45,694 nucleotides of DNA from a virus. Positions 1 to 45,694 of the stretch are shown one piece after another. The number at the start of each line of letters is the position of its first letter. Positions within the stretch are counted from its first letter, which is position 1. A program made the position numbers and the translations under genes. The stretch is from the IMG/VR virus record IMGVR_UViG_3300048011_000414, positions 1-45,694 of that record. One strand, written 5' to 3'. Below the pieces are notes generated by a model. The model was not told the DNA's origin and made no database searches. It was given only the letters and a program-made list of their open reading frames with translations.

Positions 1-342
1 ACACGCTTAGCCGATGAAGGTTGGAATTTTGTGTGTATTACAAGCCTAAGCACGAATAAGTATGCACAGAAATTGCGTACTAAGAACATTAAAAAATTGT
101 TCGGCGAAGATACATTTATCGACTTTATATACTTAGGCACTGGTGCTGACAAAGATAAAGTTCTAGAACAGTTCGAAGGCAGTAACTTATGGTGGGTTGA
201 AGACAAAGTAGAAAACGCTCTAGATGGTGAAAAAGTCGGACTACGTCCATTGGTTATGGAACATGGTTACAACATGGATGATGATAGAGTCCGTCGAGTA
301 AAGAACTGGAAAGAAATTTACGAAATTGTTACTTCAGAGTAA
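1..342 (+). CDS. HAD-type 5'(3')-deoxyribonucleotidase, C-terminal part
   Basis: The frame is open from base 1, so the gene enters from outside the window and 113 residues are visible. The segment ITSLS matches HAD motif II (hydrophobic strand ending in Ser/Thr). The segment WWVEDKVENA, with a conserved Lys and acidic residues, matches motifs III/IV of the cytosolic 5'(3')-deoxyribonucleotidase (NT5C) family seen in marine T4-like phages. The C-terminal MKNWKEIYEIV-like end is also typical. The first catalytic DxD motif lies upstream of the window. The likely role is dephosphorylation of dNMPs for nucleotide balance, which fits the ThyA, DHFR and dCMP deaminase genes further right. The GTG at 31 is internal and not a convincing start. 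Confidence 0.7.
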   Translation, partial: TRLADEGWNFVCITSLSTNKYAQKLRTKNIKKLFGEDTFIDFIYLGTGADKDKVLEQFEGSNLWWVEDKVENALDGEKVGLRPLVMEHGYNMDDDRVRRVKNWKEIYEIVTSE

Positions 343-350
343 AAAATAGG

Positions 351-379
351 TTGACAAGAGGATATAAATAAAGTACTAT
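351..379 (+). promoter_or_regulatory. Composite promoter: TTGACA box and TATAAATA late element
   Basis: TTGACA (351-356) is followed after 17 bases by TACTAT (374-379). Between them lies TATAAATAA (363-371), an exact T4-type late octamer. Either start point would fall at or just before the first ATG codons of the next gene (378 or 387), leaving little or no leader. Confidence 0.55.
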
Positions 380-827
380 GTTAACTATGAAACACTTACT
401 AATCACAGCAAGTCTTGTAGCAGTAACGGCGACACCAGCCCTTGCTAGAACTACAAGCGAGTCATATGTTGAAGATCATTATAAGACTGTTATTGAACAG
501 ATTCCTTATCAGGTTGAAGTATGTAAAAATATTCAAGTTCCACAGAAAAAAGGAACTAATACAGAAGGCGCAATCATCGGCGGTCTCATCGGCGGTGTAA
601 TCGGTAATCAGTTTGGCAAAGGCGACGGTAAAGAAGCAATGACCGGAGTTGGAGCAATTACTGGTGCTATCATTGGCGGACAAGACAAAGGCCCACGTAA
701 CTATACTACTGAACGCCAATGTCAAATTGAAACACGCTACAAAGAAAAAGAGAACGAAGTATACAGTCACAGTATTGTTACTTTTTGGCATGAAGGACAA
801 AGAATCGAATTGAAGTTTCATAAGTAA
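378..827 (+). CDS. Secreted glycine-zipper (17 kDa surface antigen-like) protein
   Basis: 149 residues. Residues 1-23 form a Sec signal peptide: Lys near the start, a hydrophobic core, then PALA before the likely cut at about residue 23. Residues 64-101 are a glycine zipper with repeated GGxxGG/GxxxG spacing (GAIIGGLIGGVIG, then GAITGAIIGG), as in the 2TM glycine-zipper domain of the rickettsial 17 kDa antigen family. Cys49 and Cys115 flank the zipper and could pair in the periplasm. It probably inserts into or associates with the host envelope; whether it acts in lysis, superinfection exclusion or envelope stress is not shown. ATG 387 is an alternative start; neither has a Shine-Dalgarno, and the promoter elements sit almost on top of it. 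Confidence 0.65.
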   Translation: MLTMKHLLITASLVAVTATPALARTTSESYVEDHYKTVIEQIPYQVEVCKNIQVPQKKGTNTEGAIIGGLIGGVIGNQFGKGDGKEAMTGVGAITGAIIGGQDKGPRNYTTERQCQIETRYKEKENEVYSHSIVTFWHEGQRIELKFHK

Positions 828-851
828 ACTTCACGCTATTTAAAAATTTAT

Positions 852-928
852 TCCCCGATAGCTCAGTTGGTAGTAGCAATTGACTGTTAATCAATGTGTC
901 GCTGGTTCGAGTCCAGCTCGGGGAGCCA
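852..928 (+). tRNA. tRNA-Asn(GTT)
   Basis: Acceptor TCCCCGA (852-858) pairs with TCGGGGA (918-924). The anticodon loop is CTGTTAA within an ATTGA/TCAAT stem. The T-arm GGTTCGAGTCC and an encoded CCA (926-928) are present. The D-arm carries one extra base compared with typical tRNA-Asn, leaving a 3-bp D-stem. Confidence 0.93.
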
Positions 929-932
929 AGTT

Positions 933-994
933 AATACATACTCTGCTTACTGTATAGCAGAAGCAACAGATCTGATAAACTGGGAGTGTGTATT
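933..994 (+). ncRNA. Structured spacer RNA between tRNA-Asn and tRNA-Ser
   Basis: The 62-base spacer is closed by an 11-bp stem: AATACATACTC (933-943) pairs with GAGTGTGTATT (984-994), with one G-U pair. Inside it are TGCT/AGCA (944-947 with 956-959) and the palindrome CAGATCTG. It does not fold as a tRNA. It begins 4 bases after one tRNA and ends 3 bases before the next, so it could be a stable processed RNA or a processing element. No known family is recognised. Confidence 0.45.
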
Positions 995-997
995 ATA

Positions 998-1089
998 GGA
1001 GAGTTGGCTGAGTGGTCGAAAGCAGCAGGTTGCTAACTTGTCGTACGTTTTATAGCGTACCGTGGGTTCGAATCCCACACTCTCCGCCA
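998..1089 (+). tRNA. tRNA-Ser(GCT)
   Basis: Acceptor GGAGAGT (998-1004) pairs with ACTCTCC (1079-1085). The anticodon loop is TTGCTAA. The long class II variable arm has a GTACG/CGTAC stem. The T-arm GGGTTCGAATCCC is present and CCA is encoded at 1087-1089. Confidence 0.95.
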
Positions 1090-1092
1090 TAT

Positions 1093-1168
1093 GCGGGTAA
1101 GCACATGGGTTGTGTCGCCGGCCTTCCAAGCCGTGCTGAGTGGGGTTCGACTCCCCCTACCCGCTCCA
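1093..1168 (+). tRNA. tRNA-Gly(TCC)
   Basis: Acceptor GCGGGTA (1093-1099) pairs with TACCCGC (1158-1164). The D-stem is GCAC/GTGT and the anticodon loop CTTCCAA. The T-arm GGGGTTCGACTCCCC is present and CCA is encoded (1166-1168). The anticodon stem has one mismatch at its base. Confidence 0.92.
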
Positions 1169-1203
1169 TAATCATAACAAGTAACAATGAAAGGTTACAA
1201 CAA

Positions 1204-1446
1204 ATGAGCGCATATGTACAGGAAGCAATTCAAGTATCAGGTATTAATAGAACAAATCTAGTGGCAGCTTGTGCTTACTTGATTAGAACAAAGCAAGCAA
1301 CCGGACAGCATGATGCGATTCAGCAAATTGCATCTGGTAAGTTTGATGCTGACGAACTGGAAGAACAAATGATTCGTTCGTTCCAAACTGAACTTCCTGT
1401 TGAAATAGTTGCCACAGATGAAGACTACGGTGACAACGAAGACTAA
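1204..1446 (+). CDS. Small acidic hypothetical protein
   Basis: 80 residues from ATG 1204, preceded by an AAAGG-like ribosome-binding sequence (about 1190-1195). The frame is open further upstream, but only through the tRNA-Ser and tRNA-Gly genes, so longer starts are not credible. The N-terminal half looks helical (AYVQEAIQVSGINRTNLVAACAYLI). The C-terminus is strongly acidic, ending in several Asp/Glu residues. No family is recognised. It sits between tRNA genes with two further tiny genes downstream, a usual setting for small host-takeover proteins, but no function can be assigned. Confidence 0.6.
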   Translation: MSAYVQEAIQVSGINRTNLVAACAYLIRTKQATGQHDAIQQIASGKFDADELEEQMIRSFQTELPVEIVATDEDYGDNED

Positions 1447-1481
1447 GTAGTAAACTTAGAAAGTTAGAAAGGAGTAGCATT

Positions 1482-1628
1482 ATGCAGACAAAAGAAGAAC
1501 GTGATGCTATTATTAAAAATGCCGTAGAGGCAGCAAGAGCGCATACAGTAGAACTAAATGCAGGTCCTATGAAGCACACATTGCAACGTAAAGCCGCTTT
1601 AGAGAAAAAAGCAAGTAGACGCAGATAA
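1482..1628 (+). CDS. Small basic helical protein, 48 residues
   Basis: ATG 1482 follows a clear Shine-Dalgarno (GAAAGGAG, about 1468-1473). The product is 48 residues, lysine- and arginine-rich and predicted helical, ending in KKASRRR. The strong ribosome-binding site and the position directly after the 1204 gene support a real gene. The basic tail suggests nucleic-acid or ribosome contact, which is inference only. No family is recognised. Confidence 0.55.
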   Translation: MQTKEERDAIIKNAVEAARAHTVELNAGPMKHTLQRKAALEKKASRRR

Positions 1629-1636
1629 TTACTTTT

Positions 1637-1711
1637 ATGAATAATTGTCCAGAATGTAAAACGGAACTAGGGCATGATGATTTTTGTCCTAGTTGCAGAG
1701 TAAGAAGATAA
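1637..1711 (+). CDS. 24-residue zinc-ribbon microprotein
   Basis: ATG 1637 to TAA 1711 encodes MNNCPECKTELGHDDFCPSC followed by RVRR. Two CPxC knuckles (CPEC and CPSC) separated by 12 residues are enough to form a complete minimal zinc ribbon. The ORF lies between a 48-residue gene and tRNA-Thr and is flush against the tRNA (1713). No strong Shine-Dalgarno precedes it, so translation could depend on coupling to the gene ending at 1628. The perfect zinc-ribbon spacing is the main reason to call it. Confidence 0.45.
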   Translation: MNNCPECKTELGHDDFCPSCRVRR

Positions 1712-1712
1712 C

Positions 1713-1788
1713 GCCGGTATAGCTCAGTTGGTAGAGCAGTTGCCTTGTAAGCATCAGGTCCCGAGTTCAAATCTTGGTGCCGGCACCA
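1713..1788 (+). tRNA. tRNA-Thr(TGT)
   Basis: Acceptor GCCGGTA (1713-1719) pairs with TGCCGGC (1778-1784), with one G-U. The D-arm is GCTCAGTTGGTAGAGC, the anticodon loop CTTGTAA, and CCA is encoded (1786-1788). Confidence 0.95.
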
Positions 1789-1792
1789 TTAT

Positions 1793-1891
1793 ACACTAGC
1801 CCGAAAGGGACGGCGATAAGAAGGAAGTCCAGTGCATAGCAGGATTTGGTTGGTCGACACATTGGAAATTACCTACTCTTTGTGTTAGTGT
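1793..1891 (+). ncRNA. Candidate structured RNA downstream of tRNA-Thr
   Basis: ACACTA (1793-1798) pairs with TAGTGT (1886-1891). It encloses a CCC-GAAA-GGG GNRA-tetraloop hairpin (1800-1809), and an alternative GGAC/GTCC pairing (1808-1811 with 1827-1830). No ORF covers the segment. The terminal stem is only 6 bp, so support is moderate. No RNA family is recognised. Confidence 0.3.
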
Positions 1892-1897
1892 TTTAAG

Positions 1898-1920
1898 CGC
1901 CTGTGGTGAAATTTGGTAGA
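1898..1920 (+). other. tRNA-Leu 5'-half-like remnant
   Basis: The sequence GCCTGTGGTGAAATTTGGTAG resembles the acceptor and D-arm of a tRNA-Leu. No matching 3' acceptor strand, anticodon arm or T-arm follows; the sequence runs instead into the hydrolase-like frame. It looks like a tRNA gene cut by recombination. Confidence 0.35.
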
Positions 1921-2137
1921 CAGTTTAAAGATTAAAATTAAGTGTCCTTGGCTGCAAGTGGTTAGTACGACAGGAAATGTACCTTGGCACTTTGGTGAGA
2001 ATGACGGTGTTGTTACACTAAAGAGCATGACAGCAAGACAGGACATGGAATACGAGTACGTAAGCTATAATCATTACGAAGTTTTAATAGCAAAAGAAGT
2101 TGCAGAACTTGTACAAAATAGGTTGACAAGTTCCTAA
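1913..2137 (+). pseudogene. C-terminal fragment of an alpha/beta hydrolase
   Basis: The frame is open from TTG 1913 to TAA 2137. It contains GENDGVVTLKSMTAR followed by VSYNHYEVLIAKEVAELV, which matches the C-terminal end of alpha/beta hydrolases: the acidic catalytic residue region and the final catalytic His in NHYEV. About 65 residues of that fold are present. The N-terminal half, including the GxSxG nucleophile elbow, is missing, because the frame begins inside a tRNA-Leu-like sequence and there is no ribosome-binding site. The reading is therefore a decayed, truncated gene at a recombination junction. A very short functional protein cannot be excluded. Confidence 0.5.
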
Positions 2138-2150
2138 AATACTGTATAAT
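2123..2150 (+). promoter_or_regulatory. Sigma70-like promoter
   Basis: TTGACA (2123-2128), a 16-base spacer and TATAAT (2145-2150). It overlaps the end of the hydrolase fragment and drives the coiled-coil gene at 2178. Confidence 0.85.
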
Positions 2151-2177
2151 AAACACATAAACAAAGGAAAAAGGCAA

Positions 2178-2741
2178 ATGAACATTACACTACGCAAAGC
2201 AAATGCTGTACAAGTCAGCATCAACGATATGATCAAAGGTTTGAGCTTTGACACATCAGTTCGCATTAATGAGTTTGAGGACCATAACGAACAGATCAAT
2301 GCTGTGCGTACGGTGTTCGACACTCACTGTGCCACTCGCGCAAAACTTGCAGGCGCTCTGTTTGAGATCCGCAAGGCAGTGTCTGTAGCAAACGCTGAAG
2401 CAGGCATCAACGACATGCTGGCAGATGTTGCTATGCTGGAGAAAGAAATCCAGTTTAACAACACGTTTGCAACACAGAACGCTCGTCTAAGCGATGCAGT
2501 GATTGAAGGCAAGATTGCTAAAATCAAAGCCGCAGACAGCGATCGTTATGCATACGGCAATAACGATGTAACAACTACTGTCTTCACTAAAGAAGAAGTA
2601 GATGGGTTTAAGCGTACTGTTGCTGACTTGAAGCGTCAGAAGCAGAAGCTACAGGATACTCTGCTTGAGCTAAACGTTCAGACAGAGATTGAGTTAGATG
2701 AGGAAACAGCTCGTTTCTTGGAGCGAGCAGACATCCTCTAA
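2178..2741 (+). CDS. Coiled-coil hypothetical protein
   Basis: 187 residues from ATG 2178, with Shine-Dalgarno AAAGGAAAAAGG just upstream and a consensus promoter 28 bases before the start. The sequence is mainly helical, with long charged heptad-like segments around residues 55-110 and 140-175 (for example VADLKRQKQKLQDTLLEL). Its opening, LRKANAVQVSINDMIKGL, resembles a conserved protein of unknown function found in many phages. It is slightly more GC-rich than its neighbours. The strong early-type promoter suggests an early role. Function is not known. Confidence 0.75.
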   Translation: MNITLRKANAVQVSINDMIKGLSFDTSVRINEFEDHNEQINAVRTVFDTHCATRAKLAGALFEIRKAVSVANAEAGINDMLADVAMLEKEIQFNNTFATQNARLSDAVIEGKIAKIKAADSDRYAYGNNDVTTTVFTKEEVDGFKRTVADLKRQKQKLQDTLLELNVQTEIELDEETARFLERADIL

Positions 2742-2744
2742 GGT

Positions 2745-2875
2745 TATAGCATACTAGGCTCGTGAGGCCCGCAAGCCGAACCTTGTTCGAGGCTTAAGGA
2801 TCGTGATACTAGTAAAAGGTAAACATAGTTTGTCTACATCGGTCGGCAAGAGAATAGTAAACCTAGTATGCTATA
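2745..2875 (+). ncRNA. Candidate structured RNA with perfect 14-bp terminal stem
   Basis: TATAGCATACTAGG (2745-2758) is an exact reverse complement of CCTAGTATGCTATA (2862-2875). Inside, AAGCCGAAC (2773-2781) pairs with GTTC-GA-GGCTT (2785-2795) as nine base pairs with a 2-base bulge and a 3-base loop. The remaining interior is G/A-rich and could hold one more helix. The size (131 bases) and closed ends resemble stable phage RNAs such as T4 species C and D, but no family is recognised. It starts 4 bases after the 2178 gene stops, so it may be cut from that transcript. Confidence 0.55.
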
Positions 2876-2883
2876 TTAGTTTT

Positions 2884-2912
2884 GGTGGTTATGCGTTGGA
2901 AGCGTAAATCAC
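2884..2912 (+). ncRNA. Stem-loop, about 11 bp
   Basis: GGTGGTTATGC pairs with GCGTAAATCACC, with one bulged A and two G-U pairs, around a GTTGGAA loop. It lies immediately downstream of the 2745-2875 structure and may be part of the same transcript. Confidence 0.4.
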
Positions 2913-3082
2913 CCAGAAGTAAGTAAAAGATTAGGATGGACAAACGTGTTGTTACGGTACTGGCTTTACGCTGTACAAAAACAACGAATAGCTCAATGAC
3001 ACTTGAAATGTCTCCGTGCTTGTATGCTCCAGATTAATAGAACACTTGCACTTTGATTGCTGGAAATAAACGAGTCTTCTGC

Positions 3083-3105
3083 AGATTGCTTATTGTAGAT
3101 TGCTT
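3083..3105 (+). repeat. Two tandem copies of AGATTGCTT, 14-base period
   Basis: Identical 9-mers at 3083-3091 and 3097-3105 sit in a 14-base repeat unit (TGCAGATTGCTTAT / TGTAGATTGCTTGT). There are only two copies, in non-coding sequence; this is not a CRISPR. Confidence 0.4.
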
Positions 3106-3212
3106 GTGAGGCGAAGCGGAATGCGGACCTCAATGCACATTGCACAGTTCATTACTTGTTTACTTGCTTCTGTTTTTATTTTAAAAATCTATCTAAATTG
3201 TCAAAGTAATGG

Positions 3213-3241
3213 TTGACAGATGATAAATAAACGTGTATAGT
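3213..3241 (+). promoter_or_regulatory. Sigma70-like promoter of the 3245-3404 RNA
   Basis: TTGACA (3213-3218), 17-base spacer, TATAGT (3236-3241). The spacer also contains GATAAATAA (3222-3230), a late-element match, so the unit could be used both early and late. Confidence 0.8.
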
Positions 3242-3244
3242 ATA

Positions 3245-3404
3245 AACATACTAAACAAAAGGAATACTAACGTGTTAAGATCATTACAACAGTCATCATT
3301 ACAGTGCTGGTGCCCGTCACAAGGAAGGGGTATGTCTTAACGCGACTTTTAAAAAAGTTATTTAAGATAAGCCCCTAGCACTAATAATGTTAGGGGCTTT
3401 TTTT
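3245..3404 (+). ncRNA. Candidate small RNA unit (or leader peptide transcript)
   Basis: A complete short transcription unit of about 155 bases: promoter at 3213, terminator at 3369-3404. CGTGTTAAGA (3271-3280) pairs over ten positions with TCTTAACGCG (3335-3344), one G-U, enclosing a loop with CCCGTCACAAGGAAGGGG. A second palindrome ACTTTTAAAAAAGT follows. A 22-codon ORF (GTG 3272 to TAA, MLRSLQQSSLQCWCPSQGRG then MS) has an AAAGGA at proper distance, so translation is possible. The ORF start lies in the left stem arm and its stop in the right arm. Non-coding sRNA and regulated short peptide are both open. Confidence 0.5.
3369..3404 (+). terminator. Rho-independent terminator
   Basis: AAGCCCCTA (3369-3377) pairs perfectly with TAGGGGCTT (3391-3399), followed by a run of T to 3404. 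tRNA-Trp starts on the very next base, so downstream tRNAs depend on read-through or on another promoter. Confidence 0.92.
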
Positions 3405-3478
3405 ATGGGTGTGGTGTAATGGCAACATGGCGGTCTCCAAAACCGTTGATCGGGGTTCGAATCCCTGCACCTATGCCA
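3405..3478 (+). tRNA. tRNA-Trp(CCA)
   Basis: Acceptor ATGGGTG (3405-3411) pairs with CACCTAT (3468-3474), with one G-U. The anticodon arm is GCGGT-CTCCAAA-ACCGT. The T-arm is CGGGG-TTCGAAT-CCCTG and CCA is encoded (3476-3478). Confidence 0.92.
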
Positions 3479-3555
3479 CGGAGTATAGCACAGCCTGGTA
3501 GTGCGCTGCATTTGGGATGCAGAGGTCGTAGGTTCGAATCCTACTACTCCGACCA
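3479..3555 (+). tRNA. tRNA-Pro(TGG)
   Basis: Acceptor CGGAGTA (3479-3485) pairs with TACTCCG (3545-3551). The anticodon arm is CTGCA-TTTGGGA-TGCAG. CCA is encoded (3553-3555). It abuts tRNA-Trp with no spacer. Confidence 0.95.
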
Positions 3556-3560
3556 TTATA

Positions 3561-3650
3561 GGAGGGCTGGCAGAGTCTGGCTTATTGCACCTGATTTGAA
3601 ATCAGACGATGGGAAACCATCCGGGGGTTCGAATCCCTCGCCCTCCGCCA
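3561..3650 (+). tRNA. tRNA-Ser(TGA)
   Basis: Acceptor GGAGGGC (3561-3567) pairs with GCCCTCC (3640-3646). The anticodon loop is TTTGAAA. The class II variable arm is GATGG-GAAA-CCATC, and CCA is encoded (3648-3650). Confidence 0.95.
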
Positions 3651-3654
3651 ATAT

Positions 3655-3737
3655 GTGAGCGTGGCAGAAAGGCTATGCAACGGATTGCAAATCCGTGTCG
3701 AAAGACTATGCAGGTTCGAGTCCTGTCGCTCACTCCA
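3655..3737 (+). tRNA. tRNA-Cys(GCA) with enlarged variable arm
   Basis: Acceptor GTGAGCG (3655-3661) pairs with CGCTCAC (3727-3733). The anticodon arm is ACGGA-TTGCAAA-TCCGT. The T-arm is GCAGG-TTCGAGT-CCTGT. The discriminator is T (U73), a cysteine identity base, and CCA is encoded. At 83 bases it is longer than an ordinary tRNA-Cys because the variable region is 13 bases and contains a GTC-GAAA-GAC mini-hairpin. The rest closely resembles alphaproteobacterial tRNA-Cys (GTGGCAGA...TATGCA.CGGATTGCAAATCCGTG, from memory). Confidence 0.85.
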
Positions 3738-3744
3738 ATTTAGG

Positions 3745-3773
3745 TTGACATTTAGTGTATGATAAAGTATACT
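3745..3773 (+). promoter_or_regulatory. Sigma70-like promoter for tRNA-Arg
   Basis: TTGACA (3745-3750), 17-base spacer, TATACT (3768-3773). It lies 12 bases before tRNA-Arg and shares the extended AGGTTGACA start seen at several other promoters in the window. Confidence 0.8.
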
Positions 3774-3784
3774 AGATGTATTAA

Positions 3785-3861
3785 GCGGCTATAGCTCAGT
3801 TGGATAGAGCGTAGGTTTGCGGAACCTAAGGTCAGGAGTTCGAATCTCTTTAGCCGCGCCA
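3785..3861 (+). tRNA. tRNA-Arg(GCG)
   Basis: Acceptor GCGGCTA (3785-3791) pairs with TAGCCGC (3851-3857). The D-arm is GCTCAGTTGGATAGAGC and the anticodon arm TAGGT-TTGCGGA-ACCTA. CCA is encoded (3859-3861). A GCG anticodon is unusual, since bacteria normally read CGN with an inosine-modified ACG tRNA. Confidence 0.9.
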
Positions 3862-3868
3862 AATTCGG

Positions 3869-3897
3869 TTGACATTAGAGGCATAATGTCGTATAAT
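3869..3897 (+). promoter_or_regulatory. Consensus sigma70-like promoter
   Basis: TTGACA (3869-3874), 17-base spacer, TATAAT (3892-3897): a perfect consensus. It drives the phosphoesterase at 3928 and probably the overlapping genes through the ligase. Confidence 0.9.
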
Positions 3898-3927
3898 ATA
3901 GATATATAGTTTAAAGAGGGTAATCCA

Positions 3928-4467
3928 ATGGCAAGAGATATATGGTTAATAAGTGATACGCACTTTGATCACGCTAACATCTTGACTTTCTCAGATAGAG
4001 AAGGCAGACCCACTCGTGGCGATCGTTGGAATGATGTCAACGACATGAACGAAGAAATGATCGCTAACTGGAACTCAGTAGTCAAGCCTGGCGATAAAGT
4101 GTACCACTTGGGCGATGTGTTGTTTGGCACTCGCAAGCAAGAGTGGATGGACACCAACATGCCTCGTTTGAACGGACAGAAGCGTTTGGTTGTCGGCAAC
4201 CACGACAACATCAAGTTTCACGTTGCTGGAGGCTGGTGGGGCAAGATTGACTTGTGGAGAATGTTCCCTGAGTTTGGATTGTTGTTGACTCACGTTCCTG
4301 TACACAACAGTACATTGGGTGAGAGTCACAGATTCGGCGAAGGCAGTATGGTAAACGTACACGGACACATTCACCAGAATCCATCGCCGACTGAGTTCCA
4401 CAGATGTGTGAGTGTTGAGCAAATCGACTACACTCCAATCAACATTGAAGAACTTAGAGTACGATGA
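3928..4467 (+). CDS. Calcineurin-like metallophosphoesterase
   Basis: 179 residues from ATG 3928 after an AAAGAGGG ribosome-binding site. All metal-binding motifs of the family are present in order: DTHFDH (residues 10-15), GDV (62-64), GNHD (90-93), a His in THVPVH (121-126) and HGHIH (145-149). The length matches single-domain phage phosphoesterases. Such enzymes hydrolyse phosphomono- or diesters using two metal ions; the substrate here is unknown and could be a nucleotide or nucleic acid end. It is the first gene after a consensus promoter, and its stop overlaps the next start (ATGA, 4464-4467), so it heads an operon with 4464, 4624 and the DNA ligase. Confidence 0.9.
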   Translation: MARDIWLISDTHFDHANILTFSDREGRPTRGDRWNDVNDMNEEMIANWNSVVKPGDKVYHLGDVLFGTRKQEWMDTNMPRLNGQKRLVVGNHDNIKFHVAGGWWGKIDLWRMFPEFGLLLTHVPVHNSTLGESHRFGEGSMVNVHGHIHQNPSPTEFHRCVSVEQIDYTPINIEELRVR

Positions 4468-4676
4468 TTGAACATCGTATGTATGAATTAGAAAAGTGGA
4501 AGGACGGGCAGATTGTTGAAAGACAGCTCGTCCTTACCACACCCAAAAAAGCAACGTGGTATGCTTTACAAGGATGGGACGTATTTGATTACCACAAGAG
4601 CTTAGACATGGAGCCAGAATATTATGAAACTAGCGAACTTCAATTGGTTAACAAAACAACAGGACATGCATATTAG
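4464..4676 (+). CDS. Hypothetical protein, 70 residues
   Basis: Starts at ATG 4464, overlapping the previous stop by 4 bases, which indicates translational coupling. The product is 70 residues with many aromatic residues (WYALQGWDVFDYHKSLDMEP) and no membrane segment or known motif. Codon use and tight coupling support a real gene in the phosphoesterase-ligase operon. Function unknown. Confidence 0.7.
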   Translation: MIEHRMYELEKWKDGQIVERQLVLTTPKKATWYALQGWDVFDYHKSLDMEPEYYETSELQLVNKTTGHAY

Positions 4677-4938
4677 AACAGAAGATGCTGGCAGACAAAT
4701 CGTTTTAGATTTTGGCAAGTATCATCTAAGCATTATTGATGACGGTTACGGTAGAGAGCAATGCAAATACGAAATTGCTGCCTTCGATGCCTGTGACGGG
4801 GTTGCTAGTGGTATGACAGAATTGCCTGGTATTACTGCAGAAGGTGATACGGTAAAAGGATGGTTGACAGAATCGGACATTGATGCTATTATAAAGAAAA
4901 TGTACAGTATCACAGGCACAGAACCGAGGCAAGTATGA
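4624..4938 (+). CDS. Hypothetical protein, 104 residues
   Basis: The longest form starts at ATG 4624 (GGAG at about 4610) and overlaps the previous gene by 53 bases. A shorter form from ATG 4666 (90 residues) overlaps by 11 bases but has its AGGA almost touching the start. The product is acidic and soluble, with no recognised domain. Its stop at 4938 overlaps the ligase start at 4935 by 4 bases. A TTGACA/TATTAT pair inside its 3' end could give the ligase its own promoter. Start uncertain, function unknown. Confidence 0.65.
   Translation: MKLANFNWLTKQQDMHIRTEDAGRQIVLDFGKYHLSIIDDGYGREQCKYEIAAFDACDGVASGMTELPGITAEGDTVKGWLTESDIDAIIKKMYSITGTEPRQV
4864..4892 (+). promoter_or_regulatory. Possible internal promoter for the DNA ligase
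   Basis: TTGACA (4864-4869), 17-base spacer, TATTAT (4887-4892), inside the 3' end of the preceding gene. It is placed to transcribe the ligase at 4935. It lies in coding sequence, so a chance match is possible. Confidence 0.4.
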
Positions 4939-6242
4939 GAACACAACCAGATGCAATTATTCGACAGTTAGAAATTCACCCTAGTCGTCTAAACAAAGAA
5001 GGTATCATTCAGGCCGCACACGACGAAGGACTTCCAGAGTTCTTTGAAGGTGTTGCTATGGCACTTGATGCTCTTGTTACATTTGGTGTAAAGCAAGTAC
5101 CAGAGCGTTCAGATGTATTAACTGGACAAGGACTGTCTTGGGAAGTATTCAAAGAACTTGCAGAAAAATTACAACAGCGTGAACTAACAGGACATGCGGC
5201 ACGTGATGCTATTGAACTAGCAATGAGTGTTGCTACTACGGAACAATGGAATGATTGGTATCGTAGAATCCTTATTAAAGATTTACGTTGCGGTGTAAGT
5301 GAAAAAACTGTTAACAAAGTAGTACCAGGTACTGTTCCTGTGTTTACTTGCAGTCTTGCACATGACAGTGCCAAGCACGAAAAGAAAATGGTTGGTAAGA
5401 AGCAGATCGAAATCAAGCTAGATGGTGTACGTGTTATCACAATCATCCAAGGCAACAAAGTAGAGATGTTTAGCCGCAACGGAAAACAGTTCCACAACTT
5501 TGGACATATCATTGCAGAACTAGAAGCAGTTGTTGCAGAGTATCCTGTGCCATATCCGCTAGTGCTAGACGGCGAAGTAATGAGTTCAGACTTCCAGGAT
5601 CTAATGAAGCAAGTACATCGCAAAGACGGGAAGCAAAGCACTGACGCTGTACTACATTTGTTTGACACAATTCCACTAGGTTGTTTCAAGGCAGGTGTAT
5701 GGGATAAGCCACAGAGCTTCCGTAGTGCAATTACCAAACATTGGGTAGAGGAACACAAAGACGTCTTAAAGCACGTACAAGCACTGGACTGGGAAGATGT
5801 TGACTTGGATACACCTGAAGGTAATGCTCGCTTTGTAGAACTTAACAAGCAAGCCGTTGAAGGCGGATATGAAGGCGTAATGATTAAGGACGTTGATGCT
5901 CCTTATGAATGTAAACGAACTCATGCATGGCTTAAAGCAAAGCCATTTATTGAAGTGACATTGGAGGTTAAAGATGTCGAAGAAGGAACAGGAAGAAACG
6001 AAGGACGCCTTGGTGCATTGGTATGCGCTGGAGAAGACGATGGACGAATGGTCCAAGTCAATTGCGGGAGCGGGTTTAGTGACAGCGATCGCGATAGTTT
6101 CTGGGATAGTCGTAGCGTTCTTATTGGGCAACTTGTAGAGGTTAGAGCAGATGCTATTACACAAAATCAAGATGGCACTTACTCGCTTCGTTTCCCAAGA
6201 TTCAAAACGTTCCGCGGATTCGAAGTAGGGGAGAAACTATGA
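4935..6242 (+). CDS. ATP-dependent DNA ligase
   Basis: 435 residues. The nucleotidyltransferase motif I is EIKLDGVR with adenylated Lys161. Motif III-like YPLVLDGEVMS lies near residue 210, motif IV EGVMIKD near 313 and motif V AWLKAKPF near 333. An OB-fold C-terminus ends in LRFPRFKTFR (motif VI region). The first 150 residues form a helical DNA-binding domain, as in T4 gp30 ligases (T4 gp30 is 487 residues). It seals nicks during replication, recombination and repair. The start overlaps the upstream stop by 4 bases (ATGA, 4935-4938), and the next gene begins 2 bases after its stop. Confidence 0.95.
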   Translation: MRTQPDAIIRQLEIHPSRLNKEGIIQAAHDEGLPEFFEGVAMALDALVTFGVKQVPERSDVLTGQGLSWEVFKELAEKLQQRELTGHAARDAIELAMSVATTEQWNDWYRRILIKDLRCGVSEKTVNKVVPGTVPVFTCSLAHDSAKHEKKMVGKKQIEIKLDGVRVITIIQGNKVEMFSRNGKQFHNFGHIIAELEAVVAEYPVPYPLVLDGEVMSSDFQDLMKQVHRKDGKQSTDAVLHLFDTIPLGCFKAGVWDKPQSFRSAITKHWVEEHKDVLKHVQALDWEDVDLDTPEGNARFVELNKQAVEGGYEGVMIKDVDAPYECKRTHAWLKAKPFIEVTLEVKDVEEGTGRNEGRLGALVCAGEDDGRMVQVNCGSGFSDSDRDSFWDSRSVLIGQLVEVRADAITQNQDGTYSLRFPRFKTFRGFEVGEKL

Positions 6243-6243
6243 G

Positions 6244-6525
6244 ATGTCAAAGCCTATTGAAATCAGTCACAAACAGTGGGACGCACTTAGAGAGAAGCTG
6301 AAGGAAGAATATCCGCTAAGTGTAATTGCCATCCGCAGTAAAATGCAAGCCAAGTTAGGATTTACAGATCGTGAATACAAAGACTGGGACAAAGAGATGG
6401 GCAAGTATGGTGGTTATCGTAAACATTGTGTTATGCTAGACTTCTACTCAGAGAAGAAACGCACTTTTTTTATTATGAAGTACAGTGACTACATTCAGAA
6501 AGAATATGTAAAGGACGACTTTTGA
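6244..6525 (+). CDS. Hypothetical protein, 93 residues
   Basis: ATG 6244 follows the ligase stop by one base, with GGGGAG about 10 bases upstream. The 93-residue product is charged and soluble, with a middle part rich in Lys, Asp and aromatic residues (DREYKDWDKEMGKYGGYRKH). No domain recognised. It overlaps the following TTG start by 4 bases, so it belongs to the ligase operon. Confidence 0.7.
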   Translation: MSKPIEISHKQWDALREKLKEEYPLSVIAIRSKMQAKLGFTDREYKDWDKEMGKYGGYRKHCVMLDFYSEKKRTFFIMKYSDYIQKEYVKDDF

Positions 6526-6761
6526 AAGCAAAATACGTGTTACACGAGTTTACAATGGGTGATGTAGAAGATCCTGAAATCTACGTAGCCGCGCCTATTT
6601 ATGAGTGGCAGCAAACACCCGAAGGCAAATGGGCAATGGAACACGCTGAGGATCCTAAGTACTTTATACGCCCGGGCGATTACTCTTATGGGTACAAAGT
6701 TACATTAACTGGGATACTCAAAGACAAGTACGCAACCTTCTACGAACTCAAAAAGACTTGA
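6522..6761 (+). CDS. Hypothetical protein, 79 residues
   Basis: TTG start at 6522 overlaps the previous stop (6523-6525), with AAAGGA at 6510-6515 as ribosome-binding site. The 79 residues include MGDVEDPEIYVAAPIYEW, predicted beta-rich and soluble. No family recognised. The promoter for the topoisomerase gene overlaps its 3' end, which suggests this is the last gene of the ligase transcript. Confidence 0.65.
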   Translation: MKAKYVLHEFTMGDVEDPEIYVAAPIYEWQQTPEGKWAMEHAEDPKYFIRPGDYSYGYKVTLTGILKDKYATFYELKKT

Positions 6762-6786
6762 CTTTATACTCTTTCGGCTATATACT
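6758..6786 (+). promoter_or_regulatory. Sigma70-like promoter of the topoisomerase operon
   Basis: TTGACT (6758-6763), 17-base spacer, TATACT (6781-6786). It is 29 bases before the gp39-type gene and overlaps the stop of the preceding gene. Confidence 0.8.
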
Positions 6787-6814
6787 GTAGAGACACTACA
6801 AAACAAGGATTCAC

Positions 6815-8605
6815 ATGACTGATAATTTCAAGCTATTGTCGGATGCAGAACACATTCGCAAACGCTTTTCAATGTACGGCGGCAGTCAAGTCGTACAACA
6901 AGAAGAAGCGTTTCTAAACACAGAATTTAAAAAAGTAAATATTGTCGGCGGCTTGCTTAAAGTTATCAACGAAATCATTGATAACTCAGTTGACGAACAC
7001 GTTCGCACCAATCGCAAGTTTGCAACACGCATTGATGTAGACATCGATCCTGATGGTACTATTATAGTAAGCGATAACGGTCGTGGTATTCCGCCAGTTG
7101 AGATTGATACTCCTGATGGCAAAGAATACCAAATGGTAAGTGCGTTTACACGAGCGCGAGCTGGTTCAAACTTTGATGACACTAATCGTGAGTCGATTGG
7201 CATGAACGGTGTTGGCTCTATGATTACATTTGTAACTTCTAAGAAGTTTGATGCTAAGAGCGGCGATGGCAAACTACAAGTACATATGGTAGGCGGTGAT
7301 GGACAAATCAAACGTGTGAACACAAAAGAAACTGCACTACAAGGTACAACAGTTAAGTTCCTACCAGACTATGAATTCTTTGGTATGGAAAATATTGATC
7401 AAGCACACATTGAAATGATCGAAGAACGTGTACGTTCACTTGCACTAGCATTTGACACAGTGCGTTTCCGCTTTAACAAAAAGATTGTACGCCTTAAGTT
7501 TGCAGATTACTTCGGCGATTGTGATATGTTCAACAGCGAAAAAGCAGTGTTCGGTATTACCAAGTCAAACGGTTCGCATCAGTCGCACAGTCTAGTTAAC
7601 GGACTTAGTGTTAAAGGTGGCACACATATTGATCACTTCTTGTCAACTATTATGCAAGACTTGCGTGATACTCTCAAACGCCGCAAGAAAGTAGAAATTA
7701 CAGCAGCACGTTTAAAACAACATCTGCGAGTACACGCTATTGTAAACGGCTTTCCTGCACTAAAGTTTGATAGTCAGACAAAAGAACGTGTAACTAACTC
7801 GGCCGCAGAATGTCGCGAAGCAATTGGTGAAATTGACAGCAAGAAAATTGTTGCTAAACTAATGAAGAACGCAGATTTAATTGACGAAATCTGTGCTTAC
7901 ACTAAGATGCAAGAAGACTTGGCTGCTAAGAAAGAGCTAGGTAAACTTGAAAAGACTAAGAAAGTAAAGAGTGACAAGTACTTTGCGGCAATTGGACATC
8001 GTACAGATAGAATTTTTGTAGTAGAAGGTGATTCAGCAAGTGGTGGTTTGATTAAATGTTTGGGACGCAAAGGTAATGCATTTTATGCACTTAAAGGTGT
8101 TCCGCTTAACGTGCTAGAAGTAAGCCATCAGAAGTTTATGGCGAACAAAGAGTTAAGTGAACTGTATAGTATTATTACTACATTCCCAGATGCAGAGATT
8201 TGTATTGCTACTGATGCGGACGCAGACGGAAGTCGCATCCGCGGATTGGTATCACTGTTTATGTTCAAGTATTTTCCAGAACACCTGAACAACGGCAAGA
8301 TGAAGATCCTGCGTACTCCTATTGCCATTGGCAAGAAGAACAATCAAGTCAAAGAGTGGGCATACACGTTTGCTGATGTAAACAAGATTGATCACAAGCT
8401 AGACGTAAGCTATGTAAAAGGCTTGGGTAGCTGGAGTGAGAAAGATTTAAAGCACATTATTGACACAGACACAATGGACGAAATGTTACCAACAGTAAGT
8501 ATTGCTGACACTGATCTCTTTACAAACTGGTTTAGTGGTAGTACAATTGATTATCGTAAGGAGCAACTGCTACAGAGTGCGCCCTTTGATATTATGAAGG
8601 TATAA
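6815..8605 (+). CDS. 39: DNA topoisomerase II large subunit (gp39-type)
   Basis: 596 residues after an AAGGA ribosome-binding site. The N-terminal GHKL ATPase shows EIIDNSVDEH (Asn57), DNGRGIPP (Asp87) and a SIGMNGVGS lid. The C-terminal TOPRIM domain shows VVEGDSASGG (Glu404) and TDADADGSRIRGL near residue 465. In T4 this subunit is split into gp39 and gp60; here ATPase, transducer and TOPRIM are one continuous frame. With gp52, encoded 3 bases downstream, it forms the ATP-dependent type II topoisomerase that supports phage replication. The promoter directly upstream suggests early or middle expression. Confidence 0.96.
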   Translation: MTDNFKLLSDAEHIRKRFSMYGGSQVVQQEEAFLNTEFKKVNIVGGLLKVINEIIDNSVDEHVRTNRKFATRIDVDIDPDGTIIVSDNGRGIPPVEIDTPDGKEYQMVSAFTRARAGSNFDDTNRESIGMNGVGSMITFVTSKKFDAKSGDGKLQVHMVGGDGQIKRVNTKETALQGTTVKFLPDYEFFGMENIDQAHIEMIEERVRSLALAFDTVRFRFNKKIVRLKFADYFGDCDMFNSEKAVFGITKSNGSHQSHSLVNGLSVKGGTHIDHFLSTIMQDLRDTLKRRKKVEITAARLKQHLRVHAIVNGFPALKFDSQTKERVTNSAAECREAIGEIDSKKIVAKLMKNADLIDEICAYTKMQEDLAAKKELGKLEKTKKVKSDKYFAAIGHRTDRIFVVEGDSASGGLIKCLGRKGNAFYALKGVPLNVLEVSHQKFMANKELSELYSIITTFPDAEICIATDADADGSRIRGLVSLFMFKYFPEHLNNGKMKILRTPIAIGKKNNQVKEWAYTFADVNKIDHKLDVSYVKGLGSWSEKDLKHIIDTDTMDEMLPTVSIADTDLFTNWFSGSTIDYRKEQLLQSAPFDIMKV

Positions 8606-8608
8606 AGT

Positions 8609-9937
8609 ATGACAAATCAACTTCCACTAGAAGATTTCTTTAAGAATGAATATATTGACTTTTCAGTATACGACAATGTGCGTAAACTAGGCAACTATAT
8701 CGACGGACAAAAGAACGCAAGTCGTAAGATTGTACACACTGTACTACAGCAAAACATTGACAAGTTTGTTAAAGTAAGCAATCTAGGTCCTAAGGTACAA
8801 GACTATGCACAATACTTGCACGGTAGCCTAGAAGGCACTATTGTTAATATGACTGCTGACTATGTAGGTAGTGGCAACAACGTGCCCTTGCTAGAAGGCG
8901 ATGGTAACTTTGGTAGTGCGTTTATTAATGAAGCGGCTGCAACACGTTACATCTTTGCTCGCATGAATCCTATACTAAAGCAACTATACATTAAAGATGA
9001 CTTTGTTAATTTAGAACATCAGGACTTTGAAGGCGCAAAGATTGAGCCACGTTATTATATGCCAATACTTCCTATGCTTGCTATCAACGGCAGTGAAGGT
9101 GTAAGTATTGGTTTTGCTCAGAAGATTTTACCACGCAAGCCCAAAGAGATTATCAAATGGGTAAAGCAACGTGCCGCTGGAGATCGCATTACTGCTAACC
9201 TTACTCCGCATTGGGAAGGTATGAGCTGTGTAGTAAACAAGGGCGAAAGCAAAGTACAGTGGGAGATTACAGGTAGCTTTACACGCAAAACTAAGCACCG
9301 TATAACCATTGATGCACTTCCTGTGGGTTATACACTCAAGCAGTATCAAGCAGTGTTAGAGAAGCTCGTTGACGACAAAGTAATTAAAGACTATGAAGAC
9401 TTTAGTGATAACGACGAGTTTGAGTTTGAAATCCAAGTAGACAGAGCGTTTGGTGAACGTACTGACGAATGGATTATGACTAAACTTAAATTGATTAAGA
9501 AAGTTACAGAGAACTTTACTTGTATTGACGAAAATAATAAAATTGTAATCTTTGACAGTCTTACACAACTGCTAGAAGCCTGGTATGTTAAACGTATTGA
9601 GTACAATGATAAACGTAAACAGCACCTACTTGCAAGTATGCAAGAAGAAATGGATTACACTAATGCTCGTGCTAAGTTTATACAAGGTGTAGTTGATGAA
9701 GCAATTGAACTGCGTAATACCAAAGAAACTGCAATTATTGCACAAGCTGAAGCATACGATGCTATACTGCAAGGGCGTGTTAAAGGCTTCTTAGGGCTTC
9801 CTATGCGTAGTTTAACAACAGAAGAAATAGCAAAACTTAAGGCAAAGGCAAAGGCGCTTAAAACTGAAATTACAGAATATAAGAAGAAAACGTTTGAAGA
9901 TATCCTTGTTGAGGATTTAGACGTGATTAATTTTTAA
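8609..9937 (+). CDS. 52: DNA topoisomerase II medium subunit (gp52-type)
   Basis: 442 residues, starting 3 bases after the gp39 stop, with AAGG-like sequence overlapping that stop. The catalytic Tyr114 lies in AATRYIFARM, the equivalent of the AATRYTE motif of GyrA/ParC. LLEGDGNFGS (95-104) and the preceding winged-helix residues are conserved. The C-terminal third is a long coiled coil (about 330-440, KLKAKAKALKTEITEYKK), as expected of the GyrA-like coil. It lacks the beta-pinwheel domain of GyrA, as does T4 gp52. It makes and rejoins the double-strand break with gp39. Confidence 0.96.
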   Translation: MTNQLPLEDFFKNEYIDFSVYDNVRKLGNYIDGQKNASRKIVHTVLQQNIDKFVKVSNLGPKVQDYAQYLHGSLEGTIVNMTADYVGSGNNVPLLEGDGNFGSAFINEAAATRYIFARMNPILKQLYIKDDFVNLEHQDFEGAKIEPRYYMPILPMLAINGSEGVSIGFAQKILPRKPKEIIKWVKQRAAGDRITANLTPHWEGMSCVVNKGESKVQWEITGSFTRKTKHRITIDALPVGYTLKQYQAVLEKLVDDKVIKDYEDFSDNDEFEFEIQVDRAFGERTDEWIMTKLKLIKKVTENFTCIDENNKIVIFDSLTQLLEAWYVKRIEYNDKRKQHLLASMQEEMDYTNARAKFIQGVVDEAIELRNTKETAIIAQAEAYDAILQGRVKGFLGLPMRSLTTEEIAKLKAKAKALKTEITEYKKKTFEDILVEDLDVINF

Positions 9938-9960
9938 GATACTCTGTAATTTATTAAACT

Positions 9961-9969
9961 GATAAATAC
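9961..9969 (+). promoter_or_regulatory. Late-type promoter element GATAAATAC
   Basis: The element ends 4 bases before the ATG at 9974. With T4 late geometry the transcript would begin at about the A of that ATG, giving a leaderless mRNA. Confidence 0.65.
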
Positions 9970-9973
9970 TTAC

Positions 9974-11089
9974 ATGAGCAATGTATCCGAACCAGAAATC
10001 CAACGTATCCGTCAAGGCTTAGCTGACTTAGGCGATGCAATTTATCAGTTATCAAGGACTGAGGCACCATCACCTGTTATAAACAATAGAAGTTTAAGCG
10101 GGGACGTTATACACGGTGGTACAATAACATCCTTCCAAAGTCAAGGTATTAAAGACGACAGCACACGATTAGTAGTTGTAGTTGACGATGACGGAATTGT
10201 AACAGACAGAATTGATGTAGATACTATTGCTGGTGATACAACTGTAAGCGGAAATTTAACTGTTCAAGGTGATATCACTGCTCACAAATTACACGTAAAC
10301 GAGCTCACAGCAGACATTCGACAAGAAAGAGCAAGCTCATTAGAGTTCACTAGTGAAAACGGTGACACTATTAATGGAAAAGGACTTGCTTGGAGAGCTC
10401 AAGACAAAACTCAACAGTTCATATATAAGCCTGGACCAGATAGATTATTTTCTACTATGCCAATTGAACTTAATGCTAACAACTACTACAGCATTGACGG
10501 AGTTAGCGTATTAGGTATGAACGAATTAGGCCCAACTGTAACACACAGTAGCCTAACACAAGTTGGTGTATTACAAAATCTAGCAGTTGAAGGTAATATG
10601 AACATCGACCAGTATGTATTCTGGAACGGTGATTATATGCGCTTTGGTATTGGTACTGAAACACCTAATGGTACATTTGGTATTGTACAAGATGATGCTG
10701 AATTTATCATCGACACAGAAGGTAAAACTGCTACACTCGGTACATACACAACTGCTGATTTAAAAGTTATCACAGACAATGCTACACGTATTGAAGTAAC
10801 TGCTACAGGTAAAATTACTATCGGTAGTGATAGCGAAAGTAAAACTAATGTAAAAGGTAAACTAGGCGTTAACGTAAATAACCCTACTGCTGATATTGAA
10901 ACTGCTGGCCCTGTTAGTTTTGAGGGTAAACGATTTGAGGTTGCAGCAAGTTATCCAACAAATGGCAGTTATAGACTAGGCGACATTGTATGGAATTCTA
11001 ATCCTAAACCTACAGGATACGTAGGTTGGATATGTGTTCGTGAAGGTACTCCAGGTGTTTGGAATACTTTTGGACAAATCGCAACATAA
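9974..11089 (+). CDS. Tail fibre / virion structural protein
   Basis: 371 residues. An N-terminal helix (EPEIQRIRQGLADLGDAIYQL) is followed by repetitive beta-type sequence typical of phage fibres: TVSGNLTVQGDITAHKLHVNEL (residues about 90-112), ATLGTYTTADLKVITDNATRIEVTATGKI, and a final VRE.TPG.W..FGQI module like that closing many fibre proteins. Gly, Thr, Asn and Asp are abundant. No Shine-Dalgarno precedes it; the late element sits just upstream. It shares this fibre style with the 16321 protein but lacks the DGTGDxxRxxF N-terminal motif. The position on the particle is not determined. Confidence 0.75.
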   Translation: MSNVSEPEIQRIRQGLADLGDAIYQLSRTEAPSPVINNRSLSGDVIHGGTITSFQSQGIKDDSTRLVVVVDDDGIVTDRIDVDTIAGDTTVSGNLTVQGDITAHKLHVNELTADIRQERASSLEFTSENGDTINGKGLAWRAQDKTQQFIYKPGPDRLFSTMPIELNANNYYSIDGVSVLGMNELGPTVTHSSLTQVGVLQNLAVEGNMNIDQYVFWNGDYMRFGIGTETPNGTFGIVQDDAEFIIDTEGKTATLGTYTTADLKVITDNATRIEVTATGKITIGSDSESKTNVKGKLGVNVNNPTADIETAGPVSFEGKRFEVAASYPTNGSYRLGDIVWNSNPKPTGYVGWICVREGTPGVWNTFGQIAT

Positions 11090-11117
11090 ACTATCTGTTT
11101 AAAGAATTACCACCAAA

Positions 11118-11126
11118 AATAAATAC
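11118..11126 (+). promoter_or_regulatory. Late-type promoter element AATAAATAC
   Basis: It lies 34 bases before the membrane protein gene at 11160, leaving room for a leader with an AGAGAGGG ribosome-binding site. Confidence 0.65.
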
Positions 11127-11159
11127 TAGTACTGAACAAACTTTTCAGAGAGGGTATTA

Positions 11160-11468
11160 ATGAATATAGAAAAACAGGCACGCTGGTGGAAGTATGCGGC
11201 GTGGACAGCTCCTTTTGTCGCACTTGCTATCCTTATAGGCGAAATATTATTAGGCTTCGATAACCTAATCAAACTCACAACTATCGCAATTGTTGTTCTC
11301 TTTATCACAACCAGTGTATTTTGGTGGTGGTGGGCAATAAGTAAGTTAGTAGATATGGTTAACGTTACAGAAAGAGTAATAGATAACTTTAACGAAATTA
11401 AAACTGAAATTAAAGAGATTAAAAAAGATGTGGGCGATAGGCAATGGCGAGAGCCGAACAGCGATTGA
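11160..11468 (+). CDS. Two-helix membrane protein with cytoplasmic coil
   Basis: 102 residues after a strong ribosome-binding site (AGAGAGGG). Two hydrophobic segments at about residues 13-31 (AAWTAPFVALAILIGEILL) and 40-60 (TTIAIVVLFITTSVFWWWWA) are followed by a charged amphipathic helix (FNEIKTEIKEIKKDV). Size and topology fit a holin or holin-like protein, and the late promoter agrees, but the endolysin is over 30 kb away, so this is inference. Its last 41 bases overlap the start of the next gene. Confidence 0.7.
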   Translation: MNIEKQARWWKYAAWTAPFVALAILIGEILLGFDNLIKLTTIAIVVLFITTSVFWWWWAISKLVDMVNVTERVIDNFNEIKTEIKEIKKDVGDRQWREPNSD

Positions 11469-12021
11469 TATAAACACCCTCGACGGTCCTAAAGCAGGCT
11501 GTAATGCACTATGGAGAGACTACTATACAGACTATCTTATTTGTGTAGATAGACGAATGGTAGAAGAAGCATTACGTGGCAATGCTAATACCAAAGGAAC
11601 ACTAATATACACACGCCCAGACTGGGTTGACAGATATGTTGCTCAAGGCATACGAACTGTTCCTCCACTTCCGTACAAAGGTAAACAGAGATGGGACGAG
11701 CCCTTTCAATGGGGTAGTGGCCCGTATGCTGTTCTAATTGCAGCAATGTTTGCAAAAGAACGTTATGTAAACCTCATAGGGTTTGACTTACACAGCAAAA
11801 CTAAAACAGTTAATAACATTTACAAAAGCACACCAAACTATGATGATGCTGAAAAACGAGCAGTAGATCCTCGATATTGGATACATCAAATAGGAATGGT
11901 TTTTAATTGTTTTCCAAAAATACAATTTACTATTTACAACGACGACTGGGAATTGCCAAAAGCCTGGAAATATCCTAACGTAATGGTTGACACGATAAGT
12001 AACATATTATATAATAGTTAA
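11428..12021 (+). CDS. Rossmann-like protein, possible glycosyltransferase/DUF115-like
   Basis: 197 residues; the frame overlaps the previous gene by 41 bases. It opens with WAIGNGESRTAIDIN, a glycine-rich loop like that starting Maf/DUF115-type nucleotide-sugar-binding folds, followed by NALWRDYYTDYLICVDRRMVEEAL, then GSGPYAVLIAAMFAKERYVNLIGFDLHS. This pattern (GNGxS near the start, a later G.GP..vl.A....... .iyLiGfD block) recurs in phage and bacterial proteins linked to surface sugar transfer. The substrate is unknown. A consensus promoter lies inside its 3' end (11987-12015) for the next gene. Confidence 0.55.
   Translation: MWAIGNGESRTAIDINTLDGPKAGCNALWRDYYTDYLICVDRRMVEEALRGNANTKGTLIYTRPDWVDRYVAQGIRTVPPLPYKGKQRWDEPFQWGSGPYAVLIAAMFAKERYVNLIGFDLHSKTKTVNNIYKSTPNYDDAEKRAVDPRYWIHQIGMVFNCFPKIQFTIYNDDWELPKAWKYPNVMVDTISNILYNS
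11987..12015 (+). promoter_or_regulatory. Consensus sigma70-like promoter for the QueD-like gene
   Basis: TTGACA (11987-11992), 17-base spacer, TATAAT (12010-12015). It lies at the 3' end of the preceding gene and 70 bases before ATG 12085. Confidence 0.8.
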
Positions 12022-12084
12022 TATTAATACAGGACTTGGCGTCAACCCTTCTAATTCTGCCGCCATATACATAGGAGAAAAAAT

Positions 12085-12534
12085 ATGGCAAGACATTTAA
12101 GTACAAAACATTACGGACATAACATTGGCTTATCAGCAGTGTTCCGTCAACCCAACGCAGATCATTCACACTGTCATTTGCTACACGGTTATAGTTTAGC
12201 ATTTACATTTACATTTGGTTGTGATCATCTAGACAACAAAAACTGGGCTGTTGATTTTGGAGGACTAAAACCTTTGAAGGCGTGGTTAGAAGACAGTTTC
12301 GATCACAAAGTAGCAGTAGATGCAAATGACCCGCATATGGATACACTAAAAGATCTTGAAGCAAAAGGACTTGCAGAGTTACGTATCTTTGATGGCGTGG
12401 GTGCAGAGAAGTTTGCAGAACATGCATTTAACTTTGCTGACAAACTAATTCGCGAAGCAACAGACAATCGTTGCTATTGTGTGCGAGCAGAATGTGCAGA
12501 ACACGGAGCAAACTCAGCGATCTATGAGGCGTAA
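12085..12534 (+). CDS. queD: 6-pyruvoyl/6-carboxy-tetrahydropterin synthase (QueD-like)
   Basis: 149 residues after TAGGAGA. The tunnelling-fold enzyme family is indicated by CHLLHGYS (Cys30, His34), WAVDFGGLK, LEDSFDHK with its invariant Asp-His, and a terminal EHGANSAIYE. In the canonical family the metal site reads CxxxHGH; here the second His is Tyr36, and the first zinc His motif (usually in FSAAH) is replaced by a segment with His27 and His29. The family makes the pterin precursor of queuosine/7-deazaguanine. No FolE, QueE or QueC is visible in the window, so the pathway would have to use host enzymes. Confidence 0.82.
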   Translation: MARHLSTKHYGHNIGLSAVFRQPNADHSHCHLLHGYSLAFTFTFGCDHLDNKNWAVDFGGLKPLKAWLEDSFDHKVAVDANDPHMDTLKDLEAKGLAELRIFDGVGAEKFAEHAFNFADKLIREATDNRCYCVRAECAEHGANSAIYEA

Positions 12535-12537
12535 CGA

Positions 12538-13377
12538 TTGGTTAAAAAGTACATTGACGGTGAATCTAAAGAAAAACGTAAGCAGAGAAAGGCTCTTGAA
12601 AAACTAGCAAAGTTAGATCAAGAGCTTGGCTTATATGATATTCCGTATAATCAAAATACTTTAATTAACGACAAGTACTATGTGCTGTGTTTAAAACATG
12701 GCGCAAAGTATTCTGCAGATTATGTAAACAAACTTTACAGTATGGTGCAACGGCACTGTACACTAGATATAGAGTTTGTCTGTTTAACAGACGATCCTCA
12801 AGGAATACACGAAGATATAAAAATACTTCCATTGCCAGGACAGTTACAAGGCTGGTGGTGTAAACCTTACATGTTTTCAAACGATTTGCCACTAAAAGGT
12901 ATTGTCCTTTATATAGATTTAGATGTTGTTATTGCAAACAATATAGATCACTTGTTTACATGGAAGGAAAATAACTGGTGTACACTAAGAGACTTTACGA
13001 GAGTAATGCGCACTACTTGGCAAAAATACAATAGTAGTATTATTCGATATCGTGTAGGGGAATTAGACTTTGTATGGACAGAATACCAAAAGGACAGAAT
13101 TAATATTGAAAAAAGGTTACATGGTGATCAGGATTGGTTATACGAAGTAACACATAAAAAGAAGCCAGCAATGCTGTATCCGGACAGTTGGATACAAAGT
13201 TGGAAATGGGAAGTACGCAAAGATAAAACATTTGCAAACGGTGGCATTCGAGGAAAACGAAGACTAAGAACTATCGAACATTGTAAACCAAAAGAAGAGT
13301 GTTGTATTTGTGTATTCCATGGCGATCCTAATCCAGAAAATTGTTTGGATCCGTGGGTAGTTGACAACTGGAAGTAA
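12538..13377 (+). CDS. Glycosyltransferase-like protein (GT8-type DxD motif)
   Basis: 279 residues from TTG 12538, three bases after the QueD stop. After a basic helical N-terminus (residues 1-30) comes YVLCLKHGAKYSADYVNKLYSMV, then LQGWWCKPYMFS and VLYIDLDVVI (about residues 121-130), the DxD metal/nucleotide-sugar site of GT-A transferases. GDQDWL (about 199-204) is a usual downstream element. The WIQSWKWE and C-terminal FHGDPNPE segments recur in viral and bacterial GT-A proteins. The acceptor is unknown: host surface glycan, DNA or a virion protein are all possible. It is probably co-transcribed with queD. Confidence 0.68.
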   Translation: MVKKYIDGESKEKRKQRKALEKLAKLDQELGLYDIPYNQNTLINDKYYVLCLKHGAKYSADYVNKLYSMVQRHCTLDIEFVCLTDDPQGIHEDIKILPLPGQLQGWWCKPYMFSNDLPLKGIVLYIDLDVVIANNIDHLFTWKENNWCTLRDFTRVMRTTWQKYNSSIIRYRVGELDFVWTEYQKDRINIEKRLHGDQDWLYEVTHKKKPAMLYPDSWIQSWKWEVRKDKTFANGGIRGKRRLRTIEHCKPKEECCICVFHGDPNPENCLDPWVVDNWK

Positions 13378-13389
13378 TGATAGTATAAT
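13361..13389 (+). promoter_or_regulatory. Consensus sigma70-like promoter of the UV endonuclease gene
   Basis: TTGACA (13361-13366), 17-base spacer, TATAAT (13384-13389). It overlaps the end of the glycosyltransferase gene. Confidence 0.85.
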
Positions 13390-13418
13390 ATATTAAGCTA
13401 ACAAACTAAGGCTAAGAC

Positions 13419-14489
13419 ATGACACAACGTATAGGCTTCGCATGTAAATACATGCACCCAGATCAAACACAGAAGAAAAAACTACTAGAAGAAATTCAAC
13501 GTCCACTGAATACTAAGAGTACAACTGTACAGTGGTTAAATAGACAGACAAGTGATGTAGCAGAACAACGCCTGTGGGACATCATGGTGCATAACATTCA
13601 ATCGTACTACAACTTGATTGAATACGTAGGGAGTTTACCTAATGAATTACGAATGGTTCGACTTGGCAGCGATGTCCTTCCTGTATACACTCAGTCTGAC
13701 TGGTGCTATTATTGGAAACTGCCTAGCGTGGTCGATTATTGCGAAAAGCATTTCGCTAGGGTCGGTGCCCTCGCAAGGTCGCTTGATGTACGCCTTTCTA
13801 TGCATCCTGGCCAGTTTACTGTCCTTGCTAGTGATAACCCTGACATTGTAGATAGGAGCATAGAAGAATTTGAATATCACACCGATGTCATCCGCTGGAT
13901 GGGTTATGGACAATCATTCCAAGACTTTAAGTGCAATGTACACATATCGGGTCGAAAAGGTCCACAAGGCATTAAGGACGCACTTAAACGACTCTCGCCT
14001 GAAGCAAGAAACACCATTACCATTGAGAACGACGAAAACAAATGGGGACTCGAACACAGCCTCGAGCTTGTCGACCACTGCGCACTCGTTCTTGACATAC
14101 ACCACCACTGGTGCCGTGAAGGTGAATACATTCAGCCCACCGACGATAGATTTGCTCGCGTGATTGACAGCTGGCGCGGTGTGCGACCTGCTATTCACTA
14201 TTCATACAGTCGTGACACTGCATTGCCCGAAGGCTTTGCACATGACACAATGCCCAATATGCCTGCACTATTAGAAGCAGGACACAAGAAAGCAAAGTTG
14301 CGAGCGCACAGTGATTACTATCCTAATCAACTTGTAAATGACTATGCACTAAGTTTCTTAGACTATGCCGATATTATGTGTGAGTCAAAGATGAAGAACT
14401 TAGCAAGTATTTCACTATATAATTATAAAGAATCTATAAAAGATCATTCTCACATGCAAGAAGGTATGATGTTAGTTAATGGAAATTAG
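13419..14489 (+). CDS. uvdE: UV-damage endonuclease (UvdE/UVDE family)
   Basis: 356 residues from ATG 13419, with AAGG upstream. The TIM-barrel UVDE signature is clear: RIGFACKYMHP at the N-terminus, MVRLGSDVLP, RLSMHPGQFTVL, CNVHISGRKG, TIENDENKWG and LDIHHHWCREG, giving the His, Glu and Asp metal ligands in order, then IHYSYSRD and LRAHSDYY. The enzyme nicks DNA 5' to UV photoproducts and other lesions, an alternative to T4 DenV. It has its own consensus promoter, suiting a sunlit-ocean virus. Its end overlaps the following gene by 11 bases. Confidence 0.93.
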   Translation: MTQRIGFACKYMHPDQTQKKKLLEEIQRPLNTKSTTVQWLNRQTSDVAEQRLWDIMVHNIQSYYNLIEYVGSLPNELRMVRLGSDVLPVYTQSDWCYYWKLPSVVDYCEKHFARVGALARSLDVRLSMHPGQFTVLASDNPDIVDRSIEEFEYHTDVIRWMGYGQSFQDFKCNVHISGRKGPQGIKDALKRLSPEARNTITIENDENKWGLEHSLELVDHCALVLDIHHHWCREGEYIQPTDDRFARVIDSWRGVRPAIHYSYSRDTALPEGFAHDTMPNMPALLEAGHKKAKLRAHSDYYPNQLVNDYALSFLDYADIMCESKMKNLASISLYNYKESIKDHSHMQEGMMLVNGN

Positions 14490-14838
14490 AAACAGACAGA
14501 TTACACAAAGGTTTGGTTATTCTCATGTACCTATCAGTCATCCAAAGTTTGAGAAGCAGTTAGAACCTAACATAAAAGACAGTGTAATAATGTTAATAAG
14601 TTTAGGATATGTAACAACATCAAGCTGTCAAGGGCATGAAAATACACCATATATTACTTTAGACAAAAGAACAACAAATAAAAATATTGTAAAGAACTTT
14701 AACAAAATCTTTGTATCATGCGAAATACAAGAAAATTCAATTGTTATTAAAGGTAATAGAAACATAATTTTATCAAATTTATTTTTATGCAAGCAAATTT
14801 ACAAAATAGTATCTAAACTTCCAATAAATACTATATAA
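14479..14838 (+). CDS. Hypothetical protein with TSSCQGH motif
   Basis: 119 residues, overlapping uvdE by 11 bases. It is more AT-rich and more Asn/Ile/Lys-rich than neighbours. The segment LISLGYVTTSSCQGHENTPY looks like a conserved loop found in phage proteins of unknown function and faintly like the SCSGR loop of TYW3-type proteins, too weak to name it. A late element (14823-14831) overlaps its 3' end. Different base use suggests recent acquisition. Confidence 0.6.
   Translation: MEIRNRQITQRFGYSHVPISHPKFEKQLEPNIKDSVIMLISLGYVTTSSCQGHENTPYITLDKRTTNKNIVKNFNKIFVSCEIQENSIVIKGNRNIILSNLFLCKQIYKIVSKLPINTI
14823..14831 (+). promoter_or_regulatory. Late-type promoter element AATAAATAC
   Basis: It lies 20 bases before ATG 14851, overlapping the end of the preceding gene; a short leader with CGGAG follows. 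Confidence 0.65.
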
Positions 14839-14850
14839 CGGAGAATAATA

Positions 14851-15141
14851 ATGAGCTACTTAAATCGAATGTACGGCAACAAGTCGCCGGGTGAGACCCA
14901 ATCATCATCTAACAAAAATCCTAACAGAGTTACTGGCGGATTACGTGCCCAGGGTGTTGATACTATCGTAATGCTTGGTGAAGATGGTGCTCAGCAAGAG
15001 CTTCCAACACTAGAATATGTTCGTTCTCTAGAAGAACAGTCAAAAAAACAGCGAGCAGCTATCACCGTATTAGAGCGTAAGCTAACTCGCTTAGATACTG
15101 CGCTAGGGCAGTTGCAATCAGCTGTTATTAATCGCAGCTAA
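14851..15141 (+). CDS. Small late protein with C-terminal coiled coil
   Basis: 96 residues after CGGAGA. The opening MSYLNRMYGNKSPGETQ and the block ERKLTRLDTALGQLQSA are familiar from small conserved proteins of marine T4-like phages; residues about 60-93 form a coiled coil (EQSKKQRAAITVLERKLTRL). Its late promoter suggests a virion or assembly role, unproven. Its 3' end overlaps by 24 bases, tail to tail, the minus-strand gene at 15118. Confidence 0.7.
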   Translation: MSYLNRMYGNKSPGETQSSSNKNPNRVTGGLRAQGVDTIVMLGEDGAQQELPTLEYVRSLEEQSKKQRAAITVLERKLTRLDTALGQLQSAVINRS

Positions 15142-15366
15142 AATATCTGCTTTTTTCATACTAGCATTTGCTTTAACACCGCGGTTCTTCGCTTCTGCAA
15201 GCAGCTGAGTTTTTGTTAACTTATTAAAGTCACATTTACCAGTACCTTTTTTGCTACTGGTTTTCTTTTTTGTTGTAGTCTTTTTAGGTGCTGGTGCTTC
15301 CATTACTGTTTCAATAACTTCAGGAACACTTGTACCTTTAAAAAGTCTTGTTATCCAATTAAACAT
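15118..15366 (-). CDS. Small basic protein with SAP/Rho-N-like C-terminus
   Basis: 82 residues on the minus strand, with a strong ribosome-binding site (ATAGGAGGAAATT before ATG 15366). An N-terminal amphipathic segment (MFNWITRLFKG) is followed by a Lys/Thr/Pro-rich linker (residues 27-45) and a helix-extended-helix domain, FNKLTKTQLLAEAKNRGVKA then KKADILAAI, like SAP and Rho N-terminal nucleic-acid-binding domains. It may bind DNA or RNA. A late-like element on the minus strand (GTAAATAAT at 15395-15387) lies upstream, back to back with the promoter of the gene at 15423. Confidence 0.65.
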   Translation of the reverse strand: MFNWITRLFKGTSVPEVIETVMEAPAPKKTTTKKKTSSKKGTGKCDFNKLTKTQLLAEAKNRGVKANASMKKADILAAINNS

Positions 15367-15386
15367 AATTTCCTCCTATAGGAACA

Positions 15387-15402
15387 ATTATTTACTAAAT
15401 AT
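15387..15402. promoter_or_regulatory. Back-to-back late-type elements (possible bidirectional promoter)
   Basis: Plus strand ACTAAATAT (15394-15402) and minus strand GTAAATAAT (15395-15387) overlap by two bases between the divergent genes at 15366 and 15423. Both genes also have good ribosome-binding sites. Confidence 0.45.
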
Positions 15403-15422
15403 AATACAACAGGAGATTAAAA

Positions 15423-15590
15423 ATGGTTAAAAAATTTATTGTTGATAGACTAGGCGAACGTACATCATTAGATGGTGCAGTGCTAATTGGTGCTGGTATT
15501 GCTTTCTTAATCTTTAAACCAATCGCAAGTATTGTAGCATACGGTGCTATTGCATACGGCGCTTGGACTATTTACAAAAGAGAAGACTAA
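15423..15590 (+). CDS. Small membrane protein, 55 residues
   Basis: ATG 15423 to TAA 15590, with ribosome-binding site CAGGAGA. Residues about 18-50 are hydrophobic (GAVLIGAGIAFLIFKPIASI followed by VAYGAIAYGAWTIY), one long or two short membrane helices. A basic end KREDz-type tail (KRED then stop) follows. Its late-type element suggests a virion-associated or envelope-directed protein. Its last 4 bases overlap the stop of the minus-strand gene at 15587. Confidence 0.6.
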   Translation: MVKKFIVDRLGERTSLDGAVLIGAGIAFLIFKPIASIVAYGAIAYGAWTIYKRED

Positions 15591-15919
15591 AGTTTACTAA
15601 TATCTAAGTTACTACTAGCAGGCATATCCCATATCTGCTTCTTAGTAACACCCATCTTTTGGGCAAACTTCTTACTATCGCAGTTCTTACATACGTGAAA
15701 GTAGTTGTTTGATATGCGCTTTGGATCCATACTTCCTCTGGCACGTTCAAACTCAACATTACAATTATCACACCTAAATTCACACACGCTTAATTCACGT
15801 TTATAAGTGTGTTCCTTGCCGGTTTTTGATTTGCGAACATGTCTTGTTTGCTTTTTAAATTCTCTAATGAACATAACTATATTTAACATTAAGATTATAA
15901 AAAGAAAGAATAAATACAT
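15587..15919 (-). CDS. Zinc-finger protein with possible N-terminal membrane anchor
   Basis: 110 residues if started at the Met at 15919. The frame can extend to 15946 or shrink to 15874; no ribosome-binding site decides. From 15919 the protein begins with a hydrophobic stretch (YLFFLFIILMLNIVMFI) followed by basic residues. From 15874 it is a soluble protein opening MFIREFKKQTRHVRKSK. The core is CEFRCDNCNVEFERARG, then PKRISNNYFHVCKNCDSKK: two CxxC pairs with HNH-adjacent zinc-ribbon spacing. It ends in TKKQIWDMPASS. Function unknown; the zinc ribbon suggests nucleic-acid contact. Confidence 0.55.
   Translation of the reverse strand: MYLFFLFIILMLNIVMFIREFKKQTRHVRKSKTGKEHTYKRELSVCEFRCDNCNVEFERARGSMDPKRISNNYFHVCKNCDSKKFAQKMGVTKKQIWDMPASSNLDISKL
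15909..15917 (+). promoter_or_regulatory. Late-type promoter element AATAAATAC
   Basis: It lies 22 bases before the IscA-like gene and is the nearest late element upstream of the giant tail gene, so both probably share this transcript. Confidence 0.65.
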
Positions 15920-15938
15920 ACAACAATAAGGATTATCA

Positions 15939-16319
15939 ATGAGCATTTGTACATTAACAGACGCAGCAAAGCAACAAATTGCTACAATTTGTAAAGAAAA
16001 TGAAGTTTATGCAGTAACACTAAACTTAAAAGGCGGCGGCTGCGCTGGGTTTGAGTACGATTGGGCAACATATGATAATGCCGACGAATTACTAGATGAC
16101 GATCAAATAATTTATGGTACTGAAGGTGCTACATTTATTGTAGGTGCTGCAAGTATAATGTTCTTATTTGGTACTGAAATAGACTATGTAAAGTCGATAA
16201 TAGGGTCGGCTTTTGAAATTAAAAACCCTAACGCACAATCAGCTTGCGGCTGTGGCGTTAGTGTAAATTTTAACTTGGACAAAGTTGAAGAGAACGCAAA
16301 TATAACGGAGCTCACATAA
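15939..16319 (+). CDS. iscA: A-type Fe-S cluster carrier (IscA/HesB family)
   Basis: 126 residues after AAGGAT. The three conserved cysteines of the A-type carriers are present: Cys35 in KGGGCAGFEY, and Cys103 and Cys105 in SACGCGVSVN. The length and beta-rich core match IscA/SufA/ErpA, with about 15 extra residues at the C-terminus. Such proteins carry Fe or Fe-S clusters from the scaffold to apo-proteins. It is followed after one base by the 4217-residue structural gene, so it is expressed as a late gene. IscU (44653) and a 7Fe ferredoxin (37381) are also encoded in the window. Confidence 0.9.
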   Translation: MSICTLTDAAKQQIATICKENEVYAVTLNLKGGGCAGFEYDWATYDNADELLDDDQIIYGTEGATFIVGAASIMFLFGTEIDYVKSIIGSAFEIKNPNAQSACGCGVSVNFNLDKVEENANITELT

Positions 16320-16320
16320 A

Positions 16321-19300
16321 ATGGCAAAACAAGACATTAACATCGGCGTTGAAGGTAACGACGGAACCGGCGATAGTATACGCGAGTCGTTTCGTAAAAC
16401 AAATGAAAACTTTAACGAATTATATGCTGTAATCGGTGAAGGTGGACAAATCCAGCTTACAGATTTAAGCGGAATTGCAGTTGAATCATTTGAAAACTTT
16501 CCAAGTACAGATTCAGCACCAGTACTAGCAGGTATTAACAATGACACACAAGGTAGTGAGCTAGAATTTTTTAGACTTGTAAGTGACAGTTTTGTTGATC
16601 CTACTAAAGAAGATAGTATTGAATTTGATGTTAGTAGGATAGACGACGACGGTCGTCCTGTAATTGTTGTTAAAAACAAAAAAGCATCGCTATCAAGTGA
16701 CCCTAATCCTACACTAAGTGCTAACTTAAACTTAGGCGGCAAAATTGCTTACAATACTGCTGGTGACGCTCAATGGGCACAAATTGCAGAAGATGAAGGT
16801 TACACAGAAGATGATGTTTTAATTAACAAAGGCTTTGCTGATAAGACGTACTTAAAGTCAACAGGCTCAGGAACAGGATCTCAACTACGTGTTCGCACAG
16901 AAGACGAAGTAAATACAGCAGATTACACGTATACAATTAATAACTTTGACAGTTCAGGCAGAATTGTTATACAAAATAGATACCAAGATGGTACTTTTAT
17001 TGTTGGTGACGGACACGGACTAGATAGTGCAGCAAACGGTGCTCCGTTTATATACGAAACTACCGGCGATAGTGCGCTAGACACTAGTCAGTCACCTTCA
17101 AGATCACTTACAGATACAACTGAATTTCCAGAATCTAAGTTTCACATTAGAGTAGTTAACGATACTACAATTAGTATACACCCTACTGAATCCGATGCAA
17201 CAGCAGGCACTAATGCTCTATCAATTGCGGGCGGCACTGGCACACAAACACTAAAAGATTACTATTTCCAACCTGACATATTACAAGGCGACTTCCTTGC
17301 AAACGAAGCAATTCCAAGAGAAAGTGCTGTTCGTAGACAAGGCGATCAAATGGCTGGTAAACTTTACCTCGAAGATCATCCAGGAGAGCTTGCTGGTGTA
17401 GGCACGCCAAATGGTTTAGAAGATTTACAAGCCGCTACAAAATTTTATGTAGACAACACAAGTTTTGCTTCAAATATTAATATTTTTGTAAGCACATCGG
17501 GCGACGATACACAAGCGTCAACTCCTCCGGGAAAGGAAGGTCGTTCACTTGCTTATGCATATAGATCTGTAAATGCTGCGGCACGTAAGGCAGAACTTCT
17601 TGTAGAAGCAAGCCCAGTTGAGCCTGGTCCTTATATGCAAGTTATCGAGTATGGAGCAACTGCTGCTACATTACAACCTTCAAAAGTTTACAGTGCAGGG
17701 TTTGACCAAGCATTAGCTCCTGATTATACAGATCCTGTAACAGGATCAACAGGTGAAAAATTAAATCTACTAGTTAATAAAAATAAGCAGTTTGTAGTTG
17801 CAGAAACTATTGCTTGGGTTAGATCTAAAATTGATGCAGCAAATGCAGACTTAACGCTTATAGAATCAGACGATGATTTTAAATGGAAGAATTTTGCTTA
17901 TGACGAAGCAATTTGTGCTAGAGACTTAGGATATATTATTGATGCTGCAAGATTAGATACTCTATCAGGAACTAATACTAATAAACTTTCAAGAACTTCA
18001 GGCTTGAGATACTTTAGTAATTCAAGTGGTGTTCTTGCTGCTACTACACAGCAGTCACAAACTATTGCTACAATTAATAAAGCAAAAAGTCTTTTAGAAA
18101 GTTATATCCTTACAAATACAGATTACTCTAGTGAAAAATTAAACACAGATTATAATCAATATTTTGATGTTAGTTTAGAAGATGCTCCTAGTGCAGCCGT
18201 TGATGTTTTTGTTGACAAGTTTGATGTTGTAACTGGAATTATTGCTAGTGAAGGCGAATCAATCCCCCCATTACGTGAAGGTGCTCCTTATGTAGTTAAA
18301 ATTACTAATGGCGGTAATGACAGTGTATGGCAGGGACAACTTAACAATACTGATTTAATACCAGGCAAGATTGTTACCGGCACAAGAAGTAAAGCAGTAG
18401 CACGTATAGTCAGCTACGACAGAGATTCAAATGACGGAAGTAATACAGACACACTAGAACTTATACTTGAAGAACCGTTTGAATTTTTAGTTGACGGGGC
18501 TGAAAGAGATATTCAGAATACACAAGTTGCCAATGCACTAGGAGATATACTAGAATTTGGTAATTTTGTTAGTACTAAACAAATTACACTTAGAGTAGAA
18601 TCTGGTATTTACTATGAAGACTATCCAATTAAAGTAAGTTCGCAAGTATCAGTCGTTGGTGACGAAATGAGACGTGCTATTATACGTCCAAGAAACCGTG
18701 TATCTCAATCTAAATGGGCAAATACATATTTCTATCGTGACAAATACTTTGACGGATTGACCTTACATAACAACACAGTCACATACGAAGACGAAGCTAT
18801 TATTACTTTAAATGGCGGAGCAATTACTGCATTTAAAGGCGATAAACTTACTCAAGATAATACATTTACATATGACGAAACAAAGTGTAGAAGAGACTTA
18901 GAATATATTATCACACAATCAGGTTTTGATATTACACTAGGCACAAATTATAATCAGATAACACAGGGTTTAGCATATCAAAGAGACAGCGGCGCTTTTG
19001 TACAAAACAATCAACTTTCACAAGAACTTGCCGCAGTTGGGTTTGCAGGTGATAAAGTTGGAGCACTTGATGATGTTGCTGATAACTCTATTGCACTTGC
19101 AAGATCAAACACTTATTTTGACACTGTATTAGATATTATTCAAAATGGTAACACAAATTCAAATGTTGTAGGAACAAACAACGATATTACTTCTACATTG
19201 ATATTCCCAGCACCCGACGGTGTTGACTCAAATAGAGTAGCTGCACGTGATAGATTAAGAGCAAACAGATCATTTATTCAAGATGACGTAGATGCATTTG

Positions 19301-22300
19301 TTAAGAATGATTGGGGACAATTTGGCAGTGCAGATTTAGACACCATTAAATTACAAGTTGGGTATTGGGTAGATGCATTAACATATGATATATTATACGG
19401 CGGAAACGATGCAAGTACTACACAAGCAAGATTGTATTTTACTGACGGAAGTATAAACATTAGCGTCAATGATCAAACAACTGTCGCTAAAGCAGCAGAA
19501 CGTTTAGGTAATATTATTTCAGATATTTTAACCGGAACAAATGTTACAAGAGCAACTGGTAACTCTACTGCCCAAGTAACTACCGGAGCAGATGCGAGTA
19601 ATAGTGAAGGTTCAGAATCTGCTGCAAATGTTCAAATTATAGAAAATTCTGTAACTAATGGTGTATTACCAGGATCTCCTACACTTCCAAATGTAAATTG
19701 GAGTTCAGTTGCGTTTAGAGATGCTAAAACAGATATTGAAAATAACCTAGCTGATGCAGATCCAGAAGTAAATATCATCGATCTTACTATTGAATTTATT
19801 GACAGTAATACTGGAGTAAGAGCAACTATTCTTGAAGATGTAACAAACTCTACTACAGTTTCAATTAGATACGATGACGGTTATAACCCTGCAGGCACAG
19901 ACGTTTCACCAAGTTCACCGTTTAATAACAGCGACCCTGTTGTACTGAATGGTGTTGAGCAATCTGGCGTTACGGTTTCTAATATCGATACATCAAATAC
20001 TATTGATTATGATATGGGCTGGCATTACGCTTCAGACTCATTAAAACCTGTTAGCACTAATAGGGAACTATCTCTAAATAATAAAGGTGGCAGAGATGTC
20101 GCTGCTGACATTTTAAGAAATAATAAAATTAATATCCAAGAAGAAGTCTATGACTGGATGGATTTACAAGCAACTGCTGCTGTAGCAGCAGGTTTTGGTA
20201 CATGGGCACAAGTTGAAGTAGAAACCGTAGGACCTATTGTACCAGTTAAAGGTGAAACACTAACACAGCTTACTACAGGTATTACTGGTGTTGTTAAAAA
20301 TGATCCAGTAATTACAGGCGGACAAGCAACATTTACTCTTGTTTCACCCAGCGGAACATTTAATTTATCAAACGAATTAACTGGTTCAGTTAGTGGCTCA
20401 TTAGGAGCAGGAAGTGTTCCAACAGATTTAACTGTTAATAAATTCTCATTTACTACTAAGTGTTATAGAGACTTAGGTTATATTGTTGATGCACTAGTGT
20501 TTGACTTGAGCAAGGGTAGAAACGATCAGTCAATGGAAGTACAAGGCAAGTACTACGAAGGCGCAGTTGAAGTTGGACAAGAAGAAATTACTACACAAGC
20601 AATTAGTCACGTTAAAGCTATTGCAAATAGCCTACTAAATCCAGCAGGGGCGGCGGCACCAACTGGAACTACTATTACAGGTTGGAAGTTAGATCAAACT
20701 ATACCGCAAGCGGAATCAGGTGCAAGTGGAATAGTTGACGATTTAATTGATACTATTGTTTATGCATTTGATGTTGAATATAATCCGCCTAAGAATAATA
20801 AGGATATGGATGTATTCTTAATGAACGATGCTACAATTATACGTAACTGTACAGTACAAGGGCACGGCGGATTTATGACAGTACTTGATCCTGCAGGTCA
20901 AATTCTTACTAAATCACCTTATATCCAAACAGGATCAAGTTTTGCACAATCAGTAAACGAACAATCATTTAGAGGTGGTATGTTTGTTGACGGATTTAAC
21001 GGTAACATGCCATTAGAAATTGTAGAGCAGAAAAACGGTGATCCATTTAGATTATATGCAAGAAGTAAGCGAACCCAAACACAAGTATTAGGTAACGGTG
21101 TTGGACATGGATTATTTGAAAGACGTCCGCAATTACCTGCCCCGATTTGGATTAACGGTATACGTTACCAAGTTAACTCTATTGTTAATCATGACTTAGA
21201 AAACGGTACAGCAGAACTTATTCTTGATAAAAATTCAGGTGTAAGAGATGGAAACGAGCAAGGCACTGGTTGGTTAGGACCTGTTACAGGTTACAGTCGT
21301 TTAGGAGGAACAAAAACTCCTATATATGGACAACCAAACAACTATCCAACAATACTTCAAACTGCTGGTAATAGATCGCAGCTAGGAAACGACTTTACAC
21401 AAATTAATGACTTAGGGTATGGTCTACTTGTAACCAACACTGGTTTGTCAGAGATGGTTGGTATGTTTACGTACTACTGTCACGCTGCTTATTATGCAAA
21501 CAACGGTTCGGAGATTAGATCAGTAGGTGGTTCTAATGCATACGGTAACTTTGGACTAGTTGCAGCAGGATCAGATCCTAACGAAGTTCCAGCAGCTGGT
21601 TCTTTAGCGTACGATACTATACAAACGGCTAAAGTTTATGTAAACGAAGACGCACAATTTTTAGGCGATGCAGAACAAAGTTTTGTTTATGTTTACGATA
21701 CTAATTTTATTCCGTTACCAGAAGGTGAGATTGATATTACTTTTGACGAACGTCAACTAATTAAAGATTTAGATATTGCAAGTGTACAATTAGAAATTAC
21801 CGGGCATGGATTTAACACTGGTGAAAAAGTAACAGTATCTAATAGCACATTTAATAATAGCGTAACTTTAGAAAATGCTTCTTCTGTTACTTCAATACTT
21901 ACTGTAACAGGACATCCATTTAGCACAGGAGATAGAATTACTGTTTCAGGTGCTGTTGGAATGACAAATTTAAATGACGATCATTTTGTAAGATCTATAG
22001 ATTCAGACACATTTACTATTCACAATAGTTCGGCTGGTGCAGCTAATAATACTGATTTAGTTACTCTTACTGGTACTTATAGTACAAACAGTGGCACAAT
22101 TACATATGATATTGCAAGTGCGCTAAATGGAGACTTCTTTGTAAAAGCAGTTGATTCAAATAACTTTACTTTACATGCTACATTAGCAGATACTTTAACA
22201 AATACAGGAAAGCCAACACTTATAGGTACTTGGGGAGAAGACGGTGTTGTATATCCAGCAGACGAACAAGGTTCCACAGTTGGCAAGTTTGAAGTAGTTA

Positions 22301-25300
22301 ATGTAGTTTCAGCATTTAATGAAGATGGCATTCCATCTGTTAATCAACAAGTATTGACACTAAGTGATAATGTTACAGCATATTGGAATGATACTGTAAC
22401 TCAGGAAAATACAGGTGCTGTAGGTTCAGTTGCCTATCCGCAAAGAACTGCACAAGGTGTAGACGGCAACGGTAATCCAAATTTTGTCGGCGGCACTGAA
22501 TTAATAATTACACAAGCTGATGGGGCAACTCCGTTTAATCTAACTGATAACATTAAAATTGAAACTGTTTGGGACGGTGAGGAAAGCACTTCGTTTAGTG
22601 ACGCAGTTACTATTATATCAAAAGACGAATCAGATGATACAAGTAATCTTCCTTTAGAAGGCGGCAATGGTACTGTTTGGAAATTATCATTCTCAAATCA
22701 AACTAATGACGAAAATGCATCAACAGGCGGTTTAACATATCCATTATTTGGCGGCGAAAGTGTTACTATTAGACAACGTGCTAAATTCATGCTTGATAAT
22801 ATTGACACGCTACCTGCTCGTCCTTCAACAGCGTTGTTATTTGAAGAGTCAGAAACTGTTTATAGAACGTTATCATTTGATGAAAAACCAATATCTACAT
22901 TTGGTGACACTGCTGATCAGGAACTACCAAACGGATATAGAGTTGTATTATTTGATGCAAATTATGATTACATTACTCCTACGGTTGGTTATGACCACTA
23001 CGAGTCGCAAGTTAAAATAGAACTTGCTAGTGACCTTAGTTCTAGTATTGATCTTGACGATACAATTGTACAAGGTAGTGCATCAGGTACAATCAACTTT
23101 ATAAGTTCTAATGCAGACGGATTTACAGTATTATACGTTACAAAATGGAATGGCACTTCATTTACAACAGGTAGTACTTTAACTATTGCAGGTAGTCCTT
23201 TAGCAGGTAGTACTCCAGTAACAATTACAGAATTTAGTAGCACAAGTACATTTGGTGCTACAGCCGGGGATACATTAATTGCACTAACAAGTCCAATTGC
23301 TGATGCCGATTCGCAATCAAGAATATCAAATGGTGATATGATTACTGGATGGAAAGACAGAGTACATACTGTACTAGGTTATCACGACGGTGAAGGCAAT
23401 AGTTATCCAAGTACTAGACCATCTAGTTTGCTAACTGGATTTCCTTATATTGAACTTGATCCAACACCAAAAGTTGATAAAAATACACAAGCAGGTCCGA
23501 CGCCGCCAAACACAGGTATTGCTCGACCAGTAACACTAAATCATGGTAAGAATCCTGTAAGATTATCAATCGGTATCCCGGCAGCAGAGCCTACAGAAAT
23601 TACTGTTAATATCTCACTTACTCGCGCTACTGGTCACGACTTTAGTAACATTGGTACTGGCGGATTTAATACTACTAACTATCCAAACGTTATTTTAGGT
23701 CAACCGTCACAAGATAAAACTAAAAACTTCCACTTACAGAAAGACGGGGAAGAATTAGGTGCTGGCGATACTACTGCACAAGTTTGGGAAAGAAACAAAG
23801 GGCGTGTATTCTACATGTCAACAGACGAAGATGGTTTCTTCCGTGTAGGTAAGTTCTTTGAAGTTGACCAAGGTACTGGTACTGTTAAGTTTGAAGCACA
23901 AATTAATATCTCAGGACTTGACGGACTAGGCTTTAGAGACGGTGAAACAATTAGTAAGTTTACCGGCGACTCAGGTATGACTCCTGTAGATAATAGTACT
24001 GTTCCTACTTCTTACTCTGTAGAGCAATATATCGACAGACGTTTAGGCTGGGATAGAAATATGAACAAGAAAGCCGCTACACTAGGCGACGGCTTCTTAC
24101 CACAGAAAAATCCAATCCTTACTCCTGTATTAGATGTAGACGACAACCCAACACATTATATTAATCTACAAAACGGTCGTATCATTCAAATGAATGAACC
24201 AATTGACGATTTAGATGGAACTAACAAACAGTATGTTGATAATCGTATTTTCTCAAACGATGAAATACAAGAACTAGCAGATGTTGAATTAAACGATATT
24301 GGTTATAGCAACGACTACGGTAAAAACGACCTAATGATGATGACTGGTAACAGACGTGTGTATGTTAAAGTCGATGATGGTGCTCCTCAAAACTGGGACA
24401 TTGGAGATTTAATTACAGGTACTGTTACACAAACCGCAGCGTATGTTGAAGACGTACAACAAAAAACATTAGATAACGGCGTTGAAGTTTGGATACTTAC
24501 ATATCGTCCACGTCAGATTGTAACACTAACAACAAGTGGTGCAAACGAAAACTTAAATGACTTAGGTTTACAAAGAGGATATTATATACGTCAAGCAAAT
24601 ACTGGTGCAAGAGGTTATGTAATTTGGAGCCAGGATCAAAGTTCAACTAACGATGCTATTCTAAAAACACAAGGCAACGAAGTACAGTTGATAGAAGTAA
24701 GTGGTACGTTTAGCACTAATGTTGCTGATGTACTTACCTTAGAACCATTAGTGGGTGCTGATGTAGTTACAACAGTTTATCCAACTAATGTAGTTGTTGA
24801 AACTGTTAGAGATTTTGAAAGTGAAAAAATTGAAAACAGTGCAGGTTCATACGGACAAACCACAGGTGGTTCGGATGGTGCTCCTGTAACAACTATGCTA
24901 GAGTTTGCTAACGCAAGCGAACAAGATGACGAATACACTAGTGAAGAACCTGGACATCCGGATAGAAGCGACATTAACTTAGAGCTTACTCGTGTTAGAG
25001 GAACAAAAGATCCTATCACAGGCGATGTTACCGACGGTGGCAGGACACTTATTAACTTACAGCTACAAGACGAAGCAGTAATAGATAGCGATGTAAACAA
25101 CGAAGCAGACATTCAGCAAAGCAAGTTGCTAATGAACAATGCTCCTATACTAAGCTCAAGTGCAGCAAGTTTTGAAGATGCAAGTACACTAGGACAGCGT
25201 ACTAAACAAGCCAATCAAGGTCTAGCAGCGTTTGATGCAACTACTTTTGCTGAAGATCAAATTTGGACACTAGTTGGCTCAGGCGCCGCTAACTTTACCG

Positions 25301-28300
25301 ATAGTGACAACTTAAAAGCCGGTGACATTATATCACAAGGCGGTGGAACAAAGATTGCATACGTTGTAAAAATTATTAACTCGTCAAGTCCTTACAAAAT
25401 TACTGTAAGAACTTCTGACACATTTACAATTGGTAATGCAGCAGGAAATCGTTTAACCAGAACTATTGTTAATACAGGCGATTACACCAAAGACGAGCAA
25501 GCACAAGAAATAGTAACTATTGATACAATATTAAACACTGGTTATATTAATATTAAAGATCGTAGCATAACCTTTGATAAAATCCAAGATATGCCAGAAA
25601 AGACTGTTATTGGTCGTGCTGACATTGACTACGACGGTAATGATGAAGGCGCAGGTGAAAGCGGTATTACTAGAGCAATTTCGTTTAGTCAAATTGTCGA
25701 CGAAGGCGGAGCACTACAAGATAAAGACTTTGACAATGCTAATTTAGCAACAACAGAACTTGGTGTTGTTATTACTACTAATTACGAATTTACTGTAAGT
25801 AATGGACAAACTATTAGCCAAGTAGGTAATGCTAGTGCAACAGGTACGGTACAAGGCGATGTTAATACTGAAAATAGCGTTGTATTAATTAATGTAAGTG
25901 GCAACTTTAATACAACTGGACAGTTAACAGTAGGCGCAGGTGCTACACCTCTAAACGGCGGTTTTGATAATGATTTTGATATTATTCCAACTAGTATTCT
26001 TACAAGTCAAAACTTAATTGGACAAGCTCTTACTAAAGTTAGAGACGGAGTCTACGGAAGTACTCCAATTACAAGGTCAGCTGCTGGGGATAGTTTAATA
26101 AGAACTTTACGAAACGGCGACACACTAACTGCAATTGATAACTCATTAAACTTATCAGGTTGGGCTAGTGTAAAAGGTTTGATTGTAGATAATAAAAGAA
26201 TACTTGATACAAATGTAAGTAATCAACTAGTTGTTTATACTCCTGGTAAAGATAATACAGGTGAAAGTAATAGTATTGCATTTACCGTAGAAGGTACTAA
26301 ACCTGCAACTGAAACTGATCCTAACGAACACGTAATGAAAGTTCCACTGGCAAGTTTACAAGTTGGTACTAGCTATGTTGACAAAGATAAAGTTAACTAT
26401 GGTGGCTTTGCAAGTAACTTTATGCAAAACACAAGCGGTCTTACTAATGACACTCCATACATAGTTAGCCCTTGGGTGTTTACAAACTACATTCAAGCAC
26501 CTGGTGAGCTTGACGTTACCGGAACTGGTATTAGTATAGGTGCCGGAGGCAGACATAGCACAGCTGATCAGATTGCGCTAGTTGTAAACGGTGATGCTGA
26601 TGCATTACTTGTAGACAAAGATAAAATTACACTTAGTGCAACAGGTAGTGCTCGTATTACTGTTGAATCAGCTGCAACTAATGTGTTTAATACACTTAAT
26701 GTTAAAAACGGTGCTGACACTAAATTTAGTGTTGCTAATGCTACAGGTAATACTAGAGTATATGGTACACTACAAGTAGACGGTACTGTGGTTATGGCAG
26801 GCGGTATTGGTGTTGACAATTCGACCTTTAACGATAACTCTATTACTAGTACTGTAGGATTTGCATTTTATGCAGAAAACGATATTTTAATAGACGCAGG
26901 CGAAGACATCATTCTTAATGCAGATGGCGCTAATGTTATAATGCGTGATGATAGTATTGATAGTCTTAACTTTGATTTAACAAACAATGCACAAGTAATA
27001 ACAGCACAAGGTGCTTTAGAAATTACTAATGCTGGTTCAACTACTAAGGCAATTAAAGTTACTGCAACAGGTGACATTACATTAGATGCAGAAGGTGATA
27101 TTATACTTGATGCTAATGGTGCTGATTGGTTACTTAAAGATAATGGTAGTGAAATACTAAGCATTAAAAACAACGGTGGTAGTGTAACACTAGATGTTGA
27201 TACTGCTGACAAACTGTTTAGTATTACTGGTACAGACGGCAGTACTGCTGTAACTGCACTACAGATTGACATGTCAGACGAAGGTAAAGCAACCTTTAAC
27301 AAAAATGTTGTTGTTGGCGGCAATCTTAATGTAACTGGCAACTTCCAAGTTGACGGAAGTCTTACACTAGGTGATGCTGTAACTGATACCATTACTACAA
27401 ATGCTATCATTGCAGACGACACTCTTAAAATGAAAAGAGACGAGGACGGTGATGCTGGCTTTAATCTAGTAATTGAAAAATCTAGTGCAAGTGCTGAAAT
27501 TGGCGACACTATGGGTACTATTACATTCCAAATGAACAATAGTGCTAGTCAGGCAGGCAATGAAGATGCTATCCAGGCTAAAATTGAAGTTCGAGCAACT
27601 GATGTAAGCAATAGTAGTGAACGTAATCAAATTGTATTCTCAACTGCAAGCGGTACTACTGCTACAACTGACAGGTTTACAATTAGCGACAATATTACTG
27701 CTAGTGCAAATATTTTGTCAGATAGTACAGAAACAATTGGCGAGAGCGGTGATTACTGGAGTAAAGCATATATTACTGATACCTACGGTAATTTAAACGG
27801 TAATGTAAAAGATGCAGTTAGTACTGGATACAGTGTTGTAAGTATTGGTAGTGATAACCCACAATATACTACAGGTGGCAGAACTCCAGTAGAAAGCAAT
27901 TTCTCAGTATTCTACGGTAGAGTAGTTGGTCCAATTGAAGGTAATGCAGAAACTTCAACAACTTCAGAAACAGTAGAAACTGGATCTAGATCTAATAACG
28001 CAAATCATTACTTGACATTTGTAACTACTAATCATTCTACAAGACAAGGCTCAAGCGTATACACAGACAGTGGCATACGTTATAATCCAAGCACAGATAG
28101 AATGACACTAAGCGGTGTATTAGATATTACTGATACTACAGCATCTTCAAGTGCTAACGGAGATAACGGTGCGCTACGTTGTGAAGGTGGAGCAAGTATT
28201 GCAGGCAACGTATATGCAGGCGGATTCATTGGTAATGTTACTGGTAATGTAAGTGGTACAGCAGGTTCAGTAGCATTTAGCGACATAACAAGCAAACCGA

Positions 28301-28974
28301 CTACAGTATCTGGATACGGAATTACAGACATAGTAGCCCAATTTAGTGAAGGAACAGGTATTAACATTGCCGCTAATGGAACAATTAGTGCAGATTTAGG
28401 TAGTGTTACTGCTAATTCAGCAGATAATGTTAAGGTTACGAATACTAATACAAATGCTACATTCTTCCCCGTATTTGTTGATTCGGCAGGAGCCAGCGAA
28501 GCTGTATATAGTGATACTGCTAACTACACATATAATGCAAGTACAAACACGCTAACAGCAACAAACTTTAGCGGTACTGCAAGTAAAGCTAACTACGCTG
28601 ACTTGGCAGAGAAATACGTAGGCGATGTTGCTTACGAAGCAGGTACTGTTGTAGTGTTCGGCGGCGACGAAGAAATTACTGCATGTACAACAAAAGGCGA
28701 TCGCAAAGTTGCAGGAGTTGTTTCAACTGATCCAGCATACTTAATGAATAATGCATTAGAAGGTGATACAGTTCTTCCACTAGCACTAACAGGGCGTGTT
28801 CCTTGTAAGGTAATTGGTAGAGTAGAAAAAGGCGACATGCTTGTAACAAGCGGTGTTGCTGGATATGCTATAGTCGACAACGATCCTAAACTAGGTACTG
28901 TGATTGGTAAGGCAGTTGGCACAAAAGATGACGATGACAGAGGTATTGTTGAAGTTGTTGTAGGACGTATGTAA
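16321..28974 (+). CDS. Giant tail/fibre structural protein, 4217 residues
   Basis: One unbroken frame of 12.7 kb with CGGAG before ATG 16321. Residues 1-45 (INIGVEGNDGTGDSIRESFR, then NENFNELYAV) match a module that also opens the 29000 protein. A CxRDLGYI(I/V)DA motif recurs at Cys532, Cys856 and Cys1381, with a related YWVDALTYDILYGGND near 1011, as in VrlC-like giant proteins of marine T4-like phages. Two E1-FCCH-like beta repeats (HGFNTGEKVTVS, then HPFSTGDRITVSGAVGMTNL) lie at about 1825-1960. FYMSTDEDGFFRVGKFFEV is near 2498. Repeated DIILxADGANxxxxDD stretches lie at 3520-3610. The C-terminus (about 4090-4217, GRVPCKVIGRVEKGDMLVTS) resembles fibre-tip domains. It probably forms a large baseplate-attached fibre. 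Confidence 0.88.
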   Translation: MAKQDINIGVEGNDGTGDSIRESFRKTNENFNELYAVIGEGGQIQLTDLSGIAVESFENFPSTDSAPVLAGINNDTQGSELEFFRLVSDSFVDPTKEDSIEFDVSRIDDDGRPVIVVKNKKASLSSDPNPTLSANLNLGGKIAYNTAGDAQWAQIAEDEGYTEDDVLINKGFADKTYLKSTGSGTGSQLRVRTEDEVNTADYTYTINNFDSSGRIVIQNRYQDGTFIVGDGHGLDSAANGAPFIYETTGDSALDTSQSPSRSLTDTTEFPESKFHIRVVNDTTISIHPTESDATAGTNALSIAGGTGTQTLKDYYFQPDILQGDFLANEAIPRESAVRRQGDQMAGKLYLEDHPGELAGVGTPNGLEDLQAATKFYVDNTSFASNINIFVSTSGDDTQASTPPGKEGRSLAYAYRSVNAAARKAELLVEASPVEPGPYMQVIEYGATAATLQPSKVYSAGFDQALAPDYTDPVTGSTGEKLNLLVNKNKQFVVAETIAWVRSKIDAANADLTLIESDDDFKWKNFAYDEAICARDLGYIIDAARLDTLSGTNTNKLSRTSGLRYFSNSSGVLAATTQQSQTIATINKAKSLLESYILTNTDYSSEKLNTDYNQYFDVSLEDAPSAAVDVFVDKFDVVTGIIASEGESIPPLREGAPYVVKITNGGNDSVWQGQLNNTDLIPGKIVTGTRSKAVARIVSYDRDSNDGSNTDTLELILEEPFEFLVDGAERDIQNTQVANALGDILEFGNFVSTKQITLRVESGIYYEDYPIKVSSQVSVVGDEMRRAIIRPRNRVSQSKWANTYFYRDKYFDGLTLHNNTVTYEDEAIITLNGGAITAFKGDKLTQDNTFTYDETKCRRDLEYIITQSGFDITLGTNYNQITQGLAYQRDSGAFVQNNQLSQELAAVGFAGDKVGALDDVADNSIALARSNTYFDTVLDIIQNGNTNSNVVGTNNDITSTLIFPAPDGVDSNRVAARDRLRANRSFIQDDVDAFVKNDWGQFGSADLDTIKLQVGYWVDALTYDILYGGNDASTTQARLYFTDGSINISVNDQTTVAKAAERLGNIISDILTGTNVTRATGNSTAQVTTGADASNSEGSESAANVQIIENSVTNGVLPGSPTLPNVNWSSVAFRDAKTDIENNLADADPEVNIIDLTIEFIDSNTGVRATILEDVTNSTTVSIRYDDGYNPAGTDVSPSSPFNNSDPVVLNGVEQSGVTVSNIDTSNTIDYDMGWHYASDSLKPVSTNRELSLNNKGGRDVAADILRNNKINIQEEVYDWMDLQATAAVAAGFGTWAQVEVETVGPIVPVKGETLTQLTTGITGVVKNDPVITGGQATFTLVSPSGTFNLSNELTGSVSGSLGAGSVPTDLTVNKFSFTTKCYRDLGYIVDALVFDLSKGRNDQSMEVQGKYYEGAVEVGQEEITTQAISHVKAIANSLLNPAGAAAPTGTTITGWKLDQTIPQAESGASGIVDDLIDTIVYAFDVEYNPPKNNKDMDVFLMNDATIIRNCTVQGHGGFMTVLDPAGQILTKSPYIQTGSSFAQSVNEQSFRGGMFVDGFNGNMPLEIVEQKNGDPFRLYARSKRTQTQVLGNGVGHGLFERRPQLPAPIWINGIRYQVNSIVNHDLENGTAELILDKNSGVRDGNEQGTGWLGPVTGYSRLGGTKTPIYGQPNNYPTILQTAGNRSQLGNDFTQINDLGYGLLVTNTGLSEMVGMFTYYCHAAYYANNGSEIRSVGGSNAYGNFGLVAAGSDPNEVPAAGSLAYDTIQTAKVYVNEDAQFLGDAEQSFVYVYDTNFIPLPEGEIDITFDERQLIKDLDIASVQLEITGHGFNTGEKVTVSNSTFNNSVTLENASSVTSILTVTGHPFSTGDRITVSGAVGMTNLNDDHFVRSIDSDTFTIHNSSAGAANNTDLVTLTGTYSTNSGTITYDIASALNGDFFVKAVDSNNFTLHATLADTLTNTGKPTLIGTWGEDGVVYPADEQGSTVGKFEVVNVVSAFNEDGIPSVNQQVLTLSDNVTAYWNDTVTQENTGAVGSVAYPQRTAQGVDGNGNPNFVGGTELIITQADGATPFNLTDNIKIETVWDGEESTSFSDAVTIISKDESDDTSNLPLEGGNGTVWKLSFSNQTNDENASTGGLTYPLFGGESVTIRQRAKFMLDNIDTLPARPSTALLFEESETVYRTLSFDEKPISTFGDTADQELPNGYRVVLFDANYDYITPTVGYDHYESQVKIELASDLSSSIDLDDTIVQGSASGTINFISSNADGFTVLYVTKWNGTSFTTGSTLTIAGSPLAGSTPVTITEFSSTSTFGATAGDTLIALTSPIADADSQSRISNGDMITGWKDRVHTVLGYHDGEGNSYPSTRPSSLLTGFPYIELDPTPKVDKNTQAGPTPPNTGIARPVTLNHGKNPVRLSIGIPAAEPTEITVNISLTRATGHDFSNIGTGGFNTTNYPNVILGQPSQDKTKNFHLQKDGEELGAGDTTAQVWERNKGRVFYMSTDEDGFFRVGKFFEVDQGTGTVKFEAQINISGLDGLGFRDGETISKFTGDSGMTPVDNSTVPTSYSVEQYIDRRLGWDRNMNKKAATLGDGFLPQKNPILTPVLDVDDNPTHYINLQNGRIIQMNEPIDDLDGTNKQYVDNRIFSNDEIQELADVELNDIGYSNDYGKNDLMMMTGNRRVYVKVDDGAPQNWDIGDLITGTVTQTAAYVEDVQQKTLDNGVEVWILTYRPRQIVTLTTSGANENLNDLGLQRGYYIRQANTGARGYVIWSQDQSSTNDAILKTQGNEVQLIEVSGTFSTNVADVLTLEPLVGADVVTTVYPTNVVVETVRDFESEKIENSAGSYGQTTGGSDGAPVTTMLEFANASEQDDEYTSEEPGHPDRSDINLELTRVRGTKDPITGDVTDGGRTLINLQLQDEAVIDSDVNNEADIQQSKLLMNNAPILSSSAASFEDASTLGQRTKQANQGLAAFDATTFAEDQIWTLVGSGAANFTDSDNLKAGDIISQGGGTKIAYVVKIINSSSPYKITVRTSDTFTIGNAAGNRLTRTIVNTGDYTKDEQAQEIVTIDTILNTGYINIKDRSITFDKIQDMPEKTVIGRADIDYDGNDEGAGESGITRAISFSQIVDEGGALQDKDFDNANLATTELGVVITTNYEFTVSNGQTISQVGNASATGTVQGDVNTENSVVLINVSGNFNTTGQLTVGAGATPLNGGFDNDFDIIPTSILTSQNLIGQALTKVRDGVYGSTPITRSAAGDSLIRTLRNGDTLTAIDNSLNLSGWASVKGLIVDNKRILDTNVSNQLVVYTPGKDNTGESNSIAFTVEGTKPATETDPNEHVMKVPLASLQVGTSYVDKDKVNYGGFASNFMQNTSGLTNDTPYIVSPWVFTNYIQAPGELDVTGTGISIGAGGRHSTADQIALVVNGDADALLVDKDKITLSATGSARITVESAATNVFNTLNVKNGADTKFSVANATGNTRVYGTLQVDGTVVMAGGIGVDNSTFNDNSITSTVGFAFYAENDILIDAGEDIILNADGANVIMRDDSIDSLNFDLTNNAQVITAQGALEITNAGSTTKAIKVTATGDITLDAEGDIILDANGADWLLKDNGSEILSIKNNGGSVTLDVDTADKLFSITGTDGSTAVTALQIDMSDEGKATFNKNVVVGGNLNVTGNFQVDGSLTLGDAVTDTITTNAIIADDTLKMKRDEDGDAGFNLVIEKSSASAEIGDTMGTITFQMNNSASQAGNEDAIQAKIEVRATDVSNSSERNQIVFSTASGTTATTDRFTISDNITASANILSDSTETIGESGDYWSKAYITDTYGNLNGNVKDAVSTGYSVVSIGSDNPQYTTGGRTPVESNFSVFYGRVVGPIEGNAETSTTSETVETGSRSNNANHYLTFVTTNHSTRQGSSVYTDSGIRYNPSTDRMTLSGVLDITDTTASSSANGDNGALRCEGGASIAGNVYAGGFIGNVTGNVSGTAGSVAFSDITSKPTTVSGYGITDIVAQFSEGTGINIAANGTISADLGSVTANSADNVKVTNTNTNATFFPVFVDSAGASEAVYSDTANYTYNASTNTLTATNFSGTASKANYADLAEKYVGDVAYEAGTVVVFGGDEEITACTTKGDRKVAGVVSTDPAYLMNNALEGDTVLPLALTGRVPCKVIGRVEKGDMLVTSGVAGYAIVDNDPKLGTVIGKAVGTKDDDDRGIVEVVVGRM

Positions 28975-28981
28975 TAAATAT
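28973..28981 (+). promoter_or_regulatory. Late-type promoter element AATAAATAT
   Basis: It overlaps the stop of the giant gene and precedes ATG 29000 by 18 bases, with a GCGGAGA ribosome-binding site between. Confidence 0.6.
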
Positions 28982-28999
28982 AGTAAAGCGGAGACTAAT

Positions 29000-29725
29000 A
29001 TGGCACTAAAAACTATAAACCTTGGTAGCGTAGCAAACGACGGTACTGGTGATGATTTAAGAGAAGCATTTGACAAGGTTGTTTTTAACTTTGCTGAACT
29101 AGATACTAGGACACCAGAAGCAACTACTGTTGTAAATCTTGGTTCGGGCGAAGGGTTGTATGCTAGTAAAAGTGATGCCGAATTACAATTTAAATCTTTA
29201 GTAGGCGGTAACAATGTTACGCTATTATCAGATGCAAATGAATTAACTATTGATGTTGATGCTGGTGTAACACAATTTGTTGTTGCCGGTGACACAGGAA
29301 GTTTAGTTGTAACTGAAAATACGACATTTACTATCCAAGGCGGAACATCAATTACTACTACTAGAGATGGTAATAACATTAGAATTGATTCTAGTGCGTT
29401 AACTAAACTTGAAGATGATCCTGCACCAAAATTAAGTTCTGGATTGAATGCAGATGGCTTTAATTTAGGTAATGTAGGGTTAATTAATGCTACAACTGTT
29501 ACAGCAAACTTTAACGGTAACTTAACAGGACTAGTGCATGGCATTGATATTCGTGATTTAAACGAATACAAAGAAGCCGACAATAGTTGGAACTTTGGCG
29601 GTATTACTCCTACTACAGTTACTAACTTGTGGGATTTTTTGTTTGCTACAACTAACGTAGACTTTGGTAGTATAGCGGGCAATAACGTAAACGTAAGTTT
29701 AGATCTTGGTACAATTAACATCTAA
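29000..29725 (+). CDS. Structural protein sharing the DGTGDxxRxxF N-terminal module
   Basis: 241 residues. Residues 5-35 (INLGSVANDGTGDDLREAF then DKVVFNFAEL) are clearly homologous to the start of the 4217-residue protein. The remainder is beta-rich fibre-type sequence with Thr, Gly, Asn and Asp abundant, including LKLEDDPAPKLSSGLNADGF-like segments. It could be a short fibre or adaptor docking at the same site as the giant protein. It has its own late element and the next gene starts 37 bases on. Confidence 0.8.
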   Translation: MALKTINLGSVANDGTGDDLREAFDKVVFNFAELDTRTPEATTVVNLGSGEGLYASKSDAELQFKSLVGGNNVTLLSDANELTIDVDAGVTQFVVAGDTGSLVVTENTTFTIQGGTSITTTRDGNNIRIDSSALTKLEDDPAPKLSSGLNADGFNLGNVGLINATTVTANFNGNLTGLVHGIDIRDLNEYKEADNSWNFGGITPTTVTNLWDFLFATTNVDFGSIAGNNVNVSLDLGTINI

Positions 29726-29731
29726 TTTTTC

Positions 29732-29740
29732 GATAAATAT
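29732..29740 (+). promoter_or_regulatory. Late-type promoter element GATAAATAT
   Basis: It lies 23 bases before ATG 29763; an AAAGGA ribosome-binding site follows in the leader. Confidence 0.6.
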
Positions 29741-29762
29741 TGCTATATAAAGGAAATCCTGT

Positions 29763-32708
29763 ATGGCATTGTGGACAGCAAAAAATAATATATTATTACG
29801 AAGCATAGAAGAAGGCAAGACACTTCGAGCTGCAAAATCCGGTGAAACACGTTCAACCGAGTTACTTCCTATTGATTTAGAAGTTGATACAGGAGCAACG
29901 CTTGAAATTATTAGCGGAAGTTTGCCTCCTGGACTGCAAATAAAAGAAAAAACAATACAAGGAACGCCACTTGAAGTAGCACGTGAAACAGAATTTAAAT
30001 TTGTTGTACGTGCAACTAAAGACAGCGAAATAGACGACAGAACATTTAAAATAAATGTTAGTGGTGCTGATAAGCCTATATGGGAAACTAGTGCAGGAAT
30101 ACTGCCTATAGGTAAAAATGATACATTTTATATACTAGACAACAGTCCAATAGATTTTCAGTTAATTGCAAACGATAGCGATATTGAAGCTGGACAAACA
30201 CTAGAATACTTTATTGCTAGTGGAGACGGAGAATTACCTCCTGGAATTGAATTAACTAGAGATGGCAAAATTGTTGGCGTAGTAGATCCTGTTCTTGCTA
30301 TCGATGTACTAGCAAATAGTGGCTATTACGATAGCAACCCTTACGGAACATTTCCTTTTGATTTTGGTGTAAGAAGTGCTAACGGTTATGACAGTTTTTA
30401 CTATGATACAGAATTTTATGATAAAAGCATTGCTACAAAGTCGCCTAAAAAACTAAACAGAAACTATCAGTTCCGTGTTAGTATTAGTGATGGCGATACA
30501 ATTGAAAAACGTTTATTTAGAATATTTGTTGTAGGTGATGACTTTTTACGTGCAGACAACACAATTATGCAGGCAGGCAACGAGTTATTTGGTGCAGACG
30601 CTTCACACGTTAGAACTCCAGTTTGGTTAACTCCTGCAGATTTAGGCTATCGAAGAGCGAATAACTTTCTTACATTATACTTAGATATAATTGATTCTAG
30701 TTCTATTGTAGGATTTGTGAACTATAGTTTAAGAGACTTTAACGACGACGGAACTCCGAGTATTATTCCTCCAGGTACTGAACTAGACACCGGCAGTGGA
30801 GAGATTGCAGGAATTGTTCCTTATCAGCCAAGTGTTACTAAAGAATATAAATTTACTATAAGGGCAACACGTTATACAGATATTCCAAATAATTCTAAGC
30901 AATTAAGTTTTACAACTTACGAAGAAACGTTTCCACAAACAAGAACTCCGGCTAAAAAATTAATAGCAAATAGACAGTATCAAATTTTAACTACTGAGAA
31001 TACAGATTTTACAGAAGTTGGTGCATCTATTAATGAAACTGGAACAAACTTTGTTGCTGCTGGTCCAGCAAGTGGAGTAGGTACAGCAAAACAACTTAAC
31101 ACATATATTTTACGTATTAAAAAGAATTCAGATTTAAAACAGTTAAAGAATGAAACATTTAATATTAAAGGAACAATTTTTGAGATAACAGAAATTAACA
31201 ATGCAAACCAATTATATGATGTTATAACATTATCTAAACCTTTAGATGCATACTTAAAACCAGATGTAACATTTACTAAAACTGTTGTTGACGGTGCTAG
31301 AGAAGATACTAATTCAGCATACAAAGATAAAACATTTACAGTTAACTTATTAGGCGAAGTTGATTCTAGGATTGTTTGGAATAGTCCTGCACAATTAGGA
31401 ACAATTAATGCAAACTTAGTTAGTACATTTAGTGTAGATGCAACTACAAGCGTAACTAATGCAATAGTAAGATACTTTAAAACCCAAGGTAGGTTGCCTC
31501 CAGGATTAGAACTTGCCCTTGATGGCGAAATATTTGGTAAGGTACAACAGTTTGGCGAAAATTATTATCGTAGTTTTTGGAAAACTGGAAGAGACTATGT
31601 TGCCAATGATATTATTAAAGTAGGCACACAAAAATATAAATGTCTAATTGCACACACTTCGTCACATGATTTCATATCTGACAGTGCTAAGTGGGAGGAA
31701 TATACAGGATTTGCTGTTAGTGGATTAACTGTAATTGATAATAATGATTTAATACTAGACGGTAATGTAACAACTATAGATAAAAGTTATACATTTACAG
31801 TGCAAGCAGAAGATCAGTTTGGATATAGTGCAACTACTAAAACATTTACAATAGCAGTTAACGACCCTAATGATTTAACATTTAGCAATTTAATTGTAAA
31901 ACCTTTCTTGAAAACAGATCAAAAATTCTTATATAATAGTTTTATTAGTGATCCAGTAATATTTGATCCTTCATATATCTATCGTCCAAATGACACAGAA
32001 TTTGGTTTACAAAAAGAACCAAAGATGTTAGTTTATGCAGGTATTGAAAATGTTGGAATGGAAAAATTTGTTGCAGCGGCTTCTAAAAATCATAAGAAGA
32101 AACAGTTTCAACTTGGCGATACTAAGACAGCAGTAGCATACGAACCAGGAACGAAAAATCCTATATACGAAGTCGTATACATAGATGTAATTGATCCTTT
32201 GGAGCCAAGCAGTGGAAAGACTAAACAAAGTATTAATATTAAAACAAAAAATGACAGACTTATAAACAGTATTCAATACCAAGATAAAGATAATACATCA
32301 GATGTAGGAGTAGGCGAACCTTACAAATTTAGACCTATCACAAACACTCTAAAGATTGATAGTGATGCAATAAGTATTGACGAAAACACGCAAAGTAAAA
32401 AGTATATTAGTAATATAACTAATATGCGTGATAGAATACAGGCCGTAGGAGTAACTGACGGCAACTTTTTACCGTTGTGGATGAGAACTCCGCAAGAAAA
32501 TAATATTGAAGCATTGGGATATACACCAGCAATAGTACTTACATATTGTAAGCCCGGAACTGCTAATAATATTCTATTAAATATAAAAAATAGTAATTTT
32601 GATTTTACTCAAATTAATTTTACAATAGACAGATACATAATTGATAGCACAAAGGGCAATAGTGATGAGCAGTATATACTATTCGCAAATTATGATTATA
32701 ATATTTAA
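29763..32708 (+). CDS. Structural protein with putative Ig (He_PIG-like) repeats
   Basis: 981 residues. At least four copies of the LPPGLxLxxxGxIxG signature of putative-Ig domains occur: SGSLPPGLQIKEKTIQGTP (about 52), GELPPGIELTRDGKIVGVV (about 157), IPPGTELDTGSGEIAGIVP (about 337) and RLPPGLELALDGEIFGKV (about 576). Each is followed by a beta-sandwich-like segment ending in FxxxVxAxD/TKD-type strands. Such repeats bind surface carbohydrate or build stalks in phage tails and adhesins. The C-terminal 300 residues lack the repeat and are more basic. It probably forms an accessory fibre or baseplate spike. Confidence 0.82.
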   Translation: MALWTAKNNILLRSIEEGKTLRAAKSGETRSTELLPIDLEVDTGATLEIISGSLPPGLQIKEKTIQGTPLEVARETEFKFVVRATKDSEIDDRTFKINVSGADKPIWETSAGILPIGKNDTFYILDNSPIDFQLIANDSDIEAGQTLEYFIASGDGELPPGIELTRDGKIVGVVDPVLAIDVLANSGYYDSNPYGTFPFDFGVRSANGYDSFYYDTEFYDKSIATKSPKKLNRNYQFRVSISDGDTIEKRLFRIFVVGDDFLRADNTIMQAGNELFGADASHVRTPVWLTPADLGYRRANNFLTLYLDIIDSSSIVGFVNYSLRDFNDDGTPSIIPPGTELDTGSGEIAGIVPYQPSVTKEYKFTIRATRYTDIPNNSKQLSFTTYEETFPQTRTPAKKLIANRQYQILTTENTDFTEVGASINETGTNFVAAGPASGVGTAKQLNTYILRIKKNSDLKQLKNETFNIKGTIFEITEINNANQLYDVITLSKPLDAYLKPDVTFTKTVVDGAREDTNSAYKDKTFTVNLLGEVDSRIVWNSPAQLGTINANLVSTFSVDATTSVTNAIVRYFKTQGRLPPGLELALDGEIFGKVQQFGENYYRSFWKTGRDYVANDIIKVGTQKYKCLIAHTSSHDFISDSAKWEEYTGFAVSGLTVIDNNDLILDGNVTTIDKSYTFTVQAEDQFGYSATTKTFTIAVNDPNDLTFSNLIVKPFLKTDQKFLYNSFISDPVIFDPSYIYRPNDTEFGLQKEPKMLVYAGIENVGMEKFVAAASKNHKKKQFQLGDTKTAVAYEPGTKNPIYEVVYIDVIDPLEPSSGKTKQSINIKTKNDRLINSIQYQDKDNTSDVGVGEPYKFRPITNTLKIDSDAISIDENTQSKKYISNITNMRDRIQAVGVTDGNFLPLWMRTPQENNIEALGYTPAIVLTYCKPGTANNILLNIKNSNFDFTQINFTIDRYIIDSTKGNSDEQYILFANYDYNI

Positions 32709-32711
32709 CGA

Positions 32712-32720
32712 GATAAATAC
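32712..32720 (+). promoter_or_regulatory. Late-type promoter element GATAAATAC
   Basis: Exact match 4 bases after the stop of the Ig-repeat gene and 21 bases before ATG 32741, with AGGAGAA as ribosome-binding site. Confidence 0.65.
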
Positions 32721-32740
32721 TGCACTAGGAGAAGAATAAT

Positions 32741-33361
32741 ATGTCAATTGTACCAGCAGACAATCCAATTAGCACAACAGACTTAGATACAGAATTTCCT
32801 GTACCAGGTCAAGATAACGATAGCCAAGGGTTTCGTGATAACTTTACGGTTATTAACGAGAATTTCGCTGCATCTAAAGCAAGATTAGAAGACTTAGAAA
32901 CTTATACCGTAAGGAACGAAGTAAATAATACATTTTTGCCGTTGTCAGATGGCGGAACAGCAAGACTTATTAATCCTACACTACAAAACCAAACAGAAGT
33001 AAAATATGATATTGGTGATGTAGCAACAAACGCTACTGTTAATTTTAGTGGTGCAGAAGCAGGAAACTACCAAACTATTGTAATGACTGATGATACTGAA
33101 TTAACAATCGATGCTGCAACAGTACATGATTCAGGCTATTACGGAAAAATTACACTTCATATTACTGCAACTGGCAGTACACATAACTTAACATGGGACA
33201 ATAGTTTAACTATTAAGTTTGATAACGAAAGTGAAGATTTTTGGAATAGAGATACGACAGGTATAAGCACTATTACAACTGATGATGTTCATATTATCGA
33301 ACTATGGACTTATCAAGGTTCAACTACATACTACGCAAAATATGTTGGAAGTTTTAACTAA
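32741..33361 (+). CDS. Structural protein, third member of the docking-module set
   Basis: 206 residues. Residues 25-52 (DNDSQGFRDNFTVINENFAA, then SKARLEDLE) are a diverged form of the DGTGDxxRxxF...NFNEL module at the start of the 16321 and 29000 proteins. The C-terminal part (VNFSGAEAGNYQTIVMTDDT and following) is a predicted beta-helix or fibre tip. It is placed at the end of the tail block, with its stop overlapping the next ATG by one base. Likely a short fibre or fibre-associated protein. Confidence 0.78.
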   Translation: MSIVPADNPISTTDLDTEFPVPGQDNDSQGFRDNFTVINENFAASKARLEDLETYTVRNEVNNTFLPLSDGGTARLINPTLQNQTEVKYDIGDVATNATVNFSGAEAGNYQTIVMTDDTELTIDAATVHDSGYYGKITLHITATGSTHNLTWDNSLTIKFDNESEDFWNRDTTGISTITTDDVHIIELWTYQGSTTYYAKYVGSFN

Positions 33362-33600
33362 TGCATCCATTATTTGAAAATACACAATCTTTATCTGATA
33401 ACGATATTGAAGAAAAAGTTATGCAACTTAATCGTAAATATTTTCAAACACAAAACCCACAAGTAAGAAATCAAATTTCTATTTTACTAGATGATTATAA
33501 ACTTGAATTAGAAACACGTAGAGCTAAACAAAAATTAGAAGCCCAACAACAGCAACAAAATGGCGAATCAGGGCTTGACAATCTTATCAAAGTAAGTTAA
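33361..33600 (+). CDS. Small helical late protein
   Basis: 79 residues; ATG 33361 shares one base with the preceding TAA. The protein is helical and charged (LLDDYKLELETRRAKQKLEA) with a Gln run QQQQQ near residue 65. It matches in style the small conserved proteins that follow tail genes in marine T4-like phages. Translation appears coupled to the upstream gene. Function unknown. Confidence 0.72.
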   Translation: MHPLFENTQSLSDNDIEEKVMQLNRKYFQTQNPQVRNQISILLDDYKLELETRRAKQKLEAQQQQQNGESGLDNLIKVS

Positions 33601-33609
33601 AATAAGTGT

Positions 33610-34137
33610 ATGCTTATGAAAACAGACGAACTAGGAATACCACGATTTTCTAACCGCGATCTTATCGATATGATCTATACAGGTCATGCGGATAAAGTCC
33701 ATGTGGTACTATGCGATGCAAACGATGATGTAGACCGTTTTAATGCGGCTATGGAAGAACAAGGCTTTGACAAGCTACAAAAGTATATCCCATTAGATGT
33801 AGATCAAAAGACTTTTGACGGTGTATGTCAAAGTGAATGGTTTATGCCTGATGAGTACAAAACATTAGATATTGATGCTTTTTTACTAGGCAAAATCGGA
33901 GGCAAACTTACAAAAGAATGGGGCAGATGTCTAGAAGAACTAGAAGCATTTAGAGAACGTGACATGGAAGACTTGTTACGCTATATGATCTATCTTGTAG
34001 ACTTTATGCGTGAGAATGATATTGTATGGGGTGTAGGACGTGGATCTAGTGTAGCAAGTTATGTGTTATATTTAATAGGTGTACACAAAGTTAATTCAAT
34101 TCAGTTTGACCTGGATTGGAGAGAGTTCTTAAGATAA
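33610..34137 (+). CDS. Pol III alpha (DnaE)-like fragment protein
   Basis: 175 residues from ATG 33610. Its last 40 residues, MRENDIVWGVGRGSSVASYV, LYLIGVHKVNSI, FDLDWREFL, closely follow the start of the palm domain of bacterial DNA polymerase III alpha (GPGRGSGAGSLVAYxLxIT...FDLLFERFL). The family normally continues for hundreds of residues, including the catalytic PDxDxDF; this protein stops right after the first palm element. The N-terminal 100 residues (WFMPDEYKTLDID and around) are not recognised. Polymerase activity is therefore impossible. It may be a domesticated structural fold. The late element for the next gene overlaps its stop. Confidence 0.6.
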   Translation: MLMKTDELGIPRFSNRDLIDMIYTGHADKVHVVLCDANDDVDRFNAAMEEQGFDKLQKYIPLDVDQKTFDGVCQSEWFMPDEYKTLDIDAFLLGKIGGKLTKEWGRCLEELEAFRERDMEDLLRYMIYLVDFMRENDIVWGVGRGSSVASYVLYLIGVHKVNSIQFDLDWREFLR

Positions 34138-34141
34138 ATAC
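34133..34141 (+). promoter_or_regulatory. Late-type promoter element GATAAATAC
   Basis: It overlaps the TAA stop at 34135-34137; a leader with AGGAGAG leads to ATG 34168. Confidence 0.65.
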
Positions 34142-34167
34142 GTATATAACTCATTAGGAGAGATAAA

Positions 34168-34581
34168 ATGGCTATAAAAGGTAATACAAGAAAAACGTAT
34201 AAAACTATGCGTGGAAAAATGGTTGACATGGATCAACTAGAACAAAGAAATGAACTTACACCGGCAGTAGGTAATGCTCGTGTAAATGCTCGCGGTGACG
34301 AGTTAGGACCAGGTGGTAAAGTTATTCGTAAACGTGAAGATCTTATGCGAGAATATTACGAAACAACAAATAAAGTACCAGACGAACCTATGCCCGAAAC
34401 TGAATCTAAAGTAGATGAAGTACCTGCTCAGAAGGTTGCTAAAACTACAAAAACAAAGGCACAACAAAAAGTTGAAGAGCAAGGATTAAACGAAGATCCT
34501 AAAATGGCTGCTGAATTCGGTGATGATGAAGATTGGATCGAAGATGCAGACGGAAATTTTGTACCAAAAAGCGAGGCGTAA
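34168..34581 (+). CDS. Conserved small late protein (T4-like marine phage type)
   Basis: 137 residues after AGGAGAG. The N-terminal two thirds, TMRGKMVDMDQLEQRNELTP, AVGNARVNARGDELGPGGKV and IRKREDLM, are of a kind highly conserved in marine T4-like phages. The C-terminal third is an acidic, Lys-rich disordered tail ending in DDEDWIEDADGNFVPKSEA. Late promoter, conservation and composition point to a virion-assembly or capsid-associated role, but the exact function is not established here. Its stop is directly followed by the GroES-like gene. Confidence 0.75.
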   Translation: MAIKGNTRKTYKTMRGKMVDMDQLEQRNELTPAVGNARVNARGDELGPGGKVIRKREDLMREYYETTNKVPDEPMPETESKVDEVPAQKVAKTTKTKAQQKVEEQGLNEDPKMAAEFGDDEDWIEDADGNFVPKSEA

Positions 34582-35007
34582 ATGGATTTTAATGCTGGAT
34601 CATCAGGACTAGTAACAAGAGTTAAGGGTAGTGTACGACCAATTCGAAATCGTGTAATTGTTAGCGGTATGGAATTCGGTGAACAAACTACCGCAGGTGG
34701 AATTATTATTTCATCAGATGACGGTAAAGATAGAGGAATTAAACCTCGTTGGGGTTTAGTAGAAGCTAAAGGTAGCGAAAATAAAGATCCATTTGACATA
34801 GGTGACTGGATTTTAATTGAACACGGACGTTGGACTCGAGGCTTTGAAGTTGAAATGGAAGACGGAACTGTTGAAACTATGCGTACTGTAGAAGCAGAAA
34901 GCATATTAGGCTGGCAACCAGAAACACCTGACGATATACTATTTGGTAATAAAACAGGTGCAGGATCAGTTGATACACCTAAACCAGAAGACTTTGGAGC
35001 AAGATAA
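34582..35007 (+). CDS. GroES-like co-chaperonin (gp31 functional type)
   Basis: 141 residues, beginning immediately after the preceding stop. The GroES fold is indicated by VRPIRNRVIVSGMEFGEQTT, AGGIIISSDDGKDRGIKPRW, and GLVEAKGSEN..FDIGDWILIEHGRW, which match the strand-mobile loop-strand order of Cpn10 proteins (AGGIIIP..AKEK.....V.AVG). Cpn10 is usually about 95 residues; extra segments lie at the C-terminus (PETPDDILFGNKTGAGS). As with T4 gp31, it probably partners host GroEL for folding the capsid protein. It is in a late transcript with 34168. Confidence 0.85.
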   Translation: MDFNAGSSGLVTRVKGSVRPIRNRVIVSGMEFGEQTTAGGIIISSDDGKDRGIKPRWGLVEAKGSENKDPFDIGDWILIEHGRWTRGFEVEMEDGTVETMRTVEAESILGWQPETPDDILFGNKTGAGSVDTPKPEDFGAR

Positions 35008-35008
35008 A

Positions 35009-35365
35009 TTGACAAATCCATTTAAAGATATTGAAACATTTGGCACAGCATGTGACCAACCTCCTAGTGTAGAAAACTATGTAATGTACCTTGATCTAAT
35101 TACAGAAGAATACACTGAACTAAAAGACGCCATTTTAGCAAATGATCGTGTAGAGCAACTTGATGCACTAGTAGACATTCTTGTTGTTACTATGGGTGCT
35201 ATTCGTGCCGCTGGCTGGGACGGAGAAGCGGCTTGGAAAGAAGTAATGGACACAAATTTCGCTAAGATTGATCCAGATACAGGCAAAGTACGCAAACGTG
35301 AAGATGGTAAAGTTCTTAAACCAGAAGGCTGGAAGGCTCCTGAACTTGCTCAATTTGTAAAATAA
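35009..35365 (+). CDS. MazG-like / phosphoribosyl-ATP pyrophosphohydrolase-type NTP hydrolase
   Basis: 118 residues from TTG 35009, one base after the previous stop, with GGAG at 34994-34997. The all-alpha NTP-pyrophosphatase core is seen as LDLITEEYTELKDAI (EExxE-type metal motif), RVEQLDALVDILVVTMGAIRAAG (ExxDxxxD-type) and a terminal MDTNFAKIDPDTGKVRKREDGKVLKPEGW, which is typical of phage members. Such enzymes hydrolyse dNTP or nucleotide signals. A longer upstream start at 34943 would overlap the GroES-like gene by 65 bases and is not favoured. A promoter for the next gene follows its stop. Confidence 0.8.
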   Translation: MTNPFKDIETFGTACDQPPSVENYVMYLDLITEEYTELKDAILANDRVEQLDALVDILVVTMGAIRAAGWDGEAAWKEVMDTNFAKIDPDTGKVRKREDGKVLKPEGWKAPELAQFVK

Positions 35366-35378
35366 TTTAAATTAACAC

Positions 35379-35407
35379 TTGACTCCTAGTGATTTATACG
35401 TTATAAT
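35379..35407 (+). promoter_or_regulatory. Sigma70-like promoter
   Basis: TTGACT (35379-35384), 17-base spacer, TATAAT (35402-35407), 26 bases before ATG 35434. It probably starts the overlapping operon through dexA-like, gp44-like, ferredoxin and DHFR genes. Confidence 0.82.
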
Positions 35408-35433
35408 ATAGTATAAATTATTAGGAGTTTCTT

Positions 35434-35595
35434 ATGAAATTAACACCGCAAACTAGTGGCATTGGAACTACTGGTGTAACAGGAGTTACACTAATGGCAC
35501 TACACCTTACAGGATACATAACAGGCTGGGGCTGGCCTCTGCTATATGTATTCCTTATTATTTCAGGTATCGGACAAGAAAATAGGAAGTCATAA
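35434..35595 (+). CDS. Small membrane protein, 53 residues
   Basis: ATG 35434 to TAA 35595, ribosome-binding site TTAGGAGTT. It contains one or two hydrophobic helices (TGVTLMALHLTGYITG, then WPLLYVFLIISGI) and a basic-polar end GQENRKS. It is first in the operon after a near-consensus promoter; the exonuclease gene begins 1 base after its stop. Function unknown; such early small membrane proteins can be toxins or superinfection factors. Confidence 0.65.
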   Translation: MKLTPQTSGIGTTGVTGVTLMALHLTGYITGWGWPLLYVFLIISGIGQENRKS

Positions 35596-35596
35596 T

Positions 35597-36142
35597 ATGG
35601 CAACTCATGGTATGATTGATTTAGAAACACTAGGCGTGGAGCCTGACAGTGTTGTAATGACTTTAGGTGCAATTAAGTTTGATCCATTTACTGATGCAGA
35701 GCCGCACAGTCCGTTGTACTTGCGAGGCGATGTAGAAGAACAAACTGAACATTACAATCGTTCTATTGACGAGAATACCCTTGCTTGGTGGGGGAGGCAG
35801 CCACAAGAAATTCAAGACGAGGCATTTGGCGAAGATTTAGAACGTGTTAATGTGCAAGAAATGCTACGTCAACTAAACAAATGGTGTGTAGGACTAGACT
35901 ACATTTGGTGTCAAGGTCCTACGTTTGACTTTGTAATACTACAGCATTTATATAAAGAAGCACAAAAGCCGGCGCCGTGGAACTATTGGCAGATTAGAGA
36001 TAGTAGAACACTGTTTGCTATGATGCCTCAAGATCCACGTAAAGCAATACAAGAAAGTTTACACAATGCACTAGCTGATTGTTATTATCAAGCAAAGTGC
36101 GTACAACAATCATATAAACATTTTGGAGTAACAAATAGATGA
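35597..36142 (+). CDS. dexA: 3'-5' exonuclease, DexA/RNase T-like (DEDD superfamily)
   Basis: 181 residues from ATG 35597. The first exonuclease motif is MIDLETLG (Asp7, Glu9), the second includes the acidic LDYIWCQGPTFDFVILQ (Asp in GPTFD) and the third SLHNALADCYYQ with catalytic His and Asp. W-A-W..QP and RDSRTLF are typical of the T4 DexA/phage exonuclease VIII-like group. A longer frame start at 35546 lies in the upstream gene and has no ribosome-binding site. It probably degrades host or damaged DNA and edits ends. It overlaps the next start by 4 bases. Confidence 0.85.
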   Translation: MATHGMIDLETLGVEPDSVVMTLGAIKFDPFTDAEPHSPLYLRGDVEEQTEHYNRSIDENTLAWWGRQPQEIQDEAFGEDLERVNVQEMLRQLNKWCVGLDYIWCQGPTFDFVILQHLYKEAQKPAPWNYWQIRDSRTLFAMMPQDPRKAIQESLHNALADCYYQAKCVQQSYKHFGVTNR

Positions 36143-36312
36143 TGAGTCCACCACCTAACGAACGAGACAGCGAAACACAAAGATTAATTAACGAGTATCT
36201 AAAGAAAGGTGGGGAAATTACTATTTGTGAGAAGAATGCCCGAACAGAAAATCTTGAGTTTAAAGGCGGCGGTTTTTACGGGCGTAAATCAAAAAAGAAA
36301 GACAACGAATGA
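36139..36312 (+). CDS. Small basic hypothetical protein, 57 residues
   Basis: ATG 36139 (or the adjacent ATG 36142) overlaps the exonuclease stop; TGA ends at 36312. The protein is charged: MMSPPPNERDSETQRLINEY then LKKGGEITICEKNARTEN, ending in GRKSKKKDNE. GGGFYGRK resembles a short loop in small conserved phage proteins. Coupled overlaps on both ends support translation. Function unknown. Confidence 0.6.
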   Translation: MMSPPPNERDSETQRLINEYLKKGGEITICEKNARTENLEFKGGGFYGRKSKKKDNE

Positions 36313-36470
36313 TACGTTGGTATGATTATCCAGCATCACTATTAATGGCTAATTTAATATTAACTACGTTCTTTACAATTCCAGTAGTTGGTGCTATAAT
36401 AGCATATATGATGTATGAATACGGCTGGAACAGTTATTGTCAATTTAGATTAAGGCAGGAAAATAGATGA
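36309..36470 (+). CDS. Small membrane protein, 53 residues
   Basis: ATG 36309 to TGA 36470, with 4-base ATGA overlaps at both ends (36309-36312 and 36467-36470). A single long hydrophobic segment (LLMANLILTTFFTIPVVGAI then IAYMMYEYGW) is followed by a polar basic tail FRLRQENR. No family recognised. It is wedged in the replication-gene operon just before the clamp loader. Confidence 0.6.
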   Translation: MIRWYDYPASLLMANLILTTFFTIPVVGAIIAYMMYEYGWNSYCQFRLRQENR

Positions 36471-37381
36471 AAGAATTATGGGTAGAAAAGTATCGTCCTA
36501 AGACGGTAGATGGATATGTGTTTAGAGATGAAGCACAAAGGTCGCAAGTAAAGACTTGGATTAAAGACAAGACTATTCCGCATTTGCTGTTTAGTGGTAA
36601 TGCAGGTATTGGTAAAACAACACTTGCAAAATTGTTGTTTAATGAGCTTGAAGTAAACGACTTAGACATATTAGAAATTAACGCATCGCGAACAAACTCA
36701 GTAGATGATGTTCGTGATAAAATTGTAAACTTTGTACAGATGATCCCATTTGGGGACTTTAAGGTTGTATTACTAGATGAAGCTGACTATCTTAGCCCAA
36801 ACGCTCAAGCGGCGTTGCGTGGTGTTATGGAAGAGTATCATACTACTGCTCGTTTCATTCTTACTTGTAACTATCCAAATCGTATTATACCCGCTTTGCA
36901 TAGTAGGTGTCAAGGTTTCCACATTGCTAAAATTGACCAAACTGAATTCACAGCTCGAGTTGCTGAAATCCTTATTACCGAAGGTGTTACTCCTGATTTG
37001 GATACGCTCGATACCTATGTAAAAGGTACATATCCAGACTTACGTAAGTGTATCAATACAGTACAAATGAACAGTGTAGATGGTGTGCTTACTAAGCCAA
37101 ATGAAGGTGACACAGGTGAAAGCGACTGGAAACTTGAAATGGTTGAACTGTTTAAAGCAGGCAAAATTCAAGAAGCACGTAAACTATTATGTGGCGCAAT
37201 TCGTCCAGAAGAAATGGAAGAAGTCTATCGTTGGCTGTATGACAATATTGATCTATTCGGAAATGAAGAGCAACAAGATAGTGCAGTAATAATTATTAAA
37301 CAAGGGTTAGTGGATCATACTCTAGTAGTTGATCCGGAGATTAACTTAGCCGCAGTGCTAATTAAACTTGCGAGGTTGTAG
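36467..37381 (+). CDS. 44: Sliding-clamp loader large subunit (gp44, RFC small-subunit type)
   Basis: 304 residues; ATG 36467 overlaps the previous stop. AAA+ motifs: [15 protein letters not shown] (RFC box), Walker A GNAGIGKT (44-51), Walker B VVLLDEAD (100-107), sensor/arginine region with HSRCQGFH (SRC at 146-148), and LRKCINTVQ. Length matches T4 gp44 (319 residues). With gp62 it loads the gp45 clamp; neither gp62 nor gp45 is within this window, at least not adjacent. The ferredoxin gene follows at the last base of its stop. Confidence 0.95.
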
Positions 37382-37734
37382 TGACATACTTAGTAACAGA
37401 TAATTGTATTAAATGTAAACACACAGATTGTGTAGCAGTTTGTCCGGTCGATTGTTTTTATGAAGCAGATAACTTCTTAGCAATTAATCCAGACGAATGT
37501 ATCGACTGTGGTGTGTGTGAGCCCGAATGTCCTGCAAATGCAATTGTAGCAGAAAATGCAATTAGTCCCGAAGAACGGGAAAAATGGGAAGAAATTAATA
37601 GACGAGTTTCGGACTGGAACATTAATATAACTGAAAAGAAAGAGTCTCCAGTAGATGCTAACGAATGGGATGAATATCCTAACAAATACGAAGAATTTGG
37701 TATAATACCAATTAAGGACATAACAAATGGGTAA
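37381..37734 (+). CDS. fdxA: 7Fe ferredoxin (FdxA type)
   Basis: 117 residues from GTG 37381, which shares its first base with the clamp-loader stop. The cysteine pattern [17 protein letters not shown] and [12 protein letters not shown] matches bacterial 7Fe ferredoxins: by analogy with Azotobacter FdI, Cys9, Cys17 and Cys50 bind a 3Fe-4S cluster and Cys21, Cys40, Cys43 and Cys46 a 4Fe-4S cluster. A C-terminal tail of about 60 residues, longer than in free-living 7Fe ferredoxins of this length class, holds [20 protein letters not shown]. It may feed electrons to a phage or host reductase. The cell role in infection is unknown. Confidence 0.92.
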
Positions 37735-37918
37735 AGGAAGTAGACGTCGATTACAACAAATTGCCGACGAACAAATGCAAAACAATTGGGATAGGATTTT
37801 TGATAAAAAGAAATCTTATAAAGAGGTACAACAAGACCTAACTGAATTAAACAGCGACGGCAATAGAACCCGCGGAAGGTACGGCGAAGACAATGATAAA
37901 AGCAATCCTAGCGTGTGA
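37727..37918 (+). CDS. Small charged hypothetical protein, 63 residues
   Basis: ATG 37727 overlaps the ferredoxin stop by 8 bases and its end overlaps the DHFR start by 26 bases. The product is very hydrophilic ([20 protein letters not shown]), with a [18 protein letters not shown]-type helical core. Small conserved proteins starting MGKGSxRR are frequent in T4-like marine phages; function unknown. Confidence 0.65.
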
Positions 37919-38378
37919 TAATAAGGGCGGAGTAAGTAAAGACGGTACACTGCCGTGGCCACATAACAGCACAGATTTAAAATGGTTTAAAGATAATACA
38001 GCAGGACATGTTGTTATTATGGGATCTACTACTTGGGAAGATCCTCATATGCCGCGTCCGTTACCCAAACGTATAAATGTACTAGCAACCAGTCGCCCTG
38101 CAGAGTTTCCAGGTGCTGACAAATACATTAGTGGCGACCTTAATAAAAGTGTTAAACGTATTGAAGAAGAATATCCTAGCCTTATTACTTGGGTAATTGG
38201 CGGTCCAAATATCATTGAGCAAACACTTGGTGTTATTGATGAGTTTTATATTAGTCGTATCCCTGGCGACTTTGATTGTGATACACACTTGCCGTTGAAA
38301 AAGATTGAGAGCTTGTTTAAAGTTAAGTGGGAAGAAGATCACGATTTAGTTAAATTCCAAATCCTGGAGAAAAGATGA
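37893..38378 (+). CDS. frd: Dihydrofolate reductase
   Basis: 161 residues. The folate/NADPH enzyme core is seen as [20 protein letters not shown] (residues 5-24), DLKWFKDNT, VVIMGSTTWED, PLPKRINVLATSR and VIGGPNIIEQTL, matching the classic DHFR order including the LPW and GGxxI segments. It regenerates tetrahydrofolate after the ThyA reaction; thyA lies about 600 bases downstream in the same cluster. The start overlaps the preceding gene by 26 bases and its stop overlaps the next ATG (38375) by 4. Confidence 0.93.
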   Translation: MIKAILACDNKGGVSKDGTLPWPHNSTDLKWFKDNTAGHVVIMGSTTWEDPHMPRPLPKRINVLATSRPAEFPGADKYISGDLNKSVKRIEEEYPSLITWVIGGPNIIEQTLGVIDEFYISRIPGDFDCDTHLPLKKIESLFKVKWEEDHDLVKFQILEKR

Positions 38379-38797
38379 TAGATTGGAAATGTAAATCGAC
38401 CTGGAAGCGCAGTAGCATTAATACACTTTGGTGTTTGTTAGGGTGTAGTATTGGCGATTTTGGTACAATTTTTGTATTTCAGAACATAGAGCATACTTGG
38501 TCAGTTTGGCAAGTAATGTCATTAGCTATTATGAACGGATTGCTTACAAGCATTGCGTTGGAAACATTTATTCTAAGCAGACAAATGGTATTACGTCTTG
38601 CATTTCGTACAGCAATTGGTATGAGTTTTATCAGTATGATTGCAATGGAAGCAGCAATGAATATAACTGACGTCATACTTACAGGTGGAGCAATACTTAC
38701 TTGGTGGGTAATACCGTTTATGTTACTTGCGGGATTTATTACGCCTTTACCTTACAACTATTGGCGACTAAAAGCACTAGGCAAATCTTGCCACTAA
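38375..38797 (+). CDS. Four-helix membrane protein resembling DUF4396
   Basis: 140 residues; start overlaps the DHFR stop. It opens with TWKRSSINTLWCLLGCSIGD, containing two Cys in a WCLLGC motif, and has about four hydrophobic segments (near residues 22-42, 46-66, 78-96, 101-122). It ends LPYNYWRLKALGKSCH. The NTLxCLxGCxIGDF start and the NYxRLKxxGKxCH end are what I recall of the DUF4396 family, whose members are sometimes linked to metal handling. A copper/metal role here is inference only. Nothing else known in this family is a usual phage nucleotide gene. Confidence 0.55.
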   Translation: MIDWKCKSTWKRSSINTLWCLLGCSIGDFGTIFVFQNIEHTWSVWQVMSLAIMNGLLTSIALETFILSRQMVLRLAFRTAIGMSFISMIAMEAAMNITDVILTGGAILTWWVIPFMLLAGFITPLPYNYWRLKALGKSCH

Positions 38798-38844
38798 CTT
38801 AATTATTGGAGAAAACGTGAAACATTTGAAATTTGGGAGAAACG

Positions 38845-39009
38845 ATGATTGAGATATTATATACTATAGTAGGTTTAATAATTCTAGCAGGTATGGCTTT
38901 AGCTGTTTGGACTAGCAGTGTAATGCTAGGCGAACGTAAAGAAAGATACAGAGCAGGTACTCACGACTATTACGACAATCCAATTAAAAAGAAGCAGATA
39001 AAAGAATGA
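38845..39009 (+). CDS. Small membrane protein, 54 residues
   Basis: ATG 38845 to TGA 39009, with GGGAGA at 38835-38840; its stop overlaps thyA by 4 bases. One hydrophobic helix (ILYTIVGLIILAGMALAVW) is followed by a charged tail containing GERKERYRAGTHDYYDNPIK. No family recognised. A short GTG ORF (38817, 11 residues) just ahead overlaps its start and might be a leader, but is too short to claim. Confidence 0.62.
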   Translation: MIEILYTIVGLIILAGMALAVWTSSVMLGERKERYRAGTHDYYDNPIKKKQIKE

Positions 39010-39872
39010 AACAGTATCTCGAAGCACTAGAATATATTTTAGAAAACGGTAACGATCGTAACGATAGAACAGGTGTAGGCACACGTGGTGTGTTTGGCTA
39101 TCAAATGCGCTTTAATTTGCGTGACGAATTTCCTGCTGTAACTACTAAGCGACTTGCTTGGAAAAGCGTTGTAAGCGAACTACTGTGGTTCTTAGAAGGT
39201 AGTACAGACGAACGTAGGCTTGCTGAAATACACTACGGCAAACCACGTGACGAGCTTGTAGGTAAAACAACTATTTGGACTGCTAATGCCGACAAACAAG
39301 GTGCAGACTTAGGATATACAAATACAGACACCGTTAAAGAACTAGGTCCTGTGTACGGTAGTCAATGGCGTAATTGGAACGCTAGGGGACATCACGTAGA
39401 TCAAATTATTGAAGTTATGAAAAACATTTATAACGATCCTGACAGTCGTAGGCATATTGTTAGTGCTTGGAATGCTGGTGAAGTAGATAGAATGGCATTG
39501 CCGCCTTGTCATACTATGATGCAATTTCATGTACAAGACGGCGAACTAAGTTGTCAACTGTATCAACGTAGCGCAGACATGTTTTTAGGTGTTCCGTTTA
39601 ATATTGCAAGTTATAGTTTGCTTACACATATTATGGCTAAAATGTTAGGACTTAAAGTAGGTGACTTTGTATGGACTGGCGGCGACTGTCATATCTATAC
39701 TAATCACTTTGAGCAAGTTAAAGAACAGATACAGCGTGTTCCTGTAAAAGGTCCCACACTAGTAATGCCAGAGTTTGGTACACTGTTTGAAATTATGGAA
39801 GCAGATCCTACAATGTTTGTATTGAAAGATTATAACCCAATGGATTCAATTAAAGCACCAATGGCAGTATAA
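39006..39872 (+). CDS. thyA: Thymidylate synthase (ThyA)
   Basis: 288 residues. All family signatures are present: DRTGVGTRGVFGYQMRF, LWFLEGSTD, ELGPVYGSQWRNW, DPDSRRH (the paired Arg of the phosphate site), LPPCHTMMQFHV with catalytic Cys168, and QRSADMFLGVPFNIASY, then GDCHIYTNH. It converts dUMP to dTMP with methylene-tetrahydrofolate, linked to the DHFR (37893) and dCMP deaminase (40373) in the same cluster. T4 gene td is interrupted by a group I intron; this gene is not. Start overlaps the preceding stop by 4 bases. Confidence 0.97.
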   Translation: MKQYLEALEYILENGNDRNDRTGVGTRGVFGYQMRFNLRDEFPAVTTKRLAWKSVVSELLWFLEGSTDERRLAEIHYGKPRDELVGKTTIWTANADKQGADLGYTNTDTVKELGPVYGSQWRNWNARGHHVDQIIEVMKNIYNDPDSRRHIVSAWNAGEVDRMALPPCHTMMQFHVQDGELSCQLYQRSADMFLGVPFNIASYSLLTHIMAKMLGLKVGDFVWTGGDCHIYTNHFEQVKEQIQRVPVKGPTLVMPEFGTLFEIMEADPTMFVLKDYNPMDSIKAPMAV

Positions 39873-39877
39873 AACAT

Positions 39878-40081
39878 ATGGCTAAAAGAAAACAATACTC
39901 AGACGTATCACAATACGATCCTAAAATACATACAAAGACTAAAGGCGGACTGGGGTTTGGTATGAAAAAAGGTGTAAAAGAACTTGAAGGTAGCGGAAGC
40001 GGATTACATTTATGTAAAGTTTTTAAATGGAATATTCCTGAACATTTAAAACCTCTTGCAAAAAGATTAAAGATAATTTAA
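39878..40081 (+). CDS. Small basic hypothetical protein, 67 residues
   Basis: ATG 39878, five bases after the thyA stop. The sequence is basic and glycine-rich in the middle (KTKGGLGFGMKKGVKELEGS), with no membrane segment. Its TAA shares its last base with the next gene's ATG (40081). No family recognised; coupled spacing supports translation. Confidence 0.6.
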   Translation: MAKRKQYSDVSQYDPKIHTKTKGGLGFGMKKGVKELEGSGSGLHLCKVFKWNIPEHLKPLAKRLKII

Positions 40082-40371
40082 TGATGGGCGCAACTGCATA
40101 TGGAGACCCGCAACAACAAGCGTTTTATAAAAGAGCGTATTGGTGGAAGCGCACAGGTAGTGGTAAACTAATACACCCTGGGCAAAAGTATGTACTAGTT
40201 AAAACGTATTTTGATGCGATGGGAAGACCGCCTATACATAACTTGTCGTGGGATCGTATATGCACACCAAACGAATATCTCGTATACGAGCTTACAAAAG
40301 ATTCAAAAAAAAAGACTTTGACTGCACAAGAGTTTACAGGCAATCCTTATTCAAATGGAAGTGGATATTAG
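40081..40371 (+). CDS. Hypothetical protein, 96 residues
   Basis: ATG 40081 overlaps the previous stop by one base. The product is aromatic- and Lys-rich (FYKRAYWWKRTGSGKLIHPG, then KYVLVKTYFDAMGRPPIHNL) and soluble. No recognised domain. Its stop lies one base before the favoured dCMP deaminase start (40373), so it is probably coupled to that gene. Confidence 0.62.
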   Translation: MMGATAYGDPQQQAFYKRAYWWKRTGSGKLIHPGQKYVLVKTYFDAMGRPPIHNLSWDRICTPNEYLVYELTKDSKKKTLTAQEFTGNPYSNGSGY

Positions 40372-40372
40372 A

Positions 40373-40774
40373 ATGAAACAAAAATTTATCGATGCGTATA
40401 TGGATGTTGCCGAACGTTTTGCGCAATTAAGTTCAGCAAAGCGTTTGAATGTTGGTGCAATTGTTGTAAAGGATGATCGCATTATTAGTATTGGCTACAA
40501 TGGTATGCCTAGTGGTTGGGACAATGAATGCGAACACGAAGGTAAAACTAAACCAGAAGTATTACATGCCGAGTCTAACGCAATTGCTAAACTAGCAAAA
40601 AGCAGTGAAAGTGGAAATGGTGCAACTATGTTTGTTACACATTCGCCTTGTATAGATTGTGCTAAACTAATCTATCAAAGTGGAATAGCCGCTGTGTACT
40701 ACAAAAATGATTATCGTAGTACACAGGGCATTGAGTTTTTAAATAAGTCTAATATTGAAGTAGTTAAAGTTTAA
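40373..40774 (+). CDS. cd: Deoxycytidylate (dCMP) deaminase
   Basis: 133 residues from ATG 40373. The first zinc motif is VLHAESNAI (HAE) and the second HSPCIDCAKLI (PCxxC), as in the cytidine/dCMP deaminase fold. VGAIVVKDDRIISIGYNGMPSG is the conserved N-terminal substrate loop. The alternative ATG 40355 adds six residues, overlaps the previous gene and is less like known family starts (MKQKFIDAYMDVAERFA). It supplies dUMP for ThyA. Its stop directly abuts the convergent phoH gene. Confidence 0.92.
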   Translation: MKQKFIDAYMDVAERFAQLSSAKRLNVGAIVVKDDRIISIGYNGMPSGWDNECEHEGKTKPEVLHAESNAIAKLAKSSESGNGATMFVTHSPCIDCAKLIYQSGIAAVYYKNDYRSTQGIEFLNKSNIEVVKV

Positions 40775-40779
40775 CTATT
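40765..40779. repeat. 15-base palindrome at a convergent gene junction
   Basis: AGTTAAA-G-TTTAACT spans the stop codons of dCMP deaminase and phoH, which meet with no gap. It is AT-rich and lacks a GC stem, so it is at best a weak bidirectional terminator. Confidence 0.4.
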
Positions 40780-41497
40780 CGTCTCCATAAACCTGTAGAA
40801 CTTCTTTAACAGCGTCATGTCTTTCAATGTCTCCCTGTTCAAAACGGACTATGTCCAAGTGCTTGTTGTTGTCGCGTGATTCAAGGTGATCAATAAAGTC
40901 TAACAAACCATTATCTTTTAATCTGTCTGCTTGAGCTAAATCTCCAGTTACGACCATTTCGGAATTTTCTCCTAGCCTTGTTAGTAACATTTTCATTTGG
41001 TTAGGGGTTGCGTTTTGCATTTCATCAGCAATGATGTATGCATCTTTAAACGTTCTGCCTCGCATATATGCTAGAGGAGCAATCTCAATAATGCCTTCTT
41101 CAATCATGCCTGTAATCTGTCGTGCGTCAAAATAATCTCTTAACACATCAAAAATAGGTCTTGTCCAAGGCGCCATTTTTTCTTCTAGCGTTCCTGGTAA
41201 GAATCCTAAATCTTCGTCAACCGATACTGCCGGTCTTGTTACGATGATTTTATCAATTGATCCTTCTTTAAACTTTTTCACAGCCGTTTGAACTGCTAAC
41301 ATTGTTTTACCCGTACCTGCTGGTCCTATAGCAAATACAATTGATTTACTATCGTCTAGTAGTTTAAGTATGTATGTTTCTTGATGTCTGTTTCTTGGAA
41401 GTAATTGAACTGTGTTCTTTTTTTGAATTGTGTTAAAATCGATAACATTGTTACCGTTTGCTACTCGCTTATCGCGAGCTTTTCTCTTTGCACCCAT
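40775..41497 (-). CDS. phoH: PhoH-like ATPase
   Basis: 240 residues on the minus strand, with AGGAGG at good distance from ATG 41497. Walker A is GPAGTGKT (58-65). Walker B is YIIADEMQN (about 153-161) and VVTGDLAQ (near 195) is the usual sensor segment. KIIVTRPAVSVDEDLGFLPG is strongly conserved in the family. PhoH proteins are RNA/DNA-associated ATPases often carried by marine phages and sometimes tied to phosphate stress; the exact role is unsettled. It is one of only three minus-strand genes in the window. Confidence 0.93.
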   Translation of the reverse strand: MGAKRKARDKRVANGNNVIDFNTIQKKNTVQLLPRNRHQETYILKLLDDSKSIVFAIGPAGTGKTMLAVQTAVKKFKEGSIDKIIVTRPAVSVDEDLGFLPGTLEEKMAPWTRPIFDVLRDYFDARQITGMIEEGIIEIAPLAYMRGRTFKDAYIIADEMQNATPNQMKMLLTRLGENSEMVVTGDLAQADRLKDNGLLDFIDHLESRDNNKHLDIVRFEQGDIERHDAVKEVLQVYGDE

Positions 41498-41526
41498 TAA
41501 GTCCTCCTATGAGTTATGGAATATAA

Positions 41527-41556
41527 TAGGACTGTGCCAATGTAGGCATCGTCCTA
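41527..41556 (-). promoter_or_regulatory. Nested stem-loop in the phoH leader
   Basis: TAGGAC (plus strand 41527-41532) pairs with GTCCTA (41551-41556), with inner GCC/GGC. It lies between a minus-strand late-like element (GTAAATACT, 41569-41561) and the AGGAGG of phoH. If transcription starts about six bases after that element, the stem is at the very 5' end of the mRNA. Confidence 0.45.
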
Positions 41557-41560
41557 CAAA

Positions 41561-41569
41561 AGTATTTAC
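41561..41569 (-). promoter_or_regulatory. Minus-strand late-like element GTAAATACT
   Basis: Similar in form to the plus-strand (A/G)ATAAATAC elements and to the minus-strand GTAAATAAT at 15387. It is about 65 bases upstream of phoH. Confidence 0.4.
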
Positions 41570-41613
41570 CATCTTGTAACAAACAAAAAACTATACTATA
41601 TGTGTGTAGAACT

Positions 41614-41622
41614 GATAAATAA
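41614..41622 (+). promoter_or_regulatory. Late-type promoter element GATAAATAA
   Basis: It lies 30 bases before ATG 41652; the leader has a weak CTGGAA ribosome-binding site. Confidence 0.6.
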
Positions 41623-41651
41623 GTATACAATAGAAACTGGAACCGTATCAC

Positions 41652-42191
41652 ATGCAAGATGTAATGGACATTATTAAAAACGTTGAATCTATCTATGATA
41701 GTAATACAGCGTTTAACGTACTAAAAGATTTTGAAAAAGTTTTAGACGAACTAGACTTATACGTTTACAAAAATTGGGAAGATGGCGAACTTGCTATGGG
41801 TCCTAATATTGAAAGACATTGGGTAACTTGTGCCTTTATGTGGGATAAGAATAACATGCCTGACCCAATGGGCGGCAAGCGTTTACTTGATTACGACTGC
41901 AAAGTACGCTACAGAAAAGAATCACTTGTTGTTCCAAGAAAAATTACTAAACCAGATGATGTTCGTCCTGGAAGTAAAAAAGGTAAACTAGATAGAAAGC
42001 CTGTTTGGGTTGTAGAAATTCAAATGCCTAAAAAATTAATTATGGACATTATAGGTGAAATTGACACTAGTTCATATGCTGAGCAACCTGCTAACGCAGC
42101 AGAAGTACAAGCACAAGGCGAAGCGCAGCCTGCAGATGCAGCAGTAGCACCAGAAGCGGCACCAGAAGCAGCAGCGCAGGAGACAATCTAA
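41652..42191 (+). CDS. Conserved late structural-type protein with Ala/Glu/Pro tail
   Basis: 179 residues. The N-terminal 130 residues (FNVLKDFEKVLDELDLYVYK, then GPNIERHWVTCAFMWDKN, then LVVPRKITKPDDVRPGSKKG) form a compact-looking domain. The last 45 are Ala/Gln/Pro/Glu-rich and disordered (QAQGEAQPADAAVAPEAAPE). This two-part layout is typical of a protein of T4-like marine phages whose function has not been assigned. Its stop shares the last base with the next ATG (42191). Confidence 0.75.
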   Translation: MQDVMDIIKNVESIYDSNTAFNVLKDFEKVLDELDLYVYKNWEDGELAMGPNIERHWVTCAFMWDKNNMPDPMGGKRLLDYDCKVRYRKESLVVPRKITKPDDVRPGSKKGKLDRKPVWVVEIQMPKKLIMDIIGEIDTSSYAEQPANAAEVQAQGEAQPADAAVAPEAAPEAAAQETI

Positions 42192-42907
42192 TGAGTTTAC
42201 GTGAAGGCGATTTAAGAGATATGATGGATAATGTTTTTGAAATCGATTCATTTTCGAGTAAGATGGGCGATGATAAAGATATTGTTACACTAAGTTTCAG
42301 TTTAAAAGAAAAAGCACCAGCAGACGATCTAATGAACTTCTTAGAAAGAGGTTACGGATTTATACTAGATGCAGATGTAACTGCTGGAGAACAAAGTGAT
42401 GGTACTTACAAAGTTTTTGTAGAACTTGCAAGAGATAATGACGTACATGAGAATATTATAGAAATTGTTGACGGCGTTAAAAATTTATCCGAAATTGAAG
42501 ATTTTAAATTTAGATATTATAAAAATTGGCGTTCACAAGATTTATCGCAAGAAACACTAGAAGAACTAGTTCCGAATAATCCAGATAACTACGGACTAAA
42601 AGTTGAAGAATCACGCATGAGTAACTATAAAGAATTCTTTAACAAAAGTTTTTTAGATCAAGTAGATCTTAACGAAAACCTATTAAAAATAAGAAAAAAA
42701 TATGCAGATCCGTTGATGTTTGAATTTATTGATTTTGGCGATACTTTAGATGTTATTAAACGCACTAATGGTAAATTTGACATAATGGAAAGCTATCCAG
42801 AAATACTCTTTCTTACCAAATACCTTGGTGATTATAACATAAGTAAGTATGGAGACAACTTAGTCTTCGAGAACGGTGATAAAGCCGTTGTGTTAAAAAG
42901 GATCTAA
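42191..42907 (+). CDS. Conserved late structural-type protein, 238 residues
   Basis: ATG 42191 overlaps the upstream stop by one base. The sequence is acidic (LREGDLRDMMDNVFEIDSFS), with repeated FxxxY/FILDADVTAG-like strand patterns and no transmembrane helix. It is the partner of the 41652 protein in marine T4-like phages. It ends 2 bases before the endolysin gene. It might be a tail or head completion factor; evidence for a specific role is lacking. Confidence 0.7.
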   Translation: MSLREGDLRDMMDNVFEIDSFSSKMGDDKDIVTLSFSLKEKAPADDLMNFLERGYGFILDADVTAGEQSDGTYKVFVELARDNDVHENIIEIVDGVKNLSEIEDFKFRYYKNWRSQDLSQETLEELVPNNPDNYGLKVEESRMSNYKEFFNKSFLDQVDLNENLLKIRKKYADPLMFEFIDFGDTLDVIKRTNGKFDIMESYPEILFLTKYLGDYNISKYGDNLVFENGDKAVVLKRI

Positions 42908-42909
42908 AT

Positions 42910-43782
42910 ATGAGCTTTGAATTTGATTTCACAAAAGAACATCTTGCCGAAATAATTTCCGCAGATGCAGATGACTGGTATGACGCACTATGCGAACTAT
43001 TACCTAAATACGGAATTACAAACGAACGTAGAGTAGCACACTTTCTAAGTCAGTGCGCTCACGAATCAGGTGGCTTTAGAAAGCTAGAAGAAAACTTAAA
43101 CTATTCAGCAAAAGCACTTCGTGCAGTGTTTGGACGTTACTTTGGCGCTGCACCAAAGCGTGATGCAGACGAATATCACAGACAGCCAGAAATGATTGCA
43201 AACTATGTATACATGGACGAGTTCCGTAAGTACAAGATGGGCAACACACAAGAAGGTGACGGTTGGAGATTCCGTGGACGTGGACTAAAGCAGCTCACTG
43301 GACGTGAGAACTATACTAACTTTGGCAAAAGTGTTGGTATGACAGCAGAAGAAGCATCAGAATATGTAGCAACTCCAGCAGGTGCTATTGAGTCAGCTTG
43401 CTGGTTCTGGGACGCAAAGAATTTAAATGACATTGCAGATACCGATGACGTTAAGCGTATGACTAAAGTTATCAACGGTGGTTCAATTGGATTAGACGAT
43501 CGTAAGAAGCGTTACATGCATGCCATGCAAGTACTAGGCATGGATGCTGAAGATTTAGCAGCAGACGACGATGATATTCAAGAAATTATTGACGACATTG
43601 GTGTACTACGCAAAGGTGCTAAAGGCGAAGGCGTTAAGATTATGCAAGAAGCATTAGGCGTTAGTGCAGATGGTGACTTTGGTCCTGGTACAGAAAGAGC
43701 ATTGAAAGAGTGGCAAGCAGCAAACGGATTGACCGCAGACGGTATTGCCGGACCTGCAACATTTGCTAAACTTTTGGACTAA
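42910..43782 (+). CDS. Endolysin: GH19 chitinase-like domain plus peptidoglycan-binding domain
   Basis: 290 residues. The GH19 (chitinase/lysozyme) core is seen as AHFLSQCAHESGGFRKLEEN with catalytic Glu52 and Glu61, then WRFRGRGLKQLTGRENYTNF and CWFWDAKNLN. Residues about 228-288 (GVLRKGAKGEGVKIMQEALG, then DGDFGPGTERALKEW, then DGIAGPATFAKLL) form a PG_binding_1 domain. It hydrolyses host peptidoglycan at lysis. The i-spanin and lipoprotein genes follow, making a lysis cassette. A late element overlaps its stop. Confidence 0.92.
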   Translation: MSFEFDFTKEHLAEIISADADDWYDALCELLPKYGITNERRVAHFLSQCAHESGGFRKLEENLNYSAKALRAVFGRYFGAAPKRDADEYHRQPEMIANYVYMDEFRKYKMGNTQEGDGWRFRGRGLKQLTGRENYTNFGKSVGMTAEEASEYVATPAGAIESACWFWDAKNLNDIADTDDVKRMTKVINGGSIGLDDRKKRYMHAMQVLGMDAEDLAADDDDIQEIIDDIGVLRKGAKGEGVKIMQEALGVSADGDFGPGTERALKEWQAANGLTADGIAGPATFAKLLD

Positions 43783-43786
43783 ATAA
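43778..43786 (+). promoter_or_regulatory. Late-type element ACTAAATAA at the endolysin stop
   Basis: It includes the endolysin TAA. ATG 43794 is only 8 bases downstream of the element, with no Shine-Dalgarno between. Confidence 0.5.
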
Positions 43787-43793
43787 GAATACT

Positions 43794-44225
43794 ATGTTTA
43801 GTTCACTAAAAATTGCATTTGTTCTTGTTTTTATCGGCTTAGCCGGAGGTGGGTTCTTGTATGTTAAAAAACTACAAAATGATCTAGAAACTGCAAGAGC
43901 CAATGTAGCAAAAATGGAAATTGCTGTTGAAGTAAGTGAAGCAAGTTTGAAACTTGTAAATGAAGAATCAGCAAGACTAGGCGAACTAAACACACAACTA
44001 AGTGCAGAATTACAAAAAGCAGAGCAGTACGGAGATGAACTTCGTGCTACTCTACAACGTCATAATTTGACACACTTGGCTACTAAGAAGCCAGGATTAA
44101 TTGAACCAAGAATGCAAGGTGCAACAGATGAACTTTGGAAAGACCTTGAGTCTATTACTGATAATACCGCTACTAGCGAGTTGCAGTCTACTGACTCCGG
44201 AACCACAGATACAAGTAGTAACTAA
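43794..44225 (+). CDS. i-spanin (Rz-like) inner-membrane protein
   Basis: 143 residues. One N-terminal membrane helix (residues about 6-26, LKIAFVLVFIGLAGGGFLYV) is followed by a long periplasmic coiled coil (residues 27-85, LQNDLETARANVAKMEIAVE and onward), a typical type II i-spanin layout. RHNLTHLATKKPGLIEPRMQ and DELWKDLESI are conserved ends of marine phage i-spanins. A lipoprotein gene starts inside it in another frame at 44128. It completes envelope disruption after the endolysin. No Shine-Dalgarno; a late element lies just upstream. Confidence 0.85.
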   Translation: MFSSLKIAFVLVFIGLAGGGFLYVKKLQNDLETARANVAKMEIAVEVSEASLKLVNEESARLGELNTQLSAELQKAEQYGDELRATLQRHNLTHLATKKPGLIEPRMQGATDELWKDLESITDNTATSELQSTDSGTTDTSSN

Positions 44226-44505
44226 TACAGTTAAAACTACAGTACCAATTGTTCCACACCCTAAAGGTGTGAATATGAACAGGGTTAAAATCTATGTGGT
44301 TAACGAAGACAATTTTGAAGAGTTCAAAGAAGAGTTTTATTCTAAGAATGGCGAAACTGCATGGATTGCTATCAGTGTAAAAGATTACGAAAATCTATCA
44401 CTAAACTTTGCTGAACTGCGTAGATACATTGAACAGCAAAAAGAAATTATTGTATATTATGAAGAAGCAGTTAAGCCTGATCCTGCTAACGATACTACTC
44501 AGTAG
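44128..44505 (+). CDS. Outer-membrane lipoprotein (o-spanin candidate) overlapping i-spanin
   Basis: 125 residues from ATG 44128, preceded by AAGGTG. The signal peptide is lipoprotein type: LLLIIPLLASC, cleaved before Cys19, then SLLTPEPQIQVVTNTVKTTV. The start is nested in the i-spanin gene, in a different frame, as with Rz/Rz1. At 125 residues it is longer than a typical Rz1. The C-terminal half (FAELRRYIEQQKEIIVYYEE) is helical. The TTG at 44101 is an extended, weaker start. A second lipoprotein overlaps its own 3' end. Confidence 0.8.
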   Translation: MNFGKTLSLLLIIPLLASCSLLTPEPQIQVVTNTVKTTVPIVPHPKGVNMNRVKIYVVNEDNFEEFKEEFYSKNGETAWIAISVKDYENLSLNFAELRRYIEQQKEIIVYYEEAVKPDPANDTTQ

Positions 44506-44599
44506 TTGTTCTTCACAATCTAGTTGTACATTGGATCCTGGTGCTGAACTCAGCAAAGAAAAAGTTAACCCTAAAGCAACAATAAATTGTTCTTTCTAA
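44459..44599 (+). CDS. Second small lipoprotein overlapping the o-spanin candidate
   Basis: 46 residues, ATG 44459 to TAA 44599, in yet another frame overlapping the previous gene by 47 bases. MKKQLSLILLTILLSSC is a textbook lipoprotein signal with lipobox LSSC (Cys17). The mature peptide, SSQSSCTLDPGAELSKEKVN and a short end, is only about 30 residues and carries a second Cys, near the size of short o-spanins. The ribosome-binding site is weak. It may be the real o-spanin, an alternative one, or an accessory lipoprotein. Confidence 0.65.
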   Translation: MKKQLSLILLTILLSSCSSQSSCTLDPGAELSKEKVNPKATINCSF

Positions 44600-44602
44600 A
44601 GG

Positions 44603-44631
44603 TTGACAAATTATTACAGTTTTGTTATACT
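44603..44631 (+). promoter_or_regulatory. Sigma70-like promoter of iscU
   Basis: TTGACA (44603-44608), 17-base spacer, TATACT (44626-44631), with the AGGTTGACA extension. It is 22 bases upstream of iscU, which thus has its own early-type promoter after the lysis block. Confidence 0.85.
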
Positions 44632-44652
44632 ACATTAAAATAACTAAATTTT

Positions 44653-45081
44653 ATGGCATATTCAGATAAAGTAGTTCAGCGTTTTGAGGACGTTCTGAAC
44701 AACCCAGCAAGTCACGGCGTAGGACGCTTTGACCCTAACGATCCTAATGTAGCAACAGGCATGACAGGCGCACCAGCATGTGGCGATGTTATGAAACTTG
44801 ACCTAAAAGTCAATCCTGACACTGATGTTATTGAAGACGTAAAATTTAAAACATATGGTTGCGGTAGTGCAATAGCAAGTTCAACAATGTTTGTTGAAAT
44901 GCTTAAAGGACTCACTATGACACAGGCATTAGAAATCAAAGACAAAGATATTGCAGATGCATTAGAATTACCTCCAATCAAATTACACTGTTCTGTACTA
45001 GCAGAGGATTCAATTAAGAAAGCTCTAAAAGACTGGGACGAAAAGAAAGCAAAACGCAAGCACAACGGAGGACCTAACTAA
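44653..45081 (+). CDS. iscU: Fe-S cluster assembly scaffold IscU
   Basis: 142 residues. The three scaffold cysteines and neighbours are present: PACGD (Cys43, Asp45), YGCGSAIASS (Cys70) and LHCSVLAE (His112, Cys113). LPPIK (106-110) matches the LPPVK site by which the HscA chaperone recognises IscU, so the protein could plug into a host HscA/HscB system. The N-terminus SDKVVQRFEDVLNNP is also standard. It assembles 2Fe-2S clusters with sulfur from a host IscS. The window also carries an A-type carrier and a 7Fe ferredoxin. Confidence 0.95.
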   Translation: MAYSDKVVQRFEDVLNNPASHGVGRFDPNDPNVATGMTGAPACGDVMKLDLKVNPDTDVIEDVKFKTYGCGSAIASSTMFVEMLKGLTMTQALEIKDKDIADALELPPIKLHCSVLAEDSIKKALKDWDEKKAKRKHNGGPN

Positions 45082-45266
45082 TGCCAGAAAAATTTAAACC
45101 ATCACAAACTGTTAAAGACAAAGCATCGGGTAAAAATAAAACACAACACTTCTATATGAAGTCTACCCCACTTAGTGAATTAAATGAATACTTAGAAAAA
45201 AGTAGTGCCCAACCAAAAATAATTCAAAAAGTTAAAAGAGAACTAGTTCGAAGAGGACATGCTTGA
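45081..45266 (+). CDS. Small basic conserved hypothetical protein, 61 residues
   Basis: ATG 45081 overlaps the iscU stop by one base. The sequence KFKPSQTVKDKASGKNKTQH then STPLSELNEYLEKSS is Lys-rich and ends in a short helix (IIQKVKRELVRRG). Proteins with a PSxTVK start and a TPLxEL core are common in marine T4-like phages. Function unknown; it is coupled to iscU on one side and overlaps the next gene by 8 bases. Confidence 0.7.
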   Translation: MPEKFKPSQTVKDKASGKNKTQHFYMKSTPLSELNEYLEKSSAQPKIIQKVKRELVRRGHA

Positions 45267-45477
45267 TCGTTTTTTAGAACGTATGATGCAACGCAAGTCA
45301 GACAAAATGCATCGTAAAGCACTACAGGTAATAAATCTATCACCAAGCGAATCGTGGGTAGAAAAATTAGTAGAAGTACATCCAATGAAACAAGTCTTTT
45401 GGGCTTCAATTATTCAAGTAAGCGTGTTTGGATTCATGCTGTTATCATTCTGGGGCATTGGCAAGATAGTTAACTAA
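45259..45477 (+). CDS. Small membrane protein, 72 residues
   Basis: ATG 45259 overlaps the previous gene by 8 bases, preceded by AAGAGG. A basic N-terminal half (DRFLERMMQRKSDKMHRKAL) is followed by one hydrophobic segment (residues 47-68, FWASIIQVSVFGFMLLSFWG). Topology suggests the N-terminus stays in the cytoplasm. No family recognised. Confidence 0.62.
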   Translation: MLDRFLERMMQRKSDKMHRKALQVINLSPSESWVEKLVEVHPMKQVFWASIIQVSVFGFMLLSFWGIGKIVN

Positions 45478-45484
45478 CTATTTT

Positions 45485-45493
45485 AATAAATAC
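45485..45493 (+). promoter_or_regulatory. Late-type promoter element AATAAATAC
   Basis: It lies 25 bases before ATG 45519; GAAAGAGGG in the leader is the ribosome-binding site. Confidence 0.65.
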
Positions 45494-45518
45494 ACATAGT
45501 TAATGAAAGAGGGATACT

Positions 45519-45694
45519 ATGTGGGAAATGATTGAAAGAATGGCGGACGACCGCCTTTGGATTTATACAGCAATAGCAGGATCACTTTTTGGTGCTGCAT
45601 TTTTGTTTTGGTTCAAAGACACACGTATGGCTACATGGGCTGTAGGTAAGTTTGATGCTACACTTGAATATCTTGTAAATCGCTGGGGCTGGAC
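45519..45694 (+). CDS. Small membrane protein, 3' end outside the window
   Basis: ATG 45519 with GAAAGAGGG upstream; 58 residues are visible before the window ends. One hydrophobic helix (WIYTAIAGSLFGAAFLFWF, about residues 14-32) is followed by KDTRMATWAVGKFDATLEYL and WGW. The FKxTRxxxWAxxKFDAxxxYxxxRWG pattern is familiar from small conserved membrane proteins of marine T4-like phages. Late promoter; function unknown. Confidence 0.65.
   Translation, partial: MWEMIERMADDRLWIYTAIAGSLFGAAFLFWFKDTRMATWAVGKFDATLEYLVNRWGW

Follow-up and report, generated by a model that had tools for sequence, protein, structure and literature searches.

Two conserved structured RNA families in the non-coding stretches of a viral tRNA cluster

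The non-coding stretches of the tRNA cluster of IMG/VR virus record IMGVR_UViG_3300048011_000414 (positions 1 to 45,694, the whole stretch analysed here and referred to as the window) encode at least two evolutionarily conserved structured RNAs that had not been catalogued before. We call these D-RNA and the S element; they belong to unrelated families, and we are highly confident that both families are real, conserved and uncatalogued. A first-pass annotation of region 852–3404, read from the letters and an open reading frame list alone, had described five paired elements in this cluster. Its hairpins are real, while its grouping of them was wrong and one element (1793–1891) is unsupported. 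The broader proposal of structured non-coding RNAs among the tRNAs is borne out by covariation in relatives, with covarying stems in both D-RNA and the S element, by leave-out covariance models and by genome-wide single-copy matches.

As that annotation had remarked, the sequences resemble nothing recognised. Rfam searches of the window, at the gathering threshold and at E up to 5, returned only tRNAs as real matches, the sub-threshold ones being tRNA-derived or chance, and no family was found for D-RNA or the S element at gathering and lenient thresholds in the window and its relatives. When this region was compared with cultured phages by BLASTN, one tRNA and chance matches were all that came back. 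Nor does a credible open reading frame cover the elements: the 33-aa frame at 2936–3037 is broken in relative L001, which reads MDNRVVTCF-stop, and the longest open stretches vary in frame and length between homologues.

Architecture and conservation of D-RNA

D-RNA begins with a 5′ hairpin, P0, after which the long stem P1/P2 closes a domain with four arms. The parts of this RNA and the neighbouring gene are as follows.

2123..2150, + strand: predicted sigma-70-like promoter (TTGACA-16-TATAAT), a 12/12 consensus match only, upstream of the 187-aa gene and D-RNA
2178..2741, + strand: gene for a 187-aa helical protein, adjoining D-RNA at every locus with a complete flank
2884..3172, + strand: D-RNA, a ~290-nt conserved structured RNA made of the P0 hairpin and a multibranched domain closed by P1
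2884..2913, + strand: P0 hairpin (fold z=-2.89)
2914..2927, + strand: 5′ strand of the closing stem P1, pairing with 3159–3172
2936..2941, + strand: 5′ strand of P2 (ATGGAC), pairing with GTTCAT at 3147–3152
2948..2985, + strand: P3 hairpin (z=-2.33)
2997..3013, + strand: P4 hairpin with a conserved CTTGAAA loop, double changes in 4/5 pairs
3019..3074, + strand: stacked P6/P5 arm (CTTGT..ACGAG; TCCAG..CTGGA), with covariation
3107..3132, + strand: P8 hairpin (TGAGG..CCTCA), missing from Caulobacter phages
3159..3172, + strand: 3′ strand of P1, followed by TTTTTATTTT

The 11-bp hairpin at 2884–2912 and the nested pairing at 2948–2985 had been taken for separate elements; both are paired, and they are P0 and P3 of this single RNA. 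The closing stem itself (2914–2927 with 3159–3172) had escaped the earlier reading.

The stems are maintained through extensive sequence change across 18 distinct IMG/VR homologues. P1 comprises 14 bp with one G-U, and 11 of its 13 counted pairs show double changes. P0 appears as GGTGGTT/AATCACC, GGTAGTT/AACTACC or GCCAGTT/AACTGGC, P2 as ATRGAC/GTYYAT versus TCRAGA/TCTTGA, P3 as GTTGTT/AACAAC, TAATAC/GTATTG, TTAGGC/GCCTAA or TGTGGC/GCCGCA, and the P6/P5 arm as CCAG/CTGG, CTGG/CCAG, CTAG/CTAG or CCAA/TTGG. When 14 sequences were aligned by MAFFT blind to structure and scored against the structure of the window, 80.0% of cells were paired versus 39–48% with slid partners, double changes fell in 31 of 52 pairs versus 13–17, and the covariation score was 0.383, against a maximum of 0.156 (0/500 shuffles). 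In this unguided alignment P8 and P3 are poorly aligned, with 44% and 62% of their cells paired. A structure-guided alignment, which is biased towards the structure, gave 666 of 692 canonical cells, compensatory changes in 44 of 52 pairs and, under the same bias, 98 double-compensatory events on the protein tree versus 2–11 with slid partners.

A covariance model of the domain without P0, built with the window and L001 left out, recovers D-RNA in the window at 2914–3172 (152.8 bits, E=5.6e-38) and in L001 (E=2.4e-39), with one copy per record. An unconditional DNA pattern yielded four further loci, all of which match the model at 156–182 bits. Caulobacter and Brevundimonas phages in culture have divergent versions at the equivalent position: the only match in the CcrColossus genome (JX100810) lies in the gap after gp272, the gene orthologous to that of the 187-aa protein, and CcrPW and Domovoi carry 13–15-bp closing stems at the equivalent place. 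D-RNA occurs in large phages both with and without neighbouring tRNAs; none was found in GTDB genomes searched by the 187-aa protein and by the RNA pattern.

These data bear directly on the alternative that the stems reflect chance pairing in AT-rich spacer DNA. Chance pairing does account for 1793–1891, and it is refuted for D-RNA and the S element by covariation and the leave-out model matches; as an explanation of these two RNAs we give it practically no weight. In a general test, 15 of 40 spacers between tRNAs have unusually strong terminal stems (p<0.05), a result that is suggestive only, because at least one of the strong-stem spacers is an unannotated tRNA.

The AlphaFold model of the 187-aa protein has a pLDDT of 89.6; comparison with Pfam, PHROG and PDB returned nothing informative, and the best Foldseek match of the model, 3kdq (function unknown, E=0.03), was uninformative. 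Its adjacency to D-RNA is partly a matter of ascertainment, because the protein itself led to 22 of the loci and, among the four unconditional loci, two end where the gene would lie. The arrangement raises the prospect that D-RNA is merely a structured 3′ UTR of this gene that doubles as its long-range terminator, acting in cis on the mRNA and not as an RNA in its own right. In the window, D-RNA begins 142 nt past the stop codon; in several relatives this distance is at most ~20 nt, and a U-run follows P1 in most homologues. However, D-RNA lies upstream of the gene in L033, L047 and L051, in the L024/L026 group it comes after a tRNA-Met, ~400–500 nt downstream, and a terminator needs no elaborate domain with invariant unpaired UUGs, so we regard a 3′ UTR role as rather improbable.

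UUG heptads and a putative ribonucleoprotein

The unpaired segments of D-RNA, namely its junctions and one loop, carry UUG triplets in a 7-nt register.

3046..3055, + strand: UUG heptad pair in the P5 loop (UUG at 3046 and 3053), invariant UUGNNNNUUG in A3
3086..3102, + strand: UUG heptad triplet in the P6–P8 junction (UUG at 3086, 3093 and 3100), invariant columns
3140..3142, + strand: invariant UUG preceding the 3′ strand of P2

Among nine representatives, 35 UUG pairs are spaced at exactly 7 nt versus 2.5 expected, and CcrColossus and CcrPW carry up to six heptads in exact register. We tentatively propose that D-RNA may be a protein-binding array, a reading suggested by the UUG spacing alone. 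D-RNA would be co-transcribed with the 187-aa gene or an upstream tRNA, trimmed to the ends of P1, and act as an RNA–protein particle in which the heptads form a row of equal binding sites. The ligand would most likely be a single small RNA-binding protein present in several copies, either the phage protein encoded next door or a host protein that it captures.

A protein-free particle is the opposite prospect. GOLLD and ROOL are ornate RNAs that form RNA-only nanocages, ROOL occurring in bacteria and phages (PMC12286853). D-RNA could be an RNA of this kind, self-assembling in the same way: it is phage-borne, multi-helical and found near phage tRNAs as they are, and GOLLD (RF02032), likewise a large structured RNA of large-phage tRNA clusters, itself occurs in the clusters of relatives G2/G3, L028, L032 and L033 (198–207 bits). 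There it sits at a locus distinct from D-RNA, and both coexist in the same genomes; in the window, GOLLD is absent at the gathering threshold (150 bits) and at E up to 5. D-RNA differs from it in sequence and fold and is smaller, ~290 nt against a ~465-nt GOLLD match for the modelled domain alone. ROOL also differs in size and fold, and its Rfam model does not match D-RNA, which has no Rfam match at all. Kissing-loop palindromes were not identified in D-RNA. We therefore consider self-assembly without protein unlikely.

The S element and the remaining spacers

The other conserved RNA and two further candidates lie elsewhere in the cluster.

932..995, + strand: S element, a 64-nt linker RNA with a three-way junction, located between tRNA-Asn and tRNA-Ser
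1793..1891, + strand: claimed 6-bp closed segment, unsupported as RNA
2745..2875, + strand: element X, 131 nt, closed by a 14-bp stem

The 11-bp closing stem previously noted at 933–994 is present, and the fold of -19.7 kcal/mol (z=-3.75) was equalled by 0/200 shuffles. About 16 distinct sequences carry the three-way junction. Covariation across 15 sequences confirms it, with 96.7% of cells paired versus at most 47% when slid and 13 double-change pairs versus 0–2, and a model built without the query finds the element in the window at 85.6 bits (E=4.5e-19). S occurs in three RNA contexts: in the tRNA-Asn/tRNA-Ser gap, ahead of tRNA-Trp, and separating the two pieces of permuted tmRNAs in phages. 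It is the intervening segment of the phage tmRNAs of L061 and L062 and, by flanking sequence, of L067, L073, L082 and L091, filling the segment known from permuted alpha-tmRNA (RF01849, RF04321) while occurring outside tmRNA too. Derivation from host tmRNA was rejected, as the model found no match in the intervening segments of the Paracoccus, Sinorhizobium and Methylobacterium tmRNAs.

S is probably a portable RNA-processing linker. It would act as a removable spacer, setting precursor processing at the upstream 3′ CCA and the downstream mature 5′ end. Whether the linker could cut itself is a related question, since phage tRNA clusters already offer a precedent (PMC10879173) in the theta ribozymes, which are HDV-like, associated with phage tRNAs and likewise small structured RNAs with a likely processing role. 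S is small, its unpaired core (AUCUGAUAAA, GCAAC) is highly conserved, and it always adjoins RNAs that need separating. Yet S differs from these in its conserved bases and in the fold that covariation supports, a three-way junction rather than an HDV-like core, it matches no Rfam ribozyme model, and a cleavage site is not evident; a self-cleaving ribozyme acting on tRNA and tmRNA precursors seems an unlikely identity for S.

The two remaining elements fared differently. The perfect 14-bp closure of 2745–2875 is present (z=-2.16, 6/200 shuffles). This element has one homologue only (G2/G3), which keeps the closing stem and shows a few compensatory changes, located in that stem and an inner 7-bp hairpin, and it is absent from L001; it is probably a structured RNA. 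The segment at 1793–1891, described earlier as having a GNRA hairpin, accommodates an 8-bp terminal stem and a GAAA-type loop, but it folds like its shuffles (z=-0.04, 94/200 as good), no homologue was found, and we reject it as an RNA for lack of support.

The cluster had also been likened to that of T4, whose species 1/2 RNAs (rnaC, rnaD) are small stable RNAs in a similar setting. This comparison stands as an analogy of place only. Actual homology would draw on the shared genomic setting and on a tRNA-like T-arm found both in T4 rnaC and in the elements at the position of X in L032 and L034. The 131-nt element of the window itself lacks a T-arm, however, and searching the tRNA region of T4 with the D-RNA and S models gave nothing, even with E values up to 10. 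Similarity to rnaC and rnaD is at the level of chance words, and UUG heptads are absent from them. Homology, rejected by both model and sequence comparison, is thus highly improbable.

Implications for phage tRNA clusters

In large phages, long non-coding stretches around the tRNA genes are given over to RNAs, most of which lack annotation. Two of these, D-RNA and S, are now defined as families, each with a covarying structure and a search model. It is conceivable, although we would not expect it on balance, that D-RNA supplies the RNA half of a phage ribonucleoprotein, its UUG heptads forming a modular code read by an oligomerising protein, with S a portable excision cassette placed wherever two mature RNA ends need separating, including inside permuted tmRNA. 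The 7-nt UUG periodicity makes an explicit, mutable prediction about the binder of D-RNA and, since D-RNA is present in cultured Caulobacter and Brevundimonas phages, its expression, protein partners and deletion phenotype are testable at once. The S element offers an entry point for studying how tRNAs and two-piece tmRNAs are separated from precursor RNAs in phages.

Conserved RNAs in the tRNA cluster

The window carries members of two conserved RNA families, the D-RNA and the S element, with their structures and neighbourhoods. Neither family is described in Rfam 15 or in the searchable literature, which excludes most subscription journals.

Elements of the window
932-995: S element, a 64-nt three-way junction
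1090-1166: tRNA-Gly (TCC)
~1898-1925: what looks like the 5′ half of a tRNA-Leu that has decayed
2178-2741: gene for a 187-aa protein
2745-2875: 131-nt element
2884-3172: D-RNA, ~290 nt
3213-3404: promoter, short ORF (MLRSLQQSSLQCWCPSQGRGMS) and intrinsic terminator, directly upstream of tRNA-Trp

The window, a virus record of IMG/VR, includes T4-like genes, such as topoisomerase II, and eight tRNAs detected by ARAGORN, which overlooked the tRNA-Gly, a ninth, because of its unusual D-arm. An intact tRNA-Leu (TAG) lies at the place matching the decayed one in the related contig L001. The five paired segments of the first-pass annotation (933-994, 1793-1891, 2745-2875, 2884-2912 and 2948-2985) are all present as drawn; four are more stable than shuffles, while 1793-1891 is no better (z = -0.04). 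The Rfam search it proposed returned only tRNAs at the gathering score, and nothing beyond tRNA-derived or chance matches with E up to 5.

The D-RNA and its neighbouring gene

L001 was reached via the 187-aa protein (78% identity), and the relatives G2 and G3 via DNA patterns. The window and L001 align with ~80% identity across 2904-3177, where the helices are variable yet complementary. Protein alignment yielded 22 loci (41-78% identity), and the D-RNA adjoins the gene in nearly all of these, the loci having been gathered through that protein. A protein-independent DNA pattern added four contigs with D-RNA, all model matches (156-182 bits); protein and RNA pattern searches of GTDB genomes gave no match. 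The D-RNA is single copy in each of the ten virus records first searched. In the Caulobacter phage CcrColossus, the sole model match in 280 kb falls within the gap of 284 nt that follows gp272, the orthologous protein, and CcrPW also carries the RNA. The corresponding gap of Brevundimonas phage Domovoi holds a 15-bp closing stem, and the model gave no match there. Since no tRNAs are annotated beside the locus in these three phages, what stays constant beside the D-RNA is the protein gene rather than tRNAs. The D-RNA could be a 3′ UTR, a reading we consider unlikely.

Minimum-energy folds of most of 14 sequences share a 5′ hairpin (P0), a closing stem (P1) and helices P2, P3, P4 (loop CTTGAAA), P6/P5 and P8. 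Once these stems are lined up in a structure-guided alignment, canonical pairing fills 666 of 692 cells, and compensatory changes occur in 44 of 52 pairs; on the protein tree, 98 double-compensatory events compare with 2-11 when partners are slid along the alignment. This alignment leans on the structure, so the independent tests weigh more. A structure-blind MAFFT alignment has 80.0% of cells paired (39-48% slid) and 31 double-change pairs (13-17 slid), and a covariance model built without the window and L001 recovers both with exact boundaries (E = 5.6e-38 and 2.4e-39). The structured non-coding RNA proposed at 2884-2912 and 2948-2985 is supported by this covariation and model, as parts of the D-RNA.

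The invariant alignment columns are largely unpaired UUG triplets at a spacing of 7. Nine representatives contain 35 UUG pairs at this distance, against 2.5 expected and a maximum of 9 in 300 shuffles; the next-ranking triplet, TGT (13 pairs), overlaps the same repeats. Six UUG stand in register in CcrColossus (TTGTGGGTTGCGCGTTGTCCGTTGTAGCTTGCCCTTTG). The placement of these heptads in loops and junctions suggests repeated protein contacts. GOLLD and ROOL assemble into nanocages made of RNA alone (PMC12286853); that the D-RNA is likewise an RNA-only particle seems improbable to us.

Further candidates nearby

The 131-nt element has a homologue in G2/G3 only, and no counterpart in the alignment with L001. 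The closing stem is conserved in this homologue apart from a change in length and a few compensatory changes; an inner 7-bp hairpin is conserved too and shows a single compensatory change plus two G-U exchanges. On this thin comparative evidence the element is probably an RNA. Relatives with an upstream module have different elements at the position of the 131-nt element, two with a tRNA-like T-arm. Those in L032 and L034 combine acceptor-like closure and T-arm (GGGTTCGATTCCC) with a long insert where D and anticodon arms would be; a T-arm is also present in T4 rnaC.

The layout at 3213-3404 is suggestive of a leader-peptide attenuator that controls phage tRNAs. At the matching place, L001 and G3 each have a terminator and a comparable ORF of 22-23 aa with Cys/Trp, and the Rfam Thr_leader match is weak (27.7 bits). 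Relatives' tRNA clusters also contain GOLLD RNA (198-207 bits): L012 11669-12133 (minus), L028 5863-6326, L032 5555-6018 and L033 397-858. A conserved non-coding module of ~200 nt, GGACAGRGTAACARCTCRGT...CTRGACACTTTAT, absent from the window, lies directly downstream of the 187-aa gene in L012 (G3), L024, L026, L032, L033 and L034 and is a candidate third RNA family. Unusually strong terminal stems in 15 of 40 inter-tRNA spacers of relatives (e.g. L018 2167-2377, L028 3970-4195) may mark more RNAs or unannotated tRNAs.

The S element

A strict pattern for the 933-994 spacer matches 10 contigs, and a loose one gives ~16 distinct sequences; the remaining loose matches lack the flanking stem and were discarded as chance. 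Paired cells reach 96.7% (at most 47% slid), with 13 double-change pairs (0-2 slid), and a leave-out model recovers 932-995 (E = 4.5e-19), bearing out the structured non-coding RNA first suspected there. The element occurs between tRNA-Asn and tRNA-Ser, between an ORF end and tRNA-Ser, between a terminator and tRNA-Trp, and as the intervening segment of a phage permuted tmRNA, whose identity was confirmed (RF01849, 113 bits). Marine phages are known to carry permuted tmRNAs (PMC9004378). The alpha-type genes with this segment are in L061 (2837-3184), L062, L067, L073, L082 and L091, with Rfam confirmation for L061 and L062 only. Theta ribozymes adjoin phage tRNAs (PMC10879173), and we regard a self-cleaving ribozyme as a doubtful reading of S.

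The D-RNA is absent from the ten S-bearing records searched, and the two families are therefore independent. The S element probably serves as a removable linker. The D-RNA would be transcribed from a putative promoter at 2123 or from the tRNA operon, then trimmed to P1, and would bear a row of protein sites.
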